64,000 bases of DNA from Gammaproteobacteria bacterium. Its GTDB lineage: Bacteria; Pseudomonadota; Gammaproteobacteria; JAJPIJ01. The number at the start of each line of letters is the position of its first letter. Positions within the stretch are counted from its first letter, which is position 1. The translations under genes and the position numbers were made by a program. Shown one piece after another: positions 1 to 64,000 of this stretch. The notes under the pieces are model-generated. The model saw only the letters and a program-made list of their open reading frames with translations. It had not been told where the DNA came from and did not search any database. Where the stretch lies: positions 1 to 64,000 of the forward strand of contig JAJVIQ010000003.1 in assembly GCA_022071965.1 (NCBI GenBank), written 5' to 3'.

Positions 1-1
1 C

Positions 2-127
2 GAGGCCAAGCGCGATCACGCCGCGGCCCGCTACACCTACATCCTGGACACGCTGCGGCTGAAGCAGGCCGCCGGCACGCTCGCCCCCGCCGACCTCGAG
101 GAGGTCAACGGCTGGCTGGTGAAGTGA
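2..127 (+). CDS. TolC-family outer membrane efflux/secretion protein, C-terminal end (partial)
   Basis: This is the last 41 codons of a gene that begins outside the window, read from base 2 to the TGA at 125-127. The visible segment contains YIL-DTLRLKQAAG followed by a short acidic stretch and NGWL near the end. That is the typical tail of TolC-like proteins, where the last coiled helix returns to the equatorial region. TolC proteins form the outer-membrane exit duct of type I secretion and RND efflux systems. The stop overlaps the GTG start of the next gene (GTGA), so the two are probably translationally coupled. Only the family can be named, because the rest of the protein is not visible. 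Confidence 0.75.
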   Translation, partial: EAKRDHAAARYTYILDTLRLKQAAGTLAPADLEEVNGWLVK

Positions 128-720
128 ACGCCGCCATGGATCGGGCTCGCGGCGTCGGCACGCTTGCACTGACCTGCAATCAGGCTGCCAGCCAGCTCGT
201 CGTCATCGACATCCAGGAGCGGCTCGGCGCGGCCATGCCCGAGAAGGTGCTCGCGCGCGTCATACGCAATGTGTCACTGCTGATGACGGCGGCCGACCGG
301 CTCGGCATCCCCGTCGCCGTCTCCGAGCAATATCCGAAGGGTCTCGGCGCGACCGATGCCCGCATCGCGGCGGCGATCCCGGCCGCGGCGCATCGCTTCG
401 AGAAGACCTGTTTCTCGTGCGTGGACGCGGAGGGCTTTGCCGCCGTGACCGGCGATACCCGGCGACGGCAGGTGATCCTCGCGGGGATGGAATCCCACGT
501 CTGCGTGCTGCAGACCGGCATGGATCTGCTCGCCGCCGGCATCCAGCCGTTCGTGGTGGAAGACGCCGTGTGCTCCCGCAGGCTCGAGAACTATGAGAAC
601 GCGCTGCAGCGGCTGAGAAGCGCCGGGGCGGTGATCACGACCGCTGAATCCGTCGTCTTCGAATGGCTGCGCGACGCCCGCCACGAGCACTTCAAGGTGC
701 TATCGGCCATGGTGCGCTGA
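124..720 (+). CDS. Isochorismatase-family cysteine hydrolase
   Basis: A 198-residue protein of the isochorismatase-like (cysteine hydrolase) fold. The catalytic triad is visible: Asp29 in VVIDIQE, Lys94 in FEKTCFS and Cys127 in ESHVCVLQT. A cis-peptide-type segment precedes the nucleophile. Family members hydrolyse amides, imides or vinyl ethers such as nicotinamide, N-carbamoyl compounds or isochorismate; the substrate cannot be told here. The GTG at 124 overlaps the TolC-like stop, and an alternative ATG lies at 136. The 3' end overlaps the convergent waaA by 21 bases. A protein of this type next to TolC and waaA is not informative about function, so it should be treated as a hydrolase of unknown substrate. 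Confidence 0.85.
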   Translation: MNAAMDRARGVGTLALTCNQAASQLVVIDIQERLGAAMPEKVLARVIRNVSLLMTAADRLGIPVAVSEQYPKGLGATDARIAAAIPAAAHRFEKTCFSCVDAEGFAAVTGDTRRRQVILAGMESHVCVLQTGMDLLAAGIQPFVVEDAVCSRRLENYENALQRLRSAGAVITTAESVVFEWLRDARHEHFKVLSAMVR

Positions 721-2016
721 TCCGCCGGGCCGTCCGTCCGCCATGATCCCGGCCAGCCATGCGAGCAGTCGCTCCGCCGCCCCCGTACACTGATCGACGA
801 CCGACCGCGCCGCCTCGCCGCGATGGCGGCAGGTCGCGGGAGACCGCAGCAATGCGGTGATCTCCGCGGCCAGCGTCGCGGAGTCCTCGACGAGGGACAG
901 CGCGCCGGCCGCGCGCAGCCGCTCGCCGATCTCGGCGAAATTGAAATGATGCGGGCCGCTCACGATCGGCCGCGACAACGCGGCCGGCTCGAGCAGGTTG
1001 TGTCCGCCCACCGCGACCAGGCTGCCGCCGACGAAGGCCGCGTCGGCGGCGCCGTAGAACGGGATCAGCTCGCCCAGCGTATCGACCAGATAGACCTGCG
1101 TACCGGCCTCGCAGACCTCCCCGGCGGAGCGCCGCCTGCAGGAAAAACCATGCCGCTCGATGAGCTCGGCGATCTGCCGGGCGCGCACCGGGTGACGGGG
1201 CGCCAGCACCAGCAGCGTCGAGGGCACTTCAGCGCATACGCGCGCATGCGCGGCCAGCACCTGTTCCTCCTCGCCCTCGTGCGTGCTGGCCGCGATCCAG
1301 ACGGGACGGCCCTCCCCGCAGTCCCGGCGGCAGGCAACGATCCGCGCCGCGAGCCCGTCGGGCGAACCGACGTCGAACTTCAGACTGCCGGTCACGCGCA
1401 CGCGCCCGGGCGGCATGCCCAGGGCGCGGAATCTCTCCGCATCGGCATCGGTTTGCGCGGCCAGACCGGCCAGGTCGCCCAGCATGGCGGCGACCAGCGG
1501 GCGCGCTCGCGCGTACCGGCGCAGAGAGCGTTCCGAGAGCCGGGCGTTGACCAGCACGGACGGGATCCGCCGGCGCGCGCACGCGCGCAGCAGGTTCGGC
1601 CAAAGCTCCGTCTCCATGAGGATCAGCAGCGCCGGGCGCGTGCGCCGCACGAAACGGGCGACGACGTCGGGCGTGTCGTAGGGGAACCACGCGTGCGCGA
1701 CCTCCTCGCCGAACAGCCGGCGAGCATGCGCCGCGCCGGTGGCGGTCGTCGTCGTCACCAGCAGCCGGCAGGCTGGCAACCGCCGGCGCAGGCCCATGAC
1801 CAGGGGCATGCTCGCCTGCACCTCACCCACCGACACGGCGTGCAGCCAGATGAGCGGCATGGCGTCCGCACGCGCCGGCGCCAGTCCGAAACGCTCGCCG
1901 ATGCGCAGGCGGTAGCCGGGCTGGCTGCGCCCCTGCCACCAGAGCCGGAGGACGAAAAACGGAAGAGCGAGGTAGAGCGCGATCGTATAGATGCAGCGGA
2001 GCGCGGCCGCGTGCAC
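700..2016 (-). CDS. waaA: 3-deoxy-D-manno-octulosonic acid (Kdo) transferase
   Basis: WaaA (KdtA) transfers Kdo from CMP-Kdo to lipid A precursor at the inner face of the cytoplasmic membrane. The 438-residue product is close to the E. coli length of about 425. A hydrophobic anchor occupies residues 8-27. It is followed by the conserved RxGERFG block, where the catalytic Glu sits, and by HAVSVGE, which is typical of GT30 glycosyltransferases. The C-terminal half carries the GGS-VAVGGHNLLEPAA donor-site signature. The start is GTG at 2016, 13 bases after the hldD stop, with an AGGAAA-like ribosome site. It is the third gene of a leftward hldE-hldD-waaA operon devoted to the LPS inner core. Confidence 0.95.
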   Translation of the reverse strand: MHAAALRCIYTIALYLALPFFVLRLWWQGRSQPGYRLRIGERFGLAPARADAMPLIWLHAVSVGEVQASMPLVMGLRRRLPACRLLVTTTTATGAAHARRLFGEEVAHAWFPYDTPDVVARFVRRTRPALLILMETELWPNLLRACARRRIPSVLVNARLSERSLRRYARARPLVAAMLGDLAGLAAQTDADAERFRALGMPPGRVRVTGSLKFDVGSPDGLAARIVACRRDCGEGRPVWIAASTHEGEEEQVLAAHARVCAEVPSTLLVLAPRHPVRARQIAELIERHGFSCRRRSAGEVCEAGTQVYLVDTLGELIPFYGAADAAFVGGSLVAVGGHNLLEPAALSRPIVSGPHHFNFAEIGERLRAAGALSLVEDSATLAAEITALLRSPATCRHRGEAARSVVDQCTGAAERLLAWLAGIMADGRPGGSAHHGR

Positions 2017-2029
2017 GGGCGGCCGTTTC

Positions 2030-2992
2030 CTAACGCACCGACGGCGGTTGCCGCTGCAGCCAGTCGAGATAGGCCGGTACGCCCTCCTCCACGCGGCGGA
2101 ACTGGCCCTGGTAGCCGGCCGCGCGTAGCTGGGTGAGGTCGGCCTGGGTGCAGCTCTGGTAGCGGCCGATCAGATGCGGCGGGAACGGCACGTACTGTAT
2201 GTGACCCTTGTTGTGCCAGTTGACGACCGCCCGCGCGACGTCGTTGAAGGTCTGGCTGCGGCCGGTGCCAACGTTGAAGATGCCCGAGTACGGCGAGTGC
2301 AGGCCGAACCACAGCGTCACGTCCACCGCGTCCTCGACATGAACGAAGTCGCGGCGCTGCGCGCCGTCGCCGTAGCCGTCACTGCCCTCGAAAAGCCTGA
2401 CCGTGCCATCCGTCAGCACCTGCCTGTGGAAGTGCCAGGCCACGCTCGCCATCGATTCCTTGTGCGACTCGCGCGGCCCGTAGACGTTGAAATAGCGCAT
2501 CCCCGCCAGCAGGCTGCCGGCGGAAGGCAGGTGACGGCGCACGTACTGATCGAAGAGGAACTTGGAATAGCCATAGGCGTTCAACGGGGACTCGTTGCGT
2601 CGTTCCTCGAGGAAGGTCTGGCCGGCGCCGTAGACGGCGGCGCTGGATGCGTACACGAAGCGGATGCCGCGATCCAGGCAGTAGTGCAGCAGCGCCTTGG
2701 AGTAGGCATAGTTGTTCTGCATCAGGTAGCGGCCGTCCCACTCCGTCGTCGCCGAGCAGGCCCCGAGATGGAAGATCACTTCGATGGCGCGGGCCTGCCC
2801 CGTGGCCTGCTCCAGCATGCGCAGGAATTCCTCCTTGTCGAAATAGTCCAGGTAATCGCAGTCCACGAGATTCCTGAACTTCACTCCGTTCCTGAGATTG
2901 TCGACGACGAGTATGTCGGTGCGTCCGCGCTCGTTGAGCGCGCGCACCAGGTTGGATCCGATGAAGCCGGCGCCGCCGGTGACGATGATCAT
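2030..2992 (-). CDS. hldD: ADP-L-glycero-D-manno-heptose 6-epimerase
   Basis: HldD (RfaD) converts ADP-D-glycero-beta-D-manno-heptose to the L-glycero form, the last step in making the LPS heptose donor. The 320-residue protein begins [14 protein letters not shown], a Rossmann glycine motif for NADP. It has the extended-SDR catalytic YGYSK motif in the middle, preceded by the YASSAAVYG strand that supplies the Ser. The heptose-binding [10 protein letters not shown] segment follows. The ATG at 2992 overlaps the hldE stop by four bases (ATGA), giving tight translational coupling. The longer upstream reading in the same frame runs antisense-like through hldE and was not used. Assignment is firm from motif, length and neighbours. 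Confidence 0.96.
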
Positions 2993-4431
2993 CCCTCGAT
3001 CGCCTTCGCCGCGCGCGCGGCCTCGATGATGCGGGTGGTCGAATGCCCGGGGATGAAATCGACGATGACCACCTCGCCGCCGTGCGCCCGCACGCAGTCG
3101 CCGCCCGCGATCTGCTCGGGACGATAATCGCCGCCCTTCACCAGCACGTCGGGGCGGACGCCGCAGATGAGCCGTTCGGGCGTGTCCTCGCTGAACGGCA
3201 CCACCCAGTCCACGGCGGACAGCGCCGCGAGCACCTCCATGCGATGATCGAGAGCGTTGACGGGGCGGCCCGGCCCCTTGAGCCGCCGCACGGAGTTGTC
3301 GTCGTTGACCGCCACGATCAGACGATCCCCCTGCCGGCGCGCCTCGTCCAGATAGCGGACGTGACCCGCGTGCAGGATGTCGAAGCAGCCGTTGGTCATC
3401 GCAATGCGCTCGCCGCGGGAGCGGGCCGTGGCGACCCCGCGCAGGAGTTGCGCCTCGCTGACGACGCCGAATCCGGCCATCGGCAGGGATTCGTCGGCGG
3501 CATGCTCGAGTTCCTCCGGCGTGACCGAGGCCGCGCCCAGCTTGCCGACCACGATGCCGGCCGCCGTGTTCGCGAGCCGCGTGGCGTGCACGAGGTCGTA
3601 ACCGGCCGACATGGCCGCCGCCAGGACACCGCACACCGTGTCGCCGGCGCCGGTGACGTCGAAGACGTCGCGGGCGCGTGCCGGCATCGCCACGGCCGTG
3701 CCGTCGCGGGGCACGAGCAGCACGCCGTGCTCGCCGCGGGTCACCAGCACCGCCCCGAGGTCGTGGCGCCGACACAGTTCGCGGCCACGCTGCTCGATGG
3801 CGGCCTCGTCCTCGCACGGCCCCACCACGGCCTCGAACTCCTTCATGTTCGGCGTAATCACGGTCGCGCCGGCGTATCGGGAAAAATCCGCGGACTTCGG
3901 ATCGACCACGACGCGCTTGCCCGCCTCTCTCGCCAGCCTGACGAGACCGCGCGCATCCTGCAGCATGCCCTTGGCGTAATCGGAGAGCACCACCACATCG
4001 GCCTCCGCCAGCGCCGCCGCGCAGGCACGCGACACGGCGCCGGGATCCAGCCCCGGCCGCGCGTCCTCGAAGTCCAGCCGTATGAGCTGCTGATGCTGGC
4101 TCAAGACCCGCAGCTTGACGATGGTCTGCAGGCCCGGCTGCGCGAGCAGGTGACAGTCGATACCGCGATCCGCCAGCCTCGCGCGCAGGGTCTCGCCGTC
4201 CTTGTCCAGCCCTACCGCTCCCACGACGGCGACCGTGGCGCCGAGACTGCGTATGTTCAGGGCGACGTTGGCCGCGCCGCCCGGGCGTTCGTCATTGTCG
4301 GTGATGTGCACGACGGGCACGGGCGCCTCCGGCGAGATGCGCTGCGTACTGCCGTGCCAGTATCGGTCTAGAATCACGTCCCCGGCGACGAGAACGCGCG
4401 CGGAGGCCAATGCCTGCTTGAGAGATTTCAT
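2989..4431 (-). CDS. hldE: Bifunctional heptose 7-phosphate kinase / heptose 1-phosphate adenylyltransferase
   Basis: HldE supplies two steps of ADP-heptose synthesis in the cytosol. The N-terminal domain (about residues 1-320) is a PfkB/ribokinase-type kinase with the [12 protein letters not shown] substrate motif near 46-56 and the catalytic GAGDT at 261-265 (Asp264). The C-terminal domain (about 340-480) is a cytidylyltransferase-like adenylyltransferase with [12 protein letters not shown] at 346-357, the HxGH signature. The total of 480 residues matches the family (E. coli 477). The start MKSLKQAL at 4431 was chosen because it fits family N-termini and the region further upstream holds the divergent promoter area. 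It is first in the hldE-hldD-waaA operon. Confidence 0.96.
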
Positions 4432-4500
4432 GAACCGCGTGTTCGCCCGCTGAACCCCGGAAACTTCTGTTCTGATTGGAAATCTTAACACATCACGACC

Positions 4501-5226
4501 ATGAGCCCGACGATGAGAAGCCTGTTGTCCCTGAGCGTGGCCACGTGGGCCATCTTCGCCGCGCCGGCCCGCGGCGCGGCCGCATTCCCGGCGCAGTTCT
4601 CGGCCAGCTACACGGTATCGCTGAACGGTCAGGAGATGGGTGTCATGGCGCGCACGGTGAGCCGGCAGGGCCCCGAGGACTACCTGTTCCGCTCGGAACT
4701 GAAGGCCACGCACGGACTGTATGCGCTGCTGCGCGTCAAGGTGGTGGAGAGCAGCCGCTGGCGGCTCGCCGGCGGGCAGATCCAGGCCATCGAATACCGC
4801 TCCGCGCAGACCGGGCCCAAGCGGCGCGAGTCGACCGCACGCTTCGACTGGGAACGCATGCTCGTGCACGTCACGCACAAGAAGCAGAGCACGGAGCTGA
4901 AGGCCACCTCCGGGATGCTGGACAAGCTCCTCTACCAGCTGGTCCTGATGCGCGATCTGCAGTCGGGCCGTTCGCCCATCCACTACACCGTCGTGGACGG
5001 CAACAAGATCCGCAGCTACCCGGTCGAGATCATGGGCGAGGAGGACATCGAGACGCCGCTCGGCATACTGGAGACCGTCAAGGTGCGCTACCGGAAACCC
5101 GGCAGCGGGCGCAGCACCACGCTATGGTGCGCGAAGCGCCTCGGCTACCTGCCGGTGAGACTCGATCACTACGAGAAAGAAGGCGAGCGCACCTCCGCCC
5201 TCATCCAGTCGGTGAATGGGCTGTAG
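4501..5226 (+). CDS. DUF3108 domain protein, exported
   Basis: A 241-residue protein with an N-terminal signal peptide (hydrophobic stretch around residues 7-27, ending near ARGAAAFPA) followed by a DUF3108 domain. The body is beta-rich with the family-typical opening FSASYTVSLNGQEMG. Later comes DGNKIRSYPVEIMGEEDIETPLG, then ETVKVRY and a C-terminal LWCAKRLGYLPVRL. DUF3108 proteins are periplasmic or envelope-associated and resemble lipid-carrier folds, but no biochemical role is established that I can cite. The gene is divergent from hldE, separated by about 70 bases that must hold both promoters, so a link to LPS or the envelope is plausible but inferred. Confidence 0.8.
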   Translation: MSPTMRSLLSLSVATWAIFAAPARGAAAFPAQFSASYTVSLNGQEMGVMARTVSRQGPEDYLFRSELKATHGLYALLRVKVVESSRWRLAGGQIQAIEYRSAQTGPKRRESTARFDWERMLVHVTHKKQSTELKATSGMLDKLLYQLVLMRDLQSGRSPIHYTVVDGNKIRSYPVEIMGEEDIETPLGILETVKVRYRKPGSGRSTTLWCAKRLGYLPVRLDHYEKEGERTSALIQSVNGL

Positions 5227-5275
5227 CGCCGGGGACGACGGCCACGTCCCGCGAGCCTGCCGCGGGCGCCTGGCC

Positions 5276-6019
5276 TCAGGAGGCGCCGCCGCCCGAGGCG
5301 AAGAACTTGATCAGCTGCTCGGCAGGGATGTAGCCGCCGAGCTCCTCTCCGGACTCGAGCAGCGTGGTGGGCGTGCCGGACACCTGCATGGAATTGCCGA
5401 GTTCCCACTCCTCCTTGACCGGATTCTCGCAGTTCGCCGCGGCGATGTGATTGCCATTCTTTGCCGCGGTCAGCGCCTGCCTGCGATCGGCCGCGCACCA
5501 CACCGACACCATGGTGTCATAGGTCGCCGATGGCACCCCGGCGCGCGGATAGGCGAGATAGCGCACCGCGATACCGGCCTGATTGAGCTTCGCGACCTCG
5601 CCGTGCATCTTGCGGCAGTAGGCGCAATCGGTGTCGGTGAAGACATAGACGACGTGCTTCGTCTCGCCCTCGGGCGCGAATTCGATGAGCTTGTCGGCGT
5701 CGCTCAACGATTTCAGCGCCGCGGCCCGGGCCTGCATCGCCGGTTTGGCCGTGAGGTTCTTCTGCTCCTTGATGTCCATGAGCGTCCCGTCGAATACATA
5801 GCGCGCGTCGGCACTCACGTAGATGAGCTTCGCGCCCATCAATACCTCGTACCACCCCGGGACCGGCGCGGGACGGATCTCGTTGACCTTCAGCCCGGGC
5901 ACGACCTTGGCGAGGCGCTCCGTGATGCTGGCCTTGATCTGGGCGTCGTCTTCGCCGACCGCAGCGATCGTCCATGCGGAGGCGATCAGCAGGACGAGGG
6001 GGGAGAGGTACTTGCGCAT
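5276..6019 (-). CDS. dsbC: Thiol:disulfide interchange protein DsbC
   Basis: DsbC is the periplasmic dimeric disulfide isomerase and chaperone, kept reduced by DsbD. The 247-residue product has a signal peptide (residues 1-22), an N-terminal dimerisation domain (about 25-85) and a thioredoxin domain. The active site is Cys132-Ala-Tyr-Cys135 inside FTDTDCAYCRKMH. The structural cysteine pair Cys175 and Cys197 and the cis-proline loop SGTPTT (Pro217) are present, so all features needed for isomerase activity are visible. The start MRKYLSPL at 6019 gives a proper signal sequence. It is convergent with the DUF3108 gene and divergent from the GspE-like ATPase. Confidence 0.93.
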   Translation of the reverse strand: MRKYLSPLVLLIASAWTIAAVGEDDAQIKASITERLAKVVPGLKVNEIRPAPVPGWYEVLMGAKLIYVSADARYVFDGTLMDIKEQKNLTAKPAMQARAAALKSLSDADKLIEFAPEGETKHVVYVFTDTDCAYCRKMHGEVAKLNQAGIAVRYLAYPRAGVPSATYDTMVSVWCAADRRQALTAAKNGNHIAAANCENPVKEEWELGNSMQVSGTPTTLLESGEELGGYIPAEQLIKFFASGGGAS

Positions 6020-6199
6020 TGGATGAGCTCCTGCCGCCTTCGACGGCAATGGTTGGAGATGGAAGCAGTGGCCGATCCTATCAGACCGCACGTGGCGCAG
6101 CGCGTTCCCGCGAACGGGGACCGGGTTCGCGGCCCTGGCGCTGGACAAGCCTCGCACTTGGCCCGCACACTCTCCCGGACCCGAAGGTGGAGGATCCCC

Positions 6200-7978
6200 A
6201 TGGCGGCCACGACTCCCGCCCCGCAGCCGGAGGGCGCGCTCACACTCGATGCCGTGCTGCGCCTGCTGCTGGCCGATCAGATCATCGCCCCTACGCACGT
6301 CGAGCAGCTGAGGGTCTCCGCGCGCGGCGGCCGCGAGGACAGGCACCCTTTCCTGCGCATCGCCGAGCTGGGCTGGCAGAGCCAGACCAAGCCCGGTTAT
6401 CCCATCACCGTGGAACGCCTGTCGCGCTGGCTCGCGGGCAAGGTCGGGCTGCCCTACCTGCGCATCGATCCGCTGAAGGTCGACGTGCGCGCGGTCACAC
6501 GCCTGGTCTCCCAGGCGTACGCCTCGCGCTTCCGATTCCTGCCGATCGCGGTCGACGAGCAGTCCGTGACGGTCGCCACCGCCGAGCCCTTCCTGCGCGA
6601 GTGGGAGCGGGAGATGGCGCGCGTCCTGAAGCGCCGCGTCAAGCGGGTCATCACCAACCCCCAGGACGTGGAGCGTTATCTCGCGGAATTCTACGGCGTG
6701 AGCCATTCGATGGCCGGCGCCGCGAAGGCCGCGGAAAGGCCGGCATCCGGCGTCGGCAATTTCGAGCAGCTCACCGAGCTCGGCAAGATCGGCGAGCCGG
6801 ACGCCAACGACAAGCACATCGTCCACCTGGTCGACTGGCTGCTGCAGTTCGCCTTCGAGCAGCGCGCCAGCGACATCCACGTGGAGCCGCGCCGCGAGTT
6901 CACGCGCGTGCGCTTCCGCATCGACGGCGTGCTGCACCAGGTGCACGAGATCCCGGCCAACGTCGCCAGCGCGATCACCAGCCGCCTGAAATCGCTCGGC
7001 CGCATGGACGTCTCCGACCGCCGCCGGCCGCAGGACGGCCGCATCAAGACCAAGACGCCCGCCGGCAAGGAGATCGAACTGCGGCTGTCGACCATGCCCA
7101 CGGCCTTCGGCGAGAAGCTGGTGCTGCGCATCTTCGACCCGGCCGTGCTGGGCCGCAGCTTCGAGGAGCTCGGCTTCAGCAGCCACGATCTCGCCGCCTG
7201 GAAGTACATGACCGGCCACCCCTATGGGTTCATCCTGGTGACCGGACCGACCGGTTCGGGCAAGACCACGACGCTGTATTCCGCGCTGAAGCAGCTCGCC
7301 AGGCCCGAGATCAACGTCTGCACCATCGAGGATCCCATCGAGATGGTCGAGCCGGCCTTCAACCAGATGCAGGTCCAGGCCAGCATCGACGTCGATTTCG
7401 CCGGCGGCGTACGCACGCTGCTGCGGCAGGACCCCGACATCATCATGATCGGCGAGGTCCGGGATCGCGAGACCGCCGCGACCGCCATCCAGGCTGCGCT
7501 GACCGGCCATCTCGTGCTGTCCACCCTGCACACCAACGACGCCCCGTCGGCCATCACGCGCCTGGTGGACATCGGAGTGCCGCCGTTCCTGATCGGGGCC
7601 ACCCTGCTCGGGGTGGTCGCGCAGCGGCTGGTCCGCACCCTGTGTCCCCACTGCAAGCAACCGGCGCCGCTGGAGGTGAAGGCGTGGCAGGGCCTCGTGG
7701 GCGCGAACGCCATTCCCCATCCCAAGATCGGCTACCGGTCCGTCGGGTGCGAGGAATGCCGGCAGACGGGCTATCTCGGCCGCACGGGACTGTACGAGAT
7801 GCTGACCATGCGCAAGGAGCTCGCCGCGATGCTGCAGGAGGACAACGTCAACGCCGGCCGTCTGCGCGAGGCGGCGTTGCAGCTCGGCATGCGCAGCCTG
7901 CGGGTGAGCGGCGCGGACAAGGTGTCCTCCGGCATGACGACCATCGAGGAGGTGCTGACCGTGCTCCCGGCGAACTGA
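6200..7978 (+). CDS. GspE/PilB-type secretion or pilus assembly ATPase
   Basis: A 592-residue AAA+ ATPase of the type II secretion/type IV pilus family. An MshEN/GspE-N-like domain covers about residues 15-165. The linker and N2 domain contain QRASDIHVEP (221-230) and FRIDGVLH. The core has Walker A GPTGSGKT (349-356), the Asp box TIEDPIE and Walker B IIMIGEVRD (414-422). A C-terminal tetracysteine zinc site is formed by Cys482/Cys485 (CPHC) and Cys517/Cys520 (CEEC). The ATG at 6200 has an AGGA ribosome site. No other secretin, pseudopilin or platform gene lies nearby, so whether it serves T2SS, a pilus or a c-di-GMP-bound MshE-like machine is open. Confidence 0.88.
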   Translation: MAATTPAPQPEGALTLDAVLRLLLADQIIAPTHVEQLRVSARGGREDRHPFLRIAELGWQSQTKPGYPITVERLSRWLAGKVGLPYLRIDPLKVDVRAVTRLVSQAYASRFRFLPIAVDEQSVTVATAEPFLREWEREMARVLKRRVKRVITNPQDVERYLAEFYGVSHSMAGAAKAAERPASGVGNFEQLTELGKIGEPDANDKHIVHLVDWLLQFAFEQRASDIHVEPRREFTRVRFRIDGVLHQVHEIPANVASAITSRLKSLGRMDVSDRRRPQDGRIKTKTPAGKEIELRLSTMPTAFGEKLVLRIFDPAVLGRSFEELGFSSHDLAAWKYMTGHPYGFILVTGPTGSGKTTTLYSALKQLARPEINVCTIEDPIEMVEPAFNQMQVQASIDVDFAGGVRTLLRQDPDIIMIGEVRDRETAATAIQAALTGHLVLSTLHTNDAPSAITRLVDIGVPPFLIGATLLGVVAQRLVRTLCPHCKQPAPLEVKAWQGLVGANAIPHPKIGYRSVGCEECRQTGYLGRTGLYEMLTMRKELAAMLQEDNVNAGRLREAALQLGMRSLRVSGADKVSSGMTTIEEVLTVLPAN

Positions 7979-8020
7979 GCGCGGCGGTCACGGCGGGCGA
8001 GTCCCATCCGGCGCCGCCCT

Positions 8021-8941
8021 TCAACCCCGCGGGTGATGGCGCGCGTGCAGCTCCTTGAGCCGCGCGCGGGCGACGTGCGTGTAGATCTGCGTGGTCGAGA
8101 TGTTGCTGTGACCGAGCAGCATCTGCACGACGCGCAGATCGGCGCCGTGATTCAGCAGATGCGTGGCGAAGGCGTGCCGGAGCGTGTGCGGCGACAGGGT
8201 GTCGTCGATCCCCGCCGCCCGGGCATGGCGCTTGATGAGATGCCAGAACATCTGCCGTGTCATGGGCTCGCCATGGCGGGTGAGAAACAGGAACGACGAG
8301 GCGGCATTGCCGAGCAGCTCGGGGCGGGCCGATCCGACATAGCGTTGCAGCCAATGCATCGCCTCTTCACCCATGGGCACGAGCCGTTCCTTCCCGCCCT
8401 TGCCCGTCACCCGCAACGCCCCGCGGCGCAGGTTCACCTGCACCGCCAGCAGCCGCACCAGTTCCGACACCCGCAGGCCGGTGGCGTACATGAGCTCGAG
8501 CATGGCGCGGTCGCGCAGCCCCAGCGGCTGCGCGGTGTCCGGAGCCTTCAGCAACTGCTCCACGCTCGCCTCGGATATCGCCCTGGGCAGCGAACGCCCG
8601 AGCCGGGGCGCCGGCACATTGGTGCTCGGGTCGTGCCCGAGCACGCGCTCGCGCACCAAATACTGGTAGAAGCGCCGCAGTGTGGAGAGCCGCCGCGCGG
8701 TGCTCCGCGCCGAGGCGCGGGGGTGGCTCGCGAGGAACTCCAGCAGGTGCGCGGTTCCCGCGCCGGTGACCGTAACGGCCCGGACCGCGAGCCAGCGACA
8801 GAATGCCGCGAGATCGCTGCGATACGCCGACAGCGTGAGGTCGCTCAGGCCGCGCTCCGCCCAGATCGCGTCCAGGAATCGCTCGACCAGGTCGTCGGGA
8901 TCGGCCCTGGCGGCGTCGGACGAGGGGATACCGGCAGCCAC
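8021..8941 (-). CDS. xerD: Site-specific tyrosine recombinase XerD
   Basis: XerD works with XerC and FtsK at dif to resolve chromosome dimers. From the GTG at 8941 the protein has 306 residues, close to the usual 298-300. The N-terminal SAM-like DNA-binding domain (about 15-105) is followed by the catalytic domain. All active-site residues are present: Arg157 (ATGLRVSEL), Lys181 (TGKGGKER), His252 and Arg255 (SPHTLRHAFATH), His278 (LLGHSNISTTQIY) and Tyr287. An in-frame ATG at 8992 would add 17 residues but lies inside a perfect 31-base hairpin, so it was rejected. Genes such as dsbC nearby often accompany xerD in gammaproteobacteria. Confidence 0.92.
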   Translation of the reverse strand: MAAGIPSSDAARADPDDLVERFLDAIWAERGLSDLTLSAYRSDLAAFCRWLAVRAVTVTGAGTAHLLEFLASHPRASARSTARRLSTLRRFYQYLVRERVLGHDPSTNVPAPRLGRSLPRAISEASVEQLLKAPDTAQPLGLRDRAMLELMYATGLRVSELVRLLAVQVNLRRGALRVTGKGGKERLVPMGEEAMHWLQRYVGSARPELLGNAASSFLFLTRHGEPMTRQMFWHLIKRHARAAGIDDTLSPHTLRHAFATHLLNHGADLRVVQMLLGHSNISTTQIYTHVARARLKELHARHHPRG

Positions 8942-8969
8942 GGGATCTCGGGCAGGCCCTAGAAACGGC

Positions 8970-9000
8970 GACGGGGGATGCCGTGCCGGCATCCCCCGTC
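8970..9000 (-). terminator. Strong hairpin downstream of rplS operon
   Basis: A perfect inverted repeat with 14-base arms (first arm gacgggggatgccg) and a 3-base loop. It lies about 55 bases beyond the rplS stop and just upstream of xerD. A second, smaller hairpin (gacacc / ggtgtc) sits between it and rplS. On the minus strand the stem is followed by GCCGTTTCTAGGG, so the U-tract is poor. It may act as an imperfect terminator or an mRNA 3'-end stabiliser for the rpsP-rimM-trmD-rplS transcript. Confidence 0.6.
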
Positions 9001-9055
9001 CTGAGCGCGCCGCATCGCTGACACCGATGGAGGTGTCGGCACGACGCCGGTCGCG

Positions 9056-9421
9056 CTACTCGGACTTGTCCTTGCTCACGATGCGCTCCTTGATGCGCGC
9101 CGCCTTGCCGCGCAGATCGCGCATGTAATAGAGCTTGGCCTGGCGCACCTGGCCGCGGCGCTTGACGCTGATCTCGCTGACGGTCGGGCTGTAGGTGCGG
9201 AATACACGCTCCACGCCCTCGCCGTGGGAGATCTTGCGCACGGTGAAGGAGGAATTCAGCCCGCGGTTGCGCTTGCCGATGACCACGCCTTCGAACGCCT
9301 GCAGACGCTCACGGTCGCCTTCCTTCACCTTCACCTGCACGACCACCACGTCACCGGGGCGAAACTCCGGCACCTCGCGGTTCATCTGCTCTTTTTCGAT
9401 CTGCTCGATCACCTTGCTCAT
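9056..9421 (-). CDS. rplS: 50S ribosomal protein L19
   Basis: L19 sits at the 30S-50S interface and helps form an intersubunit bridge. The 121-residue protein shows the family blocks [22 protein letters not shown], the [24 protein letters not shown] core, and the basic C-terminal [25 protein letters not shown]. Length and sequence are normal. It is the last gene of the conserved rpsP-rimM-trmD-rplS operon, transcribed leftward, about 70 bases after trmD. Confidence 0.98.
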
Positions 9422-9492
9422 GGCGAATTCCTCTCAACTCTGTCGTTACTGCGAAGTCTTTGCCCTTTCGCGCCGCTCGCGCCGACACTGCA

Positions 9493-10257
9493 TCACCTCG
9501 CCGGCATCGCGGCATCCGCGGACCTTCGCTCCGATATGAACTCCTCCAGCAGCAGGCGGTCGGCCTTCGCCAGCGGCATCCCCGCCAGCAGATCCGGGCG
9601 CCGCAGCCAGGTCATGCCGAGCGCCTGCTTGCGCCGCCATCGCGCGATGGCCGCATGGTTGCCGGAGAGCAGGACCTCCGGTACCCGCCGCCCGTCGATC
9701 TCCTCCGGGCGCGTGTAGTGTTCGCAATCGAGCAGTCCCTCGACGAAGGAATCCTGGCGCGCGGAATCCTCATCACCCAGCGCCCCCGGGATCAGCCGCG
9801 CCAGGGCGTCGATCAACACCATCGCGGGCAGCTCTCCACCGCTCAGCACGTAGTCGCCGATGGACAGCTCCTCGTCGATCTCGGTGTCGATGAGGCGCTG
9901 GTCGATGCCTTCGTAACGGCCGGTGACCAGCACCATATTGCCGAGACCGGCGATGCGCTCCACCCCCGCCTGATCGAGCCGGCGCCCTCGCGGCGAGAGG
10001 TAGATGACCGTGCAGGGCTCGAGCGCCGCGCGCGCCGCGCGGATCGCGCCGCGCAACGGCTCCACCATCATCACCATCCCGGGGCCGCCGCCGTACGGCC
10101 TGTCGTCGACGCTGCGATGGCGGTCCGTCGCGTAATCGCGCGGATTCCACGTCCGCAACTCGACCAGGCCACTGGTCACCGCCCGGCCGGAGACGCCGAA
10201 TTCGGTCAGGGCCCGCAGCATTGCGGGGAACAGCGTCACCACGCCTATGCGCTGCAT
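9493..10257 (-). CDS. trmD: tRNA (guanine-N1)-methyltransferase TrmD
   Basis: TrmD methylates N1 of G37 next to the anticodon in tRNAs with G36, preventing +1 frameshifting. The 254-residue SPOUT enzyme has the opening [10 protein letters not shown] and the substrate loop [13 protein letters not shown]. The trefoil-knot SAM site has [10 protein letters not shown] and the [15 protein letters not shown] segment. The C-terminal part has the [21 protein letters not shown] motif, which recognises the tRNA. Length is normal (E. coli 255). It sits between rimM and rplS, as in nearly all gammaproteobacteria. Confidence 0.98.
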
Positions 10258-10287
10258 GCACGCCCCCTGCGCGTGCCTCGGTATGAC

Positions 10288-10833
10288 TCAGTAATCCGCG
10301 CGCCAATCCACCTCGATCACTCCGGCGGCCCCGTCGATCCCGAGCACGTGGACGCCGAACACCAGCGGGATCAGATGCTCGTGCCCGCCGCGCACCACCA
10401 GCACGTCGTGCGCGCCGGTCTCGAAGATTCGCAGCACCGTGCCGAGCCGGACCCCCTCGCGGTTCACCACCGACATGCCGAGGAGATCCGCGTGGTAATA
10501 CTCCCCGGCGGCGGCCGCCGGCAACTGCGAGCGCTTCACCGCGATGGCCGCCCCCACGAGCGTCCGCGCCAGGCCGCGGTCGTCTATCCCGGCCAGGCGC
10601 GCGACCAGCCCCTTGCCGTGCTGTCTGCCCCCGGCAAGCTCGCGAGGCCGCCACGAGCCCGATTCCTCCAGAAACCACGGCGTGTACCGCAGTATGTTCT
10701 CGATCGGCCGCGTATGGGAATGGACCCGCACCCAGCCCTGCACACCAAACAGCCCACTGACCTTGCCCAGGATGACGTAGCGATCGTCGGCCGGCCTGGC
10801 CGGGACGCCGCCCGTCACCTGCGTCGCCTGCAT
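10288..10833 (-). CDS. rimM: Ribosome maturation factor RimM
   Basis: RimM binds S19 and assists maturation of the 30S head. The 181-residue protein has an N-terminal RimM beta-barrel (about 15-105, with VILGKVSGLFGVQGWVRV) and a C-terminal PRC-barrel (about 110-178, with YYHADLLGMSVVNREG and LIPLVFGVHVLGID). The start at 10833 leaves a gap of about 30 bases after rpsP. Length is typical. It is the second gene of the rpsP operon. Confidence 0.96.
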   Translation of the reverse strand: MQATQVTGGVPARPADDRYVILGKVSGLFGVQGWVRVHSHTRPIENILRYTPWFLEESGSWRPRELAGGRQHGKGLVARLAGIDDRGLARTLVGAAIAVKRSQLPAAAAGEYYHADLLGMSVVNREGVRLGTVLRIFETGAHDVLVVRGGHEHLIPLVFGVHVLGIDGAAGVIEVDWRADY

Positions 10834-10862
10834 CCCCGGTTGCCGCCGCCGGCGGCGGCGCC

Positions 10863-11105
10863 TCAGGCGGCGTGGCGGGCTATCAGATCAGCCACCCGTT
10901 CCGAGGCCTTCGCGCCCTTGGAGACCCAGTAGTCCACGCGCGTCCTGTCGATCTGGAACTTCGGCTCGTTGCTCGCCGCCATGGGGTTGAAGAAGCCGAT
11001 ACGCTCGAGCTTCTGGCCGTCGCGCTTGCAGCGGCTGTCGGTCACCACGATGTAATAGTACGGACGCTTCTTGGCGCCACCGCGCGACAAACGTATGGTT
11101 ACCAT
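10863..11105 (-). CDS. rpsP: 30S ribosomal protein S16
   Basis: S16 is an early-assembling 30S protein. The 80-residue product begins [19 protein letters not shown] and has [13 protein letters not shown] and a C-terminal VADLIARHA tail. The start at 11105 was chosen from the invariant family N-terminus; a much longer in-frame reading upstream is antisense to the cyclo-ligase gene. It is the first gene of the operon, with a good promoter about 75 bases upstream. Confidence 0.98.
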
Positions 11106-11178
11106 GCGACTTATGTTCCTGTCAGAATGGGCTTTATCAGGCAACGGCCGACGTTCGCCGGCGCTGCGAAAGGCGCGT

Positions 11179-11207
11179 ATTGTACGGATAAGCTCCGAAA
11201 ATGAAAA
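11179..11207 (-). promoter_or_regulatory. Sigma-70-type promoter for rpsP operon
   Basis: On the minus strand TTTTCA (plus 11202-11207) and TACAAT (plus 11179-11184) are separated by exactly 17 bases. The following sequence ACGCGCC is a GC-rich discriminator of the kind found at stringently controlled ribosomal promoters. It lies about 75 bases before the rpsP start and inside the divergent gap with the cyclo-ligase gene. Confidence 0.65.
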
Positions 11208-11213
11208 GGATAT

Positions 11214-11810
11214 ATGACGTCCAGAGGACCTGACGAGCTGGCTGCCGGGAAGGCGGCCTTGCGGGCCACGCTGAAGGCCGCCCGCGACGCGCTCTCCGGG
11301 CCCGACCGCCACCGCTTCTCCGCGGCCATATGCCAGCGGCTGATGGCCGTACCGGCCATGCGATCGGCCGCCCGGGTGTTCGTGTTCATCTCCAGCGGCA
11401 GCGAGGTCCACACCCACGACCTCATCCGGCAGCTCCTGGCCGAGGGACGCGAGGTCGCGGTGCCGAAGATCCTCGGCAGGACCGCGATGATCGCCTGCCG
11501 GCTGCGCGAGTGGAACGGGCTGCGCCCGGCGCAACTCGGGATCCTCAGCCCGATCGCCACCGAGGCCGTGGAGGAGGAATTCGACGTCGTGGTGACCCCG
11601 GGACTGGGATTCACCGAGGCCGGCCACCGCATCGGCTTTGGCGCGGGATATTACGATCGCTGGTTCGCGGGCCACCGCAGTCGGGCGAAGATCGCCCTGG
11701 CGTTCGAGGCGCAGATCGTGCCCTCCGTACCCACGGACGAGAACGACATCCCCGTCGACGCCATCGTCACCGAGCGGAGAGTCATCGCGTTACGGACCGG
11801 AGTGTGCTGA
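11214..11810 (+). CDS. 5-formyltetrahydrofolate cyclo-ligase
   Basis: The enzyme (YgfA/Fau/MTHFS) converts 5-formyl-THF to 5,10-methenyl-THF using ATP, recovering a storage folate. The 198-residue protein has the N-terminal basic helix with [12 protein letters not shown]. The diagnostic [21 protein letters not shown] block binds the phosphates and folate. The C-terminal [19 protein letters not shown] is also diagnostic. The start at 11214 is preceded by AAAAGGAT. In many gammaproteobacteria the 6S RNA gene precedes this gene, but only about 108 bases separate it here from rpsP, so 6S RNA is not at this place. Confidence 0.95.
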
Positions 11811-11881
11811 GGCGGGGGCGACACCGCCCCCGCGATGTCACGCCGCCTCTGCGCGCGGACAATCAACGAGGGAGGAGCGAC

Positions 11882-14017
11882 GTGCTGCGGGCTGTATTGA
11901 AGGGGCTGTTCACGCTGCTGTTCGGCGTCCGTGTGCTCGGCGACGCCTCGCCGTTGAAGCAGGACAAGCTGCTGGTGATCGCCAACCACCTCTCCTTCCT
12001 CGACGGGATCCTGCTCGGCCTGTTCCTGCCCATGCGACCCACCTTCGTGGTACATACCACGGTGCTGAAGCAGCCATTCTTCCGGATGGTGCTCTCGCAG
12101 GTGCCTCATCTCGCGGTCGATCCCACCAGCCCGATGGCCATGAAGAAGGTCATCGCGCTGCTCGAATCCGGCCAGCCCGTGGTCATCTTCCCGGAGGGGC
12201 GCATCACCGTCACCGGCAGCATCATGAAGGTCTACGACGGCCCCGCGTTCGTGGCCGCCAGGACCGGCGCCACCATCCTGCCGGTGCGGCTGGACGGTCC
12301 CGAACGTTCGTACTTCAGCCGCCTGTCGGGGCAATTCCGCCGCCAGCTTTTTCCGCGCATCACGATCACGCTGCTGCCGGCCACCACCATCGCGATGCCG
12401 CAGGCACCGACGGCGAAGCAGAGGCGGCGCAAGGCCGCCGAGGCGATGCGCCGGCTCATGCAGGAGATGATCTTCTCATCACGGCCAACGCAGACGCTGT
12501 TCACCGCCTTGCTCGACGCCATGGCGGTGAACGGGCCGGACGCACGCATGCTCGAGGACATGAACCAGGAGGAACAGTCCTATCGCGACCTGCTGAAGGG
12601 CAGCCTTGCCCTCGGGCGGCTGATTGCCAGGTTTACGGAGGAGGGCGAGAACGTAGGCGTGCTCCTGCCCAACGTCAGCACCACGGTATGCACGATCTTC
12701 GGAATGAGTGCGATGCGCCGTGTACCCGCCATGCTGAATTACACGGCCGGAGCCGCGGGCATGCAATACGCCTGCGAGGCGGCCGGCGTGCGGACCATCG
12801 TCACCTCGCGGCGGTTTCTGGAGATCGCCAGGCTGGCAGCCACCGTGCAGGCGATCCGGAACGTGCAGGTGGTGTATATGGAGGAACTGCGCGCGCGATT
12901 CACCTGGGCGGACCGGCTATGGCTCGTCCTCGTCGCACTGCGGATGCCGCGCGTGGTCATGCGGTCGTCCTCGCCCCGGGAGCCGGCAGTCGTCCTGTTC
13001 ACCTCCGGTTCCGAGGGCAAGCCCAAGGGCGTGGTACTGAGCCACGAGGCACTGCTCGCCAACGTGGCGCAGATCCGCGCGGTGGTGGATTTCTCGCCGG
13101 CCGACAAGTTTCTCGTCGCCCTGCCGGTGTTTCACGCCTTCGGGCTGACCTGCGGCGCCATCATGCCGCTGGTCACCGGCAGCCGGCTGTTTCTGTATCC
13201 CTCCCCGCTGCACTACCGCATCATCCCCGAGGTCATCTACGACCGCGGTTGCACGGTGCTGTTCGGCACCAGCACCTTCCTCGGCGCCTACGCGCGGTTC
13301 GCCCATCCCTACGATTTCTATCGGCTGCGCTACGTGGTCTCCGGGGCCGAGAAACTCAGCGACGAGGTTCGCAAGACATGGTACGAGAGGTTCGGGATAC
13401 GGATCATGGAGGGCTACGGCGCCACCGAGTGCGCGCCGGTGATCGCGGTGAACACCCCGATGGCCTATCGCACGGGCACCGTCGGCACCCTGCTGCCGGG
13501 CGTGGAATGCCGCCTGCAGCCGGTAGAGGGGATCGCGGACGGCGGCATACTGCACGTGCGAGGACCGAACGTCATGCTCGGCTACTACCTGCACGAGGCG
13601 CCGGGCGTGTTGCAGCCGCCGGTCTCCGACCTCGGCGAGGGCTGGCACGGCACCGGCGACATCGTCACGATCGACGAGGACGGCTTCCTCGGCATCCGGG
13701 GCCGGGTAAGACGCTTCGCCAAGATTGCCGGGGAGATGGTGTCTCTGGAGGTGGTGGAGAAGATCGCGCAGACCGCCTCGCCCGGCGGGCAGCACGCCTC
13801 CGTGGCGGTCGCCGACCCGAAGCGCGGCGAGTCGCTGGTGCTGTTCACCAACGACGCCGGACTGGAGCGGGAGGCGATCGTGCAGGCGGCGCGCACGCTC
13901 GGGGCCCCGGAGCTGGCCGTGCCACGGCGGATCGAGCATCTGAAGGCACTGCCCCTGCTCGGCACCGGCAAGACCGACTACGTCAATCTGAAGGAACTTG
14001 CCGAGGCGCGCGCGTGA
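11882..14017 (+). CDS. aas: Aas-type bifunctional acyltransferase / acyl-ACP synthetase (copy 1)
   Basis: A 711-residue two-domain protein. The first about 200 residues are a PlsC-type acyltransferase with NHLSFLDG (HX4D) and FPEGRITVTG. The rest is an AMP-binding acyl-activating domain with the P-loop VVLFTSGSEGKPKG, the GYGATECAPV adenine motif and GTGDIVTIDEDGFL. E. coli Aas (719 residues) re-acylates 2-acyl-glycerophosphoethanolamine at the inner membrane. The GTG at 11882 has a perfect GGAGG five bases upstream. A second homologue lies at 24116-26284. No LplT-like transporter is fused or adjacent. The real acyl substrate cannot be read from sequence. Confidence 0.88.
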   Translation: MLRAVLKGLFTLLFGVRVLGDASPLKQDKLLVIANHLSFLDGILLGLFLPMRPTFVVHTTVLKQPFFRMVLSQVPHLAVDPTSPMAMKKVIALLESGQPVVIFPEGRITVTGSIMKVYDGPAFVAARTGATILPVRLDGPERSYFSRLSGQFRRQLFPRITITLLPATTIAMPQAPTAKQRRRKAAEAMRRLMQEMIFSSRPTQTLFTALLDAMAVNGPDARMLEDMNQEEQSYRDLLKGSLALGRLIARFTEEGENVGVLLPNVSTTVCTIFGMSAMRRVPAMLNYTAGAAGMQYACEAAGVRTIVTSRRFLEIARLAATVQAIRNVQVVYMEELRARFTWADRLWLVLVALRMPRVVMRSSSPREPAVVLFTSGSEGKPKGVVLSHEALLANVAQIRAVVDFSPADKFLVALPVFHAFGLTCGAIMPLVTGSRLFLYPSPLHYRIIPEVIYDRGCTVLFGTSTFLGAYARFAHPYDFYRLRYVVSGAEKLSDEVRKTWYERFGIRIMEGYGATECAPVIAVNTPMAYRTGTVGTLLPGVECRLQPVEGIADGGILHVRGPNVMLGYYLHEAPGVLQPPVSDLGEGWHGTGDIVTIDEDGFLGIRGRVRRFAKIAGEMVSLEVVEKIAQTASPGGQHASVAVADPKRGESLVLFTNDAGLEREAIVQAARTLGAPELAVPRRIEHLKALPLLGTGKTDYVNLKELAEARA

Positions 14018-14144
14018 ACGTCCGGGCCGCGGCGGGTGCGAAGTGGATTTACTTAGTCACGTTCATGCTCTAACTTATTGAAGATACGCCCTACTGACTA
14101 CGCGAGCTCACGTAGTCTCGAGGGACCTTCTGCGAGGGGAAGGC

Positions 14145-14771
14145 ATGGCAGGGTGGCGGGGACGGACATGTGGCGCGGCGCTCCTGGCAACGGGGGTATG
14201 CGGCTGCGCGGCGCTGCCGCCGGCCTTGAAGCTCGGCACGCTCGCGCTGACGGGGGCGAGCTACATCGTGACGGGCAAGGGCCTCTCCGATCACCTCATC
14301 TCCGCGATCGCCGAACAGGACTGCGCCCTGCTGCGGGTGGCGGGGGATCGCCCGGTCTGCATCAGCGCCCAACCCGCGATGCCGGCCGCCGCCGCCCGCG
14401 AGAGCGCCCCGCGGCGGAAAGCGCGAACGACGCCGGCCGGCGCGGCGCAATCCTTCGCGCACCGGGGCGAGGTCATCGCGGCGCCGCGATACTATCTGGT
14501 TCTCGGCAGCTTCAGTGCCGAGCGGAATGCACAGCGCTGGCGGCGCTCCCTGGCATACCTGGACACCGCGATCGCCCCGACGGAATCCGGCGCCGGGCCT
14601 GGATCGGCCCGCTACCGCGTCGTGATGGGTCCCTACCGGGACGAGGATTCGTTGCGGCGCAGGACGGAGATCGCGGAGATGCTGCAGCAGAAGGTCTGGC
14701 GGGTGCGCCTGTGCAGCCACGACCTCAGCGCGCCGCCGTGCACGGCCCCCGCCATGGTCGCCAGCCGCTGA
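14145..14771 (+). CDS. SPOR-domain (putative) lipoprotein
   Basis: A 208-residue exported protein. A hydrophobic N-terminus ends in GVCGCAALPP, a plausible but atypical lipobox (Cys at 20). A disordered Ala/Arg-rich middle (about 80-120) follows. The C-terminal region begins YYLVLGSFSAERNAQRWRRSL and continues to YRVVMGPYRDEDSL. That pattern of aromatic beta-strand, AERNAxR helix and final GPYxxxxxA is what SPOR peptidoglycan-binding domains show. It could bind denuded glycans at division sites. There is an ATG at 14145 after GAGGGGA. It is convergent with pnp; no operon partner is obvious. Confidence 0.65.
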   Translation: MAGWRGRTCGAALLATGVCGCAALPPALKLGTLALTGASYIVTGKGLSDHLISAIAEQDCALLRVAGDRPVCISAQPAMPAAAARESAPRRKARTTPAGAAQSFAHRGEVIAAPRYYLVLGSFSAERNAQRWRRSLAYLDTAIAPTESGAGPGSARYRVVMGPYRDEDSLRRRTEIAEMLQQKVWRVRLCSHDLSAPPCTAPAMVASR

Positions 14772-14852
14772 TCGCTCCTGCCTGGCATGCCGCGACGGAT
14801 GAAAAGGGCTCGCAGACCCGTTTTCCGCGACTCCCCGCCGTAGCGCCCGCGA

Positions 14853-16949
14853 TCAGCCGCCGGCGCTGACCGCCTTGATGCTGAGCCGTATGCGGCCCTG
14901 CTTGTCGACCTCCAGCACCTTGACCTTGACCACGTCGCCCTCGCGGAGCCTGTCGCTGACGTTCTCCACCCGCTCCTCGGAGATCTGCGAGATGTGCACG
15001 AGGCCGTCCTTGCCAGGCAGGATGTTCACGAACGCGCCGAAGTCCATCAGCTTCGCCACACGACCCTCGTAGATCATTCCCACCTGCACGTCCGCGGTGA
15101 TCTGCTCGACGCGGCGCCGGGCCTCGAGCCCCGCGGCGGCATCGACGGAGGCGATCTTGACGGTGCCGTCGTCCTCGATGTCGATGGTGGTGCCCGTCTC
15201 CTCGGTGATCGCCCTGATCGTCACGCCACCCTTGCCGATGACGTCGCGTATCTTGTCCGGGTGGATCTTGAACGCGATGATGCGCGGGGCGTGCTCGGAC
15301 ATCTCCTCGCGCGGCTTGCTGATGGTCTTCGCCATCTCGCCCAGGATGTGCATGCGGCCTTCCTTCGCCTGCGCCAGGGCCTGCTCCATGATGGCGGCGG
15401 TGATGCCGCTGATCTTGATGTCCATCTGCAGGGCCGTGATGCCGCCTGTCGTCCCGGCTACCTTGAAGTCCATGTCACCGAGGTGGTCCTCGTCGCCCAT
15501 GATGTCGGAGAGCACCACCCACTTCGACCCTTCCATGATGAGCCCCATGGCGATGCCGGCCACCGGCGCCTTGATCGGCACCCCCGCGTCCATCAGCGAG
15601 AGGCTCGCGCCGCAGACCGATGCCATCGAACTGGATCCGTTGGATTCCGTGATCTCGGAGACCACGCGCACCACGTACTGGAACTTGTCCTTCGCCGGCA
15701 TCATGGCCTCGACGCCGCGGCGCGCCAGGCGTCCGTGTCCGATCTCGCGGCGCTTTGGCGACCCGACGCGGCCGACCTCGCCCACGGAGAACGGCGGGAA
15801 GTTGTAATGGAACAGGAACCGATCGCTGCGCTCGCCCTCGATGGCGTCGATGATCTGCGCGTCGCGCTCGGTGCCGAGCGAGGTGACGACCAGCGCCTGC
15901 GTCTCGCCGCGGGTGAACAGCGCCGACCCGTGCGTGCGGGGCAGGACACCGACGCGGCAGGCGATCGGGCGGATCTGGGTCTTGTTGCGGCCGTCGATGC
16001 GGCGTTCCTCCTCCAGCGCCATCGCGCGCACGATCTTGTACTCCAGGTTCTCGATCGCGGTCCTGACGTGCTCGGGCTTCCACTTCGGCTCCTGCCCGGC
16101 CGGTAGCATGCCGGCGGCGATCTCGCTGCGCAGCCTGGCGAGCGTGTCGCGACGAAGCAGCTTGTCGACGATCGTGTAGCCCTCGCGGATGCGCGCGGCG
16201 TAGGCGTCGACCGCCGCCAGCAGTTCGCCGTCGGCGGCCGGAGGCGTCCAGTCCCAGGGCCGCGTGCCGGCCGCCTTCGCCAGCTCGCGGATGGCGTCGA
16301 TCGCGGTCTGCAGGTGCTGGTGCCCGAACAGCACGGCCCCCAGCATGACGTCCTCGGCAAGTTCCTTCGCCTCGGACTCGACCATCAGCACGGAGGTGTC
16401 GGTGCCGGCGACCACCAGATCGAGCAGGGAGTCCCCCAGGTCCTTGAAGCTCGGATTGAGTACGTACTGACCGTCGCGATAGCCGACGCGGGCCGCGCCG
16501 ATCGGGCCGTTGAACGGGATGCCGGAGATGGCAAGCGCCGCCGAGGAGCCGAGCATCGCCGGGATGTCCGGATCGACCTTCGGGTCCAGCGACAGCACGG
16601 TGGCGACGATCTGGACCTCGTTGCGGAAGCCTTCCGGGAAGAGCGGCCGCAGCGGCCGGTCGATGAGGCGCGAGGTCAGCGTCTCCTTCTCGCTCGGGCG
16701 GCCCTCGCGCTTGAAGAACCCGCCGGGGATCTTGCCGGCGGCGTAGGTCTTCTCCTGGTAATCGACGGTCAGCGGAAAGAAATCGCGATCGGATTCGTTC
16801 CTGTTGCCGACCACCGTGACCAGGACGACGGTCTCGCCCATGCTCACCATCACCGCGCCGGTGGCCTGGCGGGCGACCTCGCCGGTCTCGAGGGTTACGC
16901 TGTGCGCGCCGTATTGAAATGACGTTTTCGTCGGTGCCATGGCAGTCAC
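14853..16949 (-). CDS. pnp: Polynucleotide phosphorylase
   Basis: PNPase is a trimeric 3'-5' phosphorolytic exoribonuclease and part of the RNA degradosome. The 698-residue product has two RNase PH domains (about 10-215 and 310-535) joined by the alpha linker. A KH domain (about 555-615, with [17 protein letters not shown]) and an S1 domain (about 622-692, with [23 protein letters not shown]) follow. The [12 protein letters not shown] loop and the catalytic-core [17 protein letters not shown] segment are present. The GTG start at 16949 and an ATG three codons later at 16940 are both possible. It lies downstream of rpsO beyond a terminator, as in E. coli. Confidence 0.98.
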
Positions 16950-16964
16950 CAGATCATGAGGAGT

Positions 16965-16994
16965 GAAAATGAAAAGCCCGCGATGTGCGCGGGC
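16965..16994 (-). terminator. Rho-independent terminator between rpsO and pnp
   Basis: On the minus strand the stem GCCCGCG / CGCGGGC (7 bp, 5-base loop) is followed by TTTTCATTTTC. It begins about ten bases after the rpsO stop, like the E. coli rpsO t1 terminator that partly uncouples rpsO from pnp. Confidence 0.75.
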
Positions 16995-17003
16995 GTGATT
17001 GTC

Positions 17004-17273
17004 TTACTTGCGCAGACCCAGTTTGCCGATGAGGCCGCGGTAACCGTCCGGGTTTGAACGCTTCATGTAGTCAAGGAGCTTGCGGCGTTTGTTGATCAGC
17101 CGCAGCAGACCCTGGCGGGAGTGCAGATCGTGGGTGTGCGTCTTGAAGTGCTCGGTCAGCTCCTCGATGCGGGCTGACATCAGGGCCACCTGTACCTCGG
17201 GCGATCCGGTGTCGGATTGCTTACGCTGGTTGTCCTTGATGATGGCGCTCTTGCGCTCGGAGGTCATTGCCAT
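17004..17273 (-). CDS. rpsO: 30S ribosomal protein S15
   Basis: S15 binds the 16S central domain early in assembly. The 89-residue protein has the family core [19 protein letters not shown] and the conserved [24 protein letters not shown] helix-loop-helix that contacts the three-way junction. The start at 17273 and the length are standard. It has its own promoter in the gap after truB, and a terminator follows it. In E. coli S15 represses its own translation through a pseudoknot; I did not find a clear equivalent in the short leader. Confidence 0.98.
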
Positions 17274-17330
17274 GGAATACTCCCGCTACGCTCTCTCTTC
17301 TGTCGGTCTGTCGGCTTCAAAGCGGGCGCT

Positions 17331-17359
17331 ATTGTAGCCACGCGAGTCCCGGCTAACAA
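17331..17359 (-). promoter_or_regulatory. Sigma-70-type promoter for rpsO
   Basis: On the minus strand TTGTTA (plus 17354-17359) and TACAAT (plus 17331-17336) are separated by exactly 17 bases, about 60 bases upstream of the rpsO start. The GC-rich AGCGCCCG discriminator follows. This gives rpsO-pnp a supply independent of the nusA-infB transcript. Confidence 0.6.
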
Positions 17360-17401
17360 GGAAAAACTGCCGGCGCGGGCCGCCGGGCGGGCGCCCTTCC
17401 A

Positions 17402-18313
17402 TCAGTTCCAGTTGACCAGGCGTCGCGGCGCGACGCGGCCGTCTTCGATCCTCTCGCCGATGCCCATGAAGCGCCCCTGTTCGTCGTACATCCGCAGCAG
17501 CCCCGCCCCGGCCCCGGCCGTCCGCACCGCTTGTCCGGTGCGGATGTAATAGGCGGAATCTCTTGAGAATTGAACTGCGGCGAGCTGCGGCAGGGCCAGA
17601 TCCATGGCAACCAGGACGGCATCGAGGGCATGGGCCCCGACCTGCGCGCGCCGCTCCAGCTCATCGAGCGCCAGCGCATCCTCGACGCCGAACGGCGCCA
17701 CCCTCGTGCGCCGCAGGGCCAGCAGGTGAGCGACCGTGCCGAGCGCGCCGCCGATGTCCTCGGCGAGCGTGCGGATGTAGGTCCCCTTGCTGCAGCGGAC
17801 CCGTACCTCCAGTTCCGTCGCGCTGAGCGCGAGGCGCTCGATGGCATGGATGGTGACGGTGCGCGCCTTGCGCTCCACGGTCACGCCCCGCGCCGCCAGG
17901 CGGTAGAGACGCTCCCCCTGATGCTTGAGCGCCGAGTACATGGGCGGCACCTGCTCGATCTCGCCGAGGAAGCGCCGCAGCGCGCCGTCGACCTCCTCGA
18001 CATCGAGGGCGGGCACGGGTCGGGTCTCGATCACCTCGCCGGCGGCATCCGCCGTGGTGGTCCGCGCGCCGAATCCGATGCGCGCCACGTATTCCTTGTC
18101 GGCGTCGAGCAGATAGGGCGTGACCTTGGTCGCCTCGCCCAGGCACACCGGCAGCAGGCCGCTGGCCGGCCCGTCCAGGTTGCCGGTGTGGCCGGCCTTG
18201 GCTGCATTGAACAGGCGCTTCACGCGCTGTAGCGCCGTGTTGGAGGTGATGCCGACGGGTTTGTCGAGGAGCACGATGCCGTGCACCGCCCGCCGTTCGC
18301 GGGCGTGATTCAT
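17402..18313 (-). CDS. truB: tRNA pseudouridine(55) synthase TruB
   Basis: TruB makes pseudouridine 55 in the T-loop of nearly all tRNAs and also acts as an RNA chaperone. The 303-residue protein has the N-terminal GIVLLDKPVGITSN and the catalytic GHTGNLD (Asp is the nucleophile), followed by SGLLPVCLGEATK. The central YSALKHQGERLYRLAARGV and SKGTYIRTLAEDIG blocks are also present. After the catalytic Asp the sequence reads GPASG, where most TruB proteins have Pro next to the Asp, a small but visible departure. It overlaps rbfA by four bases and belongs to the nusA-infB operon. Confidence 0.96.
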   Translation of the reverse strand: MNHARERRAVHGIVLLDKPVGITSNTALQRVKRLFNAAKAGHTGNLDGPASGLLPVCLGEATKVTPYLLDADKEYVARIGFGARTTTADAAGEVIETRPVPALDVEEVDGALRRFLGEIEQVPPMYSALKHQGERLYRLAARGVTVERKARTVTIHAIERLALSATELEVRVRCSKGTYIRTLAEDIGGALGTVAHLLALRRTRVAPFGVEDALALDELERRAQVGAHALDAVLVAMDLALPQLAAVQFSRDSAYYIRTGQAVRTAGAGAGLLRMYDEQGRFMGIGERIEDGRVAPRRLVNWN

Positions 18314-18759
18314 CCGTCCTCGCCGGTCCCGGGCGGATCCCCGGCCACGTCCGCACCGTCGCCCGATCCGTGCAGCAACGCGTCGATGCGCGCGCCCTGC
18401 TCCACGGATTCGTCGAAACGGAACGACAGCCGCGGCGTATGGCGCAGCCTCATGGCGCGGCCGAGGAGCCCGCGCAGCTCTCCGAGATGAGGATGCAGCC
18501 GACGCAGGACCTCCTCGTGGGAGACCTCGCCGCCGAGGTGCGTGACGAACAGCCGCGCATCGCGCAGATCCGGCGACACGTCCACCGCGGAGAGGGTCAG
18601 CATGCCCAGGCCTTCGTCGCTCGCGATCCGCTGCAGCGGCTGCGCGAGCTCGCGCCGGATGCCCTCGGCAACGCGGCGCGGACGCGTGCGGGGGGCGGGC
18701 CGCCCCCAGGCATCGTCGTTACGGCTGGCCATGGGTGCTGTCGAAACGGCCGGCGTCAA
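18310..18759 (-). CDS. rbfA: 30S ribosome-binding factor RbfA
   Basis: RbfA is a late 30S maturation factor and cold-shock protein that binds near the 16S 5' end. The 149-residue protein has the family helix [17 protein letters not shown], the [23 protein letters not shown] strand segment, and [22 protein letters not shown] in the KH-like core. It carries a short charged C-terminal tail. The start may be at residue 1 or at the internal MASRNDD (residue 10), which resembles other RbfA N-termini better. Its ends overlap infB and truB by four bases each, so the three are translationally coupled. Confidence 0.95.
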
Positions 18760-21287
18760 AGCGTGCGCGCGACTTCCGTGCGCTCGAACACTTCAATCTG
18801 GTCGCCGGGCTTGACGTCGTTGTAGTTCTTCACGCCGATACCGCATTCGGTGCCGGACTTCACCTCCTGCACGTCGTCCTTGAACCGGCGCAGCGACTCC
18901 AGCGCGCCTTCGAAGATGACCACGTTGTCGCGCAGCACGCGTATGGGGTTGTTGCGCTTGATGACGCCGGTGGTGACGATGCAGCCGGCGATGGCTCCGA
19001 ACTTCGAGGATCGGAACACGTCGCGGACCTCGGCAACTCCGATGATCGTCTCCTTGACCTCTGGCGAGAGCATGCCGGAGAGCGCGGCTTTCACGTCGTC
19101 GATGACGTCGTAGATGATGCTGTAGTAGCGCAGATCGATCTTCTCGGACTCGATGAGCTTGCGCGCACTCGCGTCGGCGCGGACGTTGAACCCCACGATC
19201 ATCGCGCTCGATGCCATCGCCAGGTTGACGTCGGACTCGGTGATGCCGCCCACACCGCTGGCAACGATGCTGACGCTGACCTCTTCGTTGGAGAGCTTGA
19301 TCAACGCGTCGGAAAGTGCCTCCGCGGAGCCCTGCACGTCCGCCTTGATGAGGACGTTGAGGCTGACCTGCCTGCCTTCCTCCATGCGCGAGAACACGTT
19401 CTCGAGCTTGGTGGCCTGCTGGCGCGACAGCTTGGCCTCGCGGCTCTTGGCCTGGCGCAGCATCGAGATCTCGCGCGCCTTGCGCTCGTCGCCCACGACG
19501 ACCGCCTCGTCGCCGGCATTGGGCGTGGAGGAAAGGCCGAGTACCTCCACCGGTGTGGAAGGTCCCGCCGCCTCCACCGGCCGGCCGTTCTCGTCGACCA
19601 TCGCGCGCACCCGGCCGAACTCGAAGCCGGTAAGCAGGATGTCCCCCTTGCGCAGGGTGCCGCCCTGCACCAGCACGGTGGCCACCGGACCGCGCCCCTT
19701 GTCGAGGCGGGACTCGATCACCGCGCCGGTCGCCGGCCCGTCCTCCACCGCCTTCAGTTCCAGCACCTCGGCCTGAAGCAGGATGGCGTCCAGCAGATCG
19801 TTGATGCCCTCGCCGGTCTTGGCGGACACGCGCACGAATTGCGTGTCACCGCCCCAGTCCTCGGGAATGACGCCGTGCTGGGTAAGGCCCTGCCGCACGC
19901 GATCGGGATCCGCGTCCGGTCTGTCAATCTTGTTCACCGCGACGATCAGCGGCACTCCCGCGGCCTTCGCGTGCTGCACGGCCTCGACGGTCTGCGGCAT
20001 CACGCCGTCGTCGGCCGCCACGACCAGCACGACGATGTCGGTGACCTTCGCGCCGCGGGCGCGCATCGCGGTGAAGGCCGCATGACCCGGCGTATCGATG
20101 AAGGTGATCGTGCCCTTGCTGGTAGAGACCCGGTAGGCGCCGATGTGCTGCGTGATTCCGCCCGCCTCGCCGGCGGCGACGTCGGCGCTGCGTATGCGAT
20201 CGAGCAGCGAGGTCTTGCCATGATCGACATGGCCCATGACGGTGACCACCGGTGGACGTGGATGCTTGTCGCCGGTGACGGCGATGTCCTCCATGAGCTG
20301 CGTCTCGAGCGCATTGGCCTGGATGAGCTTCGGCTTGTGGCCCATCTCCTCGACGATGATCGCGGCCGTGTCCTGGTCGATCGCCTGATTGATGGTGGCC
20401 ATGCTGCCCATGTTCATCATGGCCTTGATCACCTCGGCGACCTTCACCGACATGCGCTGGGCGAGTTCGGCGACCGTGATCACCTCGGGTATGGCGACCT
20501 CGCGGATGATGGGTTCGGTAGGGCGTTCGAAGCCGTGCTTGCCGCCCGGTTGGGTGACCACTCGCCGCGGCGGCGGCGCCTTGCGCTTGCGCTTGCCCGC
20601 CTTGCTGGCGTCGACGTGCAACTCGGCGCGGCCGTGCCGCTCCTCGACACGTTCACGCACCGCCGGTTCGCCGCGCTTCTTCTTGCTGCGTTCGTCCTCG
20701 GCGGATGGCCCCGGACGTTCCGCGGGCCGGGCGGTGACGACCTGCTTCAGCTTCTCCTCCTCGGCACGGCGACGGGCCTCGGCCTCGGCGCGCGCGGCCT
20801 CTTCCTCGGCGCGGCGCTGATCCTCGTGCTCCCGCTGCCGGCGCTGCTCCTCCTCCAGTCGGGCGCGCTCCTGGGCCTCGAACTCCTCGCGCTGGGCGAC
20901 CTCCTCGGCGAGCTTCTGCGCCTCCTCGTCGACGACCAGGCTGCGCTTGACGTAGGTCTTCTTCTTGCGCACCTCCACGCTGACCGTCTTGGTGGGCACC
21001 GGCTTGACGCCGACCGCCCCCGGGCGCACACGCAGGCGCGCCTTGTCCGCAGGCACTTTCAACTCGCTCACCGTCTTGCGGCGCAGGGTGATGCGCGTGG
21101 GCTCGGTGGTGTCTTCGCCACGACCGTGCGCGCGACGCAGGTGGCTCAGCAACTGCCCCTTTTCATCGTCGTTGATCCTGTCGTCCGCCGCCTTGGCAGG
21201 CAATCCCGCATCGGCGAGCTGCGCGAGCAGCCGCTCAACCGAGATGCCGACCTGTTCTGCGAACTGCTTGACCGTCACGCCCGTCAT
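18756..21287 (-). CDS. infB: Translation initiation factor IF-2
   Basis: IF-2 is the GTPase that recruits fMet-tRNA to the 30S and promotes subunit joining. The 843-residue protein has the N-terminal IF2-N fold (about 1-55) and a long, highly charged Glu/Arg coiled region (about 110-220) typical of proteobacterial IF-2. The G domain has [22 protein letters not shown] and NKIDRPDAD. Beta-barrel domains II and III and the fMet-tRNA-binding C-terminal domain (ending with [10 protein letters not shown] and GDQIEVFE) follow. Length is close to E. coli IF2-alpha (890). It lies 12 bases downstream of nusA and overlaps rbfA. Confidence 0.98.
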
Positions 21288-21299
21288 CTAGACTCCTCG

Positions 21300-22802
21300 T
21301 CACAGTTTCTCGGCGAACCAGGGTTCGCGGGCCGTCATGATAAGCGATGCGGCCCGCTCCTCCGTCATGCCCGCGATCTCCAGCAGCTCGTCCACGGACT
21401 GTTCGGCGAGATCCTCCATGGTCACCACCCCCCTGCCGGCCAGCAGGTAGGCGAGGTCCTCGTCCATGCCCTCCATGCCGAGCAGATCGGGTGCCGGCTT
21501 GGCGTCCCCGAGCTTCTCCTCGGAGGCGATCGCCCGCGTGAGCAGCAGGTCCTTCGCCCGGCGACGCAGCTCGGAGACCAGCGTCTCGTCGAATTCCTCG
21601 ATGTCGAGCATCTCGGACTCAGGCACGTAGGCCACCTCCTCGATGCTGGTGAAGCCCTCGTCAACCAGGATCCGCGCCACCTCTTCATCGACGTCGAGCT
21701 GAGCCATGAACTCCTGCTGCAGGTCCTGCTCCTCGCGGCTGGCCTTCTCGGCCGCCTGCGACTCGGTCATGACGTTCAGCTCCCAGCCCGTGAGCTGGCT
21801 GGCGAGACGGACGTTCTGACCACTGCGGCCGATCGCCTGTGCCAGATCGGCCTCGGCCACGGCCACGCCCATGCTGTGCGAGTCCTCGTCGACCAGGATC
21901 GACACCACCTCCGCCGGCGACATCGCGTTGATGACGAACTGCGCGGGATTCTCGTCCCAGAGGATGATGTCGACGCGCTCGCCGGCGAGTTCGTTGGAGA
22001 CCGCCTGCACGCGCGACCCGCGCATGCCGACGCAGGCGCCGACCGGGTCGATGCGGGCGTCCTTCGTGCGCACCGCGATCTTGGCGCGCAGTCCCGGGTC
22101 GCGCGCCGCGCCGAGCACCTCGATGATGCCCTCGCCGATCTCCGGGACCTCCAGCTTGAACAGCTCGACCAGCATCTCGGTCGCGGTACGGCTGACGAAG
22201 AGCTGCGGACCCCGTTTCTCCGGCCGGATGTCGAACAGCAGACCGCGGACGCGGTCACCGTTGCGGATCGGCTCGCGCGGGATGACGTGCTCGCGCGGGA
22301 TGATGGCCTCGGCGTTGCCGCCCAGGTCCATATAGATGCTTCCCTTCTCGATGCGCTTGACGATGCCGGAGACGAGCTGCCCCTTCTTGTCCTGGTACTG
22401 CTCGACGATCTGCGCGCGCTCGGCCTCGCGCACCTTCTGCACGATGACCTGCTTGGCGGTCTGCGCCGCGATACGGCCGAACGCGGCGGGCTCCAGCGAC
22501 TCCTCGATGAAATCCCCGGGATTGAGGCTTGCCTCCCGCGCGTGCGCGTCCGTCAGCAGGATCTGGCGATCGGGGAATTCCAGCGCGTCGGTGACCACCG
22601 CGTCGTCGATCACCTCCCAGCGACGGAAGGCATGGTAGTCGCCGGATTTCCGATCGATGGCCACGCGCACCTCGATGTCGTCGCGATAAAGGCGTTTGGT
22701 GGCCGTCGCGAGCGCGGCCTCGAGCGCCTCGAAAATGACGTCCTTGGCCACGCCCTTCTCGTTCGATACGACTTCAACCACTGTCAGGATTTCTTTGTTC
22801 AT
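21300..22802 (-). CDS. nusA: Transcription termination/antitermination factor NusA
   Basis: NusA binds elongating RNA polymerase and controls pausing, termination and antitermination. The 500-residue protein (E. coli 495) has the N-terminal RNAP-binding domain, an S1 domain (about 135-200, with [16 protein letters not shown]) and two KH domains. KH1 is marked by [22 protein letters not shown] and KH2 by [21 protein letters not shown]. Two acidic C-terminal repeats (about 365-495) are present, including the autoinhibitory AR2 found in gammaproteobacteria. It is preceded by rimP. Confidence 0.98.
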
Positions 22803-22825
22803 AAGCTTCCACAGCCCATAAGTCC

Positions 22826-23296
22826 TTACGCCCGGGTCCGCCGGAACTCCGGTTTGAGTCTGGCCTTCGCAATATTGGCCAGCGGGATGCGATATTCCAC
22901 GCCGTCGGCGATCACGCTGACCCCGTCACCGGCGTCGATTCCGGCCAGCCGGCCGTCGAGCTTCCGGCGGCCCTGCACGAGATCCCTCAGCTGCAGCCGC
23001 ACCTCCCGGCCGGCGAACCGGCGGTAGTGTTCCGGGGTGAACAGCGGCCGGTCCAGCCCGGGAGACGATACCTCCAGGGTGTACTGCCCGCGAATGACGT
23101 CCTCGACGTCCAGGACCGCGCTCAGCTGCCGGCTCACGCGCTCGCAGTCATCGACGCCGATCCCGCCGTCCAGATCGATGTAGATCCGCAGGGTCGATCC
23201 GGCGCCGGCCGACACGAACTCGAGCCCGACCCACTCGTAACCCAGCCCCGTTACCACTGGCTCCAGAAGACCCTGCAACCGCTCCGGGGCTGTCAT
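22826..23296 (-). CDS. rimP: Ribosome maturation factor RimP
   Basis: RimP is needed for efficient 30S maturation. The 156-residue protein has the N-terminal domain with [23 protein letters not shown], the [13 protein letters not shown] helix, and [27 protein letters not shown]-terminal SH3-like domain ends with [15 protein letters not shown]. Length matches the family (E. coli 150). It heads the protein-coding part of the nusA operon. The initiator tRNA gene lies upstream in the same direction, with a terminator-like hairpin between them. Confidence 0.97.
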
Positions 23297-23309
23297 TCAT
23301 GAACTCCGC

Positions 23310-23336
23310 AAAACAAAAAGCCCCGAAACCGGGGCT
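23310..23336 (-). terminator. Rho-independent terminator between initiator tRNA and rimP
   Basis: On the minus strand AGCCCCG and CGGGGCT form a 7-bp stem with a 4-base loop, followed immediately by TTTTTGTTTT. It sits between the tRNA 3' end (23431) and the rimP start (23296). Read-through at this site would decide how much tRNA-promoter transcription reaches rimP-nusA-infB, as happens in the E. coli metY-nusA operon. Confidence 0.8.
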
Positions 23337-23430
23337 CCTGCGTCTCCAAAACCGTTGTCGACTTCCCGGCCATGCCGGCGCCGCGCGCCGGTCCGACGTC
23401 GTCCTTTCCATGCCCGCACGGGCGGCGAAT

Positions 23431-23507
23431 TGGTAGCGGGGGCAGGATTTGAACCTGCGACCTTCGGGTTATGAGCCCGACGAGCTGCCAGACTGCTCCA
23501 CCCCGCA
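23431..23507 (-). tRNA. Initiator tRNA-fMet (CAT)
   Basis: The 77-base gene with encoded CCA folds into a full cloverleaf. The anticodon is CAT, with the three consecutive G:C pairs (GGG/CCC) in the anticodon stem and the A11:T24 pair that mark bacterial initiators. The T arm is GCAGG-TTCAAAT-CCTGC. Positions 1 and 72 are both T, so the first acceptor pair is a mismatch; lack of a 1:72 pair is required for formylation and to avoid elongator use. In E. coli the mismatch is C1:A72. It heads the rimP-nusA-infB block exactly as metY does in E. coli. Confidence 0.97.
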
Positions 23508-23522
23508 ATCGTCAGGCGCGCA

Positions 23523-23551
23523 ATCATGCCAATCGGCCCATGTTTTTTCAA
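23523..23551 (-). promoter_or_regulatory. Promoter of initiator tRNA gene
   Basis: On the minus strand TTGAAA (plus 23546-23551, five of six consensus bases) and CATGAT (plus 23523-23528) are separated by exactly 17 bases. The GC-rich TGCGCGCC that follows is a stringent-type discriminator. The predicted start is about ten bases before the tRNA 5' end. It probably also feeds rimP-nusA-infB. Confidence 0.7.
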
Positions 23552-23732
23552 GAACTATCGGCCGTGTCCGGACGCCGCGGGATGCCCGTCGACGAGCGCG
23601 GTCGCCGCCGCACCGCCCGTACCGAACGGGCTCTGCATGGAACCCGCCCCTGCCCTGGCATCTCACCGTCCCGCCGCCGCGCCCAGGGGCTGGCACGAGT
23701 CATGCTCCTTCAAGAAATGCCGGGAGACGCCG

Positions 23733-24074
23733 ATGACAGGATCGGACGGACTTGCGGCCAAGGCGCCGAGGGAGGTAGCGATCATGTGGTCAGCGTGGTC
23801 TCGCTATTGGATTGCGTGCAGCGCGGCGATGCTGCGCTGGTATCTCTCCTGCCTGCACCACGTCGAGGTGACGGACGGCAGCGTCGAGACCCGGGTCGGC
23901 CGGGATGGCACGCACTGGGCGATCCTGAGCTCCGGGAAGACCAACGTCATACACCTGCAGCGGCGCGCCCGACGCGGCGGGGTCCGGGTCCGGCCCGTCA
24001 TCGACGTCGCCGGCGACCAGAATAACGTCGTCCCGTTCATTTCCACCTACCTGCGGCGCGCGACCCTGGGCTGA
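23733..24074 (+). CDS. Hypothetical protein, 113 residues
   Basis: I do not recognise this protein. The ATG at 23733 is preceded by GGGAG at good spacing, and the frame stays open to 24074. The N-terminal third contains a Trp-rich amphipathic or weakly hydrophobic stretch (residues 18-41, MWSAWSRYWIACSAAMLRWYL). A basic region with LQRRARRGGVRVRP comes in the middle. The C-terminus, with DQNNVVPFISTYLRR, looks folded. A longer in-frame ATG at 23526 would cover the tRNA promoter area and was not used. It lies alone between the divergent initiator tRNA and a convergent Aas-type gene. Whether it is translated is uncertain. Confidence 0.45.
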   Translation: MTGSDGLAAKAPREVAIMWSAWSRYWIACSAAMLRWYLSCLHHVEVTDGSVETRVGRDGTHWAILSSGKTNVIHLQRRARRGGVRVRPVIDVAGDQNNVVPFISTYLRRATLG

Positions 24075-24115
24075 CACCGATCCCCGGTATCGGTCCGGGG
24101 GCTCCGGCCCCCGTC

Positions 24116-26284
24116 TCATTCCCCCCGGCGGATCGCCAGCGCCATGAGCCGTCTATAGTCGAGCTTGCCGGTCCCCAGCAGCGGCAGGGCGTCGACCACC
24201 ACGAAGCGCTTCGGCACGTGCAGCTCGCTGTGTCCGAGCCGGTGCGCGCACTGCAGGAAATGTCGCCTGTCGGCGTCAGTCTGCCGGGTGATCAGCACGA
24301 TGTGCTCGCCCTTGCGGGTATCTGCGACGGCCACGGCTGCATGTGACTCGCCCGGCCAGGCTGCCGCCGCGATCTCCTCGACAACGGCCAGCGAGATCAT
24401 CTCCCCGCCCACCTTGGCGAAGCGCCTGGCACGACCGACAATCTGAAGGTAGCCGTCGGGGTCGACCTCGACGATGTCCCCGGTGTCGTACCAGCCCGCA
24501 CCGCGGCTCGTGGCGGGCGGGACGATCTCGCCGTCACTGCCGTGGTAGAGATACCCCTTCATGACGTTCGGACCGCGGATCACCAGTCTGCCACCCTGCG
24601 CCATGCCCTCGACCGGCTCGAGATAGTACTCGATGCCGGTCAACAGCCGTCCGACCGTACCCGGCTTGTTCGCCATCGGCGTGTTCACCGAGACCACCGG
24701 GCTCGCCTCGGTGGCGCCGTAGCCCTCGAGGATGCGTATGCCGAACCGCTCGGCCCACGCGCGCCGGGTCTCCGCCTGAAGCTTCTCCGCCCCGGCGATC
24801 GCATAGCGCAATGTGTGGAAATCGTACGGGTGCGCACTCTGCGCGTACGCGGCGAGGAAGCTGTTGGTGCCGAAAAGCACCGTTGCCCCGAGCTGATAGC
24901 ACAGCTCCGGGATGATCTTGTGATGCAACGGCGTCGGGTACATGAAGATCCGCGCGCCGTGGAGCATCGGCAGCAGCAGCCCGGCGGTGAGCCCGAAGGA
25001 ATGGAACACCGGCAGTGCGTTGAAGACCAGGTCGCGATCGTTCAGCCCGATCAGCACCTGCGTCTGCGCGCAGTTCGCCAGCAGATTGCGGTGCGAGAGC
25101 ACCACACCTTTCGGCACCCCTTCGGAACCCGAGGTGAAGAGTATCACCGCCGTGTCCTGCGCGTTGCGCGACGGATGGCATCGCCTGTAGGCGGCGGCCG
25201 GGAACCACGTGCCCAGCAGCGCGGCAAGACGCGTTCCCAGGGTAAGGTGCGCCGCGAGATCCTCGAGATAGATCACCTTGACGGCGGATCCGAGGACCGC
25301 GACCACCTCGCCGAGATCCGCCTTCTCGACGAACTGCCGGGAGGTGCAGACCACGCCTATCGAGGCCGTCTGCACCGCGGTCAACAGCGCGGCGCTGCCG
25401 GCCGTGAAATTGAGCATTGCAGGCACGCGGCCACGGCTGTGCATCGCCAGCAACACCGCGATCACGCCGGTGGAGTTCGGCAGCATGACACCGACGTGCT
25501 CGCCGGCGCGCGTCTGCCGTGAGAGGAGGCGGCCCAGCGCGAACGCGCGCAGCAGGAGCGAGCGGCCGGTCACCGGCCTGCGCTGCAGATCCTCCGCGAT
25601 GATCGTGCGGCCGCCATGCAGTCGCAGCGCATCGAGAAAGGCGTCGAATATCGTCCCGTCCCGGCAGACGGCGGCGTAGGAAATCTGCTGCATGACCTGC
25701 TCGATGACGCGCGCCGCCCTGACCCGCCGCGCGTGTCCCGGTGCCGCCTCCTCGACCGCCGGTGCGATGGCGGGCAGCACGATCATGCGGATCCTCGGCC
25801 GCCAGCGCCGCCTGAGCGCCGTGCGTGTACAGGCAAACCGGGTATGCTGGGGTCCGTCGAAGGCCACCGGCAGTATCGTGGCGCCGGCCTTTTCGGCAAT
25901 CACGGCGGTGCCCTCGTAGATCTTCATCAGCGCCCCGGTGGTCGTCATCCGGCCTTCCGGGAAGATGGCCGCGGTGCCGTGCTCCCTGATCGCACGGACC
26001 ATGGCCTTCACGGCCATTGGATCGTGCGCCTCGAACGGAACGGTCTCGACCAGCCGCAGGAACGGTCGGATCCACCACTTGCCCGCCCACATCGTCTGCA
26101 CTGCGAAGACGGGCGCACGCGGCAGGTAGAGGTAGAGCAGGGCTCCGTCGAGCAGGGAGGTGTGATTGGCCACCACGAGCACGGGATCGCCGGCGCGATC
26201 GCAATGCTCCACCCCGCTCACCTCGATGCGGTAGAGCAGGGCGCACAGGCCACGACCAATCATCCTGACGAGGAAAGCGATCAT
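24116..26284 (-). CDS. Aas-type bifunctional acyltransferase / acyl-ACP synthetase (copy 2)
   Basis: A 722-residue paralogue of the protein at 11882-14017 with the same order of domains. A PlsC-type acyltransferase (NHTSLLDG, FPEGRMTTTG, about 1-200) is followed by an AMP-forming acyl-activating domain. The latter has VILFTSGSEGVPKG near residue 370, GYGATEASPVVSVNTP near 530 and YDTGDIVEVDPDGYL near 605. In an 80-residue stretch aligned by eye (from ALPVFH to GAEKL) 51 residues are identical to copy 1. Both catalytic motifs are intact, so it is unlikely to be a pseudogene. It probably acylates lysophospholipid or loads acyl-ACP, but a distinct chain or head-group preference is possible. It stands next to mltD without an obvious operon. 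Confidence 0.87.
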   Translation of the reverse strand: MIAFLVRMIGRGLCALLYRIEVSGVEHCDRAGDPVLVVANHTSLLDGALLYLYLPRAPVFAVQTMWAGKWWIRPFLRLVETVPFEAHDPMAVKAMVRAIREHGTAAIFPEGRMTTTGALMKIYEGTAVIAEKAGATILPVAFDGPQHTRFACTRTALRRRWRPRIRMIVLPAIAPAVEEAAPGHARRVRAARVIEQVMQQISYAAVCRDGTIFDAFLDALRLHGGRTIIAEDLQRRPVTGRSLLLRAFALGRLLSRQTRAGEHVGVMLPNSTGVIAVLLAMHSRGRVPAMLNFTAGSAALLTAVQTASIGVVCTSRQFVEKADLGEVVAVLGSAVKVIYLEDLAAHLTLGTRLAALLGTWFPAAAYRRCHPSRNAQDTAVILFTSGSEGVPKGVVLSHRNLLANCAQTQVLIGLNDRDLVFNALPVFHSFGLTAGLLLPMLHGARIFMYPTPLHHKIIPELCYQLGATVLFGTNSFLAAYAQSAHPYDFHTLRYAIAGAEKLQAETRRAWAERFGIRILEGYGATEASPVVSVNTPMANKPGTVGRLLTGIEYYLEPVEGMAQGGRLVIRGPNVMKGYLYHGSDGEIVPPATSRGAGWYDTGDIVEVDPDGYLQIVGRARRFAKVGGEMISLAVVEEIAAAAWPGESHAAVAVADTRKGEHIVLITRQTDADRRHFLQCAHRLGHSELHVPKRFVVVDALPLLGTGKLDYRRLMALAIRRGE

Positions 26285-26378
26285 CCGCCGATCTGATCAA
26301 GGGACGCACGAGGCCGCCGGCGGCGGCTGCGCGCCCGCCGGCAGGGCCGGCCGGGAGCGGGGAGGAAGACCGCGAACG

Positions 26379-28178
26379 TCAGATCCGGTAGGCGGCGCCC
26401 GCGGTGTCCGCGGACACCACGTAAACGTCGATGCTCTCGCCGGGCTGCAGCGTCTTGCGCTCGCCGATCCCGTTCCAGAGCCGCAGCTGGTCCACGCTGA
26501 CCTTGAACCTCTGCGCGATCGTCCATAACGAATCGCCGGTCTGGATCTCATACCGCACGAGCTTGAAGGCCCCCTCGCCGGCCACGGTCGCGCTGGCCTT
26601 GACGAGCGAACCGCCGGTGTCGGCAGCCGCGACGGCCTCCCCGGCATTCTCCGACCAGACGACCAGCTTCTGGTTGAGCCGCAGCACGGACCTCGCGCTC
26701 AGCCCGTCGTTCCAGGCCACGATGTCCTTCACGCGCACGTCGTAACTGCGCGCTATCGTCCAGAGACTGTCGCCCGACTGCACCGTGTGGATAATCCTGC
26801 GCCCTTTGCCGCCCGCCGCCGCGGAAGCATCCGCCGCCCTGATGGTATCCGCCGAGTCCGCGACAGCCTTCGCCGCGCCGCGCCCGGGGTCCGCCCCGGG
26901 GCCGTCCACGGGAATGAGCAGGGTCTGCCCGATGCGCAGCTTGCGCGGGTGCACGGAGTTCAGCTCCTGTATCGCCTCGACAGTGACGTCGTAACGACTG
27001 GCGATGACGCCGAGGTTCTCTCCCTTGCGCACCTTGTGATAGGTGCCGTCGCCGTCTGGCGCCCCGGCGCTGCCGCCGCGATCCGCGACCCGCGAGGTCC
27101 TGCGGTCGGGAGCCAGATCCGCAATGTGCTGCGCGAGTGCCTCCTTGAAGACCTGCATCTTCGCGACCGGGACGGCCACCTTGTGTATGCCGGCCGAAGC
27201 CGTCACGCCCTTGGTGTAACCCGTGTTCAGAGCCCGCAGTTCCTCGCTGTCCAGCCCGGCGCGCGTGGCGGCCTTGCCGAGATCGATCTGCTTGGCGACT
27301 TCCACCACCGCGAGATAGGGCTCGTTCGGGATGGGCTCGAGCCTGACGTCATAGCGCAGCGGCGTAGCGACGATCGTCGACAGCGCGAGCAGGCGGGGTA
27401 CGTAGACGCGCGTCTCCGATGGCAGGTCCAGAGACCAGAAATCCGTCGGGCGCCCGGCGGCGCGATTGACCTCGACCGCGCGTTCGACATTGCGCTCGCC
27501 GCAGTTGTAGGCGGCCACCGCGCTCAGCCAGTCACCGTCGAAGCGATCGTGCAACTCCTCCAGATAGTCGAGCGCCGCGGTGGTCGATGCGATCACGTCG
27601 CGGCGACCGTCGTACAAACGATTGCGCTCGAGTCCGAAGCGACGACCGGTCGCGGGTATGAATTGCCATATGCCGACCGCACCGCTGCGCGAGCGGGCCG
27701 TGGGCTGAAAGGCGCTCTCGACGATCGGCAGCAGCGCCAGGTCGAGCGGCATCTGCCGGCGCTCCAGTTCCTCGACGATGTGGTGCAGGAACGGCCTCGC
27801 GCGCTGAGTCGTGCGTGCGATGAACTGATCGTAGCGGGCGTAGAAGCGCACCTCCTTCTCCACCTCCGGACGATCGGATCCCGAGTATTGCAGGCCGCCG
27901 CGTATCCGATCCCAGAGATCAGCGGCATCGCGTGAGACGTCGTGCGCGCCCGCGCCGGCTCGATCGGTGAGTCGGGGAATGCGGATTGTCGATGAGTCCG
28001 CCGTTGCAGCAGCGGTGGAGGAGGGCGAGCCCGGGTCAATGCGGCGGGACGAAGCCGCGCCGGCAGTGGAGGGACTGTCCCCGCCGCCGCGGAAGAGCGC
28101 GGTAATTGCGCTGCAACCCGACAGACTGGCCCCCAACACTGCGATGGTGAGAATTCTTCTGAAGGTCCCCCGAGCCAT
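26379..28178 (-). CDS. mltD: Membrane-bound lytic murein transglycosylase D with LysM repeats
   Basis: MltD cleaves the MurNAc-GlcNAc bond of peptidoglycan, forming 1,6-anhydro ends. The 599-residue lipoprotein has the lipobox LSGC (Cys22) and a low-complexity linker to about residue 85. The lysozyme-like domain has the catalytic Glu164 in LLPIVESAFQPTARS and the AVGIWQF and YNCGERNVERAV signatures. Three LysM modules follow at about 375-425, 465-510 and 545-590 (YHKVRKGENLGVIASRYDV, HTVQSGDSLWTIARSYDV, YEIQTGDSLWTIAQRFKV). It is followed downstream by nothing coupled; gloB lies upstream in the same orientation, as in E. coli. Confidence 0.93.
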   Translation of the reverse strand: MARGTFRRILTIAVLGASLSGCSAITALFRGGGDSPSTAGAASSRRIDPGSPSSTAAATADSSTIRIPRLTDRAGAGAHDVSRDAADLWDRIRGGLQYSGSDRPEVEKEVRFYARYDQFIARTTQRARPFLHHIVEELERRQMPLDLALLPIVESAFQPTARSRSGAVGIWQFIPATGRRFGLERNRLYDGRRDVIASTTAALDYLEELHDRFDGDWLSAVAAYNCGERNVERAVEVNRAAGRPTDFWSLDLPSETRVYVPRLLALSTIVATPLRYDVRLEPIPNEPYLAVVEVAKQIDLGKAATRAGLDSEELRALNTGYTKGVTASAGIHKVAVPVAKMQVFKEALAQHIADLAPDRRTSRVADRGGSAGAPDGDGTYHKVRKGENLGVIASRYDVTVEAIQELNSVHPRKLRIGQTLLIPVDGPGADPGRGAAKAVADSADTIRAADASAAAGGKGRRIIHTVQSGDSLWTIARSYDVRVKDIVAWNDGLSARSVLRLNQKLVVWSENAGEAVAAADTGGSLVKASATVAGEGAFKLVRYEIQTGDSLWTIAQRFKVSVDQLRLWNGIGERKTLQPGESIDVYVVSADTAGAAYRI

Positions 28179-28338
28179 CGTCGCCGGATGCTAGTCATCA
28201 TTGTGACCGCCGTCAAGTCTTGGAGTCGTTCAAAGATCCATGCGCAGCGTCGCCGTTGCGGCCCGGCCTTGCAGGGGCAGGTCGCCGGGCGCGCGCGTGG
28301 CGAACGTGAAACGCACCGGCCGGATGATCGCTGACCGA

Positions 28339-29112
28339 TCAGTAACGGTTCTTCCACTCCCGCAGGATCGCAAACACCTCTGTTGCATCCGACAGTGCAT
28401 GGCCGCAATACATCTCGGCCGCGCGTTGCACTTCCGCATCATTTGTCCGCAGGAATGGATTGGTCTGTCGTTCGAGCGCGATGGTCGAGGGCAGCGTGGG
28501 TGCTCCCCGGGCGCGCAGCTCGCGGCTGCGTTCGAGTCGTCGCGCGATCGCCGCGTTGCCGGGCTCGACGGTCGCCGCGAAGCGAAGATTCGCGAGCGTG
28601 TACTCATGACCGCAGTACACTCGCGTCTCATCCGGCAATGCCGCGAGCCTGCCGAGCGAGGCGTGCATCTGCGCCGGCGTACCCTCGAACAGCCGCCCGC
28701 AGCCGGCGGCAAACAGCGTGTCGCCGGTGAAGACGACGCCGTCGCCGCAGTAAGCCATGGCGCCCAGCGTATGGCCTGGGACCCACATCGCCCGCAGATC
28801 CAGTCCCATCTCCGCGATGATCACGGCGTCGCCCTCTGCCACCGCATCGGTGCTCTGCGGGATGATCTCGGCGGCCGGGCCGAAGACGCGCACGGGAAAG
28901 CGGGCGCGGAGCGCCGCGATTCCGCCGACGTGGTCGTGATGGTGATGCGTGACGATGATCGCCGCCAGCTCCAGCCTGCGCCGCGATATCGCATCGAGCA
29001 CCGGGCCCGCCTCGCCCGGATCGACAACTGCCGCGGCGCGACTGCCCGGGTGCTCGAGCAGCCAGACATAATTGTCGCGCAGGGCGGGAATGGCGGTGAT
29101 CTCGAGGTTCAT
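28339..29112 (-). CDS. gloB: Hydroxyacylglutathione hydrolase (glyoxalase II)
   Basis: GloB hydrolyses S-lactoylglutathione to D-lactate and glutathione, completing methylglyoxal detoxification in the cytosol. The 257-residue metallo-beta-lactamase-fold protein has the binuclear metal motif TxHxHxDH at 55-61 (T-HHHH-DH), the VPGHTLGAMAY His ligand and FTGDTLFAAGCGRLFEGTP. The CGHEYTLANLRFA segment binds the thioester. The start MNLEITAIPALRDN at 29112 is standard for the family. It is divergent from the methyltransferase-rnhA-dnaQ run, a layout shared with enterobacteria. Confidence 0.95.
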   Translation of the reverse strand: MNLEITAIPALRDNYVWLLEHPGSRAAAVVDPGEAGPVLDAISRRRLELAAIIVTHHHHDHVGGIAALRARFPVRVFGPAAEIIPQSTDAVAEGDAVIIAEMGLDLRAMWVPGHTLGAMAYCGDGVVFTGDTLFAAGCGRLFEGTPAQMHASLGRLAALPDETRVYCGHEYTLANLRFAATVEPGNAAIARRLERSRELRARGAPTLPSTIALERQTNPFLRTNDAEVQRAAEMYCGHALSDATEVFAILREWKNRY

Positions 29113-29281
29113 GCGTGCGGACCCTGCATCGTGGCGAGCATGCAACGGCGGGCGCCACGGACGCCGTTCCGGCGCCGGCGCTCTGGACGCAGCTCGCAGA
29201 CGTTCGCTATGGTACCGCCGAGTCACCCTCCGCATAACCCGGGCGGCGGCCTCCTTCCTGCCAACACCGGAACGGGATACC

Positions 29282-30061
29282 GTGAGCGACGAGAAGAGCA
29301 CCGCACGATCTGGCGTCAGGTCCGACCTCGAGGACTGGTTCGACTCCGACCTCGGTCGCTCCATGCTCGCCAGCGTCCTGCTCAGGCTCGGTGCGCTGCT
29401 GCCGACGCTTTTCGGATACCACATCCTGCAGCTCGGCCTGTTTCGCGACAAACCGCTGATGGCCGCGAGCCGCATTTCCCATCAGGTGGTCTTCAGCATC
29501 GATCCGGGCCTGTACCCGCGATCGGACAACGGCGTGCTCTGCGAGGCGAGCGCCCTGCCGATCGCGGCCGACAGCGTCGACGTGGTCCTGCTGCCCTTCG
29601 TCCTGGAATTCGAACAGGAGCCCCACGACGTGTTGCGCGAGATCGAGCGCGTTCTCATCGGAGAGGGCCACGTCGTCATCATCGGGTTCAATCCGCTCGG
29701 CTGCTGGGGCCTGTGGCGGCTGCTGCTCTGGTGGCGCGATACGGTACCGTGGAGCGGGCGCTTCCTGCGCATCGGGCGGCTGAGGGACTGGCTCAAGCTG
29801 CTGGGCTTCGAGGTCACGCACATCAGCCGCGCCTTCTTCAGGCCGCCACTGCGTTCGGCGCGCCTGCTGCGCAACCTGGGCTTACTCGAGCTGCTCGGAC
29901 GCAAGCTGTTCCCGATGATTGGCGGCTGCTACGTCATCGTCGCGCGCAAACGCCTGCAGCGGCTGATACCCATACGCACGCAATGGCGGGCGCGACGCCG
30001 ACTGATCGCCACCGGCGTGATCGAACCTACCACCTTCCAGGCGCCGCGCGATGAGAGCTGA
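29282..30061 (+). CDS. SAM-dependent methyltransferase (YafS-like)
   Basis: A 259-residue class I methyltransferase-like protein. The usual glycine-rich motif I is not obvious. The central segment is clear: [22 protein letters not shown] followed by [26 protein letters not shown], as in Methyltransf_11 proteins. The GTG at 29282 (VSDEKSTA) was chosen because upstream ATGs would overlap the divergent gloB. Its position between gloB and rnhA matches E. coli yafS. The substrate is unknown. The stop overlaps the rnhA start region by 11 bases. Confidence 0.75.
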
Positions 30062-30518
30062 GGCCGGCGGCGGCATCGTGGAGATCTATTCCGACGGGGC
30101 GTGCCGCGGCAACCCCGGCCCCGGCGGCTGGGGAGTCCTGCTCCGATACCGGCATCACGAGAAGACCCTGCAGGGCGCGGAGCGTGAAACGACGAACAAC
30201 CGCATGGAACTGATGGCGGCCATCGCCGGGCTGGAGAGCCTCAAGCGCCCAAGCCGGGTCCGATTGACCACGGATTCGCAGTACGTGATGAACGGCCTGC
30301 GGTCGTGGCTCAAGGACTGGAAGCGCCGTGGGTGGAAGACGGCGGACAGTAAGCCCGTGAAGAATGTCGACCTCTGGCAGCGCCTCGACGAGGCCGCATC
30401 CAGGCACGAGGTCGAATACGAATGGGTTCGGGGACACGCGGGTCACGTGGATAATGAGCGCGCCGATGCGCTCGCGAACGCGGCCATCGACGAGCTGCTC
30501 GGGGAGTCAGGCGGATAA
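30051..30518 (+). CDS. rnhA: Ribonuclease HI
   Basis: RNase HI degrades RNA in RNA:DNA hybrids, removing primers and R-loops. The 155-residue protein has the four catalytic carboxylates at Asp15 (YSDGAC), Glu53 (NRMELMA), Asp75 (TTDSQYV) and Asp139 (NERADALA). His129 lies in the flexible loop, and the basic protrusion [15 protein letters not shown] is present. These positions equal those of E. coli shifted by five. It overlaps the preceding methyltransferase gene and lies three bases before dnaQ, so the three are probably co-transcribed. Confidence 0.97.
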
Positions 30519-30521
30519 TCG

Positions 30522-31256
30522 ATGCGACAGATCGTTCTGGATACCGAAACCACGGGCCTGGAGCCCGCCGAAGGGCACCGCATCATCGAGATAGGATGCG
30601 TGGAGATGGTGAATCGGCGGCGCACCGCGCGCACGTTTCACCATTACCTGAACCCGGAGCGCGACATCGACGACGGCGCGGTGGCCGTGCACGGCATCAC
30701 GCGGGAGCAGCTGGCGAGCAGCCCCCGGTTCCGGGAGGTGGCGCAGGAACTCATCGACTTCCTCCGCGACGCCGAGGTCATCATCCACAACGCGCCATTC
30801 GACGTCGGTTTCCTGAACGCGGAACTCTCGCGGCTGGGCGCCGCCTGGGGAACGCTGGCCGATCATTGCCGCATCATCGATACGCTGGCGATGGCGCGCG
30901 AGCTGCATCCCGGCCAGCGCAACAACCTCGACGCGCTCTGCAGGCGCTACAACGTCGACAACTCGGAGCGCACACTGCACGGCGCACTGCTGGACGCGGA
31001 GATACTCTCCGATGTCTACCTGCGCATGACCGGCGGGCAGGCGACGCTCCTGCTGGATGAATCGCCGCCGGCGCGCGAGGCGCAGATGACGGCCGTCACT
31101 TCGTCGCGACGCGGGGAGCGCCCGGCACTGCGCGTGATCGCCGCCTCCACCGAAGAGCTCGCGGCGCACCGGGCGCGGCTGGCCACCCTGCAGAAGAAAA
31201 GCGGCGGGCGCTGCGTGTGGCTGCAGTTGCAGGCCGGGGAAGCGACCGAATCCTAG
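30522..31256 (+). CDS. dnaQ: DNA polymerase III epsilon subunit (proofreading exonuclease)
   Basis: DnaQ is the 3'-5' proofreading exonuclease of the replicative polymerase. The 244-residue protein has Exo I with Asp7 and Glu9 (LDTETTG), Exo II in HNAPFDVGFLN, and Exo III as HGALLDAEILSDVYL. The exonuclease domain ends near residue 180. A linker follows, and the C-terminal segment (about 205-244) is the alpha-subunit-binding part. Length matches E. coli (243). In E. coli rnhA and dnaQ are divergent, whereas here they are in the same direction, three bases apart. Confidence 0.97.
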   Translation: MRQIVLDTETTGLEPAEGHRIIEIGCVEMVNRRRTARTFHHYLNPERDIDDGAVAVHGITREQLASSPRFREVAQELIDFLRDAEVIIHNAPFDVGFLNAELSRLGAAWGTLADHCRIIDTLAMARELHPGQRNNLDALCRRYNVDNSERTLHGALLDAEILSDVYLRMTGGQATLLLDESPPAREAQMTAVTSSRRGERPALRVIAASTEELAAHRARLATLQKKSGGRCVWLQLQAGEATES

Positions 31257-31323
31257 GACGCCGGCTCCATGCCCGCGCCACACCGCCGGGGCCATGCAAC
31301 GCCTGCCCTGCCCCGCCCGCGCC

Positions 31324-31641
31324 TCACGCGTTTGCCGCCGCCTGGGCCAGCCTCTGCAGTTCTCCGGACTGGTACATCTCCATGACGATGTCGCAGCCGC
31401 CGACCAGCTCGCCGTTGATGAAGACCTGGGGGAAGGTCGGCCAGTTGGAAAAGCGCGGCAGGTTCTGGCGCACATCCGGATCGGCCAGGACATCCACGTG
31501 CGCGAACTCCACACCACATGCGGCAAGCGCCTGCGAGGCCCGCATCGAGAAGCCGCACTGCGGGAACTGCGGGGTCCCCTTCATAAAGATGACTATGCGA
31601 TTGCCCTCGATCGTCTGCTTGATACGCTCCATCACGTCCAT
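31324..31641 (-). CDS. grxD: Monothiol glutaredoxin Grx4-type
   Basis: GrxD is a CGFS monothiol glutaredoxin that binds [2Fe-2S] with BolA and takes part in Fe-S trafficking. The 105-residue protein has FMKGTPQFPQCGFS with Cys29. It also has WPTFPQVFINGELVGGCDI, the glutathione-binding TFPQ and GGCDI motifs. Length is typical. It is convergent with dnaQ. A good sigma-70-type promoter lies upstream. Confidence 0.96.
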   Translation of the reverse strand: MDVMERIKQTIEGNRIVIFMKGTPQFPQCGFSMRASQALAACGVEFAHVDVLADPDVRQNLPRFSNWPTFPQVFINGELVGGCDIVMEMYQSGELQRLAQAAANA

Positions 31642-31661
31642 AACGGCGGTCCGCCTCTCGA

Positions 31662-31690
31662 ATTATCAGTGGGTAAGCATGCCGAGTCTA
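31662..31690 (-). promoter_or_regulatory. Sigma-70-type promoter for grxD
   Basis: On the minus strand TAGACT (plus 31685-31690) and GATAAT (plus 31662-31667, five of six consensus bases) are 17 bases apart. They end about 20 bases upstream of the grxD start, so the leader is very short. Confidence 0.5.
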
Positions 31691-31853
31691 AGTCCGCGCG
31701 CGGGCCCTGTCACCCCGCTCGCGGGGGCCGCGACGGTCCACCCTCACGGCTTGCAAATGCCGACGCACATGGCCGACAATTCGGCTCGTTCAACTTGGGG
31801 GGATGCCCGTCAAACCGGATTTGCGACGGGGCGGATCACGGAGGGAAATCAAT

Positions 31854-32456
31854 ATGAAAAATCCATTAGACTCAATAGGTAAGACCATATCGCTCGGTGT
31901 CGTTCTGGCGCTCGTGCTGGCCTGGTTGGTGAGGTCCGGCGGCGAGTTCAACCTGCCGGGGGTCTATCGCTGGCTACATTATATTGCAGGCGTGTGCTGG
32001 ATCGGCCTGCTCTACTATTTCAATCTGGTTCAGACTCCGGCCCTGGCGGCGGCGGCCGCGGACAAGGGGGGACCCGGCGGTGCCGGCGTCACCAAGTATG
32101 TCGCGCCCCTGGCGCTGCTGTGGTTCCGCTGGGCGGCCGTGGTCACCTGGCTGTCCGGCGCCGCGTTCCTGGGCAAGAACTTCGTCCCCGCGTTCACGCT
32201 CGGGCTGGCGGCCGCGGAGCCGACTCCCTATCTGACGGCGATCGGCATCGGCGCGTGGCTCGGCACCATCATGCTCTTCAATGTCTGGGTATTCATCTGG
32301 CCCAATCAAAAGAAGGTGCTCGGCCTGGTGCAGGCGAGCGACGAGGAAAAGGGCAAGGCCCGGCGCGTGGCCGCGCTGGCCTCGCGAACGAATACGCTGC
32401 TGTCGATACCGATGCTCCTGTTCATGGGCGCGGCCAGCCACGGGGTGCTGTTCTGA
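31854..32456 (+). CDS. PuuD-like (urate oxidase N-terminal type) integral membrane protein
   Basis: A 200-residue membrane protein resembling the N-terminal membrane part of the cytochrome-type urate hydroxylase PuuD. About four to five membrane segments are visible (residues 12-28, 40-62, 80-110, 120-150, 175-195). The signature blocks are LHYIAGVCWIGLLYYFN, VWVFIWPNQKK and the C-terminal RTNTLLSIPMLLFMGAASH, whose His residues may bind haem. The C-terminal cytochrome c domain of full PuuD is missing, so urate oxidation is not assured and many homologues are annotated only by similarity. The ATG at 31854 has GGAGGG upstream. A strong terminator follows. Confidence 0.7.
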   Translation: MKNPLDSIGKTISLGVVLALVLAWLVRSGGEFNLPGVYRWLHYIAGVCWIGLLYYFNLVQTPALAAAAADKGGPGGAGVTKYVAPLALLWFRWAAVVTWLSGAAFLGKNFVPAFTLGLAAAEPTPYLTAIGIGAWLGTIMLFNVWVFIWPNQKKVLGLVQASDEEKGKARRVAALASRTNTLLSIPMLLFMGAASHGVLF

Positions 32457-32522
32457 GCCTCACGGTTGGCTGAGCCGGAAACCGCGCAGGCGGATAGCGA
32501 GGCGTCGTTACCACGCAACAAG

Positions 32523-32552
32523 GCCCGGCCCTTCGGCCGGGCTTCTTCTTTT
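32523..32552 (+). terminator. Rho-independent terminator after PuuD-like gene
   Basis: A perfect 8-bp stem GCCCGGCC / GGCCGGGC with loop CTTC is followed by TTCTTCTTTT on the plus strand. It lies about 65 bases after the membrane-protein stop and separates it from argD. Confidence 0.88.
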
Positions 32553-32606
32553 CTGGGACACGAAAATTTGAAAGCGCGGATCACGACCAGGACACGGGAC
32601 GGCATC

Positions 32607-33785
32607 ATGAGCGGTCGCGAGGCGTTGATGCCAACCTACCAGCGCCTGCCGGTCGCATTCGTTCGCGGCAGCGGCGCATACCTGTGGGACGAGAGCGGCC
32701 GCCGGTATCTCGATGCGCTGAGTGGTGTGGCTGTCTGCAGCCTCGGGCACGCGCATCCGGCCCTCGCCGCGGCAATCGCGGAACAGGCGTCCACCCTGCT
32801 GCACACCTCCAACATATACCGCATCTCGCTGCAGGAAGAGCTCGGGGCGCGGCTGACACGGCTGGCGGGGATGGAGAAGGCGTTCTTCTGCAACTCCGGC
32901 GCCGAAGCCAACGAGGCCGCCATCAAGCTCGCGCGCCTGCATGGACATGCGCGCGGCATCGGCGAGCCGCAGATCATCGTCATGCAGAACAGCTTCCACG
33001 GGCGCACGATGGCCACGCTCAGCGCCACCGGCAACGCGAAAATGCAGCAGGGCTTCGAGCCGCTGTTGCAGGGATTTCTGCGCGTGCCCTACGGGGATCT
33101 CGATGCAATCGCCGCCCTCGCCGATGTCCGCCGCGACATCGCCGCGGTCTTGGTCGAACCGATCCAGGGCGAGGGCGGCGTCAATATCGCACCTGCGGGG
33201 TATCTCGCGGGTATCCGCGCGCTGTGCGATCGGCATGACTGGCTGTTGATGCTCGACGAGGTACAGACCGGGATGTGCCGCACGGGTCGCTGGTTCGCGT
33301 GCCGGCACGATGGCGTGACACCGGATGTCATGGCGCTGGCGAAGGCGCTGGGCAACGGGATGCCGATCGGCGCCAGTCTCGCGGCCGGCAAGGCCGCGAC
33401 GCTGCTGTCACCCGGCAAGCACGGCTCCACCTTCGGCGGCAATCCGCTCGCCTGCCGCGCGGCGCTGACCGTGATCGAGGTCATGGACCGCGAGCGCCTC
33501 GACGAACGCGCCGGCGCCACCGGTGAGCAGCTCCTCGCGCGCCTGCGCGAGGAGCTGCGGGGGATCCCGGCGGTGCGCGAGGTTCGCGGCCGGGGACTGA
33601 TGATCGGCATTGAAATGGATCGTCCCTGCGCCGAGCTGGTGGAGCAGTCCCTTGCCGCCGGACTGCTGATCAACGTCACCGCCGGCAATGTCGTACGCCT
33701 GCTGCCGCCGCTCATCTATGGCGCCGCGGAGATTGAGAGCCTGGTCACGACGCTCGCGTCCGTGATCGCCCGCCACCCGGCCTGA
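32607..33785 (+). CDS. argD: Acetylornithine aminotransferase
   Basis: ArgD transfers an amino group from glutamate to N-acetylglutamate semialdehyde in arginine synthesis (and can serve lysine synthesis). The 392-residue PLP enzyme of aminotransferase class III has the N-terminal PVAFVRGSGAYLWDESGRRYLD, NSGAEANEAAIKLAR (phosphate binding), LMLDEVQTGMCRTG and the PLP lysine in MALAKALGNGMPIGA. The ATG at 32607 (MSGREALMPTYQ) or 32628 is possible; longer readings would cross the terminator. It is followed 24 bases later by argF, so the two form an arginine operon. Confidence 0.94.
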   Translation: MSGREALMPTYQRLPVAFVRGSGAYLWDESGRRYLDALSGVAVCSLGHAHPALAAAIAEQASTLLHTSNIYRISLQEELGARLTRLAGMEKAFFCNSGAEANEAAIKLARLHGHARGIGEPQIIVMQNSFHGRTMATLSATGNAKMQQGFEPLLQGFLRVPYGDLDAIAALADVRRDIAAVLVEPIQGEGGVNIAPAGYLAGIRALCDRHDWLLMLDEVQTGMCRTGRWFACRHDGVTPDVMALAKALGNGMPIGASLAAGKAATLLSPGKHGSTFGGNPLACRAALTVIEVMDRERLDERAGATGEQLLARLREELRGIPAVREVRGRGLMIGIEMDRPCAELVEQSLAAGLLINVTAGNVVRLLPPLIYGAAEIESLVTTLASVIARHPA

Positions 33786-33809
33786 CCGTTCGTCATACGC
33801 GCAGAACCC

Positions 33810-34727
33810 ATGATCCGGCATTTTCTCACCCTGATGGACCTGAGCAGCGAGGAGCTGCTCGGCCTCGTACACCGCGGCATCGAGCTGAAGGCCATGCGTG
33901 CCGCCGGCCGCCTGTACGAGCCGCTGAAGAATCGCGTGCTCGCCATGGTGTTCGAGAAGTCCTCGACCCGCACCCGCGTCTCCTTCGAGGCGGCTATGGC
34001 CGAGTTCGGCGGACAGGCGATGTTCCTCTCCCCGCGCGACACCCAGCTCGGCCGCGGCGAACCGGTGGAGGACACGGCACGGGTCCTCTCGCGCATGGTC
34101 CACGCGATCATGGTGCGCACCTACGAACACGAGAAGGTCGAGCTGCTGGCCGACTACTCCAGCGTACCCGTCATCAACGGCCTGACCGATCTCCACCATC
34201 CCTGCCAGCTGCTCGCGGACATGCAGACGTATCACGAGCATCGAGGTCCGATCAAGGGCAGGACGGTGGCCTGGATCGGAGACGGCAACAACATGTGCAA
34301 TTCCTACATTCATGCCACCAGGCAGTACGGCTTCACGCTGCGCATCGCCTCCCCGCAGGGCTACGATCCGGAGCCCGACGTGCTCGCCGAAGGAACCAGC
34401 GTGGAGGTGCTGCGCGATCCGATGAAGGCTGCCGCGGATGCGGACCTGGTGGTAACCGACGTCTGGGCCAGCATGGGGCAGGAGGACGAGGCGCGCGCGC
34501 GCCAGGAGGCGTTCGCCGGATTCGAGGTCAACGAGGCCGTGATGGCGCAGGCGAAGTCCGGCGCGGTCTTCATGCACTGCCTGCCGGCGCACCGGGGCGA
34601 GGAGGTGAGCGCGGGCGTGATCGAGTCCCCGCAGAGCGTGGTGTGGGACGAGGCCGGCAACCGTCTTCATGCCCAGAAGGCGCTGCTCGAGTTTCTGCTC
34701 GCGGTCGCCCCGGCGTCGGCGCGGTAG
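33810..34727 (+). CDS. argF: Ornithine carbamoyltransferase
   Basis: OTC joins carbamoyl phosphate and ornithine to citrulline. The 305-residue protein has the carbamoyl-phosphate loop [13 protein letters not shown], the HPCQLLADM motif, and the ornithine-side segments [25 protein letters not shown] (DxxxSMG) and [13 protein letters not shown]. All key motifs are intact and the length is typical of anabolic enzymes. It lies downstream of argD in the same operon and 13 bases before surE. Confidence 0.96.
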
Positions 34728-34740
34728 GGCGCGCCGCCCC

Positions 34741-35502
34741 ATGCGCTTTCTCGTCAGCAACGACGACGGCTATCAGGCGCCGGGCCTGCGCGCACTCGTC
34801 CATTCGCTGACGCGGCACGGCGAAGTCGTGGTGGTGGCGCCGGACCGAAATCGAAGCGGCGCCAGCAACTCTCTCACCCTGGATGCGCCGCTGCGCGTCC
34901 AGCAGGACGACAATGGCTACCATTACGTCAACGGTACGCCGACGGATTGCGTGCACCTGGCCATCACCGGCCTGCTGGAGCGCGATCCCGACATGGTGAT
35001 AGCGGGCATCAACGCCGGGGCCAATCTCGGCGACGACGTGCTTTACTCCGGCACGGTTGCCGCCGCCATGGAGGGTCGGTTCCTAGGGCTGCCCGCGATC
35101 GCCGTCTCTCTCGTCGGGGAGAGCTTCACGCATTTCGAGACCGCCACCCGGGTCGTGGAGCAGCTCATCGATCACATGCTGCGCCGTCCGCTGCCCGCCG
35201 ATACGATCTTGAACGTGAACGTTCCGGACCTGCCCTGGACGGAACTCGGCGGCTTCGAGGCGACCAGGCTCGGTCACCGCCACAAGTCCGAGCCGGCGGT
35301 CAGGACGCGGGATCCGCGCGGGCGGGCGATCTACTGGGTCGGCCCGGCGGGTCCCGAGGAGGACGCGGGTCCGGGCACGGATTTCAACGCGATCCGGCGC
35401 AAGTGCGTGTCGATCACGCCGCTGCAGGTTGATTTGACACGTTATACGGCGCTGGATACCGTTGCGCAGTGGCTGCAGGACGTGACGCAACGCGATGAAT
35501 GA
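34741..35502 (+). CDS. surE: 5'/3'-nucleotidase and exopolyphosphatase SurE
   Basis: SurE dephosphorylates nucleoside 5'- and 3'-monophosphates and short polyphosphates. The 253-residue protein starts [15 protein letters not shown], giving the metal-binding Asp8 and Asp9. [11 protein letters not shown] supplies the Ser ligand, and [21 protein letters not shown] the Asn ligand. An upstream in-frame ATG inside argF was rejected in favour of this standard N-terminus. Its 3' end overlaps pcm by eight bases. The cluster surE-pcm-nlpD-rpoS is conserved in gammaproteobacteria. Confidence 0.96.
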
Positions 35503-36151
35503 CGCCCGTGGTATCGGGATGACCTCGCAGCGTGCACGCGATCGCCTGATCGCGCAGCTGCGCGAGATGGGCATACATTCCGCCCGCGTTCTCGACATCA
35601 TGCGCCACACGCCCCGGCATTTGTTCATCGATGAGGCGCTCGCCAGCCGCGCCTACGAGAACACCGCGCTGCCGATCGGGCACGGTCAGACCATTTCACA
35701 GCCGTTCATCGTCGCGCGCATGACGGAGGCCCTGCTCGTGGGCGGCCCGTTGCACAAGGTGCTGGAGATCGGCGCCGGCTGCGGCTACCAGACGGTGATC
35801 CTCGCGCAGGTCGCCGACCAGGTTTACTCCATCGAGCGCATCGCCGCACTGGCGAGCCGGTTGCGCGATCGCCTGCGCGCCATGAATTACTTTCATGTCA
35901 GCGTGCGCCACGCCGACGGCAGCCTGGGCTGGGCCAAGCACGCGCCGTACGACGGCATTCTGGTTGCGGCCGCGCCGCTCGGTGTGCCGCGCCGTCTGCT
36001 GGACCAGCTCGCCCCCGGCGGGCGGCTGGTGATCCCTGTCGGCGCCGCCGGTCACCAGCAGTTGCTGCGCATCACGCGCACCGACGAAGGATTCCACGAG
36101 GAGTATCTCGACAAGGTCAGCTTCGTGCCGCTGCTCGGGGGCGTCAGCTAG
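35495..36151 (+). CDS. pcm: Protein-L-isoaspartate O-methyltransferase
   Basis: Pcm methylates isoaspartyl residues in aged proteins so that they can be repaired. The 218-residue protein has the [22 protein letters not shown] substrate motif and the SAM motif [18 protein letters not shown]. The later blocks [11 protein letters not shown] and [10 protein letters not shown] are present. The N-terminal eight residues (to the internal Met9) are variable, so the true start may be 35519. It is followed by nlpD. Confidence 0.95.
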
Positions 36152-36168
36152 CGGCGCGGATCGCCTAC

Positions 36169-37014
36169 ATGACGCATGGTACCGCTCTTGCCGCGATTCG
36201 CTCACTTGCCGTTGCAGCCCTGATCGCGGCGCTCAACGCATGTTCCGGCCGGTACGCGGCGCCGCTCGACGAGGAGCTCATCGACGAGGTGGAACCCGCG
36301 GCCGTTGCCCGCCCGTCCGCGGCCGCGCGCGCCGCGTCCGGCGAGTATGTCATTCAGCAGGGGGACACGCTCTACGGCATCGCCTGGCGATACAAGCTCG
36401 ATTACCAGGTACTGGCGCGCTGGAACGGGATCGGGCCGCCCTACCGGATCTATCCCGGTCAGCGATTGCGGCTTTCGCCTCCGTCCTCCGCCGCGCCCGC
36501 GCTCGCTCCCGGCGCATCGATCAGGAAGCCGGCTACCACCGCGACGGCGGTCCGGCCAGCCCCGCCAGCCCCCGCCGCCAGTCCCACGCCGACGAACCCG
36601 GCGGCAGCCGCGGCAACCGCATCGCGCGCGAGCGGCGCGGCCCGCACCGTCGGCGGGATAGCGTGGCAATGGCCCGCGCAGGGACGCGTGCAACCCGCCG
36701 ACTCGGTCCTGGGCGAGCGCGGCATCAACATATTCGGCACGCGCGGCCAGTCCGTACGCGCCGCGGCGGCCGGGCGGATCGTGTACAGCGGCAGTGGACT
36801 GGTGGGATACGGAAAGCTTATCATCATCGAACACGACGACACCTATCTCAGCGCCTACGCCCACAACGACAAACTGCTTGTGGCGGAGGGCGCAAGGGTC
36901 GTCGGCGGTCAGCAGATCGCAGAGATGGGAAGCACGGGCACACGGCAGGTGATGTTGCATTTCGAGATCCGCCGCGGCGGGAAGCCCGTTCCTCCTCTTG
37001 AATTCCTCCCTTGA
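36169..37014 (+). CDS. nlpD: NlpD-type LysM/LytM lipoprotein
   Basis: NlpD activates the amidase AmiC at the septum. The 281-residue protein has a signal with lipobox LNAC (Cys25) and a LysM module at about residues 62-103 ([20 protein letters not shown]). A Pro/Ala-rich linker (105-160) and a C-terminal LytM (peptidase M23-like) domain at about 165-280 follow. The peptidase metal ligands are degenerate: the expected H/D positions read GERGINIFG and the later HxH is absent apart from MLHFEIR. This is as in NlpD proteins that act as activators rather than enzymes. The rpoS promoter in this family usually lies within nlpD; I could not fix it here. Confidence 0.92.
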
Positions 37015-37031
37015 AGCGTGAGCTAACGGGA

Positions 37032-38138
37032 ATGGCGGCAACGGGAACGAACGGCCAGGGAACGAGGGGTAAGCCTGCGGGATCCGGCACCGACTCGCGC
37101 GTCGAGGACGGCTCGGGGCTGGAGATTGAAGCCCTCGAGGCGGAGATCGTCGAGGAAGATCTCGATATAACGCTGGCCGATGCGCAGGCGCTCGCCGAGG
37201 AGCCCGAGGACATCGCAGAGCCCGCCGCCGGGGACACCCTCGATCCCTCGATCACCATCACCGTCGATCGCGCAGTTCCCGCCGGGGACGTCTCGGAAGG
37301 CGAGCTCGACGCCACCCGCATCTATCTCAACGAGATCGGCTTCGCGGACCTGCTCTCCGCCGAGGAGGAGGTCCGCTACGCGCGGCTGGCGAAACGCGGC
37401 GACGAGGCGGCCCGCACGAAGATGATCGTCAGCAATCTGCGCCTGGTGGTAAAGATCGCGCGCCGCTATATGAACCGGGGCCTGGCGCTGCTGGACCTGA
37501 TCGAGGAAGGCAACCTTGGTCTGATTCGCGCGGTCGAGAAGTTCGACCCGGAACGCGGCTTCCGCTTCTCCACCTATGCCACCTGGTGGATAAGGCAGAC
37601 GGTCGAGCGCGCGCTGATGAACCAGACGCGCACCATCCGGCTGCCCATCCACGTGGTCAAGGAGATCAACATCTACATGCGGGCCGCCCGCCGGCTCGCC
37701 CAGACACTCGATCGTGAACCCACGCCCGAGGACGTGGCGCAGACGCTCGACCGGCCGATCGACGAGGTCAAACGCATGCTCGGACTCAACGAGCGCGTCA
37801 CCTCCATGGACAGCACGACCGACCATGACTCGGACCGCTCGCTGCTGGACACGATCCCCGACGAGCAGAACCCGGACCCCTGGCTGCTCCTGCAGGACAA
37901 CGACATGCAGCGGCACATCGAGATCTGGCTGTCGCAGCTCAACGACAAGCAGCGCGCGGTCGTCGAGCGGCGCTTCGGCCTGAACGGGCACGAGATCGCC
38001 ACGCTCGAGGAGGTCGGCAACGCGATCGGCGTGACGCGCGAACGGGTCCGCCAGATACAGATAGAAGCCCTGAAGCGTCTGCGCCAGATCCTGGAGCGCC
38101 AGGGCTTCTCGGTCGAGTCACTGCTGCGCGAGACCTGA
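37032..38138 (+). CDS. rpoS: RNA polymerase sigma factor RpoS
   Basis: RpoS is the general stress and stationary-phase sigma factor. From the ATG at 37032 the protein has 368 residues. An acidic N-terminal extension (region 1.1-like, to about 85) precedes region 1.2 ([11 protein letters not shown]), region 2 ([27 protein letters not shown] and [13 protein letters not shown]), region 3 and region 4 ([19 protein letters not shown]). A TTG at 37011 overlapping the nlpD stop would add seven residues. Neither start has a clear ribosome site, which is compatible with translational control. The last gene of surE-pcm-nlpD-rpoS. Confidence 0.95.
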
Positions 38139-38178
38139 ATCGCGCCGACGGCAGGCTGCCGCCGGCCCGCCGATCGGC

Positions 38179-39307
<1,129 letters not shown>

Positions 39308-39491
39308 CTCGAGGAAGTCTCACGCCGCGCCGATAGCGATTGCGTCACGGCCGACGAAGCGCGTGATGAGACTCTGAGATGCGCCATCGAGCGGTGCGAG
39401 GAGTTGCGTATCACGAAGATCGGATGCTTGGCGAGGCGCCGATATCAATCATCGACGAGCGATGCGAGTCGTAACCAGATTACAAAAAAGT

Positions 39492-39520
39492 TTGCAACCG
39501 TTCGCATTGTGATGTATATA
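39492..39520 (+). promoter_or_regulatory. Putative promoter of lysine-rich peptide gene
   Basis: TTGCAA (39492-39497) and TATATA (39515-39520) are 17 bases apart, and TATAAA overlaps the second hexamer at 39517-39522. The stretch from about 39475 to 39570 is clearly more AT-rich than the rest of the window. The predicted start would leave a leader of about 50 bases before the ATG at 39576. Confidence 0.55.
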
Positions 39521-39575
39521 AATGCGCGTGGTACATGCTTCACATGTTGTTCAACACATCGATAGGGGGTTAAAC

Positions 39576-39668
39576 ATGGCAGCAAAGAAGAAGGCTAGCA
39601 AGAAAAAGGTAGCGAAGAAGTCCGCCGCGAAGAAGACGAAGAAGAAGGCAGCGAAGAAGAAGAAGTAG
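39576..39668 (+). CDS. Small lysine-rich, histone H1-like peptide (30 residues)
   Basis: A 30-codon frame made only of Met, Ala, Lys, Ser, Val and Thr; 17 residues are Lys and eight are Ala. The pattern AAKKKxxKKK resembles histone H1 tails and the C-terminal tails of bacterial H1-like proteins (AlgP, HctB families), but no globular domain exists. The ATG has a GGGGGT ribosome site at proper spacing (39565-39570), and a candidate promoter lies upstream. The product probably binds nucleic acid. The lysine codons mix AAG and a single AAA, and the gene stands in a locally AT-rich patch. The reverse strand gives a Phe-rich frame that is only its shadow. Confidence 0.7.
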   Translation: MAAKKKASKKKVAKKSAAKKTKKKAAKKKK

Positions 39669-39917
39669 TAAGTAGCAAGGGCACAAAGGTACGATTCGGT
39701 GGGATGCCAGGAACGGTTGAAGACCGATAATCGATAAGGCGACGCGAGCGGTAACAAGGAATCAGATACCGCCGCCCGCCGCATAGCACGACCTCACGGA
39801 TTCCTCTCCCGCCATTCCAACTTCAGTCAGCCAGCCGCCGGCACCCGATGTGGGCAGAGGGGCGCCCGGAACCGCGCTTCACCCCGTCGGACCCGCAGCG
39901 CAGGCCCCACACTGAGG

Positions 39918-42221
39918 ATGGCCACCAAGCGAAAACCCCGGAAAACACGCCGTTCTGCGTTGCCTCGCACGCTGTTTCTGCAGCTCGCGCTGGTGTGCAT
40001 CATGGCCGCGGCGGCCTATGTGCTGTGGGTCGATCACCAGGTCACCACGACCTTCACCGGCTGGCACTGGCAGCTCCCGGCGCGCGTGTACGCCCGTCCA
40101 CTGGAGCTGTACGCCGGACTCCCGATTGATCGCGACGCGGTGGAGGAGGAGATCCTGCGATTGGGATATCGGAAGGTCGACCGCCTGGAAGGACCCGGCC
40201 AGTTCACGCTCCTGAAGGACGAGCTGCAAATCCATACGCGCGGGTTCGACTTCTCGGACAAGCAGGAGCCGCCGCAGCGATGCCGCATCCGGTTCAATGC
40301 CGGAGTCGTGGCGGATGTCGACACCCTCCCCGCCCGCACGCCGATCGCGATCCTGAGGCTGGAGCCGATGCAGATCGCCCGCATCTACCCGACCCACAAC
40401 GAAGACCGGGTGCTGGTGCGGTTGACGGATGTCCCGGCCGAGATGATCCAGGCCCTGATCGCGACGGAGGACAGGCGCTTCTACCGGCACATCGGCATCG
40501 ACCCGCTCGGCATCGCACGCGCCATGGTCTCCAACATCCGCCACCTGCGCCTCGACCAGGGCGGGAGCACCATCACGCAGCAGCTGATCAAGAACTATCA
40601 CCTCAGCCACGAGCGTACCCTCGTGCGCAAGATCCCCGAGATGGCCATGGCGCTGTCGCTGGAGCGCCATTACACCAAACAGCAGATACTCGAGGCCTAC
40701 CTGAACGAAATATTCCTCGGGCAGGACGGCAGGCGCGCCATACACGGCTTCGGGCTGGCCTCGGAGTTCTATTTCGGAAGGCCGCTGAAGGAGCTGCGCC
40801 TGCCCGAAATGGCATTGCTGGTCGGCATGGCCAAGGGGGCCTCGTATTACGATCCAAGGCGATTCCCTGAGCGCGCACTCGCTCGCCGCAACGTGGTCCT
40901 GGACCAGATGGCGGAGCAGAAGAAGATCACCGCCGGGGCCGCGGCGCGGGCAAAGGCGGCACCGCTCGGCGTCATCGCCAAACCGCTGTTCCGCAGGACC
41001 CGCTACCCGGCGTTCGTGGACCTGGTGCGACGGCAGCTTCGCCAGGACTATCGCGAAGAGGATCTTCGCAACGAAGGTCTGCAGATCTTCACCACCATCG
41101 ATCCGCGGGTTCAGGCCATCGCCGATGAATCGGTGCGTGATCAGATCGCCGCCCTGGAGAAGGGCTACGGCCGGCTCAAGGATCATCTGCAGGCCGCGAT
41201 GGTGGTCTCCAACCATCAGACCGGGGAGGTGCTGGCCATCGTCGGCGACCGCAATCCCGCCTACGCGGGATTCAATCGCGCGCTGGACGCGCGCCGTCCG
41301 GTCGGCTCGCTGCTGAAGCCGGCGGTGTATCTGGCGGCGCTGCAGCGCCCGGAAACCTACGCCATCAACACGCTGATCGCCGATGAGCCCATCACCGTGG
41401 ACATGCACGGCAAGCCGTGGACGCCGGGCAACTACGACGGCATGCCTCACGGTCCGGTTACCATCGAGGACGCTCTCGCGCACTCCTACAATCTCGCCAC
41501 GGTGCAACTCGGCATGTCCCTGGGTGTGCCCGCGGTGGTGGCTGTGCTGCGCGGTCTGGGCATCGATCAGCCACTGCCGGAGTATCCGTCACTGTTCCTG
41601 GGCGCGGCCGATCTCTCGCCGATGGAGATCGCGCAGATGTACCAGACCATTGCCACGCGCGGCTTCCGCACCCCGCTGCGCGCGATACGCGAGGTGCTGA
41701 CGCGTGACGGGCAGCGCCTCACGCGCTACGAGCTGAAGACGACTGCGGCCGTCGACGCGCGCGCGGCCTATCTGCTCATCTATCTGCTGACGCGCGTGAC
41801 CTCCGAGGGCACGGCGGCGTCGCTGACGCGCTGGCTCGGCACCGAGCGCATCGTGGCCGGCAAGACCGGCACGACGAACGACCTGCGCGACAGCTGGTTC
41901 GCCGGCTTCGGGGAGGACCTGACGGCCGTCGCATGGATAGGGCGCGACGACAACGCACCGATCGGGCTGACCGGCGCGCAGGGGGCGATGCGGGTCTGGG
42001 GACAGTTCATGGCGGATGCGCATGTCCGGTCGCTGCGCATGGATCCGCCGGAGGGCATCGAATGGCGCTGGGTCGATCGGCAGACGGGCGCGTTCACGCG
42101 TGCGAACTGCGCCGGCTCGCGCAGCGTGCCGTTCATCTCGCCGGCGCCGGTGGCTGGTACACTTGAATGCCCCATGATGTCGTTTGGCGTACCGGAGACG
42201 AACTATGCACCAATACACTGA
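39918..42221 (+). CDS. mrcB: Penicillin-binding protein 1B
   Basis: PBP1B is a bifunctional peptidoglycan synthase. The 767-residue protein has a cytoplasmic basic tail, a TM helix (about 17-38) and a UB2H-like region (about 60-150). The GT51 glycosyltransferase has catalytic Glu184 in ATEDRRFYRHIGID and the motifs QGGSTITQQLIKNYHLS and EAYLNEIFLGQDG. The transpeptidase has Ser464 and Lys467 in RPVGSLLKP, SYN near 523 and KTGT near 650. The UB2H region suggests regulation by an outer-membrane lipoprotein; the next gene encodes a candidate. It ends by overlapping that reading frame region slightly. Confidence 0.95.
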   Translation: MATKRKPRKTRRSALPRTLFLQLALVCIMAAAAYVLWVDHQVTTTFTGWHWQLPARVYARPLELYAGLPIDRDAVEEEILRLGYRKVDRLEGPGQFTLLKDELQIHTRGFDFSDKQEPPQRCRIRFNAGVVADVDTLPARTPIAILRLEPMQIARIYPTHNEDRVLVRLTDVPAEMIQALIATEDRRFYRHIGIDPLGIARAMVSNIRHLRLDQGGSTITQQLIKNYHLSHERTLVRKIPEMAMALSLERHYTKQQILEAYLNEIFLGQDGRRAIHGFGLASEFYFGRPLKELRLPEMALLVGMAKGASYYDPRRFPERALARRNVVLDQMAEQKKITAGAAARAKAAPLGVIAKPLFRRTRYPAFVDLVRRQLRQDYREEDLRNEGLQIFTTIDPRVQAIADESVRDQIAALEKGYGRLKDHLQAAMVVSNHQTGEVLAIVGDRNPAYAGFNRALDARRPVGSLLKPAVYLAALQRPETYAINTLIADEPITVDMHGKPWTPGNYDGMPHGPVTIEDALAHSYNLATVQLGMSLGVPAVVAVLRGLGIDQPLPEYPSLFLGAADLSPMEIAQMYQTIATRGFRTPLRAIREVLTRDGQRLTRYELKTTAAVDARAAYLLIYLLTRVTSEGTAASLTRWLGTERIVAGKTGTTNDLRDSWFAGFGEDLTAVAWIGRDDNAPIGLTGAQGAMRVWGQFMADAHVRSLRMDPPEGIEWRWVDRQTGAFTRANCAGSRSVPFISPAPVAGTLECPMMSFGVPETNYAPIH

Positions 42222-42231
42222 TGCACGCGCC

Positions 42232-42792
42232 ATGCGCATCCCGATACTGTGCACGGCGCTCTTCGCGCTGCTGGGCGGCTGCACCACGACCCCGGCGCCC
42301 GTGACGGAGGTCCCCGCGGATGAGCCCGCGATGGAGCAGGAACCCGGCGAGGGCACCGCGCCGCTCGTGGAACCGCCGCTGCAGGAGGCACGCACCTATG
42401 CGTTGCCGGAGGAGGTGCCGCCGGTCGGCGTGGGGTCCGGCGAGATGAGTGCGGAGAGTGCGGCACCGGCACCGGCAACGCCCGATTCGGATTCCACGAT
42501 GAACAGCCCCGCCGTCGTCGCGCTGCTCGACGAGGCCGAGGCTTACGCCCGGCAGGGCGACGGCGATCAGGCCGCCGCGACGATAGAGCGTGCGCTGCGC
42601 ATTGAGCCGAAAAACCCGTGGCTATGGCACCGGCTGGCCGTCATCCGGATGCAACAGGGCCGCTACAGCGAGGCCATCGAGCTCGCCACGCGATCCAGTT
42701 CGCTGGCCAACGGCGATGCGCGTTTGCTGCAGGGCAATCAGCAGGTCATAGACCGCTCCCGCGCTGCGATGAGCGGCGTTCCGCAGGGCTGA
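42232..42792 (+). CDS. TPR lipoprotein next to mrcB (LpoP-like PBP1B activator candidate)
   Basis: A 186-residue lipoprotein. The signal MRIPILCTALFALLGGC gives a clean lipobox (LLGGC, Cys17). An acidic, Pro-rich linker (about 20-95) and a C-terminal TPR-type region follow (about 100-170, with LLDEAEAYARQGDGDQAAATIERALRIEPKNPWLWHRLAVIRMQQGRYSEAIELA split over two repeats). Two upstream in-frame Met codons at 42184 and 42205 would spoil the signal. In Pseudomonas aeruginosa the TPR lipoprotein LpoP, encoded beside the PBP1b gene, activates that enzyme. This protein has the same architecture and neighbour, so the same role is likely but inferred. Confidence 0.75.
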   Translation: MRIPILCTALFALLGGCTTTPAPVTEVPADEPAMEQEPGEGTAPLVEPPLQEARTYALPEEVPPVGVGSGEMSAESAAPAPATPDSDSTMNSPAVVALLDEAEAYARQGDGDQAAATIERALRIEPKNPWLWHRLAVIRMQQGRYSEAIELATRSSSLANGDARLLQGNQQVIDRSRAAMSGVPQG

Positions 42793-42858
42793 GATCCGAG
42801 GCGCCGGGCATCGGCCGAACGCCGCCGCCGGCCGGGCATGGCCGGGCCGATCAGCGAG

Positions 42859-43137
42859 TCACTCCGGGATGCTTCTGTTGCGCAGGTGATATGCGAACGC
42901 GATCACCTGCGCGCAGGCGACGTAGAGCGCCTCCGGTATCTCCTCGCCAAGCCGCACCTTCGCGAGCAGCTCGACCAGCTCGCCGTTGTTGCTGATCGGT
43001 ATGTCGTGCGCGCGCGCGCGCTCGAGGATCTCCGCGGCCACCGCTCCCCTGCCCTTTGCCGTGACACGCGGCGCGCCGCTGCCGTCGTAGCGCAACGCGA
43101 CGGCGAGATCCTGCACCCCCGGATCCCTGGCCCTCAT
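42859..43137 (-). CDS. Stand-alone FlhB C-terminal-like protein (FhlB/FlhX type)
   Basis: A 92-residue protein equal to the cytosolic C-terminal part of FlhB/YscU after its autocleavage point. LAVALRYDGSGAPRVTAKG is followed by EILERARAHDIPISNN, ELVELLAKVRLGEEIPEALYVACAQVIAFAYHL. The NPTH cleavage motif and membrane part are absent. Such free copies can substitute for the FlhB cytosolic domain in export substrate switching. Its start overlaps the stop of the FliK-like gene by four bases (ATGA), so the pair is co-translated. No other flagellar or type III genes lie in the window. Confidence 0.82.
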   Translation of the reverse strand: MRARDPGVQDLAVALRYDGSGAPRVTAKGRGAVAAEILERARAHDIPISNNGELVELLAKVRLGEEIPEALYVACAQVIAFAYHLRNRSIPE

Positions 43138-44354
43138 GCGAGCGTGTCTACCAGCGGCGCGGACGCAGCCGCGGCCCGCGGCACCGGCTCTCCCTGCAGG
43201 CATTGCACCTCGGACGGATTCAGACCTGCCTGCCGCATCTGCGTGCACAACCAGTCCGCATGATGACGCGCCAGCTCCGCCGTCGCCGGCCGCTCCGACC
43301 AGATCACCGTGTGCACGCTGTCCTCGATCAGCGTGACCCGCGCGTACATCGGTCCCAGCGGCTCGATGTCCATCCTCACCGTCATCGACCACTGCCTCTG
43401 CATGCCGCCATCCCGCCGTACGGATTCCTCCCTGGCGTCGAGGCCCAGATACCGCAACTCGCCCGAGGGGTCACGCACCGGCAGGTCGATGGTCCAGATT
43501 GCGCTGCCCTGATTGGTCTCCCCAAGCGCCCTGAGCTGATTGACCTCGATAGCGGCGATCCCGCCGCGCGCCCGCTCGGCAATTCCGGGATGCGGCGGAC
43601 CATCCTCGGGCGCGGGCGGCGGCAGTGCGACCGGCCTCGGCTCGATACGGAGGGGCGCGGTGCGCATCGCGATCTCTGCCTGCCTGGACGTCGTGGCGTC
43701 GGACGCGGGCCCGGTGGCCGGCGGCGAAGTGCCGGGAGACACCGCCTGCACCAGCCGCAGCAGCGCGGCCTTCAGATCGCGAGGCAGCAACTGCCGCAGG
43801 TCTGCATCCGTGGCGCGGGCGAGGTTGGACTCCAGGAACAGCCCCGATGTCAGCATCGCGCGCCTCAGGGCCTCGGGTTGCGCAAGATCCTTGAACGCGG
43901 GTAGCGCATTCAGGATCGCCCGAGCCGCCGCCGCTGTCCGGGTGCTGGCCGCAGGCGTTGCGGCAGTGTCCAGGTCCCGGGTCGCGCGTGCGAGCGCGGG
44001 CAGCAGATCACGCATGGGCACCGCCTGCGGCAACCGCTCCCGCAACGCCTGCTGCTGGACGCGGGCCGCGTCGTCCTGTGGACCCGCCACGCGCTCCATC
44101 AGCGTCCGTTCACCGGTCTCCAGTACCCGGAGTTCGAGCCGCTGTCCCGGGATCATCGGGCCGGACACCTGCGCCTGCACGCGCCGCTCACCAATCTGCA
44201 GGGTCGCCGTTCCTGCGACGCTGTCCACCTTCATGACGGTGGCATTCAGCAGCTGTCCCACTGCCCAGCCACGCACCGATGCCGGGGTGGACAGGGCGAG
44301 CATACGCGCCGGGAGCGCCGCATTGAGCAGGGATGGAAGCATCGGGGAGAGCAT
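43134..44354 (-). CDS. FliK-like hook-length control protein
   Basis: A 406-residue protein with an Ala/Pro/Arg-rich, low-complexity centre and a folded C-terminal domain (about 275-385). The latter has SAIWTIDLPVRDPSGELRYL, WSMTVRMDIEPLGPMYARVTL and HADWLCTQMRQAGLNPSEVQC. This matches the FliK C-terminal (Flg_hook) domain that contacts FlhB. The N-terminal part has a small beta-rich segment (about 30-90). FliK measures the hook and switches export from rod-hook to filament substrates. The partner here is an orphan FlhB-C protein. Whether they serve a flagellum elsewhere in the genome cannot be seen. Confidence 0.75.
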   Translation of the reverse strand: MLSPMLPSLLNAALPARMLALSTPASVRGWAVGQLLNATVMKVDSVAGTATLQIGERRVQAQVSGPMIPGQRLELRVLETGERTLMERVAGPQDDAARVQQQALRERLPQAVPMRDLLPALARATRDLDTAATPAASTRTAAAARAILNALPAFKDLAQPEALRRAMLTSGLFLESNLARATDADLRQLLPRDLKAALLRLVQAVSPGTSPPATGPASDATTSRQAEIAMRTAPLRIEPRPVALPPPAPEDGPPHPGIAERARGGIAAIEVNQLRALGETNQGSAIWTIDLPVRDPSGELRYLGLDAREESVRRDGGMQRQWSMTVRMDIEPLGPMYARVTLIEDSVHTVIWSERPATAELARHHADWLCTQMRQAGLNPSEVQCLQGEPVPRAAAASAPLVDTLA

Positions 44355-44426
44355 CGGCCGATTGGCATGGAACTTGAAAATGTCTCACCCGTATCGGGCA
44401 CTTTCGCCGTAATACATCGACGGGGC

Positions 44427-45314
44427 ATGAGCGCGGCACAGACTCAATCTCAGGGGCGCCTGTGGTACGTGCGTCGTGGCGAGGTGGTTAAGGGTCCCTT
44501 CCAGACCGCCCTGATCAAACGCTATCTCATCATGGGCCGCATCCGGCCGAGCGACGAGCTCAGTCTCGACAAGGAAGTCTGGCACGTGCCGCCCCACTAT
44601 CCGATGTTTTCCCCGGAGAAACTGGAGGAGGATCGCGCCGCCCTGCTGGCGCGCGAAGACGAGCGCCGGGGCGACGATCGGCGTCACGGCGAATCGCCGG
44701 ACAATCCGCACAAGGACCGCCGCAGCGGCGCGGAGCGGCGCTCGGCCGAGACCCCGGAAACCGTGGCGCGCCGCCAGCGCCGGCAGCGGGTCCTTGCCAG
44801 TCTCAAGCCCACGCGCCAGAGCAACGTCGCGCCCGCCCTCATCTCCACCTTCGCCGTGGCGCTGATCGTGGTGAGCGGATTTCTCTTCAAGCCACGGGGC
44901 GCCGGCTCGGAGCCGGATTGCGAGGCCGCGCCCGCGCCGGGCGTGAACTGGTCGAACTGCCGCAAGGAGGCGATGGATGCCCACGGCTCGGACCTGCACG
45001 GCGCCATCCTGCGTAGCGCGCGCCTGACGGGGGCAAATCTCGAGGAGGTCCAGCTCCAGGCCGGCGATCTCGCCTATGCCGACATCGCGGGAGCGACCCT
45101 GATCAACAGCGATCTCTCCGGCGCCATCCTGAAGGGTACGACGCTGCGCAAGGCGGTGTTGACCGGCGCCCGGTTCCGGGGCGCGGATCTCTCGTACGCG
45201 GATCTCTCCGATGCGCTGATAGACGGTGCGACGTTCGACGAGGCCAAGCTCGACCACGCGATATGGATTGACGGGCGCACCTGCGCGCGCGGCTCTGTCG
45301 GCGCCTGCCGCTGA
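44427..45314 (+). CDS. Membrane protein with GYF_2-like N-terminus and pentapeptide repeats
   Basis: A 295-residue protein of unusual make-up. Residues 10-55 (RLWYVRRGEVVKGPFQ and IMGRIRPSDELS-WHV) resemble GYF_2/DUF4339 domains. A very charged Arg/Asp/Glu segment (about 70-130) follows. A single TM helix (about 138-158, VAPALISTFAVALIVVSGFLF) leads to a short Cys-containing linker and then pentapeptide repeats of the A(D/N)LxxA type from about 185 to 280. The cytoplasmic side should carry the GYF-like domain, and the repeats should be periplasmic. The function is unknown. The ATG at 44427 was chosen to avoid overlap with fliK; Met at 44367 is the alternative. Confidence 0.72.
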   Translation: MSAAQTQSQGRLWYVRRGEVVKGPFQTALIKRYLIMGRIRPSDELSLDKEVWHVPPHYPMFSPEKLEEDRAALLAREDERRGDDRRHGESPDNPHKDRRSGAERRSAETPETVARRQRRQRVLASLKPTRQSNVAPALISTFAVALIVVSGFLFKPRGAGSEPDCEAAPAPGVNWSNCRKEAMDAHGSDLHGAILRSARLTGANLEEVQLQAGDLAYADIAGATLINSDLSGAILKGTTLRKAVLTGARFRGADLSYADLSDALIDGATFDEAKLDHAIWIDGRTCARGSVGACR

Positions 45315-45322
45315 TGAGGTGG

Positions 45323-45925
45323 CTACAGGGCGGGGAAGCCGGTCTCGGCAAACGACTCCGTGCGATAACGGCTGAACTGGCAGATCTCGATGTCATCCTC
45401 CGGCCGCATTCCCGCCTTGCGTTTCAGCGCCGCCAGAAACTCGCGCGGCTCCGGCAGTGCGTCCCAGACCGACGGCAGGAAGGTGGCGCGGCGCGTGCCA
45501 CACTGCAGTATCAACCCGTCCTCGCCCGCGCGTAGCTGGCGCAACAGGTCCTCCTCGCCGCGGAACGCGATCGGGCTGCAAGGCTGCAACACCGAGACCT
45601 GCACCCGCACCTCCGTCATCTCCGGCCCCGTCAATGGCGAGAACCGGGGATCGCGAAAGGCACTGGCAAAGGCGTTTTCAGCGACATCCTCGGCGATCGC
45701 GCGATGTGCCTCGAGAGAACCGATGCAGCCTCTCAGCCGATCGCCGAGGCAGATCGTCACGAACGTCGCGCGCAGGGAGCGCAAGGCCTGCGGCAGGTCC
45801 TCCAGCGTCAATCCGAGTGGATCTCCGCCGCCGAGACCGCCTGCGATGGAATCCCGCGCGATGCGCAACAGCAGGCCCCGCTCGGCGTCCGCGAACTCAG
45901 GCCGCGTAGAACGCATATGCGCCAT
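45323..45925 (-). CDS. AMMECR1-domain protein (AmmeMemoRadiSam system protein A)
   Basis: A 200-residue AMMECR1-family protein. The diagnostic segment LRGCIGSLEAHRAIAEDVAENAFASAFRDPRFSPLT is present, as are VSVLQPCSPI and GLILQCGTRRATFLPSVWDALP. These proteins occur with Memo-like proteins and a radical SAM enzyme in many genomes; the joint reaction is not settled as far as I know. The start overlaps the end of the Memo-like gene by about 29 bases (20 if the internal Met4 is used). No radical SAM gene is present in the window. Confidence 0.9.
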   Translation of the reverse strand: MAHMRSTRPEFADAERGLLLRIARDSIAGGLGGGDPLGLTLEDLPQALRSLRATFVTICLGDRLRGCIGSLEAHRAIAEDVAENAFASAFRDPRFSPLTGPEMTEVRVQVSVLQPCSPIAFRGEEDLLRQLRAGEDGLILQCGTRRATFLPSVWDALPEPREFLAALKRKAGMRPEDDIEICQFSRYRTESFAETGFPAL

Positions 45926-46691
45926 AACCCACCACGCGATCCCGCGCGCCGGCGGTATCGCCGGAATTGCGCACGTCGAGCGCCTCGGCCCGCAACCCCA
46001 GCTGCTGCGCGAGCAGCAACAGCCCGCCCAGCGCCACGCAGCCGCACGCCTGCGACGGGCCTATGCGATCGTAGTCGAGCGCACATATGGCCGCGGTGGT
46101 CTCGGCGTCGATACGTTGCGCCGTTTCGTAGTCGTGGTAGTGGCTGAGATCGCTGCTCACCACGACGAGGGTGTCCTCGCCGCCCCAGAGACGTGAGAGG
46201 ACCTCGGCCGTCGTCCTCGGATTGGCACGGCCGAACAGCATCGGCACCAGCGCGAAATTCACGAACAGCGACTGCAGAAACGGCAACTGCACCTCCAGGC
46301 TGTGCTCGTGCCGGTGTGCGGGGGCGCCGATCGACACCTGCGGCAGATCGCCGAGCACCGCGCTGGCATCCTGGTCGACGGCGACGGCGCCGAGCGGGGT
46401 GTGAAACTCCGTGGCCGGGGACAAGACCGCGCCGTGCACCGGGACGTGATGCGCGGGGCCGGCGAGGACGACCCGCCTGATGCGAGTACGCGCCGACTGC
46501 AGCAGACCGTAGGCCGAGGCCGCCACCGGTCCGGAATACACGTATCCGGCATGCGGCACGACGATCGCCTTCGGCGGCCGCCCGGGGCGATCTTCGGCAC
46601 CGGCGAGACAGGATTCGACGGCCGCACGCAGCATGATCGGATCCTCCGGGTAGAAATAGCCGGCGACGGCGGGCGCGCGTATGTTGCTCAT
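45897..46691 (-). CDS. Memo-like protein (AmmeMemoRadiSam system protein B)
   Basis: A 264-residue Memo-family protein with the opening RAPAVAGYFYPEDP, VVPHAGYVYSGPVAASAY, LAGPAHHVPVHGAVLS and the later HEHSLEVQLPFLQ and SSDLSHYHDYETA. The His residues in these blocks, with a Cys late in the protein, form the metal-binding pocket that resembles class III extradiol dioxygenases. It is translationally linked to AMMECR1 downstream. In humans Memo1 affects redox and metal handling; the bacterial role is unclear. Confidence 0.92.
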   Translation of the reverse strand: MSNIRAPAVAGYFYPEDPIMLRAAVESCLAGAEDRPGRPPKAIVVPHAGYVYSGPVAASAYGLLQSARTRIRRVVLAGPAHHVPVHGAVLSPATEFHTPLGAVAVDQDASAVLGDLPQVSIGAPAHRHEHSLEVQLPFLQSLFVNFALVPMLFGRANPRTTAEVLSRLWGGEDTLVVVSSDLSHYHDYETAQRIDAETTAAICALDYDRIGPSQACGCVALGGLLLLAQQLGLRAEALDVRNSGDTAGARDRVVGYGAYAFYAA

Positions 46692-46756
46692 AGGATCTCC
46701 TCCATGTCGCAGGCGACATTACGCCGCATATCCCCGGCGGGTCGCCGTGACGCGGA

Positions 46757-47434
46757 TCAACCGCGGCTGCCGCGCGCCGAGGCGAGACGGTCGGCCAGAC
46801 GCGCCGGCTCCGGCAACCGGTAGCGGGTGACGCACCGCACCACGTAATCGATGGCACTCGCAAGACTGACACGATGCCCGATCGAGACGAACACCGGCCT
46901 TACCCCGCCGCGGGTGCGGACGACCGCGCCGATCCTCTCCTCCCCGTCCATCAGCGGGGACGATGCCGTCCGCTCCTGCGAGGGTTCGCGGTAGGTCCCG
47001 ATCAGGCAGGTCTTGGCCATGCCGATGCACGGCAGGTCGAGGATGACGCCGAGATGGCAGGCCAGTCCGAAGCGGCGCGGATGGGCATACCCCTGCCCGT
47101 CGCACAGGAGGAGATCGGGCAGCCCCGGCAGGCGCGCCAGCGCCGCGAGCACCGCCGGGATCTCGCGAAACGACAGCAGACCCGGGATGTAGGGGAACGA
47201 GGTCGGCACCGTCGCGACGGCCTCGCTCACCGGCTCCAGGCCGGGGAAGCCAAGCACCACCACCGCCGCGCGCGTGCAGCGGCCGCCCTCCGTGAAGCCG
47301 ACGTCCACCCCTGCCACGGTGCGCACGGGGCCGAGGCGATCGACACCCACGACACGGCCGCGCAACTGCTTCTGCAGCGCGACTGCCGCCTTCGGATCCA
47401 GGTCGAAGGGATGTTGGACCGCGAGGGTCAGCAT
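46757..47434 (-). CDS. nfi: Endonuclease V
   Basis: Endonuclease V cuts DNA or RNA one base 3' of inosine. The 225-residue protein has the three catalytic carboxylates Asp44 (VAGVDVGF), Glu91 (LLSFREIP) and Asp112 (LLCDGQGYAHPRRFG). The PYIPG wedge (81-85) opens the lesion. The GxGxAHPRRFGLA segment is invariant in the family. It overlaps the creatininase-like gene by seven bases and is probably co-transcribed with it. Confidence 0.94.
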   Translation of the reverse strand: MLTLAVQHPFDLDPKAAVALQKQLRGRVVGVDRLGPVRTVAGVDVGFTEGGRCTRAAVVVLGFPGLEPVSEAVATVPTSFPYIPGLLSFREIPAVLAALARLPGLPDLLLCDGQGYAHPRRFGLACHLGVILDLPCIGMAKTCLIGTYREPSQERTASSPLMDGEERIGAVVRTRGGVRPVFVSIGHRVSLASAIDYVVRCVTRYRLPEPARLADRLASARGSRG

Positions 47435-48165
47435 GCGCCGCGCAACGCCGCGATCGCCTCGAGCACGTCCTCGCGCATCGCCGCCGCGAGCAGCCGGCCC
47501 TTCTCGGGGGTGGCACGGGTCGGATCGCCGTTGACGCCGCTCGGGCTGTAGTTCGGACCGTGCGGATCGCGCCGGTTGAAGAGGCCGCGCCGTATCTGTG
47601 CCGGCGCTGGGGCGGCGCGTGCCATGTCGACGTCCTCGGGATACAACGCCAGCATGATGGAGGTCTCGACCTCATCGGCATGGCCGCCGAAGGGCTGCTC
47701 CTCGATCTCCTGGCGGACCCGGGTGAACCGCGGACCGGTGTAGACGTTGATCAGTGCCGCCGCCATGCCTTCGTAATGCCGCCGGATGGCCTCCTCGAGG
47801 GGAGCGATGGTGCTGATGCCGGTATTCAGGATTGCGCAACTTCGCGCGCCGGCGTGCGCGATGCCGGCCAGCACCTCTCGCACGATGCTGCAAAAGGTTC
47901 CGCGCTCCAGCGAGATACTGCCCGGGTAGTCCACGAATACCGGATAGTAACCGTAGGCGAGCGTGGGCCAGACCACGACCGGCGCCGCATCGGCGAGTTG
48001 CCGCGCCAGCCATTCGGCCTGCCGATAGTCGGTGCTCAGGGGCAGGTGGAAGCCGTGCTCCTTGGCAGCCGCGCCGATGGGCAGGGCGGCGACGCCTCCG
48101 TCCGCGAGGGCGCGTTCGACCTCCGGCCAGCTGGCGTCGGCGACGAGCAGACCGCTGCTAGGCAT
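47428..48165 (-). CDS. Creatininase-family amidohydrolase
   Basis: A 245-residue protein of the creatininase/MftE-like fold. The metal-binding motif appears as LPIGAAAKEHGFHLPLSTDYRQAE (Glu, His, Asp) and GGHADEVETSIML (His, Glu). The helix FCSIVREVLAGIAHAGARSCAILN matches family members. Known relatives hydrolyse cyclic amides such as creatinine or N-formyl intermediates, or cleave small peptides; the substrate here is unknown. It lies upstream of nfi in the same direction. Confidence 0.85.
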   Translation of the reverse strand: MPSSGLLVADASWPEVERALADGGVAALPIGAAAKEHGFHLPLSTDYRQAEWLARQLADAAPVVVWPTLAYGYYPVFVDYPGSISLERGTFCSIVREVLAGIAHAGARSCAILNTGISTIAPLEEAIRRHYEGMAAALINVYTGPRFTRVRQEIEEQPFGGHADEVETSIMLALYPEDVDMARAAPAPAQIRRGLFNRRDPHGPNYSPSGVNGDPTRATPEKGRLLAAAMREDVLEAIAALRGAC

Positions 48166-48174
48166 CCGCGGCGG

Positions 48175-48762
48175 TCACACCCGCAGGCGGCGGTAACCCG
48201 GTCCCAGCCGATGACGTTCCTCGCCCGTCAGGGCCGCCATGACCAGCCCCGCAAGGGACCAGCCGATCACGACGTCAGCCAGATCGATGACCATGAACTC
48301 GGTGGAGAAGTGCCACCAGATCCAGTCCGGCACCCGGCCGGCGATGGCGATCACGATGCCGACCGTGGCGATGAACAGCACGCGCTGGAAGTAGCCCAGG
48401 CCTTCGGCGGCCCGCACCAGCCAGGCGATCAACAGCGCGGCGAGGATGCTGCTCGCCACGGCGTACGCCATCGGCATCTTCATCTGCGGATCCACACCCT
48501 CGCGGGCGTAGGCGACGAAGGCGAACGGGCCCGCCTGCGCGGGCGCCGCCTCGGTCGGCGGGACCGCGGCCTGAGATGGCTGTGGCCTGGGCAGGATGTA
48601 AATGCCCGACATCGGTGCATTGTCGACGAGAACCTGCGCGACCTGATCTTCGTTGGAGAAGGCGTTGATCGTTGGGGTATGCCAGCCGAGCACCATCCAG
48701 GAGATGGTGCCCCAGGCGAAAACGATCACGCCGCCGAGTATGGCGGCCAGCAGTGTCTTCAT
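48175..48762 (-). CDS. Conserved membrane protein of unknown function
   Basis: A 195-residue protein with about four membrane segments: residues 1-21 (LLAAILGGVIVFAWGTISWMV), about 100-122 (AYAVASSILAALLIAWLV), about 130-150 (VLFIATVGIVIAIAG) and about 163-182 (DVVIGWSLAGLVMAAL). A periplasmic loop of about 70 residues, Pro-rich in its middle, lies between the first two segments. The ATG at 48762 has a GGGAGGT ribosome site, better than the upstream Met at 48828. I do not recognise a named family. It ends nine bases upstream of the creatininase-like gene. Confidence 0.75.
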   Translation of the reverse strand: MKTLLAAILGGVIVFAWGTISWMVLGWHTPTINAFSNEDQVAQVLVDNAPMSGIYILPRPQPSQAAVPPTEAAPAQAGPFAFVAYAREGVDPQMKMPMAYAVASSILAALLIAWLVRAAEGLGYFQRVLFIATVGIVIAIAGRVPDWIWWHFSTEFMVIDLADVVIGWSLAGLVMAALTGEERHRLGPGYRRLRV

Positions 48763-49144
48763 CGCCAACACCTCCCGCCTGGTACGTGCCCTGGGACTTC
48801 CGTCGTTTTTCAGCGCCTCCATGCGCAATTGCGAGGAATACTTCGGGGGCCAAGGATATAGGAATAGATCCGCGTGGTCATCCCCCGCCCGAACAGGAGC
48901 GGATGGGCGGGGCGCCCCGGCGGCGCAACAGCCCCGCGGCGCCCGGTGCGCGACAGATGGTGCAGGAGGCGCACGCTGTCCGCCAGCCGCACCGATCGCT
49001 CCGTGTGCCGCAGGCGTGCGCGCCGGCCCATCGCCCGCGACCGGGAATTACTCGTCCTGATTCATGAGCCCGCGCATCGTCGCCTCCTTACCCGCGCGAA
49101 CGCAAACGGATAAGATGCGCCGAGTGCATGACGAGGCCACGACG
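48763..49144. other. Intergenic region between membrane protein and apt
   Basis: About 380 bases with no convincing conventional gene. The frame from 48810 to 49031 on the minus strand (73 codons) is Arg-rich and has no ribosome site. TAAGAT at 49109-49114 is a possible -10 for apt, but the -35 is weak. A nine-codon frame with a strong ribosome site lies at 49048-49077 on the minus strand and is listed separately. Confidence 0.4.
49048..49077 (-). CDS. Possible nine-residue leader peptide
   Basis: On the minus strand AAGGAGG is followed five bases later by ATG and nine codons reading MRGLMNQDE, then TAA. The ribosome site is the strongest in the neighbourhood, yet the frame is tiny. It might be a leader peptide for the membrane-protein transcript about 290 bases downstream, or a chance match. 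No attenuator hairpin was identified. Confidence 0.2.
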   Translation of the reverse strand: MRGLMNQDE

Positions 49145-49660
49145 ATGGAGCGGCTGCGCGCGAAAATCCGCGATATCCCGGACTTCCCCACTCCCGGGAT
49201 CCTGTTCAAGGACATCACGCCGTTGATGAAGGATCCCTCCGCGATGCGCCTGGCGATCCATCAGATGCTGCATCCTTTCCTCGGCGAACGCATCACTGCA
49301 GTTGCCGGCATGGAGGCGCGCGGCTTCATCTTCGGCAGCCTCGTCGCCTGGGAGCTGGCGGTGTCCTTCGTGCCGCTGCGCAAGCCGGGCAGGCTGCCGC
49401 ACAGGACGCGCAGCAACAGCTATGACCTCGAGTACGGCACCGCGACGCTGCAGGTGCACGAGGACGCCGTCGGCCCCGGCGACCGCGTACTGCTCGTCGA
49501 TGACGTGATCGCTACCGGCGGCACGGCGCTGGCGAGTTGCCAGCTGCTGGAAGATCTGGGCGCCGAGGTGGCGGGATGCGGTTTCCTCGTCGAACTGGGC
49601 TTTCTGAAAGGCCGTGACCGTCTCGCCGATTACCGGGTGCACTCGGTGCTGCAGTACTGA
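49145..49660 (+). CDS. apt: Adenine phosphoribosyltransferase
   Basis: Apt salvages adenine to AMP using PRPP. From the ATG at 49145 the protein has 171 residues. It has IRDIPDFPTPGILFKDITPLM near the start, GMEARGFIFGS (adenine pocket), the flexible loop VPLRKPGRLPHRT, SYDLEYGTATLQVH and the PRPP motif VLLVDDVIATGGTA. A GAGG ribosome site lies eight bases before 49145; the longer start at 49115 is possible. Length equals that of short bacterial Apt proteins. Confidence 0.95.
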   Translation: MERLRAKIRDIPDFPTPGILFKDITPLMKDPSAMRLAIHQMLHPFLGERITAVAGMEARGFIFGSLVAWELAVSFVPLRKPGRLPHRTRSNSYDLEYGTATLQVHEDAVGPGDRVLLVDDVIATGGTALASCQLLEDLGAEVAGCGFLVELGFLKGRDRLADYRVHSVLQY

Positions 49661-49690
49661 GCCGTCGCGGCACGTCCCGCCGCGCCCGGC

Positions 49691-51061
49691 TCAGGTCACG
49701 AGCCGATAGCAGGGCAGGTAGGCCTGCCCCGGCAGCCGCATGCGTTGTTGCGCGACGAAGGCGCGCAGCAATGCGTCGAGCGGCTCGACGACGGCCTTGT
49801 CGCCGTGGATCTCGAACGGCCCATGCTCCTCGACCAGGCGCATGCCCTCGTCCTTGACGTTGCCCGCGACGATGCCGGCAAAGGCCCGGCGCAGGTTGCT
49901 GGCAAGCTGATGCGGTGGCTGATCGCGATGCAGGGCCAGTTTCGCCATGCTCTCGTGGTTGGCGTGGAACGGTAGCTGAAATTCCAGGCTGAGCCGCAGC
50001 GGCCAGTTGAAGTAATAGGCCTCGTCCTCGCGCTCGCGGTAGCCCATGACCCGCTCGGCCTGCTCGCGCATCGTGCGTGCCACGGCTGCCGGATCGTCGA
50101 TGATGACGCACAGCCGTGCCGCGACCGGCTTGCCGAGCGTGGCTTCGATGAAGCCGACGAACTCGCGGAAATAACCCTCGCTGGGGGCCGGCCCGGTCAG
50201 CACCACCGGGAACGGCAGCTTCTGATTGTCGGGGTGCATGAGTATGCCCAGCAGATACAGTATCTCCTCGGCGGTCCCCACGCCGCCCGGAAAGACGACG
50301 AACACGTGCCCGAGCCTCACGAAGGCCTCCAGACGCTTCTCGATGTCCGGCATGATCACCAGATCGTTGACGATCGGATTGGGCGACTCGGCCGCGATGA
50401 TCCCGGGCTCGGATATGCCGATGTAGCGCCCGTTGCGAAAGCGCTGCTTGGCATGACCGATCGTCGCGCCCTTCATCGGACCCTTCATGGCCCCGGGTCC
50501 GCAGCCGGTGCAGACGTTGAATCCGCGCAGGCCGAGCTCATAGCCGACCTTCTTGGTGTAGTCGTATTCCTCGCGGCTGATGGAGTGGCCGCCCCAGCAG
50601 ACCGCCAGCGGCGGAGCGCGCCCGGCCCTCACGATCCGCGAATTGCGCAGGATGCTGAAGACCGCGTCGGTCAGGCTCGCCGAATTGGTGAGCTCGAAGC
50701 GGCCGCTGCGACGGATTTCGTTCTCGACGTACAGCATGTCGCGCAGCACCGAGGACAGGTGCTCGCGTATGCCGCGGATCATGCGGCCGTCGACGAAGGC
50801 CCGGGACGGCGCATTGATGATCTCGATCTTCACGCCGCGCTCGTTCTGCACCAGTCTCACGTCGAAATCCGGGTGCGCCTCCAGCGCGCTGCGGGTATCG
50901 TCGACGGCGCTGCCGCTGTTCAGCACCGCCAGGCAGCAGCGGCGAAAGGTCTCGTACAGCCCGCCGGTGCGGGTGCTGCAAAGCTCGTTGACCTCTCTCT
51001 GCGAGAGGATCTCCAGACTCCCTTCGGGATTGATGATCGCATCCACTCCGTAACCCATCAC
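49691..51061 (-). CDS. ppnN: Pyrimidine/purine nucleotide 5'-monophosphate nucleosidase (LOG family)
   Basis: PpnN (YgdH) cleaves nucleoside monophosphates to base and ribose 5-phosphate and, in E. coli, responds to (p)ppGpp. The 456-residue protein (E. coli 454) has an N-terminal domain of about 135 residues. The LOG Rossmann core has CWGGHSISREEYDYTK, NVCTGCGPGAMKGPMKGA and the catalytic PGGVGTAEEILYLLGIL. A C-terminal domain follows. Full length and intact motifs support activity. It is convergent with apt, so two nucleotide-salvage genes meet here. Confidence 0.93.
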   Translation of the reverse strand: MMGYGVDAIINPEGSLEILSQREVNELCSTRTGGLYETFRRCCLAVLNSGSAVDDTRSALEAHPDFDVRLVQNERGVKIEIINAPSRAFVDGRMIRGIREHLSSVLRDMLYVENEIRRSGRFELTNSASLTDAVFSILRNSRIVRAGRAPPLAVCWGGHSISREEYDYTKKVGYELGLRGFNVCTGCGPGAMKGPMKGATIGHAKQRFRNGRYIGISEPGIIAAESPNPIVNDLVIMPDIEKRLEAFVRLGHVFVVFPGGVGTAEEILYLLGILMHPDNQKLPFPVVLTGPAPSEGYFREFVGFIEATLGKPVAARLCVIIDDPAAVARTMREQAERVMGYREREDEAYYFNWPLRLSLEFQLPFHANHESMAKLALHRDQPPHQLASNLRRAFAGIVAGNVKDEGMRLVEEHGPFEIHGDKAVVEPLDALLRAFVAQQRMRLPGQAYLPCYRLVT

Positions 51062-51699
51062 ACCCCCTGTCGGCTGTCACAACGTCTTCATCTTACTTGA
51101 AAAATCTCTGCGCAATCGCACTGTACCGTAACCGCCGCGGGGCATGGAGCCCCGATCCCGCGCAGGCATCGGCATGCTCGCTATGAACCTGGGCAGTGCA
51201 GGCGAGGCCATCGACGGCCAGCGGCGATCCGATGGCGCGGGCCCGGGCGGGCGGGCCGAATGGCCGCGTCCGCTCGATCGGATCGTTGAAGTCGAAGACA
51301 TGATCCCCGGACTCCGGCAGGAATCCGGTGGCAATTCCGCGGGACTGCGGCGCGGCCTGCGCCATCTGCTCTGCGAGAAGCGCGTCCTGCTCGCGTCGAT
51401 CGGCGTCTTCCGCTGCCGATCGCGGCGAGCGCGCCGACCGCCGGTGGACGCGGATCTCGCACCCTGGCCCAAGATCCCGCGGAGGAGGCCGAGGCGCACC
51501 GGGGTGCGGCCTCCAAGGATGCGTACAACCCACGTATAATGCCGCTCGCCGGCGGTGCCCTGGCAGCTCCGGGCGCGAACCGGACACGGACGAACATCCG
51601 GTGAATGGTCGCTCCGCTGAATGCCCCGTCATCCATGACGACGCGGGAACGTGCTCCATGGAGGGGTGCAGCCATCGTACAATTGAAATGACGCAACAC
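51062..51699. other. Intergenic region upstream of tRNA-Arg
   Basis: About 640 bases without a gene I can support. Open frames on both strands (for example 51093-51659 minus and 51144-51539 plus) lack ribosome sites and recognisable domains. A perfect TATAAT lies at 51535-51540 without a good -35. TACAAT at 51678-51683 is placed correctly to be the -10 of the tRNA gene. Confidence 0.4.
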
Positions 51700-51775
51700 G
51701 CCCTGGTAGCTCAGGGGATAGAGCAACCGCCTCCTAAGCGGTAGGTCGGCGGTTCGAGTCCGCCCCAGGGCGCCA
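51700..51775 (+). tRNA. tRNA-Arg (CCT)
   Basis: A 76-base gene with encoded CCA. The acceptor stem GCCCTGG/CCAGGGC has seven pairs, the D arm is GCTC/GAGC, the anticodon arm ACCGC-CTCCTAA-GCGGT gives anticodon CCT, and the T arm is GGCGG-TTCGAGT-CCGCC. It decodes AGG. The gene is intact. A 3' copy of its last 49 bases lies at 56660-56708 in the same orientation, so it looks like the integration target of a former element. Confidence 0.97.
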
Positions 51776-52164
51776 AGCAAGGCTGCGTCGGCCGATCGGC
51801 GGGCGATCGGAATAGGCCGGGCCGCCATCTCCAGTTTTCGCCTGCATGATCTTCGCCCGCTCCTCGAGTGGCGCGGCCTCCCCCGGCAGCCGATCACCGA
51901 GCGCCACCGGCCAGACGAGACGTCCGTCCTCGATGGGCGGGATGCGCCGCTCCTTGCGCTCCCGTGTGAGACGGATCGCATCCACGTGCCCTTCCGCCGG
52001 GCTGAGCGGCAGCAGGCACGATGTCGTCGACAGGAAGATGGACTGTCCTGGAAGGGAAGCTAGATCGGTCCTGCGGATCAACGGGGGAGTCAAGGCCAGC
52101 CGCAGGTCCCACCATGCAGGACGAGGCGGTATTGCGCAGAATACGTGAATCCCCCGGGGATCCC
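51776..52164. other. Islet left end, no gene recognised
   Basis: About 390 bases between tRNA-Arg and the CBS-HPF gene. An integrase gene would be expected here if a mobile element were intact, but no tyrosine recombinase motif is present. A minus-strand frame (51734-52093) runs through the tRNA and ends in the typical tRNA-derived GADSNRRPTA, so it was discarded. A plus-strand frame (51846-52148) is Arg/Ser-rich without a ribosome site. Confidence 0.45.
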
Positions 52165-53142
52165 TCAGGATTTTCGGGGTTTCATGCGTCGACGCTGCAC
52201 GGCCTGTCGCACCGCGCGCTCGGCCCGGGCGAGCGCACGGTCCATGGCGGCCTGCAGGGAATGGTGACGCTCCTCGACGACGACGCTCGGCAGTCCGCCC
52301 AGGGCGACCTTGACCCGCAGGCGCTTGTCGACGCCACCGCGCGGGCCATTGATGTCCTCGATCCGCACGCTGGTGCGCTCAATGGAAGAGGCGAACTTGC
52401 CGAGCTTGCGGCCGAGCTTGCGCCGGAGGTAGTCCTTGTCGGCCGCATCGAGCAGCGAGCCCGCCGAGCGAATATGCGCCGGGATTTCCGCGGCGGACCT
52501 GCGCCCGGCGGCGCCCTTTGCCGGCCGCGCCACCTGCGCCGGCAGCGGCGCGCGCTTGCTGCTGTCCGGTTTGCGCACGCGCTCGCGTCCGAGCGCAGGC
52601 GTAATGCGGCCCCTGATGGCGGCGGGCACCACATCGCCCTCGCCGTCGCCAGACCCCTTTTCGCCTGTCCCGCCCGGCGTCGCCCGCGAACCGCGCTTTC
52701 CCCCGGCTGCCCGACGGGCGCTGGCGGGCGGCAGGCGCATCGCCCGACGCTGGGCGCGAAGCGCCGGGCGACTCGATCCGCGCCCTAGCTCTTCGAGCAC
52801 GTCGGTCGCGGTGACGATACCCACGATCCTGCCACCCTCCAGGACGGGCAGTGATCCGATTAGTCGCCCCCGCATCAAATTGGCCGCCTGCCGCAGCGTC
52901 GTGGCCGGCGTCGCGGTCGCCACCTGCGGCGTCATCAGATCGCGCACCGTGCGACCCCTGCGTACCGCAGTCCCCTTGCGGCCCCCGAGGTCCCGCTCCG
53001 AGAGCACGCCACGCAGGCGCGCGCCTTCCATCACAATCAGGTGGCGAATACCCCCGCGCTCCATTCGCGACCATGCAACGCTGGCCTTCTCGTCCGGGCC
53101 GACAGTAACCACCCGGGTGTTCATGATTTCCCCTAAACGCAT
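52165..53142 (-). CDS. CBS-domain protein fused to HPF/RaiA-like ribosome hibernation domain
   Basis: A 325-residue fusion. Residues 1-55 and 65-118 are two CBS domains (GEIMNTRVVTVGPDEKAS and VRDLMTPQVATATPATTLRQAANLM, ending GIVTATDVLEEL), which usually bind adenosyl nucleotides. A basic, Gly/Pro-rich linker covers about 120-222. Residues 223-318 resemble the HPF/RaiA (sigma-54 modulation) fold, with a helix DYLRRKLGRKLGKFASSIERTSVRI followed by EDINGPRGGVDKRLRVKVAL and VVVEERHHSLQAAMDRALARAERAV. The suggestion is nucleotide-gated ribosome inactivation. The ATG at 53142 has AGGTG upstream; 53124 (AGGGGA) is an alternative. An FNR-type box precedes it. Confidence 0.78.
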   Translation of the reverse strand: MRLGEIMNTRVVTVGPDEKASVAWSRMERGGIRHLIVMEGARLRGVLSERDLGGRKGTAVRRGRTVRDLMTPQVATATPATTLRQAANLMRGRLIGSLPVLEGGRIVGIVTATDVLEELGRGSSRPALRAQRRAMRLPPASARRAAGGKRGSRATPGGTGEKGSGDGEGDVVPAAIRGRITPALGRERVRKPDSSKRAPLPAQVARPAKGAAGRRSAAEIPAHIRSAGSLLDAADKDYLRRKLGRKLGKFASSIERTSVRIEDINGPRGGVDKRLRVKVALGGLPSVVVEERHHSLQAAMDRALARAERAVRQAVQRRRMKPRKS

Positions 53143-53470
53143 GCCCGTGGCACCTGTGAAGTGGCTGGTCGTTTCACGCTCGAGTGGCCGCATCTGTTCG
53201 TGTTTCCCGATTCCGCGCGGCAGCGAAATCCTACCCATTTCTAACATGTCGACTTTGACGAGGATCAAAACGATCGGCCAGTCGCTTGCCATCGAAGCAG
53301 GGCGTGCCCGCATCTCCGGCGTCGCGGCAACGGGGGGAACGAAGGGTTTGGACGCCCCGGATGGATTACATCAATGCCAGCACCTGAAGACGATGCCGCC
53401 CGGCCAGGCGTTCGCTCGTGCCACAGGCCCATGGGCAGACACGGGTCTGCAGCTCATTCGGCGGCCATCT
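53143..53470. other. Intergenic region with FNR-type promoter
   Basis: About 330 bases between the CBS-HPF start and the two-CBS stop. It holds the FNR-like site and -10 hexamer listed separately (53228-53268). The remaining part (about 53270-53470) shows no gene or clear terminator. Confidence 0.5.
53228..53268 (-). promoter_or_regulatory. FNR/Anr-type site with -10 hexamer, upstream of CBS-HPF gene
   Basis: On the minus strand TTGATCCTCGTCAA (plus 53255-53268) matches the FNR consensus TTGAT-N4-ATCAA at nine of ten positions. TAGGAT (plus 53228-53233) sits where a -10 would be if the box is centred at -41.5, the class II arrangement. The predicted start at about 53220 leaves a leader of about 80 bases before the ATG at 53142. 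Confidence 0.65.
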
Positions 53471-53923
53471 TCACGATCCACGTTCCCGGGTCTCCCGCGC
53501 CCGCGCCCGCGGCGAAACATTCGCGATCGCGGTGAGATCCTCCGCCAGCTGTTGCAGCAGGTCATCGAGCGCGACAATGCCGACCAGGACGCCCTGCCGG
53601 TCGACCACCGGCATCCGGCGCACGCGCTTGAAGCGCATGCGCTCGATCGTTCGGGTGCCGTCTTCATCCTCGTCCACGGTGTAGACCTCCCGGCTCATGA
53701 TGTCACGCACGCCGAGCGTGTCCGGATCGACCTCCTTCGCGATCACCTGGATGACGATATCCCGGTCGGTGAGCACGCCGATCGGGATACGCTTGCCATC
53801 GCTGGGCTCAGCCACGACGATGTTGCCGATGTGCGCATCGCGCATCATCTTGGCGGCGTCGGTCACGGAGGTGCCGGGCTCGCACCACACCACGGTACGG
53901 GTGCAGATATCACCGATACGCAT
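53471..53923 (-). CDS. Two-CBS-domain protein
   Basis: A 150-residue protein consisting almost only of a CBS pair: residues 1-60 (GDICTRTVVWCEPGTSVTDAAKMM, HIGNIVVAEP, PIGVLTDRDI) and 70-128 (VRDIMSREVYTVDEDEDGTRTIERM, RRMPVVDRQGVLVGIVALDDLL), then a short basic tail. Such Bateman modules sense ATP/ADP/AMP or SAM and act on partners. The ATG at 53923 has a perfect GAGGGGA ribosome site. It lies 30 bases after the DksA-like gene and is probably co-transcribed with it under the second FNR-like promoter. Confidence 0.88.
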   Translation of the reverse strand: MRIGDICTRTVVWCEPGTSVTDAAKMMRDAHIGNIVVAEPSDGKRIPIGVLTDRDIVIQVIAKEVDPDTLGVRDIMSREVYTVDEDEDGTRTIERMRFKRVRRMPVVDRQGVLVGIVALDDLLQQLAEDLTAIANVSPRARARETRERGS

Positions 53924-53953
53924 GATATTCCCCTCTCTGCGTCGAATAAACGG

Positions 53954-54355
53954 CTACGGCGTGCCGCGCCTCGGCAGGATTGCCTCTTGCCGCTCGCGCT
54001 CCCGCTGGCAACGGATGCAGCGCTTGGCCGTCGGATACGCCAGCAGGCGCTCGTAGCCGATCTCCGCGCCGCAGTCGGTGCACACGCCATAGGTACCGGC
54101 CGCCAGGCGTTTGCGGGCGGCAGCGATGTCGCGCACGTCCTCGATGTTCTGTCTGACGATCGCATAATCCGTGCTCTGCGCGACTTCGGCCAACGCCTCG
54201 TCGAGCCGATCCGCGGCACGACCGGCGATCGCCTCCTGCCGGCGTTCATCGCGCGAGCGTGCCGCCACGGCGTCGATCTCCGCGATTTCACGCGCCCAGC
54301 GCGCGTCCATGAGCTGATCGAGAGTCTGGATCTGCTCCGGGGTCAGATGCGGCAT
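53954..54355 (-). CDS. DksA/TraR-family zinc-finger protein
   Basis: A 133-residue protein of the DksA/TraR family. The zinc site is Cys92, Cys95, Cys113 and Cys116 (CTDC...CIRC), with the same 3-18-3 spacing as E. coli DksA. The coiled-coil tip motif DxxDxA is present at residues 49-54 (DRLDEA), 43 residues before the first Cys exactly as in E. coli (Asp71 to Cys114). It is therefore likely to enter the RNA polymerase secondary channel and to modulate transcription, perhaps with ppGpp. The N-terminal part is shorter than in DksA (151). AAGGAG precedes the ATG at 54355. Confidence 0.88.
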   Translation of the reverse strand: MPHLTPEQIQTLDQLMDARWAREIAEIDAVAARSRDERRQEAIAGRAADRLDEALAEVAQSTDYAIVRQNIEDVRDIAAARKRLAAGTYGVCTDCGAEIGYERLLAYPTAKRCIRCQRERERQEAILPRRGTP

Positions 54356-54473
54356 GTCAGCTCCTTCGATAATGTTGTAAACCAGGTACCGACAGTTTGC
54401 TGAAAGATCCTGCGCTCACCCGTCGGCAGGCACCGGGCGGGCGACCGAGGCGCTGAATGCACCGGAATCTTCC

Positions 54474-54502
54474 GTTCGTGGTGAGCCTGTCGAACCACGA
54501 AC
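54474..54502. repeat. REP-like palindromic element
   Basis: Perfect 9-base arms gttcgtggt and accacgaac enclose gagcctgtcga. This palindrome type is widespread in proteobacterial intergenic DNA, and its chance translation gives FVVSLSNHE. Here it lies in the predicted 180-base leader of the DksA-like gene, where it could form an mRNA hairpin. Only one copy was seen in the window. Confidence 0.65.
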
Positions 54503-54543
54503 AGGGGGTCTTCCAGCCAGGAGGCATGGCTGATTCCAAGTGA

Positions 54544-54584
54544 AACTTAGCATCGCTCGCCGACATTGCTTTGACCTGCATCAA
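54544..54584 (-). promoter_or_regulatory. FNR/Anr-type site with -10 hexamer, upstream of DksA-CBS operon
   Basis: On the minus strand TTGATGCAGGTCAA (plus 54571-54584) matches TTGAT-N4-ATCAA at nine of ten positions. TAAGTT (plus 54544-54549) lies at the same relative place as the -10 of the other islet promoter, consistent with a class II site centred at -41.5. The predicted start is about 54536, giving a leader of about 180 bases that contains the REP-like palindrome. Confidence 0.62.
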
Positions 54585-54612
54585 AGAAGCCGCCGCGCCA
54601 ACCCGTGGGCCA

Positions 54613-56322
54613 CTATTCCGGCAGCGTGTAACGCGCATGCACCAGTTCCCGGATCATCTGGCGCGTTTGCCACGGCGCGAGGTCCGCGCGGCGCGCGATG
54701 CGCTCGGTCTCCTCCGCGAGATGTTCGTCCTTGATGCTATGGCGGAACCAGCGTGAGTAGTCGTCGCGCTGCAGATGGAACATCCATGTCTCCTCGTCGA
54801 TGCCTTCCGCCAGTTGGCAGAATACGGCGAGATTCTGCGCCTTGAGGTTATGGCGGCCGTTGGGACCACGGAAATAAAAACTGTGCCAGCGCAGATTGCC
54901 CTCGGCGTATTTGCGTCGGTGGCGGATGCGTTCCGCGCGTCCCGGCTGGGGGCGCATCGAAAAGGGAGGTTGCCGGTCGCCGACGAACCAGGCGACCACG
55001 CGGCCGGGCTGGTGCGCCAGGTCCTCGGGCCAGTGAAGCTCCTGGTTGGTCGCCCTGGCGAACTTGTCCAGCGTGGTTTCGGGTGAATGCCCGATGGCCA
55101 CGACGACGTCGATCGGCGCGAGTATCGCCGGGGCGACATGGTCGGGATGCACGGTGACCAGGATGGTCTCCCCGAGCCGGCGCGGCAGGGCCGAGGCGAT
55201 GTGCCCCCAGGTTTGCGGCAGCATGTGATGCGCCTCGTCCAGCACCAGCCAATGCGGCCGTCCGGTTCGGGTCCGCATCGCGTGCAGGTTCGGGACAAGC
55301 TGCGCAAAGAACCCGGGTCGATCCTCGAGCGGTATGCCGAGGAGATTGATACCCAGGTTGACCTTCGGGTCTTCCAGGATCGACAGCACCTCATTGACGC
55401 TCGGCGCCCGCCACTGATTTCCCAGCGTCACCACGTCGCGCAACGTTACGTAATCGCCTTCCGGATCGACGATGCAGACCTGGTAGTCCTTTTCGATCAG
55501 TCGCTCGATGAGGCCCGCGGTCAACATCGACTTGCCGCTGCCGGACGGCCCGGCGATCAGTATGTTCCGGCCGTAGGGCGCGACCTGCACAGCGGTTCCG
55601 TCCGGCCGGGTTCCCAGCAGGACCAGATGCTGCGGAAGGTTTCCCTCCACCCGCCGCAGATCGTCGGCGATCAGTTCGTCGATCAACTCGACGACGCCAC
55701 TGCCGTTTTCCGCCGCGGTGACGAAGGTCGCGTTTTCCTTGATGGCGGGCACGGCGTTGGCCACCGCCACGGCGCACTCGCAGCGCGCCAGGAACGAATG
55801 ATCGTTTTCGGCGTCGCCGACGCCCACCACTTCGTGGCGTGACAACCCGAGCTTGCGCAATGCATACCCGAGCCCGCTCGCCTTGTTGACGCCGGCGGGG
55901 AGCACCATGACGGCCTCGCGATTGCCGATCACCTGAGCCTCGAGGCCGAGATCCCAGACGACGTCTTGCACGGCCGTCCGGTGCGGCTCGAGCGTGGCCA
56001 CGATCACCTGCCCGACTTCGAGCGGGTTGACGCCGCGCGCCCGCAATTCCTGCAGAAATCGCCTGGACGGGGGGTTGGCGAGCGAGGTCTGTTCGCGGCT
56101 CGCGGGATCGTAAACGACCCCGCCGTTCTCCGCGACGATGAGATCGAACAGGTGCGCATGAGTGAAGGCCGCGAGCAGGTCGTGCAAACGCCGGCCGGTG
56201 ACCATGATGGCCCGCCGGCCCGAGGTTCGCAGCCGCGCGATCGCACGCAGCGCCTCGTCCGGCACCCGGTCCTGGGACGCCAGCGTCCCGTCGTAGTCCG
56301 CGACAAGAGCGAGATAACGCAA
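54613..56322 (-). CDS. HAD phosphatase fused to HerA/DUF87-like P-loop ATPase
   Basis: A 569-residue fusion. Residues 1-225 form a HAD-IIB (Cof/SPP-like) phosphatase with motif I DYDGT (Asp9, Asp11), the VTGR motif II, Lys147 and GVGDAENDHSF (motif IV, Asp170 and Asp174). Residues about 240-470 form a P-loop ATPase of the HerA/VirB4 (DUF87) kind with Walker A GPSGSGKS (258-265), IVDPEGDY, and Walker B WLVLDEAHH (358-366). The C-terminal 100 residues are Arg/His-rich (WHSFYFRGPNGRHNLKAQNL, RDDYSRWFRHSI). The start is TTG at 56322 with AGGAGG eight bases upstream. The role is unknown; it may couple sugar-phosphate turnover with an ATP-driven process. Confidence 0.8.
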   Translation of the reverse strand: MRYLALVADYDGTLASQDRVPDEALRAIARLRTSGRRAIMVTGRRLHDLLAAFTHAHLFDLIVAENGGVVYDPASREQTSLANPPSRRFLQELRARGVNPLEVGQVIVATLEPHRTAVQDVVWDLGLEAQVIGNREAVMVLPAGVNKASGLGYALRKLGLSRHEVVGVGDAENDHSFLARCECAVAVANAVPAIKENATFVTAAENGSGVVELIDELIADDLRRVEGNLPQHLVLLGTRPDGTAVQVAPYGRNILIAGPSGSGKSMLTAGLIERLIEKDYQVCIVDPEGDYVTLRDVVTLGNQWRAPSVNEVLSILEDPKVNLGINLLGIPLEDRPGFFAQLVPNLHAMRTRTGRPHWLVLDEAHHMLPQTWGHIASALPRRLGETILVTVHPDHVAPAILAPIDVVVAIGHSPETTLDKFARATNQELHWPEDLAHQPGRVVAWFVGDRQPPFSMRPQPGRAERIRHRRKYAEGNLRWHSFYFRGPNGRHNLKAQNLAVFCQLAEGIDEETWMFHLQRDDYSRWFRHSIKDEHLAEETERIARRADLAPWQTRQMIRELVHARYTLPE

Positions 56323-56757
56323 GGGAATGCCCTCCTGCGGCCCGGGGCCCGGCCCCGGGGGCGCGGGCGATTGGCCTTTTCCAATGCATCATGCGTGATG
56401 GCGAATTTACCACCAGCCGTGTGGGAAGGGTCGTTGACTGTCACCTCGCCGCGGCCGGGCGGCACCCTGCCCCGGGGTGCGCGGAACGCGAGCGCCGGCC
56501 GCTGCCCCCTCCGCGCCCCGGCCGAACCATTCACGCCTTCACCGGCAACGACCGAACGTGACTGACGCGAGTCACAAGCCGTACAATCCGGCCTCTTCGC
56601 GATATATGTGCAAGGAGCAAAGGTGCGTCACCTGTTGAGACAACGTATGGATGACCGACCCGCCTCCTGAACGGCAGGTCGGCGGTTCGAGTCCGCCGCA
56701 GGGCGCCATCTGGCCACGTATCCGCGACTCCCCGAGAATCACGCAGTGTTCGCCCGC
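56323..56757. other. Islet right end and tRNA-fragment region
   Basis: About 435 bases containing the tRNA-Arg 3' fragment (listed separately). TACAAT at 56582-56587 lies ahead of that fragment. An imperfect FNR-like palindrome TTGG-N6-CCAA occurs at 56371-56384 before the HAD-ATPase start, and GTGACT-N6-AGTCAC is at 56558-56575. No protein gene is supported. Confidence 0.4.
56649..56708 (+). pseudogene. tRNA-Arg 3' fragment (attachment-site-like direct repeat)
   Basis: Bases 56660-56708 match the last 49 bases of the intact tRNA-Arg gene (51727-51775) at 45 of 49 positions, in the same orientation and including CCA. The four differences include one in the anticodon loop (A37 to G) and one that breaks the acceptor stem. 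Upstream of 56660 the match fades quickly. A copy that starts at the anticodon arm and ends at CCA is what integration of a mobile element at a tRNA 3' end leaves behind. A decayed second tRNA gene is the alternative. Confidence 0.8.
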
Positions 56758-57969
56758 ATGCGCCTGGCCCGTCGCTGCCGGTTCACCTTCACCGCGGTGA
56801 TGGTGCTCGCCGGCCACGCCTCCGCTGCGGAGTGCGGTACGGATGCGCCCGCAGCGGCGGGGGACTGCGGCACCGGCCGCGCCGCGCCGATCCATGATAC
56901 CGGTCCGCTCCGGCTCCGCCATGCGGAACTCTTCAGCATCGAGTACTTTCCGCATTACAAGATCCTCACGGTCAGGGTGGCGCCGCAGGACCCCAGTCCG
57001 CTTCGGTACCTGCTGGTGCAGTGCGGCGCACGGCGCCCCGAGATCCCGGATATCGCGGCGACGGTGATCATCCCGGTGCGTTCGACAGTAGCCCTTTCGA
57101 ATGCCTACCTGCCTTTCATCTCCGCCAACGGCGCGATCGGAAGCGTAGCCGCGGTCAATCAGCACTCCCATGTGGGCGATCCCGGCCTGCGCGAGGCGAT
57201 CGAGCGCGGCGAGGTGCTGGAGGTCGGACGCGAAGGCAACCTCGATCGCGAGCGCCTCGCCTTGCTGAATCCGGGAGTGGTGTTCACCTATGGCGACGGG
57301 AGGCCCCCGGAATCCCTGGCGCCGCTGCTGCGGCTGGGAATGCCGCTGGTCGTTACATCGGAGTACCGCGAGGCGAGCCCGCTTGCCTACGCCGAGTGGG
57401 TGCTGTTCTTTGCCGCCTTCTACGACACCGAGGGCGCGGCGGCGGCGCACTTCGAGAACCAGTCGCGGCGTTACGAGTCGCTCCGCCGACTGGCTGCGAA
57501 CGCGGCGCCGAGACCAGCCGTCCTCGCAGGGGGCAGCTACCGGGGGAACTGGTACGTGCCGGCGCCCCGCAGCTACACCGCGCGCATGATCGCCGATGCC
57601 GGCGCGCGCTACGTTTTCTCCGCCCTGCAGCCCGACGATCAGGCCCATGAGACGACGATTGCGATCAGCCTCGAGCAGGCGCTCGCCTACGGACGCGGCG
57701 CCGATATCTGGATTGACACCATGGACTGGCGGTCGCTGGCCGAGGCGCGCAGCCAGGATCCCCGGTACGCGCTGTTCCGGGCGTTCCGGCAGCGCCAGAT
57801 GTACAACAATGACAATCGGCGGAACGCGTATGGCACCAATATCTTCTGGGAGGCTGGCCTGGCGGAGCCGGACTCGGTGCTTGCGGACCTGATCGCCATT
57901 TTCCATCCCGGGCTGCGCACCGGCCAGGCATTGAAATGGTATCGACGACTGCCGGAGGACGCGCCGTGA
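56758..57969 (+). CDS. ABC transporter periplasmic substrate-binding protein (metal-chelate/corrinoid type)
   Basis: A 403-residue exported protein of the FecB/BtuF-like binding-protein fold. The signal peptide is MRLARRCRFTFTAVMVLAGHASAAE. Family blocks include ALSNAYLPFISANGAIGSVAAVN, LLNPGVVFTYGD, LVVTSEYREASPLAYAEWVLFFAAFY, PAVLAGGSYRGNWYVPAP and the DADIWID-like GADIWIDTMDWRSL. This type carries ferric siderophores, haem or cobalamin. The GTG at 56746 is an alternative start. The gene overlaps the permease by four bases, and the transporter lies ahead of a cobalamin adenosyltransferase gene, which suggests corrinoids but does not prove it. Confidence 0.85.
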   Translation: MRLARRCRFTFTAVMVLAGHASAAECGTDAPAAAGDCGTGRAAPIHDTGPLRLRHAELFSIEYFPHYKILTVRVAPQDPSPLRYLLVQCGARRPEIPDIAATVIIPVRSTVALSNAYLPFISANGAIGSVAAVNQHSHVGDPGLREAIERGEVLEVGREGNLDRERLALLNPGVVFTYGDGRPPESLAPLLRLGMPLVVTSEYREASPLAYAEWVLFFAAFYDTEGAAAAHFENQSRRYESLRRLAANAAPRPAVLAGGSYRGNWYVPAPRSYTARMIADAGARYVFSALQPDDQAHETTIAISLEQALAYGRGADIWIDTMDWRSLAEARSQDPRYALFRAFRQRQMYNNDNRRNAYGTNIFWEAGLAEPDSVLADLIAIFHPGLRTGQALKWYRRLPEDAP

Positions 57970-59057
57970 CGGCCGAGCTGGCGGACCGCGAGCCCCCGCC
58001 ACGCTGGTCGTCACCGGCCTTCAGCGCCGCGGCGCGCCGGCGATTCCTGCTCGTGCTGCTGTGCCTGTCGGCGCTGCTGCTGCTCCTGGCGACACTTGCC
58101 TGCGCCTTTGGCTCGGTGCCGCTCTCGCTGGCCAGCCTCTGGCGCGATGACGCAAGTGGCGCCGCCGCGACGCAGGCGCGCCTCATCGTTCTGGAGCTGC
58201 GTCTGCCGGCCACCTGTACCGCCGCGCTCGCCGGCGCCTCGCTGGCGGTCAGTGGCCTGCAATTGCAGACATACTTCCGCAACCCGCTGGCCGGGCCATT
58301 CGTGCTTGGTGTGGACAGTGGCGCCGCGCTCGGCGTCGCACTGATGCTGATCGCACTGCCGGCGGCGCTGGCCGCCGATCCCGAACTCGCGATGCTCTCG
58401 GATCTCGGGCTTTCGGGCGCGGCGATTGCCGGGGCTGCGGCCACCATTGCGCTCGTGCTGATGTTCGCGCGCAATGTGCTGAGCGACGCAACGCTGATCG
58501 TCGCCGGGCTCATGCTGAGCCTGCTGCTTGCCAGCATGGTCAGCCTGCTGCTTCACTACGCCGACCCGTTCCGACTGCAGGCCTTCGTGCTCTGGACCTT
58601 CGGAACCTTCGCAGGCGTGCCCTGGCAACGCCTGCCTGCCTATGCGGCCCTTGCGTGCGCCGGGCTCGCGCTCGCCATCTGGGATGCCAGGAGCCTGAAT
58701 GCGCTGCAACTCGGCCAACTCACCGCCAGCACTCTCGGCGTGAACCACCACCACTGCCGGCGGCGCATCATTGCGTCAACCGCACTGCTGGCCGGCGCGA
58801 CGGTCGCCTATTGCGGACCGCTCGGGGTGATCGGCACCGCGGCACCGCATATCGCGCGCGGTCTGTTGCGATCGGCCGATCATCGCCAATTGATGCCGGT
58901 CACCGCCGCGGTGGGCGCCGCGCTGACGCTGCTCGCCGATCTCCTGAGCCGCCTGCTGGCGAACGAGGGGACCCTGCCCCTGAACGCGGTGCTCGCCGTG
59001 CTGAGCGCGCCGGTCGTGATCGCCGTGCTGGTGCGCTCGAACCGGTCAGGCTGGTAG
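57966..59057 (+). CDS. FecCD-type ABC transporter permease
   Basis: A 363-residue integral membrane protein of the FecCD/BtuC family with about nine to ten TM segments. It has the conserved RLPATCTAALAGASLAVSGLQLQTYFRNPLAGPFVLGVDSGAALG block near residues 70-115. The later CGPLGVIGTAAPHIARGLL contains the coupling-helix region (GxxPHIAR), and LPLNAVLAVLSAPVVIAVLVR ends the chain. The GTG at 57966 overlaps the stop of the binding-protein gene (GTGA), so coupling is tight. It stops one base before the ATPase start. Confidence 0.93.
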   Translation: MTAELADREPPPRWSSPAFSAAARRRFLLVLLCLSALLLLLATLACAFGSVPLSLASLWRDDASGAAATQARLIVLELRLPATCTAALAGASLAVSGLQLQTYFRNPLAGPFVLGVDSGAALGVALMLIALPAALAADPELAMLSDLGLSGAAIAGAAATIALVLMFARNVLSDATLIVAGLMLSLLLASMVSLLLHYADPFRLQAFVLWTFGTFAGVPWQRLPAYAALACAGLALAIWDARSLNALQLGQLTASTLGVNHHHCRRRIIASTALLAGATVAYCGPLGVIGTAAPHIARGLLRSADHRQLMPVTAAVGAALTLLADLLSRLLANEGTLPLNAVLAVLSAPVVIAVLVRSNRSGW

Positions 59058-59834
59058 ATGGCCGTGCCGCTGCTCGACGCCACCAACCTGATTACCGGAT
59101 ATTCCGGGCGCGGCGCATCGGCATCGGCCGTTTCGGCGATTGCATCCCTGCGGCTCGATCCACACGACCTAGTCTGCCTTCTGGGACCGAACGGCGCGGG
59201 GAAATCGACGCTGCTGCGCACCCTCTGCGGGCTGCAGGCCCCGCTGTCGGGAACGATCCGCGTCCGCGATCTGCGCCTCGAGCAGATGCCGAGCCGCGAG
59301 CGCGCACGCGTGGTCACCTATGTCGGCAGCGAGGTCGTGCCGGCATCACCGATCCGCGTGCACGAGTTCGTCGCCCTTGGACGGCACCCTCACCGCTCCG
59401 GATGGAGCCCCCTGGGGCCACAGGACCACAGGGCGATAGAGCGGGCCATCGAGGACGCCGGGATAGGCGCGATGGTCGACCGCGATGTCACCCGGCTCAG
59501 CGACGGCGAACGTCAGCGCATACTGCTGGCGCGCGCGCTGGCACAGGAGCCGACGCTGCTGTTGCTGGACGAGCCGACCGCGCATCTGGACATCGTTCAG
59601 CGCCGCAGGCTGGCGAGTACCCTGCAGACGGTGGTGGCGCGCGACGGCATGGCCGTGGTCGCCTCGACCCACGACCTCGATTTCGCGTTCGGTGCCTCCC
59701 GCCGTCTCTGGGTCCTGACTCGAGACCGCCACCTTTGCATCGACGCGCACACCTCGGGGCTCGATCGTGCAAGCATCGACGCCGCATTCGGCATTTCCGC
59801 GTGCGGACAAGGCATGCGCCATCCGCCGCCCTGA
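59058..59834 (+). CDS. FecE/BtuD-type ABC transporter ATPase
   Basis: A 258-residue ATP-binding cassette with Walker A LLGPNGAGKSTLL, Q-loop region YVGSEVVPASP (Gln replaced by Ser/Glu nearby), signature LSDGERQRILLARALA and Walker B LLLLDEPTAHLD, then the His switch STHDLDFA. The signature is LSDGE rather than LSGGQ, a variant common in FecE/BtuD-like proteins. It completes a three-gene importer with the upstream binding protein and permease. A transcriptional link to the next gene (gap about 75 bases) is likely. Confidence 0.93.
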   Translation: MAVPLLDATNLITGYSGRGASASAVSAIASLRLDPHDLVCLLGPNGAGKSTLLRTLCGLQAPLSGTIRVRDLRLEQMPSRERARVVTYVGSEVVPASPIRVHEFVALGRHPHRSGWSPLGPQDHRAIERAIEDAGIGAMVDRDVTRLSDGERQRILLARALAQEPTLLLLDEPTAHLDIVQRRRLASTLQTVVARDGMAVVASTHDLDFAFGASRRLWVLTRDRHLCIDAHTSGLDRASIDAAFGISACGQGMRHPPP

Positions 59835-59909
59835 ACCGCACTCCGCCTCGGGCTACTCCGGTCCATGCCGCGAACGGGTACACTAGCGGGGCCTGCCGGA
59901 CGAGACGCG

Positions 59910-60518
59910 ATGGCCATCAAACTGACGAGAATCTACACGCGCACCGGGGACGACGGCTCCACGGCCCTCGTGGGCGGCAGCCGGGTATCGAAGACCGATC
60001 CGCATGTCGAGGCGTACGGCACCGTCGACGAATTGAACAGCGTGCTCGGCATACTGCGCACGCTGATCGATCAGCGCGAGGACACCGGCAACCGCCTCGT
60101 CCGGGCGAGCATCGAGGACCTGCATCGTTTGCAGAACCTGCTGTTCGACATCGGCAGCCTGCTCGCCACGCCCGGCGGGGGCCGCTATGAAGGCATGCCG
60201 CAGGTCGTCGAGGCGGACATCACCTGGCTGGAACAGCGTATCGATGCGATGAACGCGGAACTCGAGCCGCTCGAGTCCTTCGTGCTGCCTGGCGGAGGCA
60301 TGCTCAACGCCCATGCTCACCTCGCCCGCACCGTCTGTCGCCGCCTCGAGCGCGTCCTCTGGCGGGTCCAGGACAGTGCCCATGACGTGCCTGCGGCGGT
60401 GCTGACCTTTGCGAACCGGCTCTCGGACTACCTGTTCGTCTATGCGCGCTGGGCCGCGCACTGCGGCGGCGAACAGGAATATCTGTGGGAGCATCCACTG
60501 AAGACCCGGGGGCGCTGA
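59910..60518 (+). CDS. Cob(I)alamin adenosyltransferase, PduO/MMAB type
   Basis: The enzyme transfers the adenosyl group of ATP to reduced cobalamin. The 202-residue protein has the ATP-binding YTRTGDDGSTALVGGSRVSK, AYGTVDELNSVLG, the LQNLLFDIGSLLATP helix, and the C-terminal LPGGGMLNAHAHLARTVCRRLERV and NRLSDYLFVYARWAA. The start MAIKLTRIYT at 59910 matches the family better than an in-frame ATG 15 codons upstream. Together with the upstream ABC importer it points to uptake and activation of corrinoids. Confidence 0.95.
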   Translation: MAIKLTRIYTRTGDDGSTALVGGSRVSKTDPHVEAYGTVDELNSVLGILRTLIDQREDTGNRLVRASIEDLHRLQNLLFDIGSLLATPGGGRYEGMPQVVEADITWLEQRIDAMNAELEPLESFVLPGGGMLNAHAHLARTVCRRLERVLWRVQDSAHDVPAAVLTFANRLSDYLFVYARWAAHCGGEQEYLWEHPLKTRGR

Positions 60519-60767
60519 TGCCGGCCGATGTGCGCGGCCGCCGCTGCGGACAGCGCGTGCATGCTGGGTTCCGTGCAAGGTTCTGAGCGGCCGGTCACGG
60601 ATCCCCTGCCGGCGGCGGTGTCATCGTTCGCCACATCGCCCTGCCGATGGCCGCGCGCCGCGATCGCGTCTAGCGAGGCGCCATCGCCACGAGGGTGCAC
60701 GCGCCGACCGGCCGGCACCCCCCGCCGCAAGGCGACACACACGATCCAAGCGACGGCCGCGCCGCAT

Positions 60768-62180
60768 ATGCCCGACACCCGTCCGGATGATGTCCGGTTC
60801 CCTCGCCGCACCCATCGCGCGGCGGACACCCAGGTATGCGCCCCAACGGATGCGAGACCGCGGGCACTCCGCACGCGCGCGATCGCCGCGCAGCGCCAGC
60901 AATGGGAGCCATACCTGTACATCGATCAGTTGCGCCTCATGCCGCAGCGCGGCCAACCGGGCCCGGGCTTGCGACTGCTGACCGCGATCTCGGTGGCGAC
61001 CGACGGCCGTCCCACGACCCGCTTCCTGTTACCGGTGCGGGAATCCCATGCGGAGTGCTGGGCGCGCATGCTGACCCAACTGCGAGGCGAGCGTCTCCCG
61101 GATCTGCGACTGATCGTCGCCGATGCCTCACCGGCCTTGCGCGCGGCCACGCTGCGCGCGTTCCCGCGCGTCCAGTGGCAGCAGTCGATACCGGCGTTCT
61201 GCGCCCGCGTGCTCGCGCAGATACCGTCAGGCCACAGGGTGGGCATCGCACGCCGGCTGCGGAACATCTATCAGCAGCCGGATCGAACCGCGGCGACCGC
61301 CCGCGCAATCGGTGTCGCGGCGCTGCTCGCGCGACTGGGCGACTGGTCCGGGGCCGTGTACTTCGCGAGCTGTTATCAGGACACCCTGACGTTCTACAGC
61401 TTCCCCGCAGCGGACTGGCAGCAGTTGCGGGAGCAGGAGACCAGCAATGAACTGCGCGGCAGCATACGCCGACAGCTCGCGCTCGACGGCCGCAGCGACG
61501 GCTGGCTTCTCGAGTGCCACGATGTCCCGGCGCACGCCATCCGTTTGCACCTCGTGGCGCCGGCCCCGGCCGCAACCGCTGCGGGTGGCTCGCCGGGCAG
61601 TGACGTCAGGTGCGAAGATGCGCCTGCCCCGGGCGCCCGCATGCCGCCGCGGCCGACGCCGGCGATCGCGCCAGCCCGGGGAGCGGAACCGACGGACCCC
61701 GATCCGACCTTGCCGCCCGGTCAGTCCCGGGTGCAGAACACGGCCGCGCGCGACGCCGATGGAACTGATCACGGACCGGCCGATCGCCACCCGGAGGCGC
61801 CTCCTGCCGGCAGCCCCGCCACGGGCCTGGCCCCGAGCCCGGCCTTGTACAGCGGGCTGGATTTCGTCGAAACCGAGCCTACCCAGCCGCCTGCGATCGG
61901 CATGGAGTACATCGAGGTGGAGGACCGCTACGGTTACACCGCGTTGTTCGAGCACGAGAGGCGCGCGGCCGCCCTCACCGCCGCCAGCGGCGGCCCGTGC
62001 GCTGCGCAGACGCCGGACTCGCGCCCGCGAGGTCGGCTCAGGCGCGTCGCCGACATGGTGCTCGGAACGGTGGGCATCGCCGCGCTCGCCCGACCGGGGA
62101 TGCACCAGGCGGCGGACGGTGGGCTGGCCGCGGCAGTCGAAAGCGGCGGCATGGCTCCTGCGCCGCCCGGACCGGCCTGA
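60768..62180 (+). CDS. Diverged IS256/Mutator transposase-derived protein
   Basis: From the ATG at 60768 the protein has 470 residues. Residues 44-237 align with the catalytic core of IS256-family transposases. WEPYLYIDQLRL (Asp53) corresponds to the first catalytic Asp, LRLIVADASPALRAA (Asp119) to the second, and FYSFPAADWQQLRE then SNELRGSIRRQ to the third region. Asp53-Asp119 spacing is 66, as in IS256. The expected Glu (108 further) is Asn227, with Glu228 next to it. The N-terminal DNA-binding half is missing and residues 265-470 are a Pro/Ala-rich extension. No inverted repeats were noticed. A further in-frame start at 60528 looks non-coding. It may be a domesticated protein. Confidence 0.7.
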   Translation: MPDTRPDDVRFPRRTHRAADTQVCAPTDARPRALRTRAIAAQRQQWEPYLYIDQLRLMPQRGQPGPGLRLLTAISVATDGRPTTRFLLPVRESHAECWARMLTQLRGERLPDLRLIVADASPALRAATLRAFPRVQWQQSIPAFCARVLAQIPSGHRVGIARRLRNIYQQPDRTAATARAIGVAALLARLGDWSGAVYFASCYQDTLTFYSFPAADWQQLREQETSNELRGSIRRQLALDGRSDGWLLECHDVPAHAIRLHLVAPAPAATAAGGSPGSDVRCEDAPAPGARMPPRPTPAIAPARGAEPTDPDPTLPPGQSRVQNTAARDADGTDHGPADRHPEAPPAGSPATGLAPSPALYSGLDFVETEPTQPPAIGMEYIEVEDRYGYTALFEHERRAAALTAASGGPCAAQTPDSRPRGRLRRVADMVLGTVGIAALARPGMHQAADGGLAAAVESGGMAPAPPGPA

Positions 62181-62212
62181 GCCCGTCCGGCCGCCGAGCG
62201 ACCCCCGCAGGG

Positions 62213-63529
62213 CTATTCCTCCACCCGCGCGATCGCCTGCTGCGAGACGCGCTCGGTCGTGACGGACAGCCGCTGGATCAGGGTCCGCAGAAATGCCTTG
62301 AGAAAGCGCACCTGGCAGACCATCGACACCTGGTTGATGACTGTCGAATTCAGCTTCAGCAGCGCGGTCTGGGACCTGGCGATGATGGTCGCGGTGCGGC
62401 GCGCGCGCGTCAGATAGCCCATCTCGCCGAAGCAGTCACCGGTCTTGAGCATCCGGAGATCCACGCCGGCCTTGCGCACCGTCACCTCGCCGCCGGTGAT
62501 GACGTAGAACGAGTCGTCTATCTCGCCCTCCACGATGATCTCGGCGCCGGGGGCATACTGCAGCCAGTTGCCCGCCCGTACCAGCTCCCAAAGCTCCGCG
62601 TCGGTGAAGCCGCGGAAGAACTCCAGCCGCTTCAGATCCGCGCACAGTTCCTCCGCGGCGATCTCCTCGCGCGGCTGCTCGAGCATGCGATCGAAGGCGC
62701 GGCTCAAATCGGCGGCAAACTCCATCGCGGTGGGATACCGATCCTGCATGTTCTTCGCCATTGCGCGGCGCACGATGGCCTCGAGTACCTCCGGCACGCC
62801 GCTGCGCGCGCTGGCCAACGGCGGGGCCTCCTCGTTGAGGATGCGGTGTATGAGGCGCGAGAAGCTCTCCGCCGTAAAGGGATGGCGACCGGCCAGCAGC
62901 TCGTAGGTCACCACGCCCAGGGAGAAAATGTCGGTCTGCGCCGTGAGGGAATCCTCGTTCAACTGCTCGGGCGACATGTACCGGGGCGAGCCGATCATGG
63001 CCATGGGCATCGTGCCCGTGGAGTCGTGCTTGCTCAGGTAGGCGATGCCGAAATCTCCGAGCTTCACATCGAGATCCGCGCTCAGAAGGATGTTGCTGGG
63101 TTTGATGTCCCGGTGGATCACGCCCTGGCGATGCGCGTAGTCGAGCGCCTTGGCCACCTTGAAGACGACCTCCACCACCTTCTCCACCGGCAGCAGGGAC
63201 TCCGGCCTGCAGTATTTCTTGAGGGTTTCCGCGCCCTCCACATGCTCCATGACGATGTAGCACTCCTCACCGTCCACCCCGGCGTCGTAGATCGCGATGA
63301 TGTTCGGGTGGGTGAGCAGGCCGGCGGTGTGGGCCTCATTGAAGAACAGCTTGCGATACTGCGCGCCGGAGCTCTCGTCCTGGAGCTGCTCGGCGTGGGC
63401 CACCTTTATGGCGACCCTCCGATCGACATAGGGATCATGGCCGAGGTACACCGTCCCCATGCTCCCGCGCCCGATCTCTTCCAGCAGTTCGTACTTGCCG
63501 AGGCTCTTGGTCTTGGTATCTGACGTCAT
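62213..63529 (-). CDS. Ser/Thr protein kinase with C-terminal cyclic-nucleotide-binding domain
   Basis: A 438-residue protein. Residues 13-285 form a Hanks-type kinase: glycine loop GRGSMGTVYLG, Lys42 (VAIKV), HRDIKPSN (139-146), DFG 159-161 and SPE 186-188. Residues about 300-425 form a cNMP-binding domain whose phosphate cassette GDCFGEMGYLTRARRTATI (363-381) keeps the FGE and Arg378 of cAMP-binding proteins. No TM segment is seen, so it should be cytosolic. Binding of cAMP or c-di-GMP-like ligands may control the kinase. The start MTSDTKTK at 63529 was chosen; the longer reading upstream has a different character. Confidence 0.9.
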   Translation of the reverse strand: MTSDTKTKSLGKYELLEEIGRGSMGTVYLGHDPYVDRRVAIKVAHAEQLQDESSGAQYRKLFFNEAHTAGLLTHPNIIAIYDAGVDGEECYIVMEHVEGAETLKKYCRPESLLPVEKVVEVVFKVAKALDYAHRQGVIHRDIKPSNILLSADLDVKLGDFGIAYLSKHDSTGTMPMAMIGSPRYMSPEQLNEDSLTAQTDIFSLGVVTYELLAGRHPFTAESFSRLIHRILNEEAPPLASARSGVPEVLEAIVRRAMAKNMQDRYPTAMEFAADLSRAFDRMLEQPREEIAAEELCADLKRLEFFRGFTDAELWELVRAGNWLQYAPGAEIIVEGEIDDSFYVITGGEVTVRKAGVDLRMLKTGDCFGEMGYLTRARRTATIIARSQTALLKLNSTVINQVSMVCQVRFLKAFLRTLIQRLSVTTERVSQQAIARVEE

Positions 63530-63788
63530 GGCGAGGGTCGCGGAAGACCGGGTCGAAGCGAAGTGCGCAGTCCTGGCGTCAGCGTCCCCGGCCGCGTGTG
63601 TTGCGAACCGCCTTTTGGGATACCGTCGCGGTTTGTGCGCCCGCAACAAAATCATAGACTAGCACACCGCCGGCATGGACGGGGCGTCCCGCGGTTGTAC
63701 TCTCCCATCTTCGGTGACACACTACTCTTTCAGGATGTGCGTGGATAAAGACCAATCGGGCATGCATATTGCGCGGGAGGCTGCAAAT

Positions 63789-64000
63789 ATGGTGACTGTT
63801 CAGCAGGTGTTGCGAGAAAAGGGATCCACGGTCTGGTCGATTGGGCCCGACGCCACCGTCTACGAGGCCGTGGAGATGATGGCCGAGCGGACGGTCGGTG
63901 CGCTGCCTGTCATCGACTGGGCCAACAACCTGGTCGGTATCATTTCCGAGCGCGACTACACGCGCAAGATTGTCCTGCGGGATCGGTCTTCCCGGGCCAC
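63789..64000 (+). CDS. CBS-domain protein (partial, 3' end outside window)
   Basis: The first 70 codons of a CBS-domain protein. It begins MVTVQQVLREKGSTVWSIGP, then ATVYEAVEMMAERTVGALPVID and LVGIISERDYTRKIVL, one complete CBS module with the ERDYTRK ligand-site motif. The ATG at 63789 has a perfect GGAGG eight bases upstream (63776-63780); the in-frame ATG at 63762 would put the ribosome site inside the gene. It is divergent from the kinase gene. Such proteins of about 145 residues usually have a second CBS module beyond this point. Confidence 0.85.
   Translation, partial: MVTVQQVLREKGSTVWSIGPDATVYEAVEMMAERTVGALPVIDWANNLVGIISERDYTRKIVLRDRSSRA

Follow-up and report, generated by a model that had tools for sequence, protein, structure and literature searches.

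A candidate host gene built on the catalytic core of an IS256-family transposase in one gammaproteobacterial genus

In eukaryotes the domestication of transposases is a well-documented process, and the prokaryotic cases that we found, TnpA-REP, TldR and Cas1, come from other families. TnpA-REP (RAYT) is an HUH tyrosine transposase, TldR derives from the RNA-guided TnpB and has lost nuclease activity, and the plant FHY3/FAR1 proteins bind DNA specifically as regulators. FHY3/FAR1 are host genes derived from Mutator-superfamily transposases and described as transcription factors (PMC13306707), TnpA-REP/RAYT is called the first prokaryotic domesticated transposase (PMC8266576), TldR is a bacterial or phage gene built for a new function from a transposon protein that keeps its binding (PMC13418256), and Cas1 is a prokaryotic domestication case from another family (PMC8987985). 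Our literature search, limited to open papers, found no case of an IS256 transposase turned into a bacterial host gene. The review PMC8987985 contains neither the word DDE nor RNase H, and the paper on prokaryotic Mutator transposases PMC3942029 contains no word beginning with 'domesticat'. For the IS256 family itself, PMC7780238 describes the solved relative ISCth4, with the catalytic residues D175, D241 and E348, C262 and H265 in a helical insertion, and three N-terminal domains (residues 1-56, 56-108 and 108-165); where transposases carry such an insertion, their C/DxxH motif is said there to be important for catalysis.

We analyzed a gene in the first 64,000 nt of contig JAJVIQ010000003.1 from a gammaproteobacterium, a stretch referred to here as the window (Table 1). 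The 470-aa product matches PF00872 (Transposase_mut), the sole Pfam family above the cut-off, with E = 3.2e-16 between residues 48-237 and profile positions 161-349 of 379, as well as a PHROGs transposase family across residues 48-235. It scored 62.3 bits against NCBIfam NF033543 (IS256), under the 150-bit cut-off, and is 22-28% identical to the IS256 proteins compared. An HMM made from 18 of these aligned to residues 22-236, with residue 22 at HMM position 135 of 400. The AlphaFold2 model has block-wise pLDDT values of 59-91 across residues 41-240, and most of the rest, including the part up to residue 39, is below 50. The best five Foldseek matches of this model were all ISCth4 (E = 1.8e-8 to 2.3e-7). 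In VIA-align, which re-examined the Foldseek matches only, residues 47-240 of the model were placed onto residues 169-374 of the ISCth4 chain with a Z of 13.5 (190 residues, rmsd 4.8), and the next rows were retroviral integrases at Z 7.4. ISCth4 was also the sole match at E<=1 in a sequence search of the PDB (E = 3e-6). The initial annotation, which had been made from the sequence alone, recognized an IS256 catalytic core and proposed a fold comparison as a check; the Pfam match and the likeness of the model to the ISCth4 catalytic domain bear it out, and residues ~22-241 are the catalytic core of an IS256/Mutator transposase. This core carries 26 Arg/Lys and 17 Asp/Glu.

Table 1. Coordinates of the gene, its parts and its immediate neighbors in the window
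Feature	Position	Strand	Basis or detail
Cobalamin adenosyltransferase, upstream neighbor, conserved in G001	59865..60518	+	Pfam
IS256/Mutator transposase-derived domesticated gene (candidate)	60768..62180	+	470 aa
Decayed remnant of HTH/linker end, residues 22-44	60831..60899	+	HMM from residue 22
RNase H-like core including the helical insertion, residues 45-245	60900..61502	+	Pfam, AlphaFold2, Foldseek, VIA-align, dN/dS 0.17
D53, first catalytic Asp kept (ISCth4 D175)	60924..60926	+	alignments
D119, second catalytic Asp kept (ISCth4 D241)	61122..61124	+	alignments
S140-A143 replacing C/DxxH motif (ISCth4 C262/H265)	61185..61196	+	alignments
N227 where ISCth4 has catalytic Glu E348	61446..61448	+	gapless alignment W217-R235
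E228, acidic, one residue off catalytic register, identical in both species	61449..61451	+	alignments
Pro/Ala-rich linker, residues 246-360, low pLDDT	61503..61847	+	composition, AlphaFold2, dN/dS
Conserved C-terminal segment 1, residues 361-402, predicted beta-hairpin 377-399	61848..61973	+	orthologue comparison, folding
Conserved C-terminal segment 2, residues 421-445, first basic, later hydrophobic, weakly predicted helix 422-440	62028..62102	+	
Ser/Thr protein kinase with cNMP-binding domain, downstream, convergent, conserved in G001	62213..63655	-	Pfam

Two of the three acidic residues are retained, and their spacing of 66, noticed from the start as IS256-like, equals that of D175 and D241 in ISCth4. 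The third position had been read as Asn227 with Glu228 adjacent, and the gapless alignment confirmed this reading. The column holds Ser in the orthologue described below and Glu in all 17 compared IS256 proteins reaching it; L053 stops at its locus end, short of this column, which leaves 17 rather than 18. A further loss, missed by the initial annotation, lies in the CxxH columns, where Cys is present in 18/18 and His in 17/18 of the IS256 proteins and both species have S140 and A143. Because the third acidic residue and the CxxH motif are lost in both species, the alignments argue against transposase chemistry. The 18 proteins were those of 12 loci plus six matches from the genome searches (L003, L014-L018); L051 was omitted from 13 loci as the same protein as L050, and L055, L056, L004-L009 and L057-L064 were left unaligned.

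The N-terminal side is reduced as well. Nothing remains of the dimerization domain or the first DNA-binding domain, and the HTH has shrunk to ~20-25 residues of its end, so the statement that the DNA-binding half is gone stands for most of it and fails for this remnant, as homology begins at residue 22. When the 18 IS256 proteins were compared with positions 60400-62400, the main match began within the ORF for 17 of them. The exception, L045, which itself appears to be out of frame in the N-terminal half, matched from 20 codons upstream of the ORF; the next L045 match was antisense (E = 0.002, low-complexity filters off).

The protein is extended on the other side of the core. The linker contains 24 Ala and 23 Pro in 115 residues, in agreement with the long Pro/Ala-rich tail of the initial annotation, which overlooked that two conserved segments (361-402 and 421-446) also belong to this tail. 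In segment 1 the motif G-[LM]-[DE]-[FY]-[VI]-E seems, by eye, to occur twice (G-L-D-F-V-E and G-M-E-Y-I-E), and its predicted hairpin reached a pLDDT of ~78-87 when the tail was folded alone and ~40 in the full-length model. The C-terminal region folded alone had a mean pLDDT of 54 and a pTM of 0.22. A search for a fusion partner or relative of residues 355-470 in 8 genomes at E<=10 found none beyond the two carriers. The best of the weak matches, and the one inspected, was in G017 (E = 0.003); it was discarded as chance because it lies on the strand opposite an NMT1_3-family gene (PF16868).

According to the ORF listing, the frame stays open further 5′, back to 60528. The region between 60528 and 60768 contains 16-nt and 1-nt gaps relative to the orthologue (2, 16 and 1 nt over ~250 bp upstream), which speaks against a start at 60528, and 60768 is therefore the likely start codon position. 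Visual inspection revealed no clear ribosome-binding site, and a promoter and terminator scan returned nothing. The GC content had been called normal; the gene is slightly off at 72.3% vs 67.6% for the window, with 69.0% in the core, while the GC3 of the core (83.6%) is similar to that of three measured neighbors (80.7-87.3%).

An orthologue with 77% identity is located at C6:56055-57449 of G001, the sole other member of the genus searched. Of the six neighbors tested, five adjoin it with their order conserved (the genes for the periplasmic-binding protein, FecCD, ABC, adenosyltransferase and kinase), and the sixth, the ORF at 54613-56322, had no match in the 19.9-kb G001 stretch. The frame is full-length in both species, which differ within it by a single in-frame gap of 4 codons; the decay of the frame in relatives that would speak for a dying element was not seen, and the gene is full-length and open, as first described. 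In pairwise NG86 estimates between the window gene and the G001 orthologue, dN/dS was 0.36 for the whole gene (bootstrap interval 0.27-0.47) and 0.17 for core residues 45-245 (0.09-0.28), within the range of 0.14-0.33 for five neighboring genes, the sixth being without a match. It was near-neutral in the linker at 0.75 (0.50-1.22), and the interval for residues 1-44 includes neutrality (0.42; 0.19-1.01). The tail segments gave 0.20 for 361-402 (0.05-0.61) and 0.17 for 421-446 (0.00-0.70), and residues 403-420 between them are unconstrained at 1.18 (0.37-5.58). By these estimates the core is under purifying selection, as are, less surely given the wide intervals, the two C-terminal segments. 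G001 thus carries the kind of same-locus orthologue with purifying selection that the initial annotation had suggested looking for. The dS was 0.30 in the core, 0.37 in the whole gene and 0.46-0.52 in the C-terminal segments; because the core value resembles the 0.23-0.31 of the neighbors, vertical inheritance of the gene with its surroundings fits the data. The whole-gene and C-terminal dS values exceed those of the neighbors and weigh against the host-gene reading. Orthology, the selection estimate and the losses all rest on this one species pair.

Outside the genus, the gene was not found in G002 or G003, both same-family genomes searched. No empty site was found in them: G002 has other ORFs beside the kinase gene, and the G003 contig ends ~900 bp past it. 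The adenosyltransferase and kinase genes lie on different contigs in both genomes. In the relatives search (95 genomes, 8 with matches), G001 alone had a full-length match outside the own genome, and a pattern scan of genome contigs returned one relative, the same orthologue on JAJVHZ010000022.1 ('Gammaproteobacteria bacterium isolate Bin_33'). Matches occurred in 8/369 genomes of a class sample and 7/398 of a phylum sample. Among the matches listed, those outside the own genome and G001 were core-only, all ending by residue 240, and the core-only matches in the class and phylum samples lay in frames open over 350-452 aa, the usual size of an IS256 transposase. In plasmids, 272 of 72,556 records matched, none over 80% of the query, and the best 10 of the 272 were annotated IS256 transposases covering 47-48% of it. 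The pattern scan of IMG/VR viral contigs gave no relative with the tail; the patterns of both scans came from residues ~18-46 alone, so that relatives differing in this part would escape them. Within the samples searched, of 95, 369 and 398 genomes, the gene appears genus-restricted.

We then considered whether the locus retains traces of mobility. The own genome (39 contigs, 98.7% complete) yielded one match at E<=10, so the gene is single-copy, and the multiple near-identical copies with terminal repeats that would have identified an insertion sequence were not seen. Terminal inverted repeats were assessed in flanks of ~220-270 nt against first-order Markov resamples of these flanks. The best flank-to-flank pair was reached by 38/60 resamples in the window and 44/60 in G001, and by 141/200 in a rerun on the window; none was above the resampled flanks in either genome. 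Neither TGTAAA in the 5′ flank nor TTTACA in the 3′ flank was found. Across 60300-62400, the repeat listing comprises 5 direct and 15 inverted pairs, and no inverted pair has arms in both flanks. One direct pair spans the gene (28 nt, 75% identity, 60659-60686 and 62228-62255), with its second copy inside the kinase ORF; it is not above chance, as the best flank-to-flank direct match was reached by 56/200 resamples.

The genome also contains a degraded IS256 fragment of 50 positions at G000:C1:349404-349547 (within L011:1444-1710, minus strand), located in an 88-aa ORF. Apart from the gene itself, nothing else in the own genome matches PF00872 at E<=0.01, and the fragment is an example of a decaying IS256 in the same genome.

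The genes on either side are those named by the initial annotation, a cobalamin gene and a kinase; the former is now assigned as a cobalamin adenosyltransferase, the latter as a Ser/Thr kinase that also has a cNMP-binding domain. The closest relatives of the kinase in G002 and G003 are 66-67% identical, and because these genomes lack the gene, the kinase seems able to do without it. In each of the four same-family genomes searched, the kinase with its cNMP-binding domain has four or five matches at E<=1e-60, one of them at G000:C1:65445-66764, just beyond the window end. PADLOC assigned no defense family to the 470-aa protein; its matches on the kinase (PD-T4-6 and others) were taken as general kinase similarity. 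Upstream, at 56746-60518 (+), a row of genes for a periplasmic-binding protein, FecCD, ABC and the cobalamin adenosyltransferase is B12-uptake-like. At the gathering score, Rfam found two tRNAs only in the window and no cobalamin riboswitch. The 569-aa ORF at 54613-56322 (-) combines a HAD-type hydrolase with a HerA/TraG-like ATPase domain, a pairing that looks unusual.

Taken together, the fold, the same-locus orthologue under selection and the absence of terminal repeats support the original view that the gene was exapted for a cellular function and is not an active insertion sequence. We consider it probable that this is a genus-specific host gene exapted from a disarmed IS256 transposase, perhaps a non-catalytic adaptor or regulator. 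On present evidence, the ancestor of a single genus of gammaproteobacteria would have exapted an IS256-family transposase, which lost transposon-end recognition, the third acidic residue and CxxH, kept its RNase H-like core by selection, and gained a disordered linker with two conserved C-terminal segments. The protein would no longer cut or join DNA; its Arg-rich core may bind a partner protein or nucleic acid, while on their flexible tether the hairpin and helix of the C-terminal part could recruit another factor. The adaptor or regulator role in particular, binding without cutting, is weakly suggested by the retained fold, the excess of Arg/Lys over Asp/Glu and the tethered conserved segments. 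A more detailed version, in which the core is a non-catalytic clamp for nucleic acid or protein and the C-terminal hairpin with the preceding T-E-P-T-Q-P-P stretch is a docking site, possibly phosphorylated by the adjacent Ser/Thr kinase and wired into the signaling or cobalamin circuit of the genus, is decidedly unlikely as a whole.

The residues that remain in the active site leave room for another kind of host gene. D53, D119 and E228 are kept in both species, so that some residual metal-dependent activity may persist, and a domesticated but still metal-dependent nuclease could use E228 in place of the catalytic Glu through a one-residue helix shift. The intact core fold in the model and the identity of E228, next to an N227 that varies to Ser, favor such an enzyme. 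Because the alignment is gapless over W217-R235, however, E228 would sit ~100 degrees round an alpha helix from the catalytic position, and CxxH and the end-recognition domains are gone as well; we regard a nuclease as possible but unlikely. Truncated, inactive transposases can also inhibit transposition by entering dead mixed complexes, and the gene might poison related IS256 elements in this way. Yet the dimerization and DNA-binding domains needed to join a complex and hold the ends are missing, the other IS256 match of the own genome is the 50-position fragment, and the only match in G001 at E<=0.001 is the orthologue itself, which makes an inhibitor very unlikely.

If the gene is instead an ordinary insertion sequence in decay, caught early with its frame still open, the transposase homology would be expected, and so would the missing N-terminal half and the lack of detectable ends. 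A core dN/dS of 0.17 and frames of full length at the same locus in two species, differing by an in-frame gap only, speak against this, as does the form that a truly decayed IS256 piece takes in the same genome, confined to an 88-aa ORF; the reading is highly improbable. Least credible is an active, divergent IS256-type element with cryptic ends, to which the core homology, the D-D spacing of 66 and the direct repeat flanking the gene might point. That repeat is within chance and its second copy lies within the kinase ORF, no terminal inverted repeat exceeds the resampled flanks, the gene is single-copy and occupies the same locus in two species, and the catalytic Glu and CxxH are lost, so that an active element is scarcely conceivable.

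Compared with described systems, the putative host gene is closest to the IS256-family transposases (p-MULT 1; ISCth4 TnpA, PDB 6xg8, 6xgw and 6xgx), with which it shares the RNase H-like core and helical insertion and, in the case of ISCth4, the D-D spacing and the fold (Z 12.5-13.5). It differs from IS256 and ISCth4 in lacking the catalytic Glu, CxxH, the dimerization domain, the first DNA-binding domain and most of the HTH, in the added linker and C-terminal segments, in its single copy and in having no detected inverted repeats. These losses and gains can be read in one gene of one genus, and so provide a small, self-contained example in which to ask what value such a core retains for its host when it can probably no longer cut DNA. 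Like FHY3/FAR1, it would be a Mutator-superfamily transposase turned host gene; unlike these eukaryotic genes, it has lost the known DNA-binding domains and probably represents an independent event. Like TnpA-REP/RAYT and TldR, it appears to be a gene for a new function built from a transposon protein, whereas those two belong to other enzyme families and folds and their DNA targets are known.
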